DNA from: Asterochloris sp. CNOR1
Lineage: Eukaryota; Chlorophyta; Trebouxiophyceae; Trebouxiales; Trebouxiaceae
DNA: 64,000 nucleotides
Assembly: GCA_963969365.1 (NCBI GenBank)
Contig: OZ017751.1
Span: 310,001-374,000, forward strand
Reading direction: 5' to 3'
Below are positions 1-64,000 of the stretch, in pieces (the first letter of the stretch is position 1; each line of letters begins with the position of its first letter). A model generated the notes under the pieces. The model was given only the letters and a program-made list of their open reading frames with translations, was not told where the DNA came from and did no database searches. The translations under genes were made by a program, and so were the position numbers.

Positions 1-3000
1 GCGCCTGCAGTCACCCCGCTTACCCAGAAAGCAGCCCCGCAGGCTCCTCACCTGCCCAGCAGGGCTGTACCTCTCCAGGAAGGCGCCCTGTAGCTTGAGC
101 TTGACTGCGTCCTGGCAGCCCCGAGCCGCTTGCTGCAGGCTCTCTGGCACCGGTGCTGCCGCAGGAACATCCTGGAGGGCTGACGCGCCAGCCGGGTTGA
201 TGCGCCGAGCAGGCCGCGGTGCCTGTTCCCTGGTGCCTTGCACGGCCTGCAGGCACATGTGGCATGGCTCGTGCTGCTGAGCGCCTGCAGTCTGCGCCAG
301 AAGGTTTTGCTAATGGACCAGATCTGGGGGTGCCCCACGGTGTGGCCGGCTTTCCGTCCTGCAAACTCTGGCAACAAGCTCCAGCTGTGGGCAGCACAGC
401 CGCGCGAACGCTCACACCGAGCACACACCACACGCTGAGGCAGTCACATCCGCGACAGGCATAGACCAGCCAGCTGACCTGCAGAGTCTGGCGGGCAAGC
501 TCCAGCCCCGGGCAGCACAGCCGTGCATAGCGGGCATCCACCTCCGGCAGCTGGTCCCATTGCAAGCGAGTCAACTGCTGTTGCCAGGCGGACCCGTCCC
601 CATCAGACTCGGCCCCCAGATGTGTGACGGGGCAGCGCTGGAAGTGAGCGTCCAGCACGCAGCGCAGGCACAGCAGGGGGTGCGCAAAGGCTGCACTGCG
701 TGGGCGCAGATGGTCCAATTGCTGCAGGGCCAGCAGGCGACGTTGCAGGCGGCGCATACCCGGGGATGCCCAGGCGGTAGGGTCCCAGGGAAGAAAGCAA
801 AGGTACCGCAGCAGCCAGGGCAGGGCCCAGCACAGGTGGGCTGGGGATACGACGGCTGCGGCCAGGTGGGCTTCTGCATCCACCAGGGGGATGAAGACGT
901 CGCTGGTGTCACTGGGACCTGCAGACAGCAGGCGATCACATTGGCTGGTGGCACTTCACCGCAAAGCAGAGTCATCCAGGTTGCTTGCAGGCAACTACAT
1001 GGTGGCCCTACAGCGGGCACAAGTGGCACACAAAGATGTTGCTGATTTTGCTAGCATCTGCAGACAGTAGGTGAACGCATTGGCTTGTTGCAGTTCACAG
1101 CGAGGCAGAGCCGTTCACATTGCTGGGCCAGGCGTGCAGGGAGCAGGCAACTGGGTGTTGACCCTGTTGCGCCTACCAGTGGCACACTGCTGTTACTGGT
1201 GTTGCTGGGACCTGCAAACAGCAGGCAACCGCGTAGGCCTGTTCAAAAGTTCTGCAGTGCAGAGCTATGCACACTGCTCGCCAGGGCCTGCAGGGAGCAT
1301 GTCAGTGGATGTCGGCCCCGCTATGTTCAACAGTGGCACACAGGTGTGGCTGATAGGGCTTACAGGCAGCAGGCAATGGGTAATGGAAACATTCGATCTT
1401 CATCCAAGGTGCCACTGCCAGCTTGCAGGGCGGCTCAACTGCCAGGCATATCGATCAAACCAGATGGCAGGATATTCCAGTGAGCATCTCTGGGAGCCCG
1501 CGTGGTGCCCGCTGTGACCGTTCAAAGCTGTGGTGGCCACCACGTGCACCTGTGGAGGTGCCTACTGATGAGATGCTCAGAGGAACAGCATCGTAGGAAA
1601 TGCACAACGGTGCAGGCAACTGAGCAGACTGGTTTGCTTCAGTTGCACACCCAGCACCCACAAGACTGCCTGAGTGGTGCAGACGCATGACGGCGAAACA
1701 GAGCAAGAAGGCAGTGACCTGAAGAGCCACTTCAGACAGTGATGCCAAGACTGCAAGAGTGGTGCCGTCCTCTCAGCATTCACTGCGTCCATTCACAACA
1801 ACGGCAATTCGATTCACCTGGGGAGCCACTTGTGAAGTTGAGGTAGCTCAAGAAGGTGGCCAGGGTGCATATCGCCGTCAAGCGCTCGCTGCGTGTGGCT
1901 GGGCTGCTGCTGCCGCTGGCGCCCTGGCCAGCTAGGCTGCTCAGTCTGGACAGCATGTGCCTGCAGGGGACCAGCACAGCAGCTTCAGCAGGCCCAGCAG
2001 CTGGGGAAATATGCAACAGCAACCAAACTTGCGTAGATCCAGCCTACGGTGGCCCTTGCCTACGCGGCTGTGTGTGAGACTCGATGTAGGACGCAGAAAC
2101 ATGAAGAGGGAAAGGAGACATGGAGCACCTGTGCTGGTCAGCGAACAAAGCCCTGTAGTGGGTCCCGTGAGGCCCTCTGCCTCGGCACCATGCAGCAAAC
2201 TGCAAATGGTGCTGGTAATGCAAGCACAACGAGGCCGGGCAGCAGATGAGCGATGCAGGACACGACTCAGTGCAGGGCCAGTGCAATGCAGCAGATGAAT
2301 GTGATGGATGCATACGATCTGCTGCCTGCAGATCTGTCCGCTGAGCAACATCACCAAATCCAGAAGCAGTGGTGCTCGACCTGCAGCTGGCCAACACATG
2401 ATTGCGTCAGTGGCCACTCCTCAGGACACAGCAGCACAGAGCGCTGTCTGAGTGAGTGCACAGGTTGTGGGAGGGACGTGGCTTGTGCCTGCAGGTTGGT
2501 CTCAGTGCCTACCTTGTGATGCTGGCTTGCAGTCGGGAGCTGTCGGCTGCCTCCAAGAAGGCCACGAACAAATGCTGCGCTGGAGGGAACTCTGCCATCA
2601 CCGCTGCGCTGCTGGCGGCGCCGTCCTGCATGACTTTGGTGTGCAGGCCGCTGGCAGGGCCCCTGGCAGCTGGCCTGCCTGCATGCCAGGTGGCGGCTGC
2701 CTGCCCCTGGCTGATCGCTGGGGACAGCACAGCAGGAGATCCCAGGCGCCCACTGGCATGCAGCTGGCGCACACTGCTGGGCTGGCCCTGCAGGCAGGGA
2801 TCAGCTTTGAATCCTGAGGCTTTGACATGCAAGCGTGCCAGGTGGCGGCTGCCTGACCCCAGCTGGTGGCTGGGGTGAGTCCAGGCGCCTGCTGGCATGC
2901 ACCTGCCGCACGCTGCTTTGGCTGGCGCTGCAGACAGGGAGCAGCAGCAACAGAACTGCTTGGGGTGTCTTATTGTGCAGCTGCTGCACAAACACAGGAA

Positions 3001-6000
3001 GGTATCAGCAGCATCGCTGACAGAGATGCGCCCTTCTGTCATGCAGCTGGTGCTTGGTTTGCAGGAAGGTGTCGGCAGCAACAATGACAGATGTGGCCCC
3101 TTCTGTTGTGCAGTTGGTGCACGAAAGTCCACAACAAAGCCTGCAGCTGCTTATGCAACCCACTTGCAGGCGCAACATTGACTGCTGGAGCGGGACATGT
3201 CCTGCCAACCTGGCCAGTGACATCCTGGCTGCAGCGCATCGACACCTGCCTGTAACACAGAGGTGCTGCGACCTCACTTTGCAAGGCCACCTCAGCGCAG
3301 TCTCGAACAATCTCAGATGCAGAGACACGTCTCCTGGCTATGACTCACCTGTAGGCGCTGATTCAGCTGCTGGAAGCGGGACATGTCCTGCTGTGCCAGT
3401 CTCCCCAGCTCCTCGTCCAAGATGGCCTCCCCAGTGACAGCTGCCTGGAGCACTGCGGCGGTGAACAGCTCGGCAAAGGCGCCGTAGTTGTCGCGCAGCA
3501 GGCCCTGCAGGAAGGGCTGCGCGTGCTGGCGCATGAAGGTGAGCGTGGCCGCGCAGTGCCCTGCAGCCACGGTTCAGGGTCTGGGCTGTAGGGTCTAGGT
3601 GTGCCTTGAAGTCATAGGGGTGTAAGGTGGGGGCAGCATAGATGCAGTCAGCCCTGGCCTCTGGCTGCAGGGCAGGCTGAGGCAAGTCAGGCCTTCTACT
3701 GCCAGCACTTGCTGCTCTGTTATTGCTGCAACTGCAGGGTTCACACAAGTTTTAGGGGCCTTGGTCCTCACACAGTCCTGGCCCCGGTCAAAGGTCATGC
3801 CAACGCAGCTCTGGCTTGCATGCAGAGGCAACAGCTCCAGCTCTTGCTGCACTGTAACTGCGATGAGTGCTGGTGTGCACAGAGGTACTGGCGCAGGAAG
3901 CAGAGCAGTGACAGTGCAGCAAGAGCTGGAGCTGGTGCCCCTGTATGCCCTACAGCCAGGGGCCAGGGTTGGTGAAAGCTGCATCAGGACTAAGTCGCCT
4001 TGCATTGACTGAACCCTGCAATAGTGCAGCAGAAGCTGGCGCAGGCCGGCCATCGTTTCCTTAGTGCCTTGAATCAGTGTGTAGTGTCAAATGGCTCGGC
4101 AGTACCGCAAAGGCAGCCTGAAGGCACTCATGGCATAGGTGCAAGCAGCGCCTGCGATGCCAGACAATGCATGAGCAGGCGGCGTGTCAACTGCGTCAGA
4201 GGCCACCACTTTATGCTGCCTGGGGACAGCAGCTGCGCTGCAGGATGCAGCCCCCATGTAGCCAACTGGATCTGCATGCCATCATGCATGCAATGTGCCT
4301 GCTAGCCGCACACAAGGCTTGAGCATGCTTTCACTTGCAACCTGTTATGCGCTTGCCTGCTGCTGAGGGCGGCCCGTGAAGAGCCACTGGTCCTGACCCA
4401 AGGGCGCTGCCCTGCTGCGCAGCAGCTCTGCGCATCAGATGGTGCCACTCATCCCTGCACCGCTCCCGATTGCTGATGAGCCTCTGCTCCTCCTGCAGGC
4501 AGCATTGGGGGTCAAGGTTCAGGGTTTGAGGTTTCAACGCCTAGCCGCGAAGCTGGAGGCCATGCTGGCCCTGACAGCGCCAGCAGAAGCCATGCATTGC
4601 CGCCTTGTGGGCACCAGGAACTCGTGAGGATGAGGCAACTCTGCTGGGACAGGTACAATGTGCTGCTGGAAGCTTGTAGCTGCAGTCAAGTGCTGGAAAC
4701 TCTGAGCTTGCACAGTAACTGTCACATGACAGCAAGCGGTCAAGTCAAGGCCAGACTGGGTGCCAATGCCTTGGAAGAGCAATGCCGGTGTTTGCCTGTG
4801 CCTTCACAGCACAGTGCAGATGCTACTGGGTGCCAGCGCCTCCTCATCACATCGCTGATGCATATGCAGTTCAGACAAGCCTGCGCATGTCCTGGACGCC
4901 CTGATTCATGGTCACAACACTAACAATTGTGCACATTGCATGGCATGGCCTGACAGCTATGACAGTCAGTGCCTGCCCAGACAAGGCAGCCATGACACAC
5001 CCATAAGCACAACGATACCGACCAACTCCTCACTTGACAACTGCTCAGCATCGTGGTTGCTTGAGAGGGCTGCTTTCTTCTGCACCGCAAACTGACCTGA
5101 GATCTCAAAGCCTGGCCACTGCTCAGCATTGTGCCTGCCCCAAACAAGCTGCCAGTTCCAGGCATCAGCTGCTGCAGCCCCCGGGTGTGACGGGGCTGGG
5201 TAGCATGAGCTCTCCTTGCTGACTGCACTTCTTCCAGCAGCTCTGGTGACTGCTTTTGAAGAGAGTGGCTGTCTGCAAGTGCCTCCAACAATGGCAGACT
5301 GAGCGCCTCCACGAGGCGACCTGCAAAAGCAACAGCTGGCTGCAGCTCATCCTCCACTGAACTTCGACAAATATGCTCAGTGCTGGGGTACTGTCAGTAG
5401 TGACAGGCACGCAATACTGTCCCTGCCAGCAAGCGATTACAAGCATTGCATGCACGATTACTTACAAGCACAGCGCTGAATGTGCAATATGCATCTTGTG
5501 CTGCCAGGCAGTGTTGCTGCCTCCTCTGTCAGGCCTACTTGCTCACCTGTGTGCTGCAGCACTCTGCAGGCATAGGCCGCTGCCTGCCAGCCAGTGCTCA
5601 GCAACCCAGTGGCAGACGCTCCTTCAGGCGGTGTGTTGCAAACTACCGCCTCTGGCACCATGAGCAGCTGCGCCACTACGTCCAGCTCTGCTTCCAAACA
5701 GATTGAGCTGGATGAGGCTAAGACTGTGCCGTGCAGCTCTGCCAGCCGTGCAGACTGCGCTGGCAGCACGGGTTTCCCCCTGTCAGGGTCAGGCTGTGCC
5801 GCAGAGGCAGGAGCTGACTGGGGCTCTGCAGCAGCTGCAGTGCTCTTGGCAGCCTGGGGGCCTGCAGGAGTCGCAGGCTCTGCCTCTGCCGCAGCCGCTG
5901 GCGCCCCAGAGGTCTGCTCTTCATGGTGGTGTTCCACCAAATGTAGGGGCGTCAGGCTGATTGCTGCAGCTTCTGGCGGCGTGCCATCTGTGCCCAGGAC

Positions 6001-8243
6001 ACGTCCAAAGCCTGCCTCTGCATGCAGATGGCAGCAACACTTGCAGCAGTGAGGCCGGCAGTAGGGCAATGGCCAGAGGATTGGCACTGGAGCTTGCATA
6101 GCTGTGAGCACATCTGAAGCTGGCATAGCTGTGAGCATCTAACTGCGTGTTGCAGCGCTGCTCCTCTAGTCTGCTTAACAGCAAAGGACCTATTGGGGAG
6201 CTTGGCCTCAGCAGTGCTAGAGCCAAATCAAACTCTGACCAGCAGAGTCTACATCAGCACTTAACACTGTGAGGTCTGAAAACACAGTGCTGGTCAGATA
6301 GAGCAGCAGGCAGGGACTTGCCCACCTGTGCTGATTTGTACATCTGGAGAGTGCACTGACCATGCTGCCTCTGTGGAGCGGGGTGTGGCCCAAGCGGTGC
6401 AGTTGCTGCCAGACTGAGAGGCTGGTGTGGCTGGAGACCCTACGTGATGTCGTGCAGCTCCTCAGGATCAAGCCAGACTGGGCACTGTAGCTGTGTTTTG
6501 TTTGCCAACTTGCCAAGTGTGCACTGTGCTATGCTATAGCTGCCTGGTTGTCAGACACAAGTACAGTTGTTTGCCTGGTTGCCGCGTCAATGTGCATGTC
6601 AGGAATGTTGCATACAGAGCATCCAGAAGCCCCAGTGCCTGCCGGCTTGTCAGGTGTGGCTCGAGCTTGCAAGCTTGTCATGCATGAAGTGGGCCATGTA
6701 AGCCACTTGCAGCAAACAGCTTGGCAGATGCAAAGGAAGCAGGAAGGGTGCAATGGTGTGCGCACCTTGCTCCTGCCGCGACGCAGGTGTAGATTCTGCA
6801 GGCATGCTCAGGCCTGATGCTGCCGATGCAGCCACTGCGGGCATAACAGGGCTGGGCACAACACGCTTGCCCTTCCTTCGCCGCCCCAACTTGGCTGGCG
6901 CTCCTGACATAGGTGTTTCAGTGCTGTCCACCACCAGGCGCCTTTCCAAGGCTGCAGCCTTAGAAGCCTCCGACCCCACAGCTGGGCTGCCCTGTTGCCT
7001 GGAGCCTCTGCTGCTGTGCGTCAGCAGCTGCTCCAGTGAAAGGACTCTCGTGGCGCTGGCGGACACTTGGGGGCTGGGAGAGCGGCGCCGTGGCCAGGCA
7101 CTTTGCTGGGCGGAATTTGGGTTGTTGGGTGCAGATGCAGCACCTGCTCCAGGCCGTGACCCTGGCTGATGCATGCTGTCAACAGACTGAGGCGTTCTGG
7201 GGTCCAGTGTGTGCCGCGGTTGCCTGAGGCGTGAAGCAGGCTGAGGCGTGGCATGCTGAGCATAATTTGCCCAGCCCTGTTTGCCTGTGCTTTCAGTCTG
7301 AATACGTGTTTGTTGGTGCACAGCTCCTGGTCCATTCAATGCAGCTGCCCAGGGCTGCTTGCCTGCGCTTCCAGCCAAGTTGGGGGCCTGCTGATGCCCT
7401 GCGCCAGGTGCATCAACGAACAACCTTGACGTGGGCGTGCTTGGTGTGCCTGGCGGCTGGCGTGAGACATCAGCCCAGCTTATGTTGACCTGGGGCCTAC
7501 TGCTGCCTTCTTGTGACGACAGCTTTGCGGGCCATGGTTCCCGCAGCCCAGAGGGTGAAGCAGTGGGTGCATCTGAGCTAGTTGCAGGGAGTTGCTGGGC
7601 ATTCACAAAGCTGGCATCCACCCGAGCGGCCAGCAGCTTGCTGGGCGCGATCTTGCGCCGCAAGGCTGTTTGCGCTGCACCTGAGCATGCTGAGGCAGCT
7701 GGCACGGCTCTGAGCCTCTGGCCAAAGGACTCCTGCAGAAAGTGTGGCAGCATGAATGTGCTGCTGTGGAACGATGTGACAGAATGATTGCTGGCACACT
7801 AGGCTGATACCCAACGGTCGGTGGGGGTGCACAACTAGCTGATCCGCAAGAGGGACCTGTCATTTTGGAGGGAAGATAGAGGCATAACGAAGTGGCACAG
7901 CACTACAGAGCATGCACACCTCCACTTCTGACAGAGGCGGGAAGGCAGAGCTGTCAAGGAGCTGCAACCCTTGTCTGCCGCTCCCTGGCTTTGTCTGCTG
8001 CTGTGTTGCACTCGTGAGCGACTGTGATGCTTCTACAGCATTCCCCGCCTGGTCCGCTGCTATGAATAAAGCAGCTGCCTCGGATCTGACCAGACTGAGG
8101 ACTTCCTCACACAGAAGGCCTCCATGCTCAAATGCTTGCAGTACTTCTGAGGCTTGATCTAGGTGTTGGCCTGCAAGCCACCTTTTGGCCTCCTGTGTGG
8201 CCAAGCTGCTCTCTAGCAGCTGCAGGAGAGCCTCAGCTCTCAT
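1..8243 (-). CDS. CDAN1: Codanin-1-like protein, partial (C-terminal end beyond window)
   Basis: Homologue of codanin-1, which in animals binds the histone chaperone ASF1 and controls its nuclear entry. Exons, in transcript order: 8243-7920, 7732-6766, 6017-5547, 5356 to about 5229, 4492-4357, 3560-3349, 2625-2513, 1960-1818, 918-479, 246-52. Phases agree at the junctions checked. The ATG at 8243 opens a short helical N-terminus as in codanin. A Ser/Pro-rich disordered exon follows, carrying basic motifs like the codanin RRINPT box (RRKIAPSK, then KRVVPSPV). The exon at 4492 matches the FKKQRDVFYEVLREWED region, the 3560 exon the FVRLF...LGRLWRLQERL region, 1960 the LLAKFLGF region, and 918 the VPWLVEFLSF region. 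The last exon carries RRINPAG, matching the later RKITPT segment. The intron after 4357 uses a GC donor. Identification rests on remembered human CDAN1; the order of conserved blocks makes it fairly secure. Confidence 0.82.
2687..2940. repeat. Tandem duplication in a codanin-1 intron
   Basis: A segment of roughly 110 bp beginning CCAGGTGGCGGCTGCCTG at about 2687 recurs at about 2838 with scattered differences. It lies in the intron between exons 3560-3349 and 2625-2513. Confidence 0.75.
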
Positions 8244-8522
8244 GCGGGGGCTTGCAGGCGTAGTTTTTCTTCTTGGGAAGGAAAGTGCAGCGTCAGGAAT
8301 GGGATTACCAATCTTAGGCTGAGAATCACTGCACAGACAGGAGCTGACTGCAGCTGGGGGAACTGAAACCATTGCCGTTGACAATTGCCATTGCCCTTGC
8401 TGCTCCCACACAACATAACTTCATCACTTGACTGACTGTCACTGGTAGCAATCTGCATAGGCTGAGCCCAGTCACTGGCAGACAGCTTCAAATCTGTGTT
8501 GTAGTGGAGTCAGCTGGCAGAT
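8244..8522. promoter_or_regulatory. Divergent promoter between codanin-1 and KEULE
   Basis: The two inferred start codons lie head to head 279 bp apart, so this stretch must hold both 5' UTRs and the core promoters. I see no convincing TATA box and no repeated operator-like motif. An open frame continues upstream of 8243 on the minus strand to 8411, so part of this stretch is transcribed leader if the codanin start is correct. Transcription start sites are not visible. Confidence 0.55.
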
Positions 8523-11500
8523 ATGCAGACGGACTCAGGCACCAATTTTCGCAAGTTGGTCAAGACTCGCCTTATGGTGAGCTGCAAGTTGTCATCTCTG
8601 CTGCAAGGGACAGCTGCTGTGGCTTTTGTCATAAATTTTTGCATAGGAGGTATATGTACACCACAGGGGCATTGGCCAAGTCTGCTGCATCTGTCTGGCA
8701 CGCCTGTGGCTTGCTGACATGCTGGCAGGTGCAGTCAGACTTCTTGCAGCTGATGAGCTAGGCCACATGGCAGGTCTGCTGGCTATACTCTTCAGAGCAG
8801 CTTGGCTGACCCCTGCAGCATGCAGAGACCGTTCAAGCTGGCCGTGTCTGTATCAAGCCCCATGCCCAGTCAAGCTCAAAGAAGCTCTGTGGAGACTTGA
8901 GCTGGCTGCTTGCAATCAACTTTTAACATCAAGTCACGCACTGTACATTATGGCAGGCCCGCTGGCTGTGGTGGCACAAGGACATAGCCCCTCCCAGGCT
9001 CAATGCAGTGCTCACCGCTGCTTGCAGGATGAGATGCTGGGTGGGGCCAAGGATGCTGGGGGCGTGGAGTGGAGCGTACTTATTCTGGACCCCTTCACCA
9101 CCAAGATCATGTCCAACGCCTGCCGGATATCTGAGATTCTGGACTACGGCATTTCATGTGAGCAGTCACATGCTGCTGTCTGATCCTACAAAGGCGTCAG
9201 GCTGCACAGTCACTGCTGTGGGGCCTGCAGGTTGTTTTCATGAGTAGTCAGGTCTGCGCGCATGGCCATTGAGCCTGCACATGTCCCCCTGCAGAAGGGC
9301 CGTGCAGGAGCACCGCAAAGGAGGCTCATCGTCTCCTCTAGTCACACATGCACCGGGAGGTCTGCATTTTAGCACAGTCTGCTTTCAGCATCTACATGTG
9401 GGTCTGTACCTGGGAGCATGTACTGACATCACCTGCACAAAGTCTCCACTGGCAGGACCTACATGCCTCACTGAACCAGCAGGGCAACACAGGACGACAC
9501 AGAGCCATGTGCTTGGCTGTCTGCTCAAGGGCACAGGCTGCCGCTGCAGAGGCGGATTGCTTGCACACGAAGCGCGCCTGTGAGCTCTCCAGCACATGCG
9601 GCTGTGGTCAGACCCATTGCTCGGCCCTCCAGAGGTGGAGGGCATCGGCGCAACGAGCAAGCTCGTGAGCTCTCCCCTGCAGAGCAACTGCTCTGCCCTG
9701 CAGTGGTCGAGGACATTCGCAAAAAGCGCGAGGCCATGAGCTCCCAGGCAGGCATCTACTTCATCACTCCCACAGACGCGGCGGTGCAGCGCATGCTGGA
9801 GGACTGGGACACAAGACCTCAGTACAAGGCAGCCCACATCTTCTTCTCGTCCAAGGTGTCGGGCGCCCAGCTGCAGAGCATACGTAACAAGCCCCTGCTC
9901 ACGCAGCGGCTGCGCTCCCTCAAAGAGGTGAGCAGCGTGGCTGACAATGCCAAGACATCTTGCAAAGCATCTATGAGCTGCACCCTTTCATGCGGTAAGC
10001 ATTGTGGTGAACATGGCAGGCCCAAACATACTTTACAGCATTTGCAGCCAGCTCCTGCTCACGCAGCGGCGCCTCTCCCTCAGGGGGTGAGCCACATGTT
10101 GTCTCTCAGCAATAAGGGGTGGACGCTTTGGCACAAGAAGAGAGTCTTGGCATTTACCTGCAGCCAGCAGACACAGCTAGAACATGTGCCGACTGGCATG
10201 CTCAGCGAGCGGGGTCCATATCGCTCAAACTCATTGAAGTGCACAGCAGTCTGGGCACTTCTGTCAAGCTGGGGCCACCTGACGGGCAGCCTGCCTGCCT
10301 GTGCTGCAGGTCAACCTGGAGCTGCTAACCATGGACAAGAGGACGTTTGTGACAGACCACGAGAGAGCGCTGCAGTCGCTCTTTGGTGAGAACAGCGACT
10401 CCAGCCCCGTGTTCCGCGCAGACATCAGCAGCATAGCAGCGCGTCTGGCAACAGTGTTTGCATCCCTGAAGGTGGGTACTGAATTTGCTGCAGCCAATCC
10501 GTTGGCTCTGGCTGGAGGGCTTAAGGCAGCCTAGCAGGGTGCTTTGCATTAGTGTGTGCCCCTTTTGTATGGTGTGCTCAGCAATGTCATGCAACTTTGA
10601 TGCAAGGACATGCCTTTGGCCCCTTGGGCACAATGCCGGCTGTGCAGTGCCCTTACCTGGTGCTGCATTGACGTTACGGAGTGAAACATGAAATGAAGTC
10701 ATTCAATGCTGGCAAGTGGGGAGCAATGCCAACAGGTCACGTACCTGCCGTCTTCCTGGCACCGTTCAGACCAGCCTCTGTGCTCAAAGTGGCTGCCGCT
10801 TAGCATGGGCTCCATGACAGGCTTGCTGTGTAGCAGTGGTTCTTGGTCAGGACTCGGCATGGCCAAGTCACCGTACAATGTCTGGAGTGGCTGGCAATCT
10901 ATGGCGTCGGCAAAGCATAAGGCTCACAACAAGATGCACCGTGCAGGAGCTTCCCTCTGTCAGATTTCGCGCTGCAAAGCCACCAGAGGATGCCTCTGCG
11001 GGGCTGGAGGGGCGGGCGCTGGTGGCTCAGAAGATTGCTGTGGAGCTGAACGAGCGCCTCAGCATCATGTCACGAAACCAGCAGCTGCCCACAGCAGAGA
11101 CCTGCGAGCTCATCATCTTTGACAGGTGGGCTGGACATGTAGGCGTTGCCTCAGTCCTTGTTTGTAACCACCTGGGCTGGGCATGTGAGGCTCAGCCCAG
11201 CATCAAGTTTCACGGTGCCTTGTTGCTGCCAGCCCAGGTGACACGATGCGAGGCAGGAGTCAACACCCTCCTCATTGCACAATAGTCGTCTGCATTTGCC
11301 AATGCCTTGGTGCCAGCACAGGATGATTCTGGCAGGCCTTCATGCTGGGGTCTTTGGTGCTGCAGCTGTTGCCTGCATCAAGACATACCTGGCAGCTAAA
11401 GTTTTCTGGTGGCTGTGGTGGCGTCTGTTCAGCTGTCATTTGATACCCAGCCACAAGGTTGCACTAAGCAGGACAAGGCTAATGAATGCTGCTTGGCAAG

Positions 11501-14500
11501 CAGCTGGGAAGAACACACATCCCAAGGGCACAGAGGACTTCATTGGATGGCAACCCTACAGCCCTTCCTGCGAAGGCCTTCACCCTGTGGCACCTGTACT
11601 CCCTGAGTGCTGCTTTGCAATGCATCTTTGCGTTTCTCTGTGTGGGGCCCAACAAACAACATGCCGTTCCTGCAGCAGCTGCGTGCTGCCCTTCCTGCAG
11701 GGGCTTTGACCCTGTTGCGCCCGTCATACATGAGTGGACATATGAGGCCATGGCTTATGATCTGCTGGGGCTGGAGAGTGACGTCTTCAGATATGATGTT
11801 GAAACACAAGCAGGTCAGGCCACCTGCTTGCAAATGGGACATGAGCTGAATGTCAGTCTTGCGACAGGTATGTCATCATTCAAGTCCAGCAGGTCTGCAC
11901 ACCTGCTTGAATGCGATGCGTGATATCAAGGGAGTTTTACATAATGTTGACCCACCGGCAGCCGGTTTGCATGCCCATGTGCTGCTGCACTGAGTGTGTG
12001 TCCTGCCCTTTTGCGCAAAAGTGGTGCAGCACTAGGTAGACGCAGCCGCTTGTCCCAGGCATGCAACGTCATTGTAATGTGCTGCCTGCTGTCAATTGGA
12101 GGAACCATGCACAAGCGTCACAAATGTTTGTTCGTCCGAATGGGTGTTTTCCTTCACGTCAGGATCAGCACTGATGTCTGTTCAAGCTTTGGCTTTGTAT
12201 AAATGGCTGCACCTCTGCCTGCCCTGCCAAGCCCTGCTCTCCCTACAGGGATGGTGGGTAGGGAAGACAGAGTGGATTTGCCTGATCAGTTCAGGCAATT
12301 TCAAGTGCTTCTCTAGACAGCAAAGATGAGAACAAGGAGACTCTTCTGGCAGCTGCACCAGTGGTGCTTGCTGCAGATCCTAATTGCGCCGCACGCCCTT
12401 TTGCTGAACCGGCAGGAGTGCAGAATACAAGGCTGCATCCAACCATAAGACGGTCTGCAGTGCGGTGTCAGCTGCAGCTGCTTCACTTTCTGTTCAATGC
12501 ATCCCTGTGCCTTGCAAGCAACATGGAGAAGAAGCAGGAGCACTTGCAGGCTGCCTGCTGAGTTAGGCAGCAATTGAGCATGAACGCAGCGCCTTTGCTT
12601 CAGCGCCTTCATTTGTTGCTGTGCAGGCAAGATGGAGAAGAAGGAGCACCTTCTGGCAGAGACAGACGAGATGTGGGTTTCCTTGCGGCACAAGCACTTT
12701 GCGGAGGCCACTCAGGAGATCACGCGCATGCTGGACGACTTCCGGCAGAAGAACAAGGCGGCTGCCTACAAGGGGGGCAACGACGGCGGTGGCCTGGACA
12801 TGCGCAACATGCGCAACCTGGTCTCCTCGCTACCCCAGTACAGGTCAGCTTAGGGTCCAGGGTGCTTCCCTAGTGTGTGTGCTGCAGACTCTCTGCACAG
12901 GGATCCGGCGAAGTCTCAGGCCAAGGCAGGCAGAGCATGCCACCTGCTGTCCTTACACCCCAGCACAGGTGGGCGGGGACATAGTGCGCCTCCTGGGATT
13001 GATCTGAGACTCATGTGTGCAGGTTCTCTGCCTCCAGGGCTTGAGCAAAGGCAGGTGCTGTGGCACATGGTGACATGAGCCCTTGATGTGCTCGCTGCCC
13101 CAGTACTGGTGGGCATGATGCAAGCTGCCTTGTGGCACCTCATATGGGTGGACAGTGTGCTGGCTGCAGCTTGGCCTCACTTCTCTGCACCGCCTTACCT
13201 CATGTCCAGCCCCTGCAGGACACCTCTGACCCACCTGACTCAGTGGAAAGTGGCAGCAGTATCACAGGATGATTGAGGAACTGTGCCTCCAGGCCATTCA
13301 TTTCAAGACGACCCTCTGTCCTGCCTGGTCACCTTCACCCTGTCCTTGCAGGGAGCAGCTGTCACAGCTGTCTGTGCACGTCGAGATTGCCAGCAAGATT
13401 AACAGGATCATTGAGGAGAAGAACCTCACAGAGCTGGGCAAGCTGGAGCAGGACCTCGTCTTTGGGGACGCCACCTCCAAGGAAGTCATCACATACCTGA
13501 GCGCCAATCAGAACCTGTTGCCAGAGGACAAGGTGGGCATGCAAAATAAGGACTTGACACACTCTCCTCACGTGTGGGGTGCTGCTTGTGCGCCTGCTGA
13601 TGTGCCACTGCGTGACCCACTCCAAGCACATGGAGCCTTCACCAATACAGCTATGAACTTAGCTGGACCCCGGCTGCCAGTTGAGCTCCCCCAGCGTGAA
13701 AGGGCTGGCTTTTGGTTGAGACTGTGAAGGGGCCAGCTTTTGGTCGAGACTGTGTCCTGCAAATAGGCTCTCATCCAGGCCTGCTTTTGGCTTGCTGCAG
13801 GTACGCCTGCTGATGTGCTACTGCGCAACCCACCCTGAGAAGATGGACGCCACCAAGCAGATGCAGTGGCAGAAGCTGGCCAAGCTGACTGACATGGACA
13901 TGAACACCATCACCAACCTGGAGTTCCTGGGAGTCCCTGTGCGCAAGAGGGGCAAGGCCACCTCCAGCCTGACCTTTGGGCGTAAACGCAAGCGCGCCGT
14001 GCGCAAGGTGAACTGCGTGACTTTGCCTTCTGTGGAGGTGTATGCAGTGCTCCTGGGCTGTGGCTCCTGGCCTTTGACAGCCATCAGCAGCTGGCAGCCT
14101 CGCCTATGGCCGCAAGCGCAAGCGGGCTGTTCGCAAGGCGATCGGCCAGATGCCTCATGAGCATGCATGTTGGTGCTTGTCGAGCTGGGTGTGCCTGTGT
14201 GTCAGCAGCTTGTGGTCTGCAGTCATGTGTGCAGGAGTCGCAAGGCTCCCTCTGTCTGACCTCTGGGCACCAACGCACTTTCAATTCAATGGACATGTCT
14301 GCATAGACGTTCTGTGGCTGGCTGGGAACAGCTTGCAAGCATGGGCAGCAGTGGGCCGTGCCATGCATCAGTCTCTTCCCTGTGCACTTCCATCAGATGC
14401 AATGGCATCAGAGAGTTGAGTGACAGCTGGTGCAATGCTGCAGCACTGAATTCCACTACAATTAGGCCCCACCCAGCCCAAACCCACCTAGTCCAAACCC

Positions 14501-16272
14501 CAATGCACTTTTGTCACAAGCCTTCATGCCTTCGTGTCTGTGCCTGCAGGAGCGCGGGGCGGGCGAGGATGAGCAGCAGTGGGCCTTGTCGCGATTCACG
14601 CCCCTGCTGCAGGACGTGCTGGAGGACATGGCGGCCAACCGCCTGTCCACAGACGAGTTCCCGTATGTCCGCCCACCCTCCGCCGACCCCTGTGAGACTG
14701 TTTCGCAGCTCATGCCTGCACCCATGGGCATGCATCTGCAGCTAGTTGTGGTGTATTGCGGAGCGCTGTAGGGCCTGCCTCCGCAGGGACTGCCTCCGCA
14801 GAAACCTCGGTGCCTGCCCGCCTGGACAGCTGCTGCACATATCAGCTGGCATGAAGACCTACTCTTGGTGGAACTCCACCAACCACCGCAAGGCTGATTT
14901 GATGTGCGATGCTGATGTGGTCGTGGGCCGCTGACAGCACACAGTGCCATTTAGCTGACAGAGCAAAGGGTACACTGCCTGCCTTTCACCTTGGCTGCCT
15001 TCAAGGCCATTTACACAAGCAAATGCTAGGAGACCATGGCCCGTCACTGCCAGCAGATTGGGTATGCACTGGGGCCATGGCTTGGCAGCTGTTCTCCCTG
15101 CAAGGTTTGTCAATAGCAGTGTCTGTTGGTGGCTCCTGCGCTGTGGTGGCTCTCATGCCTTGCAGCCTGCAGTGCATGCAATTCGGGCTCCTGTATTTTT
15201 GAAATTGCACTGCTTGACAGGCGCCTCACTACTCACCATGCCCTGCTTGCAGCGCTGTCAACGTACGTGCCAGGTGGCAAGGGAGCCAGCGTGCGCAGCA
15301 ACCGGTCGGCCATGAGCTGGACAAAGAAGGCAGCCCAAGGACGGGCGCAGGAGGAGCCGGTCACTCCCAGGGTGAGTCTGCTGAGCTATGCCTGATGTAG
15401 TTGCATGATGAGTTGCTGTGAGTAGCCTGCGTAGCCGGTCATTCCTATGGTGAAGTCACAGGCCCCTTGCAGCAAGACAAGGGCTGTGAGCAGAGGAGCT
15501 GGCAATGGTCACTTTTGAAGGGGCCCTACACACCTGTGTGGCTTCTGCTGCAGGCAAGAGCTTTGAAAGGTTTTGCAGTTGGCGGAGGCATCTCTCCACA
15601 ATACAGACCTGGGTGTGGTCTCTGCTGAAAGATGATAAGCTATGAGTATTCTTTGCTGCTTTGCGGGAAAGTGCAGGCAGTGCTGTCAAGGTCCCATGCG
15701 ATTGCACTCAAGCATGGAGGCAGTCACTCCCCAGATGAGCCTGCAGACCTGTGCGCCCAAGGACCTGTGCATGGTCATTGCTGCAAACTGAGGGGCTGTC
15801 AGTGGCCATTGTTGCAGCCAGGAGCAAGAGCACTGACTCCCCGATCCCCTTCGTGTCTGTAGGGCAAACGCATGATCGCATTTGTGGTGGGCGGTGTGAC
15901 TCGCAGCGAGATGCGAGTGGCTCACAAGCTCACGGCTCGCACGGGGCGGGAAGTGCTGCTGGGGGGGACCACCGTAGACAATCCATCAGTCTTCTTGCGG
16001 CGGCTGCAGGTTGGCATCCTCATGGTTGCATGCAGATGGAACTGCACGTGCTTGCACCCTAGTAGCAGTGGCATCAATGCTGCGACCGGTCTTGGCATAG
16101 GAAAGAGCAGCTTGTGTATTGTCTGTGTCTCTGCTATGATGCCCCTAAGCTCAGCAGTCTTAACACTGGAAAACGTTTGCAGGGTCTTGGATCCCTAGAT
16201 CAAGTGGCACTGGAGATTGACGGTGAAGGCGCTGGCTCAGGCTCACGCCCACTGCAGACCTCAGTCTATTGA
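8523..16272 (+). CDS. KEULE: Sec1/Munc18 (SM) family vesicle-fusion protein, KEULE-type
   Basis: SM protein that binds syntaxin-type SNAREs and promotes membrane fusion; plant KEULE acts in cytokinesis and exocytosis. Thirteen exons join in phase: 8523-8576, 9028-9157, 9704-9927, 10310-10471, 10947-11125, 11701-11813, 12627-12843, 13352-13532, 13801-14007, 14550-14691, 15253-15371, 15863-16009, 16183-16272. They give 654 residues, against about 666 in Arabidopsis KEULE. Visible SM landmarks, in order: [11 protein letters not shown] then [110 protein letters not shown]; and [13 protein letters not shown] near the C-terminus. The first exon is only 54 bp; its start is chosen because it matches the N-terminal block and joins in phase. 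Family assignment is secure; true KEULE versus another Sec1 paralogue is inferred. Confidence 0.94.
14090..14142 (+). repeat. Intronic copy of the KEULE exon 9 end
   Basis: Read in frame from about 14102, this encodes [11 protein letters not shown], identical over ten residues to the end of the exon 13801-14007 ([11 protein letters not shown]) but with about six synonymous differences. The functional donor GTGAAC is replaced by GCGATC in the copy. Confidence 0.8.
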
Positions 16273-16850
16273 GCACATTGACCCGACATGCTAGGCTAGA
16301 TCATTCTGACTGCTCCTGTCCTGCTGTTCAAAGTGTTGAAACGTTCAGGTTATGAAGTTTGCAGGGCCTTAGCAACAGATGAAGCACACACACTGAAATG
16401 AGTGAATATGGCAACAACTGTGCACTAGCAGCCTCGTGACAGCAGCACTGGTGAGCAACCATCAAGTCCAGCCAATCAGATTCTGATTGATGGGTGCTTG
16501 CATGGGTCTAGGAAGCAGTTGCCGCCAGTGTGACAAGCCATAACCACAGGCTCTGCAGCCTTGGGGTGGCCAGCAATAACAGTAGCCTTGGCAGGGATGC
16601 TACAAACACTGCAAGTTAAGCAGAGCAGCTAGCCTTCACAAGAGAAGCTCTGGCTGCAGGTCACCTGTGTGGATAAAGGTAGATAGACTTCATCTTGCTA
16701 TCTGCTATGTTGGAAACCCTTTCTTTCTGTGTGCTTAATATATGATTAGGGTGTTAAACGCAGCATGGGCAGCACTGGGGCAGCAAGGAGCCACGCTGCG
16801 AAACACTGTGAAATCGGTAGCTGACTCTGTACAGAACCGATCATAGCATC
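16273..16850. other. Intergenic region between KEULE and the Agenet/SANT gene
   Basis: This holds the KEULE 3' UTR and the promoter of the next plus-strand gene. I find no convincing coding exon, tRNA or repeat. No TGTAA, the usual green-algal polyadenylation signal, occurs close behind the KEULE stop. The stretch is visibly more AT-rich than the exons around it. Confidence 0.5.
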
Positions 16851-19800
16851 ATGAAGAGGTTTCATGCTGGAGAGATGGTAGAGGTGAGCAGCGCATGAAG
16901 CAGCGCATGCTGCTCTAAAAGCTTCTTCTTAGGACAGTTATTGGTATACTCAACGCAGGTCATGGGGCCTGATGACGACACTGGCTACAGAGGCTCCTGG
17001 TGGGAGGCTAAAGTGCTGGCACGAAAGCCAACTGCTGGAGGCAGTCAGACATACACAATAGAGTACAGCGAGGTGGGACTGAGTCCAGCAGGGCTCAGCA
17101 AGCAGCGCTGCACACTGTGGATGCCGCAAAGCCATCAAATGCACAGACAGCATCCTGCTCGGCCACAAGGCTGAGACTCTGTCTCCTCATGCATGCATGC
17201 CAGTGCAGTGGCTACCTGCTTGCTGCTTAGCGGGGGCAGCATCATAACGGGCAAGCCGTCCTAGGGATCACTTGCTGCCCTTGCCAAGCATCCCCCTTGC
17301 AGATGGCAGCAGTCCCTTGCAGGCTTTGCCACCTTTGAACTCCTCTGCAGATGACCGCAAAATTGAGTCACTCCCTGTCCATCAAGCACGCTAGTCTCGT
17401 GTTCACTGCTTTTACAGATCTTGGATGAGGAGACTGGAGGCAAGGCTCAGGACACGGTGCAGGAAGCTATGCTGCGGCCTGCAGCCGCTGATGACAGCGC
17501 ACGAGATCTGTCTGAGCGCATGCTAGGTGAAGCCTGCCATGCACATAACATCAGCCTGGTCAATGCAGAAGCAGACTCTCAAGCAGCATCCTGGAGAAGC
17601 CATGCGCATACCATCTTCAGGCAATTCCCGAGGCAGATCTTACACATGGCAATTCACTGCATGATCGGTTGCTCAAATGGCACAGGCTTGATGACGACAG
17701 CCATGCTCTTGCCATTGCCAGGAACTGCCAGCTGATGATGCCACAGTCTGCTCCTGTAGGCTGCATCTGTCCATGTATTCTGCAGAATATGACAGTCAGC
17801 TGACATGTATGTTCCCTGGGGCAGCATGCATGAAATAGATCCGCTTCCCAGGCCCATCAGCAACTGAAGGCCGCTGAGGGCAGGCCTCATATGGGGCAAA
17901 CATCTGGCATCAGGCTTGTACGTGTGAATCTGCCCTGCACAGTCTTGGGGCACAATAACTGAGCCAAGGCTGTGCCGTTATGTCCCTGAATCAGCAGATC
18001 GGCTGCTCCTGAGCAGTCACTATCCCTTGAGACGCAGCTTGACCTCTCGGCACCGTGGACAGATGCGCGCACCGACCTGCTGAGCATGCAACTCAGCCAG
18101 TTGTCTGCCCTGCAGGGGATGCTGTTGATGTCTACTGCCATGGGCCTGGCTGGTGGCAGGGATATGTACATCAAATTTGGGAGGGCAGGATCATGGTGCA
18201 CTACCCAGGCAAGCAGCTGCAATGCTCTTGACGAATTTGTAGCGTCGCAGATTGGGATGACTCCTCTCTTTGGGTTCAAGCACAACATCATGAATGCGCC
18301 TGTGCTGGTGCAAATCACATCAAGAGATTATGTGCGTTCAACTCAGGGACTCCACCGAGCTACTGTACCCTGAAATGCGTCAAATGGCAGACCAGCTTGA
18401 TGCTGTGATGCAAGCTAACAGGGCCTGTGCAGCGCAAGCTGTACCTGTCTGACTGGGACTGTCTGCAGGATTGGGGGCAAGTCGATGCAATTGGAGCCTG
18501 CAGCAGCAGCCTGACAGCGGCCCCTGATCTGGTCCAGACATGAACCGCCATGCTTCTCAGCAGTTGCCATGCAAGGTGCACTGCCTCTGCACGCTGAGTG
18601 ACAGGGTGGGGAACGGGCCATGTTTAGCCCTTGCCTGCAGCGCTGCATGGTTGGTGCTGATGGACACGACCCATGCTGTGTGCAGATACGCTGGAAGACT
18701 ATGAGATCAGTCAGGACACAATGCTCCTGGAAGGCCACCACAGGTGCAGGTGAGCTGGCAGCACAGGCAGGCAGGCACCTCAAAAGTGCTACTTCTTGGC
18801 ATGATGGCAGGCCCTGCCCATCAGCTCTTGCCTCAGCGCTGTCACAGTTTAGCTTGCTTGGGTGACGAGGACTCGAACCTCAAATGCTTGACAGCTGTGC
18901 GTCATTGTGCCAGCTACCTCACTGTCAGGCGGGCATCCAACTTGATCCAGCTGGCCATCACTGTGGCACACAAAGCGCATTGTAGTGCTCAGGGCCATGG
19001 CGGGCTGCGTTGCAGTACCCAGGGAGGGCATGCCCCACATTCAACCAGGGGTTGAAAGGGAAGGCCCCATCAAGGACCCCAGTTGGTGGGCCTGCATGCC
19101 CACAACTATCTGTCCCCATGCAGACTTACAAGTTCCAAGACCCTGGTGACCCCAAATGAAGCTCATTCACAGTCTGTGCACTGCCACCCTGAGTGTCACC
19201 CAGCTGCCTAAGGGACATGTGGGAGGGCACCCTCAAGGCCTGCTATCTCACGCACTTCTTCTGTCTCAGTGACAATTACTTGGCATGAAGCGTTCTACCT
19301 TTTGGAAAAGCTACCAACGGCCTGGACGCAGCTCCCTCCCTTGTCTGATAAGCCCTGATGTGCTGAGTGTCTCCTGATGCTGCAGGACTGCTGTGGTGTG
19401 GGATCGGGTGACTGACACGTGGACACCGGTGCCGTCAGCCAGGCTTGCGGGTGCAAGGGACCATCGTCCTTTGGTGATTGCACAGGCAGGCCCCTTCCGC
19501 ACACCCTGAACAGGGCTGCACATGCACAGCAACTTGTGGTGGCCGCACAGGCAGGCCATTTCCCACATCATGGGCTGTGTTCCACACGCACAGCAACCAT
19601 TTGTGGTGGGCCGCGTCAGCCCGCATAGGCAGGCCCTTTTCGCACACCCTGAGCGGTGCTGCACTTGGCACCGTAGTCTAGTAAAAGCCGCACAGGCAGG
19701 CCCTTGCGCCCTGTTCAATGGTGCATGCCTTCCTTCAAGTGAAGACAGCAGTGTGCATGGCAGCTCTGTGCATGTCAATGCTGTGTTCTCTGAGCGACAA

Positions 19801-22800
19801 GGGGTGCCCGCCTCATGATGCTCAGAAGCCATGACGGCACAGACATCAGGTCCGCATGGATAGCAGGCTGATGGCCTGGTGCGCTCCCGCAGCAAGCAGT
19901 CTCACTCATCGTTGCCTCCAAGAATGTCACTTCTGTTCTGCAGGCAGGCCACCCTGCTAGAACGTCCCCAGCATCAGCAGCGCAGCGCTCAGCCCAAGCA
20001 CCTGGTGTGGCCTCGCCTGCTGGCAGGTCTCCTGAGTCAGCAGTTGCACAGTCAGCGCCTGGTGGCTCAGGGCCTGCATCAGCAGGCAAGGCGAAGGTAA
20101 CTGTGGGCGGCAAGGCTGCAGCAGGGGGCAGTGTTGCTGCGGCAGCCACTGGGGACAAGCATGGGGCTGCTCCCCCCCAGCCAAATCAGCAGCAGCGACG
20201 TAAGGTGCTGCAGACAGGTTCTGGAGATGGAGCAGCTCCCGGCGCTAATGCCACTGCCAAAAGGGACCAGGCCCCAGCAAGGCCTGCTCCTGCTGCTGAG
20301 GTGCTGGTTGGCCACACAGCAGTGCAGCAGCAGCAGCCTGAGGCTGAGCAGCAGCAAGCTGCTGCTGCACAACCTGGGCCTGCACCCGGCGTTCCGTCGG
20401 TCCCCGCCCGTGCAACAGCGGAGCAGAAGGCTGCGGCAGCTTCTGAGCCGCAGCATGGTGCTGCTGCACAGGCCAAGCCCGTGCATGGCATTGTCAGTCA
20501 AGCAGCAGCGTCTGAGCAGCAAAAAGTTGCTGCATTTGAGGCACAGGCCTTGTACAGTGTGTTTGGCACGCCATCACCCCCTGAGGGCTCTGAAGATGAG
20601 GGTGCACCAGCCAGCCCTGCTGGAGCTGTTGCTGCTGCTGCTGCTGAGAGCCACAAAGGGCAGCGGCCCAGGCCTGGCCCTAGGGAGCCCCAGGCTGCTG
20701 ACGTGCTGACCCTGAAGACTGTCAGAGCTCTAAGCCTGGGCTTGCGGAGGCATGGAGGCTCCTCCACCTCCCTGCAGGACAGCCATGGACAAGCAGCAGC
20801 TGGCTCCTCAGCTACTGGCAGGACTGGTGGCTCCTCAGCTGCTGGCAGTCGAGCCGCCCCTGCTGCGTCACATCCTGCGGCAGAGGGAGAGGTGACCAGC
20901 CCTCCCGGCCCCTCCCCAGCTCGCAGCACTGGTCCGGAGGGGCCCACTGCCTCGGGCCCCGGCACGGTCAGCTCCCAGCAGGGGCTAGGGGTCCCTGCCA
21001 AGGCTGGTGGTGACCCAGGGACTGACCCTGGGGCCAGGGACCCTGACGGCGCCACTCCCAGCAAGAGGGGCTGGTCTTCAGAGGAGGTGGAAATCCTGAA
21101 GCGGGAGCTGAAGAGGCTGGGGCACCAGTGGGGCAGGATCCAGGTGGGCCAGCTCGCAGGATGAGCTGGAGATCTGCCCCCTAGATGTGTCCCCTCTTAT
21201 GAGACATCCAGCGCATGCATCTTGCCTCTGAAGCCGCTCTTGTGTTGCGACTGACAGGGAGGGGTGCTTGATCAGCCTTTCTTCACGCCAATTATTGTCC
21301 CTGGTTGCATGGACGTCGGCATGCGAGGGCACTGAGACGATCATGGGTTTGCAATGCTGTCCTTCCTTGAAAGGCACCCAGTCAGAGGAAACAGTAGGCC
21401 TATATGGGCTTGGTTGACTTTGGGGCTTGCAGGCCCCAGTGCTTGCAGTGGAGGGCATCAAGGCAAGGATGCATGTCTGTGAAATCAGGCTGCTTTGTCC
21501 AGGTTTCTAAGAGTCCACCAAAGGGCAACAGTAAGACCCTCTGCAACTTTACCACATCACAGACTCCAATAATTACATTGAGAGAGGGAGATGCACACAG
21601 ACTGTACCCAGGCACGCAAGGCCAGAAAGGGGATGTTGTCGGTCTTGACAAGCAACTGTATGTCCGCAAGCGATGCTGTGCACCTTGAGCTGGTGCAGAA
21701 GGTCTATAGAGTGCAGCTCCTGTAGGACATATGAGTCATGTGATGTTGAAACCCTATGGGGCAGTGCATGCAAACAAAGTTTCTGGAGAGGGCGTGTCTG
21801 CCAGTCCGGACGCTCAGTGCTGGCCAGGGCCCACAGACCCCGCTGCAGAGATGAAGCTGGGCAAGGCCGCCCAGACCGCAAGATGCACCAAGCGCTGCGC
21901 ATCTGTTTGACCAGTGGGGGCTGGCTGCCTTGCAGTGCTGTCAGGCAGTTATAAACAGCACGCACTGCGAGTCAACCTGCGCGCACCCTTACCTGCTGCA
22001 GCCTGTCATGCGTGCTACATCAGCCCTTTGGCTGCAGGCAGTGTTCCCTATCAGGACTCCGTCCACCATGCAGCGCTGATCAAATTGCGCCCCTGCCCTG
22101 CTGCAGCTGGCGCTCCCTCACAAGAGCAAGACTGCCATTGCGAGGTACTTCGCTTACCATAAGAAAGAGCTGGAGCCAGCACAGGAGGCCGATGAGGAGT
22201 GTGGCTCAGAATCTGAGGCAGAGGTCAGTCGGGTTGTTCTGCAATGAAATCAAAAAACACAAGATGGGAACCTACTTGAGAACCTGAAAGGGGCCTTGCT
22301 TGGCCAGTCTTGCTTGGCCAGGCCTGTTCTGGTCAGGACTTCCTGCACGAGCTTGTACCCAGTGGCCTCTGTACAATCAGACTGCCTCACCCAGATGCTA
22401 CCATGTCCCCTGCAGCATTTACTCAGCAGGCGGGCTGCCAGTGCTGGCCATGATAGGTGCAGTGTCCCTGCCAGACTGTAAACTGGGAGGTGAGGTCCAC
22501 TCCGCACCCCTGCTGCACTTGGGTGGCCAGACTGCGAGCAGATTGAGGGGAAAGGAGGAGCTATGCTGCCAAGGAGGACAGAGGCTGCGCAGGGGGAGGT
22601 GCGCCACTCCGACTCAGGGTGCAGGCCAATGACCATACTGAGCTGCATATGCAGGCGACCAGATCTGGCTCAGAGGAGGATGACTCGCCCCAGCGGGCTG
22701 CTCATGCGCCTGACAGGAGGGGGTGGTCTCAGGAGGATGTGGCCACCCTAAAGAAGGGGATGCAGGTGCATGGGCACCACTGGTCCAAGATTCAGGTGGG

Positions 22801-25800
22801 TCTGCTGCTGAGCTCCTGCGCAGCAAGGTGCATGGCCACCAGTCGGGGTGGCCGTGCTGCTGGGCCCGCTGCTGGAGCAACACAGGTGAGTCAGCTGCAG
22901 GGCAAGGCCAGGAAGGAGCTGAGACAGGTGGTTGGTTGGGCCTAGCTGGAGCATGGCTGCTGGTGGTTCCAAGCACAAGGGACTGCTGTTTATGGGCTTG
23001 CATGGCCAGGACCACAGGCAATCTGGGAAACATTACTCCTCAGGTGGAATGCTGCTGCGCTGAGGCTGAGCTTGTCTGGAGCCAAGATCACATGCATCTG
23101 CTGTTGCCTTCTTTGGCAGTTGAAGTGGTATGGCTGAACAGCTCAAGCTTGTGGTGCACTTGAGCAGACCTTTATGCAGCTCAGTGAGAGGTGACATGCT
23201 GTCATACCTTCACACAAGGCTTCGATGCGGGCTGGCAGTGGCCCCCAAAGAGTGTCACTATCAAGCATTGCTACTTCAGTCTGAAATCTGTGACGCCACC
23301 TGGTGCAGCAAGTCCCTGTCAGAAGTTCAAGGCCACTATGACTGGAGTCTTGAGTCTACATCCTGTACCCATCCATGCTTCAGTCAAGCTCCCCAACAGG
23401 CGGGCAGATTTCAGTCCTGACTGCTTTGCGGCAGCTTGGCACAAAAACGCCTTGCTTGATTGTGAGACTGCCGCCACGTGTGCTGCAGCCAAGTCTCCCC
23501 CACAAGCGAACCAACACAATCGCCAAGTACTACCGGCTGCACAAGGCAGAGCTAGACCCCTTTGCAAACCCCGACGCCAGGACGTGGCCAACGCCCAAGG
23601 CTGACAGGGCTGGCGCTGACTGGTCCCCAGCAGAGGTGGTCGCCTTCATCGCTGTTCTGAGGGAGCAGGGCAGCCCCCTTCTGGACGACTATGCTGCGCT
23701 CAAGGTGACTGATCTTGCCAAGCCCACATGGATCATTGGCTGCTGAGCACAGACAACGGGCTCTGCCGTCACCAATCATGGGGACAGCAGCACGGCGCAC
23801 ATGGCTTCTGCAGCATTGTCACCTCTGGGCCCCTGCGTGACTGCAGGCTGCCTTCCCGAAGAGGCCAGTGGGTGACGTCCGCTCCTTCTGGGACCTGAAT
23901 CACTTCTCAGGCCTCCACCTGAGGCAGTTTGTTGCAGGCACTCCTGCTGAGAATGCCACTCCTGCTGAGAATGCTGCTGGCCTTGGCCAAGCAGGCCGGC
24001 AGCAGATCTTGGGCCGGGCGGCCAGTGCTGGCAGCAGGCCAGCAGCAGCCGCGCCTGCACCTGTGGCTGCAGCGAGGGTGGCAGGAGAGGCTGCAGCGAG
24101 GGCGGCAGGAGAGGCTGAGGAAGTGCAGCAGGGCAGGCCAGTAGCAGCCTGTGCCGACTGCAGCAAGCAGGGTGCCGCCACAGGCAGCAAGGGGCAGTCT
24201 GCGGTGGTAGACAGGCCCAAAGACGTCTCCAGCTCAAGGCAGGGGTCTGCATCTCCCCTCAGACCTGCTGAGGGCAAGCAGCCTGCTGCTGCTGCGGAGC
24301 AGGCCTCAAGGGGGAGCTCCAAGCCCACAGGGGCCAATGTGGGCCATGGAGACTCTCTCAAGCGCAAGGCGTCTGCTCCTGCCAGCAGCGAAGCACAAGC
24401 AGCAGCTGCAGAGCAGGCTGGGGTCGCTGCTTCTGGGCAACAGGGTGGGGCTGACATGACCGCGAAGCAGCAGCAGCCGGTGCGCAGCGAGCCCAGTCTG
24501 CCTGGAAACAGCACGGAGCCAGGGGAGCATGAATCTGAGGAGCCCAGACCCCCTGACTTCACTCAGAAGAAGCCAAGACTGGATGGTCCCCAGCAGCAGC
24601 AGGCATGGCAGCCAGACCCTGGTGGGCACGCCAGCATGGCTGAGGCAGGCGCTGGGGTGCCACCTGCTGCAGAGGCTGCTGCTGCTGGCAGACGGGATGT
24701 CAACACAGCTGTGGCGCGCGCTGGGGTGCCGCCTGCTGCAGAAGCTGCTGTGTCAGGCGCTGGGGTGCCACCTGCTGCAGAAGCTGCTGCTGCGGGCGAC
24801 AATGAACATCTCAAGCCAACACCGCCCAGCATGCACTCTCAGGATCAGCAGGGCAAAGCGCCAGGAGAGACTAACAGGCGGACCCGGGCAGAGCAGCTTC
24901 CAGCAGAGCACAGCCCGCTGCTGGCAGCTACAGGTGACCTGGCTGCCTACCAGCAGCAGTCACGCACAGGGGAAGGAGGCACAGGTCCGCCGTTGGCAGC
25001 AACAGGTGACTCAGGTGCCCACCAGCAGCAGTCGAGCGCAGGGAGAGGAGGCACAGCCAGTGCTTCTGTCAGACCAGGCATGGGAGGAGGACGCAAAGCC
25101 AGTGCTCCTGTCAGGCCAGCATCAGCCCCAGCCTCCAGCAGTCAGGGAAGGAGAGTTGCTGCGGGCCTGCAGCACCCTCAGGGCGTCAAGCGCGTCACAG
25201 AGGTGAGTTGAATCTTTCTGGGTTGGCTCTGACCTGCATGGCACTGGTTACACTGCTTTTAGCATCGTCCACAGGTGGACCAAGCCCTCTTTGGAGGTCC
25301 ACCACACCAATAGGGCTTGTTCAGCGCGGCAAGCACCAGCCAAGCTGACTTCCGGCACCTTGCACTCCTTCCTCCTCCTGACAGCAAAGGCGGGTTACAA
25401 AGGCCCTCTGTGCCGCATCAAAGTGCAGGTGAGCTCCAACTGTTTTGGCCCTGTCACACCTGCTTCAAAGGGTCTGCAAGCCATGCCACATGGCACAGGA
25501 ATGACCCAGGTGGCCCTGCATCTGCGCTGCATTCAAGGCAGCAAGTGCGTTGGGCGCGTTTAGGTCCCAGCACTATGCGCCCACTGTGCAGACGGGTCGC
25601 AAGGACAGTGCCAGGAGCAAGAGGGGCACAGAGGAGCCAAAGGAGAAGCGCCGACGCTCACCTCAGTGGTCTGCCCCAGCCAGGGGCCGTGTCAAGGAGA
25701 CCCGCAAGTCAGCTTGTCCTGCTGACTGTCACTCTGTCAGTGCACCCAATAGTGTTGATGCTGCTTAGCCTGCCAGCAGATGTTGTCCAAAAGCACATGT

Positions 25801-28800
25801 TGACCCTTTCCCTTGACCAAGTACCAACAGCTTTGCACAAAGCCTCAGGAACTGCCATGGGCTTCTTCAGGTCACGCACACAGCGGTATTCTACCTCAGA
25901 CACCCTGGTCGACGTCCTGTGTCTGGACTACCTGGGACCAGATGTCAACGAGGACACTCTGAAGCGCTTACTGATCAAAGCAGGGATCAGGGGCCTGCAG
26001 GTGAGGATTATACTGTTTTGCACAGTCACTGCTTCCTGCAAATGTTGGGGCAGTGGTAGATTAGTCTAGTCTAATACGACATGAGTCCAGAAGTCACGAG
26101 GTGGCCACCAGGCAGTGTCTGATTGGCAGATTGTGCCTCTCATGCAGGCAGTCACCGTGGCTGATGTTCAGATCAACAAGACTTCAGTGTATCATGGAGG
26201 CTGGGCTGCCCTGCTGTTTGTCGATGCGGAAGACGCTGATGAAGCTCTGGACAAGTGAGGCTACAACCTGCAGCCTTGGCCTATGTCACAGCGTCTGCTG
26301 TCTGCTGCAGCTGTCGAGGGTTCAGATTGCACCACCGTGACTTGTGCTGAATGTGCCCTGAAATACGGGCAGCTTGGACTGCAGCTTTTTGTGGAACGAG
26401 GCTGCAGCTTGCTGTGACTTCATTCACATATAGTCTGTGACGTAGGCAGCTGTTGCTACAATGTCTGCAGCACCAGAGGCCGTCAATCTGCCCCCCTCTT
26501 CCTTAGGCTGGGGCCTTAGCAACATGCTTGGTGAAAGCGGTCAATGCAAGTTGGAAGTCTGAAGGCAAACTCAGATCAGCAGCATGCTGGCCGCCACTGC
26601 CAGAGCCTCCACATGTCCATGCACTGCTGCCTCTGCACCCCTGCGAGCTGCAGCAGTCGCACCACTGCCCTGCAAGCTGTCTTCTGCACACCTTCCGGTG
26701 CCTGGCTCAAGCAAGCTGCTGCGATCAACCCTCTGCTGTGCAGGCTGAAGCGTTCATGCCTGATTCAGCCTGGTTCTGGGAGCTGCTGCTGTCACTCCAC
26801 TGCCCTGCAGGCTGCATCATGTGCACCCTGAGGAGGCTGGTTCTGGGAACTGCTGCAGTCCCTCTGCTACCCTGCAGGTTGCAGCATGCCTACCTAAAGG
26901 AGCCTGGCTCTGCATTGCCGCGACCTCTACATGCCCACAGGCCACGGTGGCACCAGGTTCCTTGGTACTCAGAGGAGCGCATCAAGGCAGCAGAGAAGGT
27001 GGTCAGAGCTGGAAAGGACTCCAGGTATGTGACAGGCGCTTGCTTGCCATGCTTATGGGATTGGGCTGTGTGTGTCTGTTGTCATCCCACTGGGGGATCA
27101 CTCAGGTTGCAGCAGAACACTTGTCTGCTACGCCACCTGCAAGTGGCCAGCCCCTGCGTGGCATACAGCAGCATGCTGGGGCCTGTGCGGTGGTCCAATT
27201 GTAAGGAATGAAATCAGCAGCCCCAGCCAGGAAACCCAGGCTGTCGGACACATTCAGCCCACATATTCTCAGCTGGGTCTTACCTGAGGCAGGGCAAGCT
27301 CTGCCCACTGCTTTTGAGGCACCTGCAAAGTGTCAGTTGGCAAGCAGTCCAGGAGCTGCTTGCAATGCAGTGCTTAAGGGGATGGAGAGATGTGCAGGTA
27401 GTCTCGCAACGTGCTTAGGCTGACTGCCGGCCCAGAAGACAACAAACATGGTTCAAAAGGTTGATCCCTAGGCTTAGAAAGAATAATTACTCTAGTGATT
27501 GGCCTCCAACTATTCTAAGAAAGCTTTTGTTCCTGGCTTGCCTGGCTGCAGTGATAGCCGACAGCGCAGAAGCAGCCGCCAGCCGCCTTCTTCAAAGGAG
27601 CTGGTTCAGGCAGAGCTGCAGGTGCAGGACCACCTGGCCATGCCTGGGCACATCCCCATGCTGCACCTGGCGCCGCACTACGTCCAGAGGAACAGGTGGG
27701 GTGCTGCACCAGAGAGGCCTAGTGTCACTGATAAGTTAGGGGGAAGGTAGTGTGCCGCATCAGAGCCACGGATGTGCTCTGGTGCTTGGTCAGCATCTAC
27801 GGCACTAAATTTGCTATCCGCAAGTCTGCCACCAAGTCTGCAAGGAGACAGTCTGTATGCTGCATCTGACACTGGAGTGCTGGCTCTTGCCTGGATGGCA
27901 GCTGCAGCATGGAGCAACTGCTTCCATTGCGAGGCTGTGTGAGGTGTATGCATTGCAGTTGTGCTGCACGCTGCTCTGGTGAGTGCAGCGGCTGCTGGGG
28001 TGCAAAGCCTCCCCTCACTTGACATGCCAGCACAGACTGTGCTGCTAGCACCCTAGGAGTGTTATTGACTCCTAGGGTGCAATGCTGGAAGCCACTTTGC
28101 TCCCATTCCTGTCACTCTTTGTGCTCTGTGGCTGCAGCATAGAGTTTGACACGGCACTGCAGTGGCGGCTGCACCTTCGCAAGTTTGCGGCTGCCAAGGA
28201 GCAGCTGCAGGAGAGCCACATCAGGGAGCTGGTGGCCATCTTGGCTAAATGGCGGAAGGTGGGTGTCAAGCTCCACTCTGCTGCCAGGCTTGTCCTGGCA
28301 TTTAAGCAGCATCTTGGACTCTGTCCCGCTGCAACTAATGCTGGCCAAGCTGTACGGTTTCTTTGATGTGATATGACCCTCTCTAAGTAAGCTGATGGCG
28401 ATGCTGGCAGCAAGGAAGCTGGACCTAGGAGGCTGCATGGGGCAGTGTGGCTGACTCAGGGAATATGGCACGGGGTACTGCTCTGCTGCCTGGCGGGCTA
28501 GGTTGACTGGAGGGTTTTGTTGCCATCAGGACAGATCTGGTGTGGTGACTACTCTGCTGCCTGGCTAGCTGGCTTGGCTAGAAGGCGAGATGCCGTCAAG
28601 AGCATCCAGAAGCCAGGCGGCTGTCTAATATGTCTAGAACTCCAGAATTTTAAGGGGCTGCTCTGCTGCAGCTGCCCACAGCTGTGCTGCTGTGTGGTTG
28701 CCAGGACTGCTAAGTGCTTTGGGATGGGGATCTCCTCAGTAGCCTATGCGCTGCTTTGCTTGCTTGAAGCCGCAGGGGCTAGGGGCAGATCTGCCTGCCA

Positions 28801-31800
28801 ACCCGCTGGCTGCTCACTGTGGGGTGGTGTGGATCAGGCAAGCAAGAGGCAGCCAAGGACGCCACCGCGTTCTGCCGTCCATGTGTCAGGCCTCACTGGC
28901 TACTGTAAGGGTGCAGGCTTGCTTGAGGGAGGTGACATCCATTGTTGGGGACGGTTTGCCAGCCACTGCAACGATCGCAGGGTCTAAAGGCACTGGACCC
29001 CAGGATGGCCTGCTGGCCTGAGTCTGTGCTGAGTGAGCCATCCCTGTGCTCTGGCTGGTCCAAGTGGTGTCACGCCCTGCATATGGTCTAGGACTGTGCC
29101 ACGCCGTCAACCACGCCCTGTGACGTATAACTGCAGCTGGATGCCTGTGCACTTTATGCACGCCTGGCCACATGGCGAAGCATCCTCCGTAGGCCCCTCT
29201 AGAGACCTGAGACTGCCAGGTATCATGTATGCTCCCCACTCTTACCGGGACACATGCCTCCCGCAGGTGTGCATGTCCCAGAGCGCCTTTACTTGAAGGT
29301 ACAGCTGTCCAAAGCACGCTTTTCACGCAGAGGCTGCCAGAGCTCTCATCTCCTGACCCCAGACCTGACCCAGGCCCCAGCTGCTCTGCAGGCATGCATG
29401 GAGGCGGGGCACAGCTTTCCCCAGGGCCCCTCTGTTGAACCCAAGCCTGCCAGCCGTCAGGTGCCCTTTATGTGGTTCAGCAATGTGCCCGTCAACACGG
29501 TGGAGGAGCACAGGGAAGGGGAGCTCAACAAGGGGACCAGCCTCAAGGACATCTGTTGCCAGTGGTCAAGGGACCCCAAGGTCAAAATGCTGCGCAACCC
29601 CGCAACTGGGAAGCCCTATGGGCATGCAATCCTGGCGGTGAGGCCTTGTGTGACTCAGCCTTTGCAGCAGCCTCAATCCTGCATGGGGGTGAACCCTGCG
29701 AGGGGCAGGCTCTGTGAATGGGCAGTTCTGGCAGTGGGGCCTTGCATGATGCAGCTTTTGGAGGGCTCTTGCCTCAAAGCAAAGCACTGCTAAAATCTGC
29801 CACAGGGCAGGCCTCATGGGGACAATCTTTACGATGAGGCCCTCCGTGATGCAGTCCTTTGGGCAGGCTCAATGCGCACACTGCTGAAGCCTGCCACAGG
29901 GCAGCCCTATAGCCATGCAATGCTAGGGTGAGGCCTTGCGTGTTTCAGCCTTTGGGGCCTCTCCATGCTGCGGATGTCAGCCTGATAGACATGCAACCCT
30001 GGGACGAGCCTCAAGCACTGTCCATAGCTAGCTCAAACCAGGAGGCAGCATACACATGATGCACCTCAAGCTGGGAAAGCTGATGTCATGCAAACTGTGC
30101 AGGTGGAGTCTGTGGAGCTGGCGCAGTCCCTGATGGGGGACCTGCACGAGGAGATGCTGTTCCAGATCGGCAGCAGCCCCCGGGCGCTGGAGGCTTCTGT
30201 GGCTGAGTCAGGTGTGTGCGGGGCTCATTACGCCTCCTGCAGTTGCACCGTGCAGCCAGCCTCGCTTAAGCTGCTGCGCTGGCGTCAGGGTCTAGGGACA
30301 AGAATCCTCCTCCTCATGCTGGGAGCACCCTGCCTCGTGCATCTGCGCCGGGCGCCCAATACGCCTCGAGCCGCTGCTCTGGGTGGCTGTGCATTGCCTT
30401 GCGGCACTGTACGGCTGGCGCAGGACATGAAACTCCTCACCCCCACGATCTGCCTTGCAAGGAGAAGCATACCCTGACCCAAAAGAAAGGGAGGAAAACC
30501 ATGCATGCCAACAACCCCTGGGTGCCCCCAGGGCAGGCTGGACGCAGCCCTGCACCAGGTTTCCCCCTTGCTGATAGAAGTGTGTCATGACCCTTAGTGA
30601 AGAGATAGGGGAACACTGTGCCACTGTGCACGCAAACACCCAGATGCTGGACGCAGCCTTACTGCAGGTCCTCTTGCCAACAGCATGTTTGATGTCCTAA
30701 CAACCACTGATGCTGGAACTATCCAGAATGTGTGCAGGTGCACCCCGCGGCACCCAGGGCAAGCTGGACGCAGCCCTGCGCCAGGTGCTGGGGCGCGGCT
30801 GCAGCTCGGTCAACCCTGCAAACTACATCTTGATGTTCATTGACCCAGCGGATGGGCCCCCAGCCAGCCTGGAGGAGATCTGTGCCGTGCGCCTGCGGCG
30901 GAGGCTGGTGGAGCAGGCGGCACAGCTGCTGGAGCTCAAGCGTCAGGTGGGGCTTCATGCATCTGTGCCTGTGTGGGGCTTGTGGCGTATGTGACGCAGC
31001 TGGGGGAGCTCAAGCGCCAGGTGGGAGCTTCATGCACCTGTGGCTGTGTGGGGCTTGTGGTGTATGTGACACATGCACACTTGGCTTGGCCCCTAAAACA
31101 GCTAGGGCAACAGCTGCTGGAGCTCAAATGCCACAAGGGGCTTCAAGCTTCATGGGGGCAGGTAGACAGGGCAAGGCCAGTGGCCTGAGGCTCAAACAAT
31201 GGCCGTGCAGGATGGCCTGCCACAAGGCAGCCCAGAGTCTGACACAGTCTGGGGAAACTTGCAGTGTTTGCAATAAGATGAGTCAGGGTCACTGCCAAAT
31301 GCGGCGCAGCACAGCAGCTGCTATCATGTCTCCACATAGCTCATGCAAGCTTTGGACAAGCCTGCTCTACGCTCGCCTGCAAGCAAGGTCAATCGCTCAC
31401 CCTATTTGGCTACCATTCTGCAAGAACTGGACAGGCTTGCTGCCCTGACAAAGAAGCAGGCCCAATACGGCCTGCACACGGACTAAACATGACCGAGCAA
31501 CAGCTACCATTTTGCGTCACCACTGTTCATTTATTGCAGAAGCTGGAAACGCTTTAGGCTCTGACAGACACTGCCCATCCATATCAAACAACTAAGCTTT
31601 CAACGCCTCTATGCAAACTCTGGGCATGCTGCGGTCTCACCCGCCTAGAAGACCGCTTAACAAGATGGCACGATTGTCTGAGGCTGCATCCCCACGCAGA
31701 CGTGCACACCAGCCGCCATGATTGCACTAGATCATCAAAGTCTGCCCAAGTCATGCTCACCTGTTGAGTGCTCGTGTGCCCAAGCCCAGCCTTTTTCGCG

Positions 31801-32022
31801 CTGCTACAGAAGCTGGAGAGATTGTGGGCCCTGACGGACAAGCACAGCGCCCAGTTTGACAGGCTGGCCTCCACGGTGAGGGACATGGATGCCATGTGCC
31901 AGAGCGATGCTTTTGCGCAGGTGGCTGGCACCCCCAAGAAGAAATTGCCTAGAGCAATCAAGTGGCCCGAACGCTACAGAAGAATGTTCGGGGCTGGTCC
32001 ACCCAACGGGCAGTCTGCCTGA
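16851..32022 (+). CDS. Agenet/Tudor - triple SANT - RRM-like chromatin/RNA protein
   Basis: Not recognised as a named gene. Exons: 16851-16883, 16959-17072, 17418-17526, 18116-18208, 18686-18749, (gap), 19944-21143, 22107-22223, 22625-22795, 23489-23704, 23847-25202, 25385-25428, 25564-25707, 25871-26000, 26148-26254, 26941-27024, 27552-27695, 28138-28258, 29392-29637, 30103-30211, 30738-30946, 31810-32022. All join in phase except 18749 to 19944, where an exon is missing from my model. Total is about 1,670 residues. Order of parts: two Agenet/Tudor-like modules (GYRGSWWEAKVL; GPGWWQGYV); Ala/Gln/Gly-rich linker; three SANT/Myb-like modules (RGWSSEEVEILK...WGRI, RGWSQEDVATLK...WSKI, DWSPAEVVAF), the first two split before LPHK; second low-complexity linker; basic patch KEKRRR; RRM-like fold (VLCLDYLG...GGWAALLFVDAEDADEAL); a second possible RRM ending PYGHAILAVESVELAQSLM; Leu-rich helices. 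A nuclear chromatin or RNA role is inferred. Confidence 0.72.
24645..24792 (+). repeat. Coding repeat, AGVPPAAEAA x3
   Basis: Inside the low-complexity exon 23847-25202 the ten-residue unit AGVPPAAEAA occurs three times with short spacers. A longer duplicated segment containing AATGD...QQQS follows at about 24920-25060. These coding duplications expand a disordered linker between the SANT modules and the RRM-like region. Confidence 0.8.
29795..29950 (+). repeat. Decayed copies of the exon 29392-29637 end and donor
   Basis: The true exon ends in ATGKPYGHAILA followed by GTGAGGCCTTG. A second copy at about 29884-29950 reads as ATGQPYSHAMLG and is again followed by GTGAGGCCTTG. A third, more decayed copy lies at about 29795-29850. 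All are in the intron directly downstream, in the same orientation. Confidence 0.75.
30523..30675 (+). repeat. Decayed copies of the exon 30738 start
   Basis: The core CTGGACGCAGCC of the true exon start recurs at about 30523-30575 and again at about 30635-30675, upstream of the functional acceptor. Both have diverged and neither reads on as protein. Confidence 0.7.
30998..31145 (+). repeat. Decayed copies of the exon 30738-30946 end and donor
   Basis: The exon end GAGCTCAAGCGTCAG plus its donor GTGGG is repeated just downstream (about 30998-31065), and a third time at about 31095-31145 without a usable donor. The intronic sequence after the donor (TGTGTGGGGCTTGTGG) is copied too, so the unit spans the exon-intron junction. 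Confidence 0.75.
31425..31580 (+). repeat. Decayed copies of the exon 31810 start
   Basis: The start of the last exon (AAGCTGGAGAGATTGTGGGC then CTGACGGACAAG) is preceded in the intron by two related segments, at about 31425-31475 and 31536-31580. Each follows a possible acceptor (TGCAAG and TTGCAG). The second holds an in-frame TAG. Confidence 0.65.
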
Positions 32023-32546
32023 GATAATGTCCTAGTTAGCAACCAGTAGTACCAGCAGTAAGTCAGCAGATTGCTTCGGATGTCTGCATGTCGGCCTAAC
32101 GCCCACATGTCATGATCACGGCAGCACTTTGCCACAGGCACCAACTGAGAGCTGATGCTCACAAGAAGTATGTAAATCTGCCTCAAAAACCTTTTGCAAT
32201 GCGTGCTGTCAAAACAACCCCTCCCTGATTACATGTTCCCTGATGTGCCTAGGCTGCTCTGCCGCCATATGAAATTGCTGGCAATCTGCAACGCATTTGT
32301 TTTAGACCCAGACCCTCATCCAACACTGGTGCATCCAACAAAGTTCATCCATCTGCTGCACCAGCACTCCCCCCTTCATGTTCGTTGCACTCCTGATGTG
32401 GGGCTTAAGTGCCACTTTATCACACAACGTACCAAGCACTCTGCAAAGCACTGATGCTGAGCTGACAGTTTGTAAGTCAAAAGCATGTTTCATCTATGAA
32501 TCAGTGCGCAGTGTAAGGGTCAAGGGTTCATTGTGTAGCAAAGACG
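32023..32546. other. Convergent 3' region of the Agenet/SANT and Aquarius genes
   Basis: The stop codons of the two genes face each other 524 bp apart, so both 3' UTRs lie here. No coding exon is evident. TGTAA occurs on the plus strand at 32171, and its complement TTACA at about 32229 suits the minus-strand gene. Confidence 0.55.
32171..32175 (+). terminator. Candidate polyadenylation signal TGTAA
   Basis: TGTAA lies about 150 bases after the stop codon at 32022. TGTAA is the typical poly(A) signal of green algae. A five-base match is weak evidence on its own. Confidence 0.4.
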
Positions 32547-35500
32547 TCAGCCCATGGGCTCATCGTCAGCCTGAGCCTTTGCTCGCTGCAAAGCAGCAGG
32601 GTCACCCATTGCCACAGGGTCCAGCGCTACCCCCGCTGCTGCTGTTGGCTCAGGAATGCTGGCAGCCACAGCAGCCGCCACAGCCTCTTCCCCATCAGCA
32701 GTCTCCTCAGCGTTTCCATCAGCTGCTGGCTGGTCGATCACCATTGCATCAGCCTGGACAGCCATGCTTGCGGCGTAGGCTGCGGCCTGCTGCTGCATTT
32801 CAGCAGCCTGCTGCTGCATGGTGAGGTCACCCACCAAGGCGGCCATCTCAGGTAGGCCTGGCACCATCAATGGCTGCCCTAGCTCATTTGCCAGCCGAGT
32901 GGAGGTCTGCAGCAATAGTGAAACAACTCAGCACAGGCAAAAAAGGCAGCCTGTACAGCTGGCTCTACAGGCAATCTGCCATGCAACAGGGTCCAGAGCC
33001 GACCACGCAAGGGCGCAGACTCAGCCAGCAGGGTTTTCCAGGCCAAACCTCCTGGAAGCTTTCAGATGACACTCCCACAGGTGGCATTGCAACATGCACA
33101 GCACCAAATGCAAGCTTGTGCTGAGGCTAAGACCCCCCCAAGACCACCCCTGGAGCTCAGAGGCTGCTGAGGATTGGCTCACCTCCCAGTGCTCCACAGG
33201 GTGCAGCAGCAGCTGCCCAGGGCGTGCTGTCATCTGCTCCATGGCAGGGCGCAGCTCATAGCAGTTGGCAAACAGCTCGCGGCGCCCGAAGACATACAGC
33301 CCTAGGCGGGCACGCGAGGTGGCCACCACCAGCCGCCGCACGTCCCTCAGGTGGCCCACTGCGCGCGTGCGCACCAGGGACAGCAGGATGTAGTCGTTCT
33401 GCTGGCCCTGGTACTTGTCCACAGTCGCGATCTGCAGCAGGTGGGATGAAAACGTCTGGCTGACCCTGGAACACCCACTTCTGCCAGGAGGGCACAGGTG
33501 TGTGCAGCTGCTGGAAGGCAGGGTACCTGATGAGATCCAGCCCTATCACAAAGCAGGATGACTCAGTGTACTTTAGCAGGCATAAGGCAAGGCGCATCCA
33601 TGACAGGCACGCAGGCAGCCTACGGTCCCACTCACCCTGTGGGGGCGCCCAAAGGCGGGGTGGGCTGAACACCGTCGCTCCACCACGTCCTGCAGCAGCG
33701 CTCGCTGCCCATTGTACGTGGTCAACATGGAGATGCGCTCTGCAAAGCACAGCAAGGAGGTTGCCATTCACGCACAAAGGGGCCAATGTTGACAAAATCA
33801 GGGCCACAAGAACACAGAGATGCGCTCTGCAAACAAAGGGCGGGTGACATGGAGGGCGAACCGGACCTTTGCAGACCACTCACAAGCTCAGCTTGACCCC
33901 TTAGTCATTCAGAAACAGCAACGCAGATGCCACGCACATGCAGCCTGCATGCTGCTGCACCAGGGCTACCCTGCCCGCAAAGAGGTACCCCTGAGATGTG
34001 ACGGCTTTCAGCGTGGCACAAGTTCCCCGCTCATAGGATATAGCAGCTTGAGGCACCTCCGCAACTCCACTGTCAAGCAACCATGGCGGCACATGCACCA
34101 GCAACTTGTGCTGAGGTAACCAGCAGACACAACAGCATTGAGCACTGCACAGCTTTCTGCCCTGCATAGGGGCCTCCCACAAACAGAAGCATGAACTATA
34201 CTCCAACACTGCTTGCCCACATGCAGCCCGCCATGGACACACCAGGCCTGCTGCAGCAGACTGCTGACCTGCTGGATACCCTCGCAAGCGCATGTACTGG
34301 TAGACTGTGACGAGGTACTCGGCCTCCGCCCAGTTCTGGTAGAAGTGAGGCACCGGCTCTGTCTCTCCACGGCCCTCAAAGTCCGGCACGTCTGCAATGA
34401 GAGAGGGGGCTTAGCAGTGTGCACGATTGCCAGTTGTTTGAGACTTGGGCTGTGCGCTCTGGGAAAGCGCTTGGGTTGCAGAGCACGGCCTGGAGTGCAG
34501 AGCACTGCTTGGAGTGAGGCAGCTGATTTTGCTGGAGACCTGAAGCTCTGGGGCAGCACTGGTGACCCAGAGTTCAGGATGCACACCACGCTAAGGGCCT
34601 GTGAATAAAGGCGGCTGCTGGCAGGCAAGCATGCCGACATTCCTTGAGGACGCTGTGCTGCTGTCGTGAGCTGGTGGCTCGTGAGATGCACCTGTCAAAT
34701 CAGTCCCGGTCAATGCAGGCAGCGGGGAAAGCCACCACAGCAAAAACATGGCCCACATGGGCAGGACTTGAGCAAGCCGCACATGTCTGCAACAGCCTGG
34801 CTGGAATTGCACTCATTTTCCAGATCAGTGAGGGTATGCATCCTGACCTTCTCCATACTGCAGGAAGCCATTCAACCATTGCTGACAAATTAAAGATGAC
34901 ACTGAGCACCTGAACACGACAGAAGACTGGCAGATGCTCCTCACCAACCTAGGGTGGGCAGAGCCATGGGTGACATGGCTGGGTGCAGCACAGTAACATA
35001 GGTGACAGGCATACCTATGAACTGGTACTCGTATGCAAAACCAGGGTTGGCACGCTGGAATTCTGGCCGCTCCTGGACGTGTGGCAGGTCCCCCAAGTTC
35101 TGGTACCTCCAGTTGTACAACTTTGCAATGCTGGCCCGAGCGCGTCCCTGCAGCAAAAGCAGCCAAAAAGGATGTCAAGCACTGCGGCCTGCTCGTGACA
35201 ACTTATCGCCTTGCTGCGCCTGCCAGGCCGCTGGCCGCATAAGAAGAGCCTGGTGGGCTGGCTGGTACAACACAGCAAGTGATGGCAGCCACTGCCTGGA
35301 GCTGCCTGGAGACACGCTGTTGCCTGTTGGCCCTGCTGGGCTCCCAATGCAACATTGTTGCATACACACCTGCAGATTCATAGTACAAGCAGAGTTGCAT
35401 ACACACCTGCAGATGCATAGTACAAGCAGAACTTTGGCATGCATGACATTGCGCAGCGACAGGCTGTTGTTGCCTTCAGATGCTCAAGGAGATTGCAGGG

Positions 35501-38500
35501 CCAGAGGAAGCAGCAGAAAGTCCAAGATACACAGCGTGAATCACACCTAAGGGACCATGGGACACCTGAGCACTGAGCTGCTCAGGGAGACTTTCAGGCT
35601 GCAGTTCTGCCCCTGATGAAAAGGTGAGCAGCACAGAACATGACCTTGTCCTTGACCTGTCTCTGGGGCATACCCTTCTGCACAGCTATTGATGGCAAAA
35701 AGGATGCAGCTGTGGTGAACAATTGATGCAGGGGCCAGCCAAAGATACTGGAAGTCCCAACAGACACATTAGCACCAGACTGCACAGACTGGGTGAGTGC
35801 AGATGCATAGGTCTGGCGACACTTAGTCCAGGCCCTGAGACATACCTGAGCATTGAGCTGAACATAGGGCATGCCCAGCCGCACGAATCTGGCAAACAGG
35901 CTCTGGTCCAAGTGGCTGTATTTCTGGAAAGCCATATTCTTCACGACAGGGGGCAGCTGGTTGTGGTCGCCAATCAGACACACACGCTTCAGGCGGCTGT
36001 ACCCATCCTGCTGACGCTGCAGAGACATTCAGGGAGGGGGGGCATTCAGAGGTTGCAATGGTGGTGGTGCACAGCTTCTTGCTTGACATCACGCTTACAA
36101 GGCTACAACTGGTGCAGGCGAGGCACACTGGGGATGGATCACAGCTGCATGAAAGCCCTGTTTACCACAGGAGCGGCAGAGCAGCGCCTCTGACACAAAA
36201 CTCATGGACCAGTGGGTAACGCCAATGCACTTGCATACAGCTTGTGCCAAGTGCACCTGCAGGTCACTGCTAAGGACCACCAACCTGCAGCAGCATGGGG
36301 ATGAAGGTCTCAATCTCCAGGATTTGCCCGCTCTCCTCCATCAACAGGTTGTCGTACCTGCATGGACAGGGGACCCAGTGAGCCATCATCACACACAAGC
36401 CATCTGACAGCCGAATGGCAGGCCGTGACAGCAAGTTGCACAACCAGGGCCCAACCTCAGACGAGAGGTTGCGTCGCAGCAGAGCGTGAGCACAGGGCCA
36501 TCCCTCAGCATAGCAGTGGCTCACTTGAAGGCCAGATCCAGGAACTCGTGACGCTTGAGAGCTGCGTGGGTGCAGGTCATGGCCACAATTTTGGCCTGCT
36601 TGGTCATCAGGTAGTTGACACGATCCCCCTGGCTCTGCAGGGAGCAGGCAGGTTCATGCTGAGCAAGTGCTGTGGGCGGCAGGGCTGCAGCTGGCCCTTG
36701 AACAGTGCGCAGGTGAAATTACATGTTCAGACTATCGTGGACGTGCGGTGCACTGTAAGGCCCCTGCTTGAATTCTAAATGGCACCTTGGACCCACCCTA
36801 AGCAACGCTGTGGCGCGGCACTCCTTGAGTCACTGGAGCAAGAGGCGCAGCCCAAGAGGCGCAGCAGTGACGCAACACTGAGGCAGCGCTGTACCTTGAG
36901 CAGCTCAAAGGCGCGGCACTCCTCCAGTTCCTGAAACATGGTGCGCAGATGGCGCCAGCAGCCCTTGGCTGCCTCCATGTCCTCCTCCAAGCTATCCCCC
37001 TTGAACAGTGGGCCAGGGGTATCTGCAAAGTAGGCCTTGAAGGGGAACAAGTCCTGCACAGGTTCAAACACAGACATATTGGATATCTGATGTCGGCGCA
37101 AGAATTCAGTAAAGCAGAGTTTGCTGGGTTCTCGGCCAGTGCAGTGGGCTGTTGCAGGGTTTTGGGTCCTGCGCAGGAGATGCAGCGTGAGTGGCAGTGT
37201 GCTTGGTGTCTTGCAGCCTTTGCCAATGCCAAGGGCAGCTGCTGACAGGCCTCGAAGGGGACGCAGACTCCAGCATAGGGGGGTGGAGGGGATCGTGGAA
37301 GGTGTGCATTGCAAGCGCAGTGCTGCGTGGTACGTTGTAGGAAGCAGGCACCTGCATAGGTATGGCTGTGCCCTGCTTCCAGCCCTCCTCCTGCCTAGGT
37401 GCAGGGCAGGCAGCTGGTGACCACAGCCTGGGACGCAGCCCCTGCATGTACCGCACCTGCACGGCTATGGCGGTGCCACGCTCCCGGACTTGCACCTGGA
37501 ACCGCTCCCACCGGCTGAGCACATGCATCAGCCAGAAGTGCCCGGCCGTCTCGCAGGTGTACGCCACATCCTCTGCCACACCAAACTGCCGCGCCAGCTT
37601 CTCGACCTGCAGAGGTAGCTACGCTGGTGGGTGCACTGTTGCCTCCTCAACAGATTGCTGTATGTCTGGCTCATGCATCCAGCAGGTAGATGGTATGGGC
37701 AGCTGAGAGGAGGCATCAGATGCTGGCGCAGAGCAGGAGGTACAGACATGAGAGCACCTAGGTCAGGAGCACCTAGGTCAGAAGCATGGATGCCAACTGA
37801 GCTTGCTACATCCTCTGCTTTCTTGTAGCCTCAGACATCTTGTGCAGACACCCACCTCTGCCAACAGCGCCAGACGCCGAGCCAACATGGCATTGACACG
37901 TCCCACACGGGAGAACTCCTCCTCTGTGGCCAGCTCCTGCTCTCCCATGCCCAGCCGCAGCAGATACCTGCGCCACAGCTGACAGCTAGTGTCCAGAGGG
38001 CTGCTCAGGCACACTGGAGCCAGCATTAGCACAGGCAGCATGCCCTGTCAGCAACAGCTGCAAAGGTTGACATACTCTGCCCCAAGGCTGCAAGAGGCTC
38101 CCTACAGCTGCCCAAAATAGTCACACACGCTGAGAGTGCCAAAGCATCAGGCACAGGCACAGGCACAGCCTGGTGGACAGCACATGCCAAACCCACCTGG
38201 CAGGCACATCGCGCTGCAAGATCTTCTCAAACAGGTCGTTCAGAGCCTGGTTGGAGTGTGCAATGAGTAGCGTGCGCTGCCCTGGGCAGTTGTGGTAGAG
38301 CACATGCATGATCTGCACCGCCGTGTCCGTCTTGCCAGTACCTGGCGGCCCAACTACCATGGTCAAGCCAGGCTGCACGCCTGACTTGATGGCCTCTGTC
38401 TGCAGCAGAGGTGCAGCACATTGGCCAGAGTCTTGCCAGCACTTGTGGGCCTCAATACATGATGCCGCCAGTCTGCACGCCTGACTTGATGGCCTTTGTC

Positions 38501-41500
38501 TACAGCACAGGTTGGCACACTGCATGAGCCCCTGTTACCAAGGTCATGTCAGACAAGTCAAGCCTGACTTGCTGGCTTCTGTTTGCAACACAGGTGCAGC
38601 ACAGCAGTCAGGGGTTGCCAAGCAACTGTGGGCTCCACCACTATGATGATGCCAGGCTGTAGGACCCACTCAAAAGCCTCTGTCTGCACACCAGTGAGCG
38701 GGTGGCACGCTGCCAGGCAGGTGCAACAAGCTGCAGTCATTGTTCATGGACAGCCGTCCCTTGCAGCCTTGCACAGGACTGTCATGACGGCACACAATGA
38801 AGTGCAGAGAGAGAACACAGGCAACAGCAGCTGGACAAGCACCGCAGGGTGTGCAACGGGCCTAAGCATTGCTCTGCCTGAAACAGCAAGCCATGCCCTC
38901 ACAAACCAGCGTGAAGCAAACATCAGCTTTTGGCAGGAAGTGAGGCAGAGGGCTCTGCTCAGCCTCGTGCTCATGTCCACAGCAAGCCCCACCTGCACTG
39001 GCGTGAAGCGCACGGTGTTCTCTGGCGGCTTGTCTTGAGGGTATGGCCCAGGGTCTGGTGGAGTGTAGGACTCCACAATCAGCTTCGGCGGCCCAGCCGG
39101 CACCTGCTCTGCCTGGCCATCTGCACCAGCTGTTTTCCTTTTGCTGGACTGCAGCATATCAAGATGGAGAGTGAGCTGAGCGCCTTCTCAATGCCCTGCC
39201 CGGCTCACCTTACAACTCAATGGTTGCACAGCTCGCAGCACAGCCACTCCTTGGAATGGCATACATGTCTTGGTGACCTGCCTGTTCAAGCTGCCTTGGA
39301 AACTGACCGGCACTTGGGCACCAAAAAGCATCAGGCACACAGCTGCTGCCTGTCCTGGCCATTTGCCACACAGGTGGCACCAACTAACATCAAATTTTGG
39401 GCCAAGACCTTCAGCTCTTGTTGCCTTGCCATGCAGAGACTGTGAGCACTGCAGGCAGCATGCAGCTGCTGCGCACCTTCCTAGTGGGCACTGCTTGCTT
39501 GGCAGGCGGTGGAAAGGTCACCCTGAAGGGACGGTGATGAGTGTCCTGACCAGACTTGTTCACCACCTCAAACTCATGGCCAGGGAAGCTTTCTTTCAGA
39601 TGATCTAGGTCCAAGAATGTGTCCTGCATGCAGGAAGCAAAATGTGAGCAGCTTGCCTCAGGAGGTCTTCAGCCACCTGACAACAATCTGCATTCAGATG
39701 CACAAGCCTTGTCAGTCCCATTGGCGATTAACACACAAGTCCTCAGGTAGCTCACAGTTAGCATCACAACCTTCTAGAGCACCATGCAGATCAGCACCCT
39801 AGGACTCAGTGAACACTGCAGATCCATACGCTTTGTCAGACCCAGACCGCTCCCGACTCAGGGACCCACATTGAACCCTTAAGGCCCCACCCCAAAACCA
39901 TGCTTTGCTACCCTACCAGCAGCGTCAGCCCCAGTATGCTCCTGACCCAGGGGCGCACCTTGAAATCCACAGTCTGCAGCAGCTGGTCCTGTGGCATGTT
40001 GCCGTACTGAGCCTGGGCTGGGTCGCCGTACCCCAGGAACACATCGTGCAACCAGTCGGGCACCACCGTCTGCTCATTCATCAGGTCCCGGATGCACTCC
40101 AGCACCGCCTTGAAGTTGTTCTCCTGCAGCAAGGCAGCAGCAGGGATGGATGGTGTCCGCCTGCACTTGGTGGCCCTGAAGTTGTTCTCCTGCAGCAAGG
40201 CAGCAGCAGGGATGGAGGTGTCTGCCTGCACCTTGGTGGCTTTGTAGTTGTTCTCCTGCAGCGTGGCAGCAGCAGGGGTGGATGGTGTCTGCCTGCACCT
40301 TGGTGGCTTTGAAGTTGTTCTCCTGCAGCGTGGCAGCAGCAGGGATGGATGGTGTCTGCCTGCAACTTGATGGCAGCATCGGTGGGTGCCAATATGCCTG
40401 CCGCCACTGCCTCAGAGTGATCCTCCTCCAACAGGCTGCTGCACATGATGTCAGATGATGTGCTGGCATGACATCCGGGGACATTCTGCAGTTGCAGGGC
40501 CAAGGCAGGGTCTCAGCCTCTGCACTCAGCTCATATGGCAGCAGCAGCACACCATCCCAGCGCACGTGCCGGCACAGCCTTGGGCCGGCACCTGCTGCAA
40601 CAAGATGGCAGTACGACAAAGACGGCAGGTAGGTGGCAGCGGCACGAGCTGCCAGCTTGTTTGCCAGCCCCTGGCTCAGAGTGGTGATCCTCCAAGAGAC
40701 AGCTGCAGAGGGCTTCAGGACCTGCGCTGGCACATGACATGAAGGAATATCTGCAACAGCAGAGCAGTGACATGGTCTCAGCCTCTGCAGTAATTCATGG
40801 GCAGCAGCACAGGGTCTCAACACACACGCCAGCACACTCTCAAAATTATTCTGCCTGCAGCTCAGTTGGCACAGGCAGGACCAGAGAGACGCAACCCTCA
40901 TGCAGCAGCTTGGTGTCAAGTCATGCTTCCTGTCAGAATAAGTTCTCAAACTGTTTGCTAGCTGAAGGGCATCTGCAGGTTGTGACATTAGGGACAAGGC
41001 TGGTCATTTGAGGTGCTAAATGCTCTGTCAAGGCATTCAGTGGTGCAGCGCTTGAAAGCACAGGCTTGCACACACCACCCAGAGAGTGGCACATTGCTGC
41101 CGTGCCATCATACCCTAAGTAATCCTGACACACCCCAACAGCTCAGATCAGCTCACAGAAGACCTCACCTTAGCCTTGCGTCTCATCAGCAGGTTGAACG
41201 TGCTGTACGGGTCTTCCCCCTTGGTGGCCTGCAAGTGATTCATGTCCATCTGGTACTGCGCCGTGTCGAGGGCCGCCGTGATGGTGCGAATGTTGCCCTT
41301 GGGGGGCTGCCACTCGTCCGGTCGTATTCTGCCAGTGAAGTCGTTCATCAGTATGCCCTCTGCAGCATCAAGGATTTGTAGTTAGTACAGCTGTTATACT
41401 GCAGACAGTGCCCTTAAGGCCGTCACTCATGAAAGCATCATCCATCAGGGTTCCCGCAGCAGCACCCCGGGACCATGATGAGTGATGTCCTGAATGAGCG

Positions 41501-44500
41501 AAATGTCTAAGGGCACTGTCTGCAACATGACGGCTGCACGCACTCTGTGCTTAGACATGTCGCTCATTCAGGACATCATTCATCATGATCCCCGCTGTTG
41601 CAGCCAGGCACCTGGCAGCCTGTACCCTGTCAACATACATGCATGTCAGTGTCTCCTGGTTGTGGCCTTGCTCATCAAGAATCACCTTGCAACAGCCAAG
41701 CTCCCTCATGCACATTGCTACTCAAGCTGCCCAGTGACCCCGCCTTGTACAGCCGCTGCAGCTATGTCCTTGACCTCCACACCTTTGCAGCCATGCAGGT
41801 AAAGCTGTCCACGAGAGCAGGACAGATGCTGCATAGGCAAGCCCCACAGCACTGCACATAAGTCAGAGACTGTCTGCAGTGACGCAGCGCCTGCCACTGT
41901 GCTGCTGCCCACCTTCGTCTTTGACTTCAACAACCTCGCAGCCGCGCACATACACCAGCCCACAGCGCTGCGCAGGCGTCAGGCTCTGCCCAGGGGCTAA
42001 CTGCTGGGCCATGATCTCCATATCCACGTCGCTAGGTGGCCTCAGCGTGATGAGGAACAACACATCATGCTGCTTGGTCTCCTCCCACTCCTCCGCAACA
42101 TCATCCCTCAGACCTGCAGCAACAAAGCTCAATGTCTTTGTCTCTGCAGTCATGCATGGCAGCAGGGAGGCTGCTGGCTACATCAACCTCCAGGAGGCTG
42201 CCAGTGTTAAAGTGACGGCTACACTACAGAATGCTCTGTCCTGCAGATGACAAGAGACATCGCAGACAGCCAGGCTCAAAGATATGTGCCAAAAAGGAGG
42301 GCAGGCATGTCAAGGCATTCCTCTGTCAACCCCAAAACAGAAGCATGATGTTTGCTGCCTGGCAGTTACCAAAGGCAAACTCTGATCATTGCCTCCTCAA
42401 AAAGGAGGTAGGAGACACCAAGACCTACCTGAGATGTCAATGACGATGTCTGCAAACACGTCTGCAGGCTTATTCTCCCCCACATTGGGCTTGCGGACCT
42501 CTACAATGCTGAAGCTGGTCAGCGGCAACCCCATACGGGCCCAGCCTCGGAAGACCACCTCATCCTCATCATTCCTGCAGCGCAGAGAGATCATCAGCTG
42601 TGCCTTCCCCGCTGCACTCAACCCACTAGTTTCTGCTGGACAGGTACAAGTCTAATGACAATCAGCAGGGGTGGGGCCAGTTCCTGAAAAGCACTTGGTC
42701 TTCATGAATTCTGCAGCCCACCAGAAGACCTCTTAGGAAGGTGCACATTGGGATGCATTCACCAGCCTCAAAGGAATGAAAACACATACAGCCCACTGGA
42801 GACCACTACATGATTGCTGCCAACCCATAAGCGAAGGTGTCTAGGAGTCTTGTAGAGAGCACTCTTGGCGTAAGACAACTTCACCAGTGGTGCCCTTGAC
42901 ATGGCAGCAGCATGCCCTGAGCACCCAAGCAGCTCTACAGTCTGCCACCTGGGACAGCTGCTGAGGTAAGGTGAACCTACCTGCCAGCCCCCACGCGGGA
43001 GATAGCATCAGCGATGTCCTCCCTGATCTCATAGGTGGCCTCAAGCCGGAAGAGGTTGAAGTTGCGCAGCAGATAGTCATGGAACGTCAGGAACTGCAGG
43101 TTGAGCTTGGGCAGCGCCAGGCAACCCTCGCCTGCGCAGCAAGCCAAAGCGTACTCAAGTCCCAGCAAAGGGCTTCAAAAAGAAAGCGCAGGAGGTACAT
43201 CGGCAGCAGGGGCCGTTGAAGGCTCAGCCCATGGCAGGGCCTGGCATGCTCAGTGACTGCCAGGGTTTGTGGCAGCGCAAGAGTCAAAATGGCTGTACGT
43301 TTAGGTCAGTTGCCCATGCAGTGATGCTGCTGTGCATGTCAGGGTGCAGCACGCCAGCCATATGCCCTGCAGCTGGCAAACGCAGGAGCCAGAAGGCAGA
43401 GTAACAGGTGCATCCCCTCCGCCCCAGAGAGGTTCACCCCCTCCGCCTCAGACAGCAGGATCACTTATGCATCAGCTCATGTGCCACAGCCAGCTTTCGT
43501 GAGGCCAGCCAACCTGGTGATGTGCACGCCCTGCGCCTTATTGGTTAGGTCCCACAGCTCAAGCTTGCATACACCTCACAGAACAGGCAGCCCACCTGTG
43601 AAGTGCACATCCGGAACCTGGTTGGGATCCCACAGGATGCCCTCTGTAGGGTACAGAGGCATCTCGTTGATGACCTCTGTCTGGAAGCGCCTGCGCTCAT
43701 AGGTGCTGACCATGACCTCCATCAGGAAGTCGGGATTGTCTGCCCACAAGTCCTCATCATCTGCCAGCCTGCAGGCAGAGTTGGATGTGCAGGTTTGCTG
43801 AGATGCAGAAGCTGGGCACAGCTTGCTGACTGGGCACAGCTTGCTGACTGGGCACAGCTTGTTAACTTGAATTGGATAGCAGAAAATGAGCGGTGCCGTG
43901 AGCTGCCGTGCAGCCCCAAGGCCATCTGAGCAGCTTGGCGACCAATACGTCAAGCTGCAGCTGCAGCCGCAACCTTGAGAGAGTATAATCTACTGACTGC
44001 CTGAGCACCCTTCTACCCACCTCCTGCTCCGGACATGGGAACACACCCTCACCAAACACATCTCAAAATGGGATCTAGATCTTGAGCCGCCTTGTGTGCT
44101 GGCTTCAGAAGAGGTCGCATCAGCAGAGCTTGACTTGGGCTCCTTGACACCACCCCAATAGCTGAGTGTCGGTGGGCAGCACCATCCTGTCTCTACACCT
44201 CAACAGTCCCTAAAAAGCGGCCTAACCACAAGAGCACCCAGAACCTGCCTGAGCTGCTTGGTGACCAGAAACTTCAGCTCCTCATCCTCCAGCTCCCCCA
44301 GGTACTTGCGCAGCGTGGTGGTCTTCTCCACGGTGCCGCAGTTAGCCAGCGCAAGCTCACGCAGCCTAGGCTGGTGCTTGAAGAAGAGACGCTGCAGCTG
44401 CTGCACCTGTGAGGCAGCAAGATACTGAGGTCAAAAGCTGGAGATGCATTGACCAAGAGTTGGTCCCTGTGCAGCTCCACATGTCCAGGGTGGCAGCAAC

Positions 44501-47500
44501 CAAAGCACTTTGCAAAGCATGAATGTTGTCTTGGGAAGGCTGAATGCAATGAGACCTGTTTGACTAGGACAGGGAAATCAAAGCCAAAGATGCCATTATC
44601 TACCCTGCTCTTTGCAGGAACGTGGACTGTCTGCCAGGGGATCAATGCTGACCTTGGCATAGTGCGCAGCTGTAATGTCCTCGTCTGACAGGGGGTCTCC
44701 CGTGTGGTTGTGAATGGGGAATGAGAGGTAGAACTGGAACAGGTCCACCAGTTGGGCAAACAAGTGGCCTGCAGCAGGCGATAAAGAGCCCATGGTCAGC
44801 AGACGTGGTCAGAAATGCATGTATTGCACATGCTGGAACAATCCCAATGACAGGTGGCCTGCAATGCAGCCTTATACTCAGCAGATGTTGCAACCGCAAG
44901 TGTTGATCTGGCCTGCAGCAGGTGGCCTACAGCAGACAATTGATCAGCGGGAGTTCAGACTGTCAAGGCTTGAATGCAGCAGTGTACTAGCTACACCAGG
45001 GTCAGGAGTGACTGGAGGGCATAGCAGATGCTCAGATAGGGACAAATGCAGCTCAGACACAAGCAATTGAGAGGCAACCAAGTGGGGCAGTGAAGCGGCC
45101 TGCAGCACAAAAGCTCTGTCGGCGCGAAGCAAGAGCATACCTCTTGCCCTGCCAAGGCAGAGGCAAGTTCCTCAGCACAGGCTCAGTGGTGCACCACTGC
45201 ACTGGGCTGGTGCAGCAGGTGCTGACCCTGTGGGCAGCTGTACAGCAGTGGTGTCCTGCACTGACAGAAGGTGAGACAAATACTCTGCGATGCCATGCTG
45301 GTCACCTGCTGGAGGCCGTCCTCTGGTCTAGCACCTGGCAGTTGCCTCAGGCAGCTGAAGTCCCGCAGGCACAAGACAGCTTACTGCTCTGAAGCCCTGC
45401 TCAGCACATGAAGTACAGGCCACAGACACTCAGCCTGCAGGTGGCTGTGCAGTGCTGCCCTTCTGGAGTTGACCTAGCCACCTGCGCAGCCAGGACAGGC
45501 AGGTCAAGGCCCTGCAGCAAAACCCCCCGGAGCTTCCTTCGCCCCGACGACATGCACGCACTGCACTTGGCTGGTGCATCGGGCTCACCCTGCGGGTGGC
45601 TGTACAGCGCCGCCATCTTGCATTTGACCAGGATGGCCTTATCCTCCAGCAGGCTGTGCACGAAGCGCCGAGTGGGCAGCTGGCTGAGCAGATCTGTCAG
45701 CCACTCCACAAACCGCTCGCAGTACAGCAGCTGGTGCCGGTCCAGCTTGGAGCCCTGCTGGGGTTGCTCTGTCTCCATGTCGTCCCCTGCTGGCGCAACA
45801 GACTCCAGCACCTGCAGGAGAGGGTGTGTGGGATAGCCAGGGGACTGCATGCTTGGGGCCCTGCTGGACCTTATCAGTCGTTACCTGCTGACGCAACAGC
45901 CCCAAGCATCTGCAGCACAAAGGGAGTAAGGGAGTTGAGGCGACTGCCAGCTTGGGCTCCGTCTGGGCTTGGTACTGTAAGAAGTCTGCAGCAGGATAAA
46001 TGCAAATGTGTGCGCAGGTGCTGCAATGTGATGCTGCACCGAGGAACAGGACCTCACACAGTGGAATGTGAGGAAGGCATGGGGTGCTCCGTTGCACTGT
46101 CCAAAGTGTGCAGTGTCATGCTTGTGCCAGTCACAGCAGCACTTGCAGCAGAGGTAGCATGACAGCAAAGATGGCAGCTGGAAGGCGGGGTGAGGCTGAA
46201 CAGTAAATTGGCAGGGCTCTCTCCCCACAGGGATGAGTAAGGCATGCAGACTACAAACGCTTCAAGGCTGACTGCCACTTGCTCACCAGCAGAGACTTTT
46301 GAGCCGTGAGCCTCCCTGCATGATGCGGTCTGTGCCGCTGACCAGGCCAAGAGACAAATCACACAGAGGGAACGCCCTGCCACACGCCAGTGCAGGGAAC
46401 GCAGTGTGATAGGGAAGGCGCAGATGGCCACCCCATGGCAGCTGCTGGGGCTCACCTCCAGAAACTCTCTCAGCATGCCTGGCAGGAACTGCACCTCCGG
46501 CCGCTGCGCTGCAGGCACATGGGCAGCATTCTTGGCCGCTGCCTTGGCCTCACGCTTTGCCAGTGTTCTCCAGTTGGAGGCCAGCTGCTCGTTGGCAAAC
46601 AGCTCCAGCTGCAGGGGCCAAGGGGTACAGTCAGGAAACCTTCTGGCGCCGAGAGGTGCAGCATGCTGTCAGCAGAGCAGCCAAGCTTGCCCTTGCAGTG
46701 ACAGTAGCAGCTTCAGATGCAGGCACCAAGGTACCATCATTGGCTTTTGTAAATCGTGTATGTCTGCAGCACTGTCAGCTTGCTGCAGTCCCAGCGGCAC
46801 ACATTTGCGGCCTATCAGCGATGGTCACTGCAGCCTGCTCAGAATCTAGGGCACTCCTGAACAGTTTTGCGCTGCTCTCAGCAAAGGTCTAGCACATCAG
46901 ACATCTGAGAGGCAAGGAGCTGTGCAGAAAGGCCTAAGAACTGCTCACGCACCTTCAATCGCCCTGGGGACAGGGCATGCCACAGCTGCAGGTTGACCAG
47001 CTTCAACACCTGTGCCCTGACAGCCTCATTCTCCAGCGACTGCATGGCGTTGATGGCAAACACAAGGTACGCCACCTGCAGAGTTCCAACCAAAAGATTA
47101 GTTAAGGCTGGAGTATTCAGATGCCCAAGGCTAGACAGACCACCAGCAGCACAGCAAGACCAATTGGTCACGCAGCTGCCACTCCCAGCTTTGCTAAAGA
47201 AACCATTCTCTTGCAAATGAATGCCCTGCCTGCCTGGCACTGCATGAGCAGAGATTGACCTTACTGCAGCTCCTGCAACTGCTCCAGGATCAGGACTCCC
47301 AGGAACATCCCCTGTATGGCCTCCTCATCAGCATGCGGGGAAAGCAGTGTATATACCTTCTCGTGCTGCTGCAGCTCCCTTCCCTGCTTGAGGGTCAGCA
47401 CCCTTTGGAAGAAGCCTGGCATGGCCTCTGCACGCTGCATGAGTCCCTCCCAGGGCGGCACATTCTCCCGGAACTTCTCGTTGAGCATGAGGATGATGCT

Positions 47501-49149
47501 CATCACGTGCTCAAAGCTGGCTGTGTCTGCAGCACAGGATGGGGACCAGGCTTGAGCATCATGAGACACTGCACGGACTTCTTGCAGGAGATGCAAGCCC
47601 TGTCAGCTTACACCCTTCCCAACGGTAAAAGTTCTGCCTTTCAACAGAACAATCTTTGGATGCTGCAGCCTTACCAGTGTGAGCTGCTGGGTCAGCTACG
47701 CAGGCGCACTCTTTACCAAGCTGACAAAGTGTGCGCACCCTGCTCCAGCACTGCCATTGACCTGTCGCCTAGAATGTTTCTGCGCCTCAGCAGCAGCCAA
47801 TCTCACCTGCCTCAATGTGCAGAGCTCCTCCAGTGCTAGGCTGCTGGTCGGGTGCTTGTGCAAGTCATGACAAAGTGTCATGGTTCCACTTCGTTGCCCT
47901 TAGTGGTTTCTGCCTCCCGGCACAAGCCACCGCCTGCCTAGTGTAGGCAGCCTGCCGTATGCTGCTGGAGGTCAGTTCGTACCTTGAATATACCCTGTGG
48001 CCGCACTCTGACACAGATCAGGCTGAGCAGCAATCTGGAGTAGCCCTGCTGCCGTGGCTCACCTGCGTCGAAGTGTGGCCAGAGGTAATTTTCCAGGTAC
48101 TGGCTGATCTCCAGCAGCATGATACGCTTCAGCTTGGCTGGCTTCTGGCCCCCACCGCCTAGCTCCTGACTGTATATGTCGGTGACGATTTTAGGGTCAA
48201 AGGCTGGGAGCTCAACCTTGGGCCCCCCCTGCTGCACCTCAGGTGACCAGTTCCTGCGAGCTATCTTGGTCAGCTTGTCGTCCTGGATCTGTAGGGAAGC
48301 AGGGGAGGGCTGTGGGTGAGCAAGTATGCAGACGCTTTTGGAATGAACTGCTTAGGGCTCGATTCTCTGGCCACCTGGGGGCGCGTGGGGTGCCCAATAC
48401 TTGCAAGCACTATTGATCAGATTGTATTCTCGGATCTGCAGGTAAGCAGGGATAGGAGGTGGACAGGGACACAGACGCTCTTAGAATCAAATGAGAATGA
48501 GCTCAAGCTTCTGGCTCTTATGCTGAGCCTCTCTTGCAAGAACATTCCAGTGTCAGCACATTGTCATGAGTCTGCAGGTAAGCAAGGGAGAGCTGCGGAT
48601 GAGCAGGCCTACAGGCAGTCTGCTCATCCCAGCCCAGCTGCAAGCTGTGCAGGATAAGTTAGTAGCCAGCCAGATGTAACCATTTCTTGCGAGCTGGTTG
48701 GGGAGCTTGCCATCCTGGGTGACAGAGGAGCCAGCCATTGTGGCAGGCGCCCCTGGGTGACGCCGTGCTGGAGAGGCTGAGGTCAAGGTGTCAGGTGCAG
48801 AGGAGAGCAATCAGCTGCAGATGCAGGATTGCCACAAAGCTTCCAAACAGAGCAGCAGGCAGTTGCTTGTGTCAGGTACCACAGCAGACAAGCCAGACAG
48901 AGCGACAGAGCTGAGTCTTCACACCTCCTGAATAGTCAGCGAGGCGCCCATGGGCCTGTAAGCGGGTGTGGTCTGCTCATCAGCAGTGTTTGGCTCCTGG
49001 CCAGAAGGGCCCCGGCTGCCCTTGCCCCTGCCCCTGCCACGACCTCTGTGCCGTCCTCCCCTGCCACCCCTGGCAGGTCCATCTCGGCCAGAGCCTCTCC
49101 CCCCTCTGCCACCTCTGACAGTGCCCCTGGCAGGGCCCCTGCCCCTCAT
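32547..49149 (-). CDS. AQR: RNA helicase Aquarius / intron-binding protein IBP160
   Basis: SF1 helicase of the spliceosome that binds the intron upstream of the branch point and recruits the intron-binding complex. About 28 exons, ends mostly to within a few bases: 49149-48925, 48288-48063, 47526-47265, 47075-46953, 46608-46456, 45811-45587, 44768-44653, 44406-44247, 43769-43597, 43133-42982, 42576-42431, 42115-41911, 41362-41169, 40123-39959, 39624-39478, 39149-38993, 38400-38204, 37965-37857, 37607-37459, 37088-36896, 36636-36525, 36357-36286, 36018-35848, 35150-35013, 34395-34269, 33738-33637, 33432-33184, 32909-32547. About 1,600 residues (human 1,485). Landmarks: [47 protein letters not shown]; Walker [37 protein letters not shown]; motif [66 protein letters not shown]. 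Plants and animals have S-A or A-A where this has S-G in motif II. The N-terminus is Arg/Gly-rich and the C-terminus Gln/Ala-rich. Identity is certain. Confidence 0.97.
35358..35431. repeat. 37-bp tandem duplication in an AQR intron
   Basis: Two adjacent 37-bp copies beginning TTGCATACACACCTGCAG differ at about two positions. They lie in the intron upstream of the exon 35150-35013. Confidence 0.85.
38470..38740 (-). repeat. Decayed copies of the AQR Walker A exon start
   Basis: The functional exon begins at about 38400 ([19 protein letters not shown]). On the same strand just upstream lie a near-exact copy of its first 30 or so bases (about 38474-38505), a weaker one at about 38560-38600, and a third at about 38640-38700 that reads [18 protein letters not shown] after a CAG. 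The third copy has lost the P-loop residues. Confidence 0.75.
40109..40375 (-). repeat. Four-copy 66-67-bp repeat carrying the AQR exon 40123 acceptor
   Basis: The exon start GAGAACAACTTCAAGGC with its CTGCAG acceptor occurs four times, with exon-side starts at 40123, 40189, 40255 and 40322. The spacings are 66, 66 and 67 bp. On the coding strand the unit reads ENNFRATK...IPAAALLQ. The first three copies share one reading frame; the fourth is shifted by one base. Confidence 0.92.
41474..41587. repeat. 38-bp inverted repeat (hairpin) in an AQR intron
   Basis: Arms at 41474-41511 and 41550-41587 are complementary at 36 of 38 positions by hand count, around a 38-base loop. A shorter pair (TGCAGACAGTGCCCTTA near 41400 and its complement near 41510) is nested beside it. 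The site lies just upstream of the exon 41362-41169 acceptor. Confidence 0.88.
43811..43860. repeat. 18-bp tandem repeat in an AQR intron
   Basis: GCTGACTGGGCACAGCTT is present twice in tandem after a shortened first copy. It lies just upstream of the exon starting at about 43769. Confidence 0.9.
47959..48120. repeat. Inverted partial copy of AQR exon 2
   Basis: The plus strand from 47959 reads [18 protein letters not shown]. The neighbouring AQR exon on the minus strand, from 48120 downward, reads [18 protein letters not shown]. The two arms (about 47959-48020 and 48059-48120) match at about three quarters of positions by hand alignment, with a loop of about 40 bases. The copy lies in the intron directly downstream of the exon. 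Confidence 0.85.
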
Positions 49150-49536
49150 GCAGGGCCTGAGAGGCTTTCCTGCTCAGCAGATGAGCGCACGATCTGGTAG
49201 TGCAAGTCCAAGCTCAGGTATAGTAGATGTGAGGAAGCTGATGGCGACCAGGCTGCTGCCTGCAGGGTGCTGGGAGTTCTATGCAGAGAGCTGAACAACA
49301 CAGAAGGCAAATGTATTCTAGGTCGACATCAAGGTTCTCTTTACCGCTGGAAAGAGTGAGCACCTGATCGCTTGCCCATCCTCCGGAGGTAAGGGTTGAG
49401 CTGCAGCAGCGATAGATTTTACTGCTGGCCGAGGTCACCTCCTGAGGCACCTCAGGCCTGAAGCTTCAGGAGTGTTTCAGGGTGCATCAGGCGTGCCTAG
49501 ACAGGCCGCAGATTCCAAGTTAAGTTTGGCTCCAGC
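49150..49536. promoter_or_regulatory. Divergent promoter between AQR and the 49537 gene
   Basis: The inferred start codons are 387 bp apart and face away from each other, so both core promoters must lie here unless an undetected 5' exon exists. I see no clear TATA box and no repeated motif. Confidence 0.5.
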
Positions 49537-52500
49537 ATGGGCCTGCCCAAGAAACCTAAGGGCAGCAGCAAGAACAAGTTCAAGGGTGCCAAGGAGAAGG
49601 GTGGCCAGCTAAAGGAGCCCATGAAGCCCCAGATCACAGTGAGCGGTGCACTGCAAAGGGATGCACCATGCTGAGTGCTTGTGTTGATGAGACGAGTCCA
49701 GACATGCACAGCCAGCAGACAAAAGCAGTGACGCTGTGCACCATGCTGCGGCACGGCCTCGAAATCTTCACCCGCATTGCAGTGTCTTTCGGTTGGGCTA
49801 CAGAAGGCCAGCAAAGCACAGGCGTTCGAGTGTGCTGCAGCGTGATGCATGGGCCCCAGGTGTAGCCCAATCAGGGTTTGCCTCGGGATCATTGGCCCCA
49901 CTACAGCACGGCATGGTGCTGCTCCCAGGCAACTACCACACTCATCTCTGCTGCAGGAAGACCTCATGGAGCCCCAAGTGCTGCCCCAGGAGCGCATTGC
50001 CAAGGTCAGGCCCTTCTGGGAAACAGTCCCCCAGGAGGAGCGTCTGAACCTGCTCAGCATCCCTCTGAGTGAGCTCAAGCAGCGGGCAGCTGAAGTGGGC
50101 GCCCGGCAGCGCAAGGAGCAAGGTGGGCAGGCTGCTTCTCCGTGCGGCCTTGTAGTGCAGCAGTGGGGCAGCTCTAGAGATCTCTGGGAGGTCTCAACAG
50201 CTGGCAGCTGAAGGCCAGGCAGCACAAAGAGCAAGGTGGGCAGGCTGCCTTCTGGACTGGCGCCCTTTGGGGGCCAGGTGCAAGCAGCAGCTGCCCTCCG
50301 ACTGCGCTCTCAGCAGCACAGGCCATCTCTTGGCATGATTGCCCTGACGGAATGTTGTCAAGATTGAATGCAAGCTTAGGGCTGGCTGCACAGCAGCTGT
50401 ACGCTGTGCTTGGCATGTGGCTGGATTGCAGCTTCTAGGCCGGAATGCCAGGCTCAGCTCTGGGTGCTGGGGCCAGCCAGTGGTATCACGAGGCTGGAGC
50501 CTACCACTGCGGCTCCACCTGTGGTGGCCATGGTGTCTCTATGGCCAGGCACTTGCTGCTGCTGCTTCCCTCATCACAGTGTGCATGCTGCTGCAGCTGC
50601 TGAGCAGGCCGCCCGGCTGGCTGTTGGGCTGACCCCTCTGATTTACAAACCCGCTGTGGACGAGGTGGTCTCTGTAGGCATCCAGCGCCTGCAGGGGAAC
50701 AAAACCTGGAGGCTGTGGGTGTGGCCGCCGGCTGCCAAGAAGTTCGTCAACGAGAAGGAGTTCAGGTGAGGACAGCAACTTTGTGTACTATCAAAGAGCT
50801 GCAGGGGGTTCTGTTGAGCCTTTGAATGACATTGGAGGCCACTGGAGCCGTGGGTGACCTGCTGCTAGTTTGCATGTGTCTTCCAAAGGTCTGCAGGCAC
50901 AGAACATCACATCGGTGCGCACCTGCTGCCCTGTCAACCCCACTTGAAAGGCTGGCCTGATCCAGCCTTTCATTCAGCTGCGCTGCAGGCTGTGCATCGA
51001 GGAGGACTTCATTGATAAGAAGCTGCGCCACCTGCTGCCTCCCGACGAGGGAAGCTCAACTGAGAAGGCAGCAGAGCAGGAGCTGCGCCTGCGCACGTGA
51101 GCCTGCTGCACTGATTATGGGCACTTCCATTGCCGGTAATGGGCAGGGGGCAGCAGGGGTCAAGTAGCCAGCAGAGCAAGTGATGCACCTTCTTATGCAA
51201 ACTAAGTGCACACATGGGTTGGACCACCTGCAAGCGGGCCTTCACCTGAGTTCACCTCTAAAAGTTGCGATGCCGAGCGCCTTCGCGATGTCAGGTCCTT
51301 GCTGCATGTGTGCCATTGGTGCCTGTAGACTGCCAGTGAGGTTTTGCAGGCTGCCAGCACTGCTTGTTTGTGACCTCCTGCACTATCTTTTGGTTTACAG
51401 CTGCAGATGCCCAGAAATGCCCGAAGGCCTGCGCCGCTGAAGTGCATGCACGACATCAAACCCTTTGACAGCCCTCCTGCTTGACTTTCTGGGTTTGCCG
51501 AGCTCCTGCAGCGCGTGCACAACTTCACGGCCAGGTCACAACATCACAGCTCAAGATGCTCGCTCCCTGCTTGCAGGACTGAGCTGCTGAAGCGTGTGGA
51601 TGAACCCAGACGCCATCTGCATGAGCAGCAGGTGGCCCAGCAGAAGATGTGGCGGGTACAGCCCAGTGAGCGTGGCAGCCCTGAACCCCTGCAGAATCTA
51701 GTGCGCAGCTGCAACCTGAAGCTGATCCACATCATCATGCAGGCCTTGGAGATCGAGGAGGAGTACCTGTGAGTCCCAACCTGCTTAGTAACCTGTTGAA
51801 TTTTTGCAGGTAACATAGACAGGCTTTCCTTTCTAAGGCCAAGCTTCAAGCAAGTCGTTGCTTTGCACGAAAGGTCCTGAAGCATAGACAGGCTTTTCTG
51901 TCCAAGTGCAATTGTACAAGCAGCACATATACCTGTAGGGGCGTCTTCCACTCTTGCAGTGCAGATCAGCTGTTGAGTCCCCCAAGCAGCCCACAGGCTG
52001 CCTTGACATGCAGGTCCACGGCTCCAAACAGCCAGGACTGCTGTGTGAAGGAGCCATGCATTGCAGGATGTGGCTGGCTGTCTCTTTTAAAAGATGCACA
52101 TGTGCAGGCACAGGCTGTAGCTTGCTGATTAGAAGTTGGCTTTGCCTGCATGCTGAGCAGCAGCACCGTTGATTCCTTGAGCAGAAGCCATAAGCTAGCA
52201 GTCCCTTGCCTCAAAGGCAACCTCACCTGCTGGCCAAGTTCGAGGGTCTCCCAGCAACTCGGCCACCACAACAGGCCATGCACCTTTCTGGGCTGACTTC
52301 CTTGCTGACTTTCTGTGTGATCGGTCTGCAACATGCTGGCTGAGCACACGCCAGAGGCATGGAGCGCGGCATTGCTTGTTGCTGGTCTTTGTAGCGTCCA
52401 GCGCTGCCTCTTGCAGGGCGTGCATCATGTGCAGGCGTCATGCCGGGCTGCTCATCATACTGCTGGCAGAGCCCCCTGGTTGTTAGCCCCTCATTGCACC

Positions 52501-53688
52501 TCTTGCTGCAGGGTACGCACCTTCCATGAGCCTGTGGCAGCTGCCATCTGCGGGTGGATCCCCGAGCATATGCACGAGACCTCCCGCATGAAGCTGCTGT
52601 ATGAGGACATTCAGAAGCTACCAGTATCTAGGATTGCGCGCATTGCAGCATGGCTGACCAGACAGGTGGAGAGCCTGATCAGCGAGCCGTGTGCTGAGCC
52701 CAGGGAGGCAGAGCAAGAGGTGGGTTGGACTGGCCAAGTCGCATCTCAGGCCGCTTGTCACCACGACACCTAAGGAGGCAGTGGAGGGGCTGGCCACTGC
52801 TGCACCACCAGGGTTGCTGGGCCACAATTTTCACACAGAAGCCCACCCAAGAGGTGGTTGGGGCTGCCATGTCGTCCTACGAGCTCCCACAGGGCCGGCA
52901 TTTGCTTTGCAAGATCCTGAGCCCCAAGACGGGCACTTGTGCAAAGTAGGGCGCCGAGGAGGTTGGGCTGGGTCAAACCCAGCAGGGTTTTGTCTGCTGT
53001 CAAGCAGGCAACATGTTGAGGAGGCAGCTCTGAGTTGCTATTTGCATCAGATAGATTGGTGTTGTTTGAGCTGCATGCTGCCTGTGAGCCAGGGCAGGTT
53101 GTTTTACTACCTAGCAAACTACAGTGCTACTCTTGTGCTGGCAGGTCAGCTGTATGCTGCACAGCAGTCAGGACAGTGTCTGCTATGAGCTCTGGTGAGC
53201 AACCTGAGCTACTCATGCAGCCCATCTGACAGAGTAATCATTGCTGCAGAAGGTGGCCATTGATGTCGACCACGTCATTCTGCATGAGGACAGGGACTGC
53301 CTGCAGGTCAACCCCAGATGGCTGGAGCACCTTCAGGTGACCTACACTGTTTGTCACACGGTGGCCAGCCACCGAACCAGCAATGAATACCTATTCACCT
53401 TGCACAGGACCTAGAGGCCGCGGTTTCAGGTGACACCTTTTGGCTCAGGTGACACCTTTTGGCATGCCCCCTGCACAGACCCATCATGGTTTGTGTGTTG
53501 AGTCACATCCAAGGGCGCCCCTATTCAACGCTGCACTCACAACATTGACTGAAGTGCTCTTGCAGGGGCGCCTGTTGGACAAGGATGGGCACAGCCGCAA
53601 GGCTAAGGCTGGCGAAGACCCTCATAATATTGGCCTGAGCCTGGAGTACATCTTTGGCAGCTTTGTGTCCGCAAATGAGAGTGCTTGA
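49537..53688 (+). CDS. Uncharacterised algal protein with basic N-terminus
   Basis: Not recognised. Eight exons join in phase: 49537-49638, 49957-50122, 50597-50765, 50989-51096, 51577-51768, 52512-52719, 53250-53336, 53566-53688, giving 384 residues and ending at a TGA. The start MGLPKKPKGSSKNK is Lys-rich and could be a nuclear or nucleic-acid-binding tail. Next comes a helical stretch (ERIAKVRPFWETVPQEERL), then a segment with NKTWRLWVWPPAAKKFVNE, then RLCIEEDFIDKKL. I see no signal peptide, membrane segment or catalytic motif. No donor in the last exon clearly links it to the RING-encoding exons downstream. One weak donor (GTACAT inside the last exon) would do so in phase, so this may be the N-terminal half of the next gene. 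Confidence 0.6.
53426..53463. repeat. 19-bp perfect tandem duplication
   Basis: TCAGGTGACACCTTTTGGC is repeated twice head to tail in the intron between exons 53250-53336 and 53566-53688. Confidence 0.9.
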
Positions 53689-54138
53689 CGCCCAGCACTG
53701 CCTTGGTGAGCAGTCTTTGACCTTGTCACTCAAGCTCAGCTTTGATCTGCTGCTGAGCACCAGCCAGGGGTAGACTTGGCAGGGAAATGTTGCAACGCCA
53801 GCTCAACCACTGCATTTGCTAACTGTCTCATGAAGCACAGCGCTTGACTTGCCAAGAGGCTGCCCCCTTACTACATGCCTGCTTCTCAAGCTGCTTTGGC
53901 ATATCCCCCTGGAGTGCTTGTCATTTGACAGGCTAACAGCCCTGGCAAGGCCCAACATGGCCGACCTTGGCATGGATATTGTGCCTCTTGTCACTTAAGA
54001 AGTCTGGTAGTCTCACAATCACTGCAGGCTTGGTACCCCCAGCACCATGAAAGCTCACAACTAGCCTGGTAGCAACCGCCGCTGGCACCCTCAGACCGCT
54101 TGCAGTCCAGTAGGCTGACTGCCTCACATCCTCTGCAG
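53689..54138. other. Gap between the 49537 gene and the RING gene
   Basis: Either an intergenic spacer or an intron. I see no convincing exon and no obvious start codon for the downstream gene. Confidence 0.4.
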
Positions 54139-57100
54139 GCCCGTTTCCCCCCAGCGCAGTGGAGGCCCACGAGGACCTGGTGGCAGCACTGGAGGACATG
54201 CACGACTGGAGAACTTTCATGGCAAAGCCAAAGAGCTGCTGAAGGAGATACTGCAGACCCGCTCTGAGGCTGCGAGGCTAAGCCAGAAGAATGACATCAG
54301 GTGGCTCCCAGGCAGCTGAGGATCAGAGGCTGGTCCCCTCTCCGTGTGGGGCTCCTGGCCATGCCAGAGAAACAATGGGTGCAGCAATTGCTGAGTCAGG
54401 CTGTTGCTGCTGATCACAGACATAGCCAGCACTGCTTGACCTCTGTTAGGTGTTAGGAGATCAACAGTCAATGTGATCTCCAGGAGTTGACGCAAAGCAG
54501 AGCTGATCAGCTTATGAGCAGTCTACCCATCTTCGCTGCCCTGCAGGCCCAACCCCACTGCCTCACCCCCCAGGATCCTGCCCGGCCCCACGCTGAGGCG
54601 CGAGATCCTGCTGACGCATGCTAAGCTCAAAGAAATCTCTTATTACACGATCATTGGGGAGGTCCAGCTGCAAGAGCTGAAGAAAAAGCTGCGTCAGGTA
54701 GGAAGCCTAGGACATTGTTCCTGGGAACGTGCTGGGATGATGGGAAGCTTGCAGGCTGAACTTGTGGCCTTTGCTGAGACGCTGGGATTTCTTCAGGAAA
54801 TGCCCATGAGACCATTACTGGTGTCTGCACTGAGGTGCAGCAGGGGGGGGACCGTACCGTGTGCCAACCCTTGAACCCCCTTGCTAGATACGTCAGCAGA
54901 CCAGCTCCTGTCCACTAACACACAATGCATTGCAGGGCAAGCTCTGCTTTGACAGCCTTCAGGTCGACCCGCAGGTGACCCACTCATTGCTGCTGCTCAC
55001 AAGCAAGACCCTGAACCCGGGCGTGACCCATGCAGGGAGAGCATCGCTTTGACCGCCTGAAGCGCGATGTGGAGGATGTGAAGAACCAGCCGCGCGGGCC
55101 GGAGAATCCTGTCCCCACAGCTGCCGAGGGAAAGCGCCACCGTGCCCAGCTGGCAGATGACGCCAGCAAGGAGCAGCTGAAGGTCCAGACAGCCTTCAGG
55201 AAGCAAGGCGAGCATATGCAGGTAGGCCCTTGGTGTGCAGTGCTGCTCGCCCCCTGCTGTGGCAAGGTCATGCCACCCCTGAGGCATGCTTTGGAGGGAG
55301 ATGCTGGACATGAGCATCCAGGCAGCCATCAGGAGTAGATGGCATACCTGCAGGCCAAGGATCTGCGTGCCTGCAGGCTGCTGCCAGCTGGGCTTGTAGG
55401 GGGCAGTGCTTCACAGAATGCCTGCAGACAGTAGACTTGAGCATCTCACAGCATATTGCTCAGCAAGCAAGATGGAGGCTGACCTTGCAAGGGTCAGGTT
55501 AGTGTGGTGGCTCACAATATGGACTTCACCTGCAGCTCCTCGCAGGGCATCTGTGACTAGCGCCTAGCTGATGAAAGCCATCATCACACAGCTGTCAGCT
55601 CACAGGCCCGCCCATATGAGACACTGCAACACCCACTCTGTAGTTTGCACTTCATTAGCAATCACAGCTGAACCCCTCAGACACTGCTCTGCAGGGCATT
55701 TGTGACCAGCATCAGAGCAAGGAGCATGATAAGGCACTCATCGAGCACGAGATCTGGCGGCTGCAGGTACAGCTCTTGCTTGCCCATACCCCCTGTCCAG
55801 CATCTGCAGGCAGGCAGGCACCCCATGCTTTACACTTCACTGCCCTCTTTTGGGCAGTACAATGCCACCCAGAATTGTTCTCAGGCAGTGAAAGGACCTC
55901 TGCTCTTTGACCTGAGGTCTCCTTAGGCAGTCAGCAGTGTGCATCTCAGGCAGGCAGACACACTTCAACGACCCGCGTGCATGCTGCAAAGTAGCTGGCC
56001 CTGACTGGGGTGGATGCTAACCACACATGTTGAGTATGCAGGAGTGGCTAAAAAAGCTTACGATCATGACCTTCGACTGCAGAGTGGCCAGCACGCAGAC
56101 CGTGACTTGCTCTCTGCATGACAGCCCGTGAGTTGCTCTCTGCATGACAGCCATGGCTTCTCTTGGGGAAGCCACACTTGCTTATGCAGAGGCAGCCAGG
56201 GCTTGATTGAGTGTGACCTGATGCCATGCCACCTGGACGCTGGGGGTAGCCGGACAGCAGCATAACTGAGTCCTGACAACATGTGTGACACAGTCATCTC
56301 CTCTTACTCCAAGCTGCACCTGCCAGCACTGCGCGTTAACTGCCAAAGGCAGGCAATGCTGAAGTGTCCTGCAAGCCAACACACTAACCTGCTTTTTCTG
56401 CTGATGCCTTCTGCTGTACCCTTTCAAGAGGCTCCTTTGCCCATCTTGCTGACCTGAACTCCAAACGAGTGCTGTGCAGGACATATGCCGCCAGCTGGGC
56501 GAGGCAAGTGACATGCAAAACATGCGCCGCCAGCTGTACAGCAAAGACCATGACATCGACTTCGTCAAGTGCACTCAGGTGCAGCTAAAGGACACCGAAA
56601 AGAGGATAGGGGAAGGGCGGTCCGTCCTGTTGCATCTGCAGAACCAGCTGATAGACGTGGCCTGCGACGACCCTGGGGCAGCCATTGTCATGCCGGTGGC
56701 GCTGCCCATCTTGCAGGTGGGCTATGCCTGTATTGGTGAGCTTTGTGTGGGAGACTCGATGCGACCATGCCTTGGGGGGTCCCCAAGGCTGGTGGTGTGC
56801 CCCATCTACCCTGGGCTCAGTGCATTGCAAGGCTCTTTTGCAGGGCCTAAACTTTTTGAGGTGCTGTGGTGTGCTACACTCTGGTGCCTGAGGGCACCGT
56901 GAGGGCGCAATCTGCTGGCCGGTGTGAGCTGCAGCAGCCATGTACACCAGTTAGTGACCCTGCCCCTTCCTCTGCTGCAGGAGCGCTTGTTGGGCAAGGC
57001 CATGGCTTTTGCTGATGAGAAGGCGCGCGAGATCATCGAGATGGAGGTGGGCAGCAGAGCCACGCCTGAGGCACATGTTGCAAAGCCAAAGGCTCATCTC

Positions 57101-60100
57101 TGCTGCTGCTTTGCATCGGTCCCCAGAGGCTACCTGGTGCTGCATGCACTGCACGTCGGGGTGCAGCACCGGCAAATCAAGTTGACGCGCTGCGCTTGAT
57201 GTGGCACACTTTGCAGCGCACCTGCTGATTCCACGTCCACTGGAGAGGGCCAGCCCAGCATGTGCTCTGTCTGCCTGCTGCTGTCCTTGGAGGAAACTGC
57301 CAGACTCACCTCTGCTCAGCTTCAGGCCTGCTGCTGGCTTGCGCCTTTGCTGCATCTTGGCTGCTTACTCTCTCCTCAGGATGGTATCAATGCCCCTCAT
57401 ACATAAGAAAGTGTCTTCCTGAACCCAGCTTGCATCGCAGTGCAGCTTCTAAGGGGATCGAACTGGTTCCTTCTGTGGTCACTGCTGCTCAGACAGCAGG
57501 CATGCATCTGCCCAGGCACCCTGCAAGGCATTGCTGCTTCAGCCCACCTCATACCCCAATAGTGTGCCCGACCATGCCGCAGGAGTACGCTGCTGAGCAA
57601 TATTTTCCGCTGTGTTTCTGCTCGCCTTTGGCAAGCAGGCATGTGCTTGGCTCCTCTGCAGGCCATGTCCTGCTTCGGCCTCCCTGATACCCAGCGATGC
57701 GCCCATCTGTGCTGCAGGATAATGCCGCTGAGCATGAGCGCGCAGAGCGCGAGCGGCGCCAGAAGCTCAAGCAGAAGGCCCGCGACAAGGAGCGCACAGC
57801 TAAAGAGCGGGCTGCTGCAGAGCGGAAGGCTTCTGAGGGAGAGGCTGGCACCCAGCAGGAGGCTCAGGTCAAGCAGGGGAGGAGGAGGTGGCTGTTGAGA
57901 GGTGGGGCTGTGCCTGTCGGGAGCAGCGGCAGACCCGGGCATGGTGCCTTGCTTTGGCCCGGCAGCAGGCTGAGACCAGCAGCAAAAGAAAAGGCGATTG
58001 CTGAGAGCTGGGGTCCCAGGTGTCGTACTGGCAGAGATGGTGATGCTGGATTTCATATGGACGCGGCAGCATCCTCAGAGGTGGGGCTGGGTCGTCGCAG
58101 GCCCACTCCGGGCACAGTGTCCTCCCCTGGCAGGAGGGCTGAGGCAACTGCTGAAAGGTGCCTGCCCATCACCCACTGAGGGCCGTGAGGCTGCAACCCT
58201 GTGATGCGCTTGCCACTCAGGTCTCTGCAGGAAGCCAAGAGGCTGAGATGACACACTGGCTCGGACTGGCTGCCTGCTGAATGCACCTGTCTGGTCCTGC
58301 ACCCAAGAAAGTGAGGAGGGGCATGCTGTGCTGTGCTGTGGTGGGGCCTGTATCTTGCGCATGCAATGCCCTGACACCAGCTGACAGGACCAGGCGCTCA
58401 CTGACAAACAACAGGCTGAGATGGAGGCAGGCGGCAGATTGAGCCTTGCAACCTCAGGTGCATGCTACAACAAGCTGGCTTGACACCGCTGCAGGAACCA
58501 TGCCAAGCGGGAGAGGCCGTGCTGAGCACGCCAAGGTGAACTGGTATCTGATTTTGCTGGCATTTCTGTGCAGGATAGTGTCTTTTCCTGAAGAGCTGCC
58601 TCAAGAATACTGCTGAAGCATGGTTGCCAGCTGACTCAGCAGCAGGGCCAAGTTCTTGTGACTGTCCTGGACAGGAGTCCTGACTGCAGGAAGCCAGCCG
58701 AGGTGGAGAAGAGGGTGAAGAATGAGCTGGCAGATGAGGCCAAGATTGAGTTCCGGCGGCACGAGCTGCTGAAAGAGCAGGACGGGTCCTGGCGCCGGCG
58801 CATGGAACAGCCGCAGGCACCGCATGGTCTGATACGCCTTGCCGGCAAGGAGTCTGCAACCGATCAGGTGGGGCACAGCTGAAGTCACAGGAAGGAATGT
58901 CACCACTCCCTGATGGCTTAAGAAGCCTCAATGAGGCTAAGGTCTACAAGCACAATATGACAAGTAAGGTGTTGTCACCATCAGCATGTGTGACTACGCT
59001 TCATCTCAGGGAGGGCTTCATGACTCTGTGATGTCTTGTGTTGTGTCAATGCGTCGGAGAAGTTAGGCTGATGTTGCAGCTGGGTGTTCAGCGGCCATAC
59101 CATAGCGGCAGGCTAGTAGCGTTGCTTCTGGGAACTTGGCTTTATGCGCTTCACCAACACAGCTCTTCCTGCTAAGCACTGAGTTTGCTTGATCAGTGTT
59201 GACACAGACAGCTGGCAAGGCTATGTTGAGGCCCCTTGCTGAAAGACTCCTGCCACAGCTGCTGCCGTCGCTGTGGCTGGAGAGATGGCAGGTGCAGCAA
59301 GGACACAGGGGCCTGCTGACTCTGGTGGTGAGAGGCAGGCTGAGCCTGGCATTGCAGCCGCACCGCACAGGTAGCTGCTGATGCCTGCTGTCCAGGCAGT
59401 TTTCCTTGCGCTGATTCCACAGCTACAAGGTGTTTTGTGCAGGAGTTGCCACGACAGCCTTCAGCTGCTCCTACTGACCCCACAGGCCAAAAAGCTGAAA
59501 GTCAGGCAGCCAACTCAAGCTGCAGCGTCAGAGCGTGCGACAATGAGGTCAAAGATCTGGTGGCCGGTACAGACGTCGTGCTGAGACATCTGCAGCAGCC
59601 CAGCAAGCACAGTGCTGAACCAACACAAGACGCTTGCAGCTGTGCAGCAGGAGGCGCACAGGCTGCCCTGTCTGCAGACATGGCACCCGAGTGCCTCACG
59701 CCAAAAAGAGCTGAGCAGGGGTCGCTTCTGCGCTCAGCGCCCCTGTCCCCGCTGCCAGAGCCGGCTCAGGAGGCGCCAGCTGCCACCTCGGGGCTGCAGG
59801 ACATGATGGAAGTGCAGCTGCCACCTGTGTTGCACAGTAGTGGCCACAATGCGCCCTCTCAGGAGCTGCCCCGACCCAGAAACACTTCAGAGGCATTGCA
59901 GACAGGGTCTGCAGCTGCAGGCGCCGGGCAGTCTGGTTTAGAGCAGCAGCTGGGAAAGCTGTCTGCCCACAGCCCGCAGCCTAAGTGGCAGAAGCCCAGG
60001 CCACAGCCAAGGGCCAGGCAGGCGGAGGCACACACAGGCCCAGCCAGCAGCTGTATGCCTGCTGCTGTGCCAGGAGATGAGCTATCCCCTGAGGATGAAT

Positions 60101-60282
60101 GCTTGGTCTGCATGGCTGCCCAGCGTTGCGTCTTGCTGGCACCCTGTGGCCACCTGCCCTATTGCATCGAGTGTGCAGAGCAGCTGTGCGGTCCCAAGGG
60201 CGTACAGGCAATCAACAAAGGACAAATCTGCCCACTTTGCAGGGAGGCAGTACTTGCCACTGTCGTCAAGACATTCCACTGA
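54139..60282 (+). CDS. Coiled-coil RING-HC finger protein (putative E3 ubiquitin ligase)
   Basis: Probable E3 ligase with a C-terminal RING. Exons, approximate: 54139-54299, 54547-54698, 55036-55220, 55695-55766, 56480-56715, 56981-57046, 57718-57867, 58689-58867, 59443-60282; 54938-54975 may be a small exon or a copy. The middle is charged and helical (LQELKKKLRQ; EHRFDRLKRDVEDVKNQ; ERAERERRQKLKQKARDKERT), typical of coiled coil. The last exon holds a Pro/Ser/Gln-rich linker and then a RING-HC finger at about 60096-60240: C-x2-C, C-x-H-x3-C-x2-C, C-x2-C (ECLVC...PCGHLPYCIEC...CPLC), eight residues from Ser/Pro-rich context to the end region. All eight zinc ligands are present. No start codon is obvious at 54139, the 57867 to 58689 junction is out of phase in my model, and a missing exon or fusion to the 49537 gene is possible. 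Substrates are unknown. Confidence 0.66.
56101..56151. repeat. 25-bp tandem duplication in an intron
   Basis: Two adjacent copies share TTGCTCTCTGCATGACAGCC, differing only at the left edge. They lie in the intron before the exon at 56480. Confidence 0.85.
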
Positions 60283-62114
60283 GTGCTAGACAGCTGATGG
60301 TAGGGACATGCCAGCTTAGATGACAAGAAGCAGAATGATTTGAATGCAGAAATGTATACAAGAAGCAGGCCGCAGCTGTATGGCTCCTTCGCAGAGACAA
60401 ACCCAGCTGGGGCTTTTAGCCGTGATCACTGCCACACAGTACTTCGGTTGGGGCTCCTGGTTTCCACTCAGCAGGCTGTGGACATCTGCAAGACAACGCC
60501 AATGCTGGCCAGCAGCAGTTAGTCAAGGAGCAGGAGAGCAGGCCTGCTCCTAGTCTAGGGGTATCAATGCTTGCTCCGACTGGTAAGCTGTGCAGAGTGA
60601 CAGCTGCCGGCTGTTCTCACACCTCTAAGCACCTGACAACCTGCAGCCGCAGGGCCGTTGTGTTGAACCAGCCCCTGCTCCACCAGTCCGGCTCATATCC
60701 AGTCAGCGCCTTCCCTGATCTCCCTGATCTGAGAAAGCCTCAGAACACGCTGTGCCCATGCCAGTCAACCTGCTTCACAGCTTCAACAGCAAGGCATGCA
60801 GGTGTGGACACATATCATGCAGCTATGCATGGGGAGACAATGCCACAGTGCTGCCCAGACCAAGCCCCAAGAGCTCATGCCCACAGGGCGGGGACATGCC
60901 AGCAGACAATGAAATCCTGCCGGGATTGGACTGCAGAATATGCAGGCGACATCTGCAGAGGTCAGGCTGTACCCCAAGACAAGCATACATGCCCTGCTGC
61001 ATAAGCTTGGGGCGTATGGTCATGTTGCACAGCCATGCTCTTCCTCAGTTGTCAGGGGTTGCAGCGTGTCCTGGCATCTGCAGGCAGGTGAGACCAGGCA
61101 GGCTGTGGCCATGGAGCACCTTCGTGTTGCACGCAAGACAGGACCACAGCCTTGGTGATGCCTGCAGCCAGGCAGGCTGCAATTGTGAAAGAGCAATGCA
61201 AGGTGTCTTCAGGCAGAGCTTGTCGAGTATGCCCCAATGCTTCTGGTGGCCAAACTAAGCAGTCTCTTTTGCAGAGCTCCAATGAAAGGGCTCTTTTTTG
61301 GTCAGATTTGTGTGCCGCAACGCTTCCTCACACCAGTTGAGAATCATACCAATGCAGAACCTGAATACAGAAGCAGCCAGCTAGCATGCCACCTCTGGCG
61401 TGAAAGGGAGTCAGTGGGAAGCCACAGGCACCAGTGCACAACTCCCACCACCTTTGTGAGCTTCTCTCCCGTTTGCCAACAGCCTGGCTGTGAAAGGGTG
61501 CAAAACCTGGCAGTGTGTGCCTGGACAAAGGGCGCCTTCTTGGCAGACAAGGAGATGGACAAAGCCAGCTGCTCAAAGTGCCTTGATTGGCCGGGCTCTG
61601 TGCACTGCTGTGTATGTTGCACTCACAGACTACAGCCACCAGAGGCAGATGTCCAGGCCACAAGCTTGAACCTAAGCGTGATCTGCATGGGGCACGACTG
61701 ACTTCAGCGAGCTGATCAGAGCTCCGGCATGCAGGATGGACTCTAGAAACTGGTTCGCATAGGCTTCCATGGCGATCTGTCGCTCCTGGCATGCCGAGGA
61801 GGCCTTTTGATGGCAACACGTTGCCCTGTGCAACGCTATAGGATTGCCGCCCAGCTCATAGCCTCTGATATTCAGGCTTTGCCTGGCACCTTAAACAGGC
61901 AGAGCAGGTGGCATGTTCAGCAGACACAGGTTTCTTGGAGGCCAGCCTGATGGCTTCAAACTACTACTTTCCTACCAGGTGCAGGTGCAGGGGCCTCCCC
62001 TGCCAACCTCGCCAACCGCAGGTATTCCAGATCAAACAGGGAGCATGCTGTTTGGATCTTGTACTGGTTGCTGGCACTTTGAGGCAATGTTTATCTTGCC
62101 AATAATGCCTGCAG
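60283..62114. other. Region without a recognisable gene
   Basis: About 1.8 kb after the RING stop codon. It should hold the RING 3' UTR and possibly the promoter and first exons of the LRR gene. The open frames in it lack conserved-looking protein and have no flanking splice sites that join in phase with neighbours. I see no RNA gene or repeat array. Confidence 0.45.
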
Positions 62115-64000
62115 TGCACACTGGGCCTAGTCAGCTGGACCAGGCACTGGCAGCAGAGGGCGGCAGGTCACCCAAGGCCTCCCAGGCAGGGCTGTCAGCT
62201 GCCAGCACGCCCGGCGCACACCTGGGCCACTCCAAGTATGAGGTTGCACAGGTAATTTCAAACAGTGCCAGTGGTGTGATACTGGATGGAGAGGCTTCTT
62301 GCAGGAATCGTCAAGCAGGGATCAGCCCTCCTCTTTGCAGCTCATTGCTCTGGCGCATGCGCTGCCGGAGGGGGCCCCCGCTGCAGCAGGTGTTGATTCC
62401 CGAGGGGTCTGTTTCCATGGCAATGCCGTTTGAAATTAGGATGTCAGCGTACATGGATTTACTGTGGTCCCTCACATCAGTCTCCATTCCTCCTTCTGGC
62501 ATATTCATCTGTGCTGGCTGCCATGCCAAGTACCCGCCTGGCATAAGCACAATGCAAACTCTCAACCCCAATTGCTGCATTGTTCCCGAGGCAGAGCAGG
62601 CAGGGGCAACCACATTCATGGGGGCATAATCAAGCTGCTGCCTCAGCCTCTGGATTTGGTCTCCACAGGTGGAGTGGACCTCTGAAGACTCTGAGAGTGT
62701 GGTGGTGGCCCGAGTGCACAGGGCCAGCGTGAACCCAGAGCTCGTCAATGAGTATGTGCATGTCCGCATCAGCTCCATTGGCCTGGACAGCCCTGGGCGG
62801 GGCATCATCAAGGCCTCTGCGCCCCTAAACGAGGTGGAGTTGGAGCTGCAGGTGGGCCCTGCTCAGAGCCCTGGTGCTGGGGTTGGTCCCAATCCGCGCC
62901 GAGAGCGTACTGGTGTTTGTGTGGGGTATCAACCTCTGTAGCCTGCTACTGTCCGTTCTATGGCCTGTCTTTGGCCTCGCTGTGTAGGAAAGCTGGCTCA
63001 TGGCATCATGGCCTCTGCATCCTTGAGTGAGGCCTCCAGGTGGAGGTGGGCGCTAGCCTGTAAGTGGCTTTCTGTCTGGCCAGTCGCTCAGCCCATGTCA
63101 ATTCAGAAACACAGCGCAAGGCCGGCAGAAGCCCTGTGCCCGTCGCCTGCCACATTGCCGGCATGCCCACTTCACCTGGACAGCGCGGCGCCGCAAATCC
63201 CGCAGGACTCCTGAGAGCAGTTGGCTTTGGGGACCCTGCAGGTGGAGCAGACACCTCCACAGCTGCGCCGCATTGAATTTGCCCGCAAGGCCAGCTCTGG
63301 GGCAGTGGCAGGCAGCTTGCTGGAGAGCCTACTGGATGCCTGTGACCTGGAGGGCGTCACCAGGCTAAGGCAAGTGGGCCTCACATGCGTGCACAGCTCG
63401 CTGAGTGTCCCAGAACTTCCTTGCTGCCAGCTGCCAGAGTGAGACTAAACTTGCAGGCACCTTTGTTCAGCTGCCTGTCTTCAGGGCAGGAGGGAAGCAT
63501 TCAGCATTGAAAGCTGCTGACGGCCTGCTGAAACAAGAGGGGTTGCTGGGCATCAGCCCATCAGCTTGTGCACCGTGTCTGCACGATGCTAGTCTGCTGC
63601 TTGGCATGATGGCAGCGCCTTGAATGATGTGCAGCTCCCTGGAGCAGCTCACTCTGCCCTCTCCATTGTTGGCCTGACCCCTTATACTGCCGTGCTATGG
63701 GCTGCAGAAGTGTCTAAAGCTTGCTCCAGTGCATGTGCAGGTGCGATGAGGGGATGACGGCCATCTGGGGTGGATCACTATGCCCTCGCCTGATTGAGCT
63801 GCGGCTGCTCAACCTGGCGCACTGTGCCATCCCCAGCCTTCCTGCAGAGGCGAGTCGCACTGATGAGGGTTTACATGCCTCTTGAGGAGGGTGTGATGCC
63901 TCTGGCCTGCCATAGACAGCAGGTGGCTGGGGGCTGCCTGCGCCTGATTGAGCTGTGGCTGCCCCAAGCTTCCACGCTGCGGCACCTTCAGCCTGCCTGC
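62115..64000 (+). CDS. Leucine-rich-repeat protein, partial
   Basis: Fragment of a gene that continues past the right edge. Likely exons: 62115-62251, 62340-62388, 62669-62851, 63241-63369, and from about 63742 on. The exon at 62669 encodes a beta-rich segment (SVVVARVHRA, NEYVHVRISSIGLD). The exon at 63241 reads QLRRIEF...LLESLLDACDLEGVTRLR and ends in AAG followed by GCAAGT, a textbook GC donor. The following exon gives LRLLNLAHCAIPSLP, a leucine-rich repeat of the type L-x-L-x-N-L. The same coding phrase (CGCCTGATTGAGCTG) recurs near 63951, as an LRR repeat or an exon copy. Function, start codon and the 62388 to 62669 junction are unresolved. Confidence 0.5.

Follow-up and report, generated by a model that had tools for sequence, protein, structure and literature searches.

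Which end does a gene use when one of its introns offers four acceptors in a row, and what becomes of the others? The question is raised by a gene for a splicing helicase, AQR, on the minus strand of a 64,000-nucleotide stretch of Asterochloris sp. CNOR1 DNA (contig OZ017751.1; hereafter the window, in whose numbering all positions are given; G+C content 57.7%). On this strand the sequence CTGCAG|GAGAACAAC is present four times, giving four splice acceptors one after another. An initial annotation of the window had placed the repeated CTGCAG acceptor at exon starts 40123, 40189, 40255 and 40322, which is right to the base, and had read the array as a set of competing 3′ splice sites built into a core spliceosome gene.

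The AQR gene and its introns

The gene was recognised by comparing three-frame translations of the minus strand with the sequences of PDB chains. The 24 matched stretches (9 + 9 + 6) lie in order and are collinear with residues 114-1612 of 8xi2_Q, the best match, a chain of 1844 residues labelled Intron-binding protein aquarius; next come 4pj3_A/5mqf_U, which we take to be human chains. AAA_11 and AAA_12 score above the Pfam cut-offs in two of the stretches. Based on this collinear similarity and the SF1 helicase core, the gene belongs with AQR (IBP160), the intron-binding SF1 helicase. The model leaves out both gene ends, and no AQR stretch matched residues ~432-633 of 8xi2_Q.

Between the matched exons, 22 of 23 introns were resolved as GT(GC)-AG pairs that keep both frame and homology, the junction between 45590 and 44770 being left out of the model. 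The top-ranked candidate was taken in 21 cases; in the remaining one, the intron that ends at 39623, the candidate ranked second was preferred (6.68 vs 6.79) because it joins TVDFK to DTFLDL in the manner of the human chain (DF-N-DTFLS). A probable GC-AG intron lies at 44248 on the minus strand, with the donor CAG|GCAGGT. The array-bearing intron is the longest of those resolved (Table 1), the others measuring 167-698 nt, and the next intron beyond the exon that follows the array is 335 nt. A genome search with that 55-residue exon alone found one copy. The neighbouring AQR intron carries overlapping inverted repeats at 41380-41592 (43 nt at 93% and 37 nt at 81%) that have no match elsewhere in the genome.

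A minisatellite across an intron-exon boundary

The four copies lie head to tail and are nearly identical, as in a minisatellite, and the array reaches from the last part of the intron into the exon, of which it covers the first 17 nt. From 40123 upward the first exon bases are spaced 66, 66 and 67 nt apart. Exactly four copies of CTGCAGGAGAACAAC are present in the window, always on the minus strand, where none is expected (100 shuffles). Each unit of ~67 bp is composed of ~50 nt of intron end, with a pyrimidine-rich stretch and the CTGCAG acceptor, and of the first 17 nt of the exon, so that the unit as a whole is a piece of intron end with its adjoining exon start, duplicated in tandem across the boundary. 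Compared with the real exon start, these first 17 nt differ by 1 (U0), 2 (U1) and 1 (U2) substitutions; the rest of the unit is intronic, with one more copy on the left-hand side of the first acceptor. The single bases lost from U1 and U2 sit at different places.

Within the organism's own 56.4-Mb genome the only match to the array was the array itself. A search for relatives of the region returned 83 pattern stretches in genome contigs and 10 in viral contigs, none of which was confirmed. The array was also considered as an RNA-structure element and rejected on a shuffle test, the region 40090-40410 folding no better than shuffled sequence (z 0.80; 82 of 100 shuffles as good). Farther up the same intron lie the two copies of an older tandem duplication, ~260 bp apart (Table 1). 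On the minus strand 40825-40861 resembles an acceptor with an exon start (at 40861), perhaps an older relic; the resemblance is not significant, 18 of 300 shuffles scoring as high.

Table 1 Features of the acceptor array, the adjoining AQR exons and other tandem duplications (window positions)
Feature	Position	Strand	Description
AQR exon upstream of array	41169..41359	minus	donor at 41168, 9.9 bits
Array-bearing intron	40124..41168	minus	1045 nt, longest of 22 resolved AQR introns
Older tandem duplication, copy 1	40662..40836	minus	in array-bearing intron
Older tandem duplication, copy 2	40399..40576	minus	70.7% to 40662-40836, E 4e-15
Tandem array	40107-40374	minus	4.0 copies, period 66/67 bp, 92% matches
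Unit U0	40256..40322	minus	67 bp; acceptor 40322, 14.5 bits; frame-shifting if read through
Candidate microexon ENNFKATK	40299..40322	minus	24 nt, in frame; acceptor 40322 with donor 40298; predicted
Unit U1	40190..40255	minus	66 bp, one A fewer; acceptor 40255, 14.5 bits; +44 residues
Candidate microexon ENNYKATK	40232..40255	minus	24 nt, in frame; acceptor 40255 with donor 40231; predicted
Unit U2	40124..40189	minus	66 bp, one G fewer; acceptor 40189, 15.9 bits; +22 residues
AQR exon downstream of array	39959..40123	minus	ends QTVDFK; homology to five PDB chain sequences; acceptor 15.9 bits
Two-copy repeat, 74/75 bp	30923-31070	plus	duplicates probable exon end and donor; different gene from AQR

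Strength of the four acceptors

Splice sites were scored with a matrix built from the 21 other resolved AQR introns, which is small and not specific. On this matrix the array acceptors reach 15.9 bits (40123 and 40189) and 14.5 bits (40255 and 40322), while the 21 other AQR acceptors, scored leave-one-out, have a median of 8.4 and a maximum of 14.7 bits. Each of the four thus outscores at least 19 of the 21, and among 563 other intronic AGs only three reach 10 bits.

Published work (PMC9225289) holds that the upstream of two competing 3′ sites is preferred overall, that exon definition lessens this preference, and that exon definition favours the sites closest across the exon. Given the upstream preference, 40322 could win over 40123 in this pair of introns (1045 and 335 nt). 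Matches to the branch-site pattern YTNAY occur in 10 of 21 AQR intron tails, against 0.48 of background windows, and have their A at -20 to -28 in 9 of 21 introns. For each of the four array acceptors the 8-120 nt upstream contain no such match, and therefore site choice cannot be predicted firmly.

The conserved junction

When the upstream exon (...RRKAK) is joined to the exon beginning at 40123 (ENNFKAV...), no insert is needed at the junction to align the product with each of the five distinct PDB chain sequences matched there. These are 8xi2_Q, two human AQR constructs, 8ro0_Q and 9l5r_Y, all of them from solved structures and all distant. The residues vary slightly (RRDSK-TNNFK in 8ro0_Q, RRSSR-ENNFK in 9l5r_Y) and the stretch is contiguous throughout; 3jb9_X, presumably an S. 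pombe chain, matched the helicase region only and is uninformative on the junction. Protein homology therefore identifies 40123 as the ancestral, conserved junction, and any insert there would fall inside a contiguous conserved stretch. An insert restricted to this lineage may still be compatible with insert-free homologues as distant as these.

Taken together, the array is most probably a recent minisatellite that happens to lie over a splice site, with 40123 as the productive acceptor, the other sites being noise or a source from which new exons and introns could arise. A boundary segment of ~67 bp was duplicated in tandem and then multiplied, as minisatellites are, until there were four copies of the acceptor. 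Productive AQR mRNA would use 40123, which we infer to be dominant on the ground that no other acceptor lies so close to the donor at the far end of the short downstream exon and that the preceding intron is long, the pairing that exon definition would make. The upstream copies would give low-level by-products, some of them, from 40322, being removed by nonsense-mediated decay, and the in-frame insertions from the remaining sites would break the conserved stretch. Such an array would be tolerated rather than selected, and could supply alternative acceptors, microexons or the material for intron gain.

Candidate microexons and possible new introns

The units hold more than acceptors. In U0 and U1 a donor-like AAG|GTGCAG, absent from the initial annotation, follows the acceptor after 24 nt, at 40298 and 40231. 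An acceptor at 40322 or 40255 could thus pair with the donor of its own unit to define a 24-nt microexon, and what is left of the array would become a short new intron, by the route reported for the potato RdRp gene (PMC4974935). We consider it unlikely that such an exon is being born here. At 7.1 bits each, the two donors fall inside the range of true AQR donors (4.0-12.5 bits) but under their median of 10.1. Both candidate microexons would be in frame, and the potential intron from 40298 to 40124, at 175 nt, exceeds the shortest resolved AQR intron (167 nt); no resolved intron is as short as the one from 40231 to 40124 (108 nt) or as those separating adjacent units (42-43 nt). The third unit adds little, its donor-like site at 40166 being weak (3.5 bits) and the resulting 23-nt exon shifting the frame.

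These donors also bear on what had been said of the fourth site. The frame shift described for 40322 does follow if the site is read through, and a stop is then reached; paired with the donor-like site of its unit, itself joined to 40123, the same acceptor would permit an in-frame exon. Counting all possible splice paths through the array, 12 of 21 stay in frame with no stop, and the fraction is six of eight when every intron is at least 100 nt. Four acceptors and three donor-like sites could accordingly be regarded as a splice-site cassette that yields several in-frame AQR isoforms, among them one with ENNFKATK between the K and the E of the contiguous conserved stretch, the ratio of isoforms reporting 3′ splice-site choice. 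We rate this extended proposal as quite unlikely.

Coding potential of the inserted residues

Functional use of the alternative acceptors is a separate matter: 40189 and 40255 could be used as they stand, giving AQR isoforms with extra residues. That starting at either site adds 22 or 44 residues with no stop was confirmed, both sites are strong, and both units arrive at 66 bp by separate one-base losses from 67. As two of the three units are each one base shorter, and so a multiple of three, frame might have been under selection, but two events are no proof.

The absence of stops was rejected as evidence for protein, all three minus frames being open through the array. The 24-nt part from acceptor to donor (17 exon-derived and 7 intronic nt) carries 1, 2 and 3 substitutions over the three unit pairs, every one of them within the 17 exon-derived nt, and the 43-nt intronic part carries 3, 4 and 1 over the same pairs. 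Across these three units the exon-derived bases appear no better conserved than the rest, and nothing suggests coding constraint. Extra sequence that is conserved or constrained, as functional alternative 3′ sites would have, was found neither in the five homologous chains nor in the comparison of the three units. According to PMC2279118, in-frame tandem sites with inserts of 3-9 nt are selected against, the more so where the protein is ordered. Thus the reading of the insert as plausible protein was not borne out, and we regard regular use of these acceptors for functional isoforms as improbable.

Splicing factors often regulate themselves through frame-shifted mRNAs that are sent to decay. 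AQR could in principle tune its own level in this way, 3′ site choice at 40322 producing a frame-shifted mRNA for decay. This acceptor is strong, counted from the donor it comes before the other three, and its use leads to a frame shift and then a stop, but the same site also allows the in-frame microexon; an autoregulatory role seems highly improbable. Short tandem repeats can be miscounted in assemblies, and to an assembly or sequencing artefact in the copy number we give almost no credence, every full unit having its own substitutions or one-base losses.

Duplications over probable splice sites elsewhere

The chance that a 67-bp segment placed at random in AQR includes an acceptor junction is 0.10, or 0.066 if at least 20 nt of intron and at least 5 nt of exon are to be kept. 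Where introns are packed as densely as in this gene, occasional duplications over a splice site are therefore to be expected. Another probable case is present in the window: the two-copy repeat at 30923-31070 has the donors CAG|GTGGGG at 30947 (10.9 bits) and CAG|GTGGGA at 31021 (6.4 bits), 74 nt apart, and reading on to the second meets an in-frame stop. The exon concerned was inferred from its open frame alone and had no Pfam match. Because this duplication spans the probable donor of a different gene, the array does not point to a peculiarity of a core splicing gene. What stands of the competition first proposed is its plausibility, given four strong acceptors; its being special to such a gene was not upheld.

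We also surveyed 264 kb of the genome, made up of 20 loci of 10 kb and the window. Of 24 tandem arrays with a period of at least 25, three repeat a strong acceptor-like site, the AQR array included, and three a strong donor-like site; the donor-spanning repeat at 30923 is not among the latter, its second donor being below the cut-off. Strong acceptor-like sites occur in the sampled DNA at 1.77 per kb, counting both strands, and the AQR array counts as an acceptor array even when its plus strand is scored. The matrix is therefore not specific, and such counts do not show real splice sites. Two more arrays with a 67-bp period and repeated acceptor-like sites lie at 2995-3120 and 26714-26912; the common period may be a coincidence.

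Comparison with known systems

Even if the extra sites are silent, the locus offers a clean natural experiment on how 3′ splice sites are chosen, with four near-equal acceptors 66-67 nt apart in one intron, and it would tell whether the organism picks the acceptor by proximity across the intron or across the exon. The searches made for literature on minisatellites or VNTRs over splice sites found none save a paper on SVA elements, which is not proof of absence in print. The comparisons below are with published systems as described in the cited papers.

Tandem 3′ splice sites of the NAGNAG kind (PMC2279118, PMC2423196) likewise give a single exon a choice among several competing acceptors, including in-frame ones. 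The AQR acceptors differ in being spaced by 66-67 nt rather than by a few nucleotides, and each copy has its own upstream context.

A second comparison is with ATP2A1 and the 24-bp repeats of fission yeast (PMC3443670, PMC4974935), in which, as in AQR, a tandem repeat holds an AAG|GT donor-like site (in two of the AQR units) and a CAG|G acceptor. The AQR segment, in contrast, is mostly intronic and includes an existing acceptor, and within its unit the AAGGT falls on the intronic side.

Among the closest parallels is the potato RdRp gene PGSC0003DMG402000361, where the last part of an intron was duplicated in tandem together with the beginning of the following exon and made a new intron, supported by 106 junction reads and formed from a cryptic donor and the inherited acceptor (PMC4974935). 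There too the duplicated segment consists of intron 3′ end and exon 5′ end and copies the acceptor with its polypyrimidine tract, and a donor-like site upstream of a copied acceptor could complete a new intron. The potato gene has two copies and an intron supported by reads, whereas AQR has four acceptor copies in units of 66/67 bp, and the introns that they could form would be very short. Judged by its anatomy, the AQR array belongs to the same class of event as the potato duplication, with more copies and with intron gain as a prediction only, and it adds a multi-copy example of tandem duplication over an intron-exon boundary as a route to new exons and introns.
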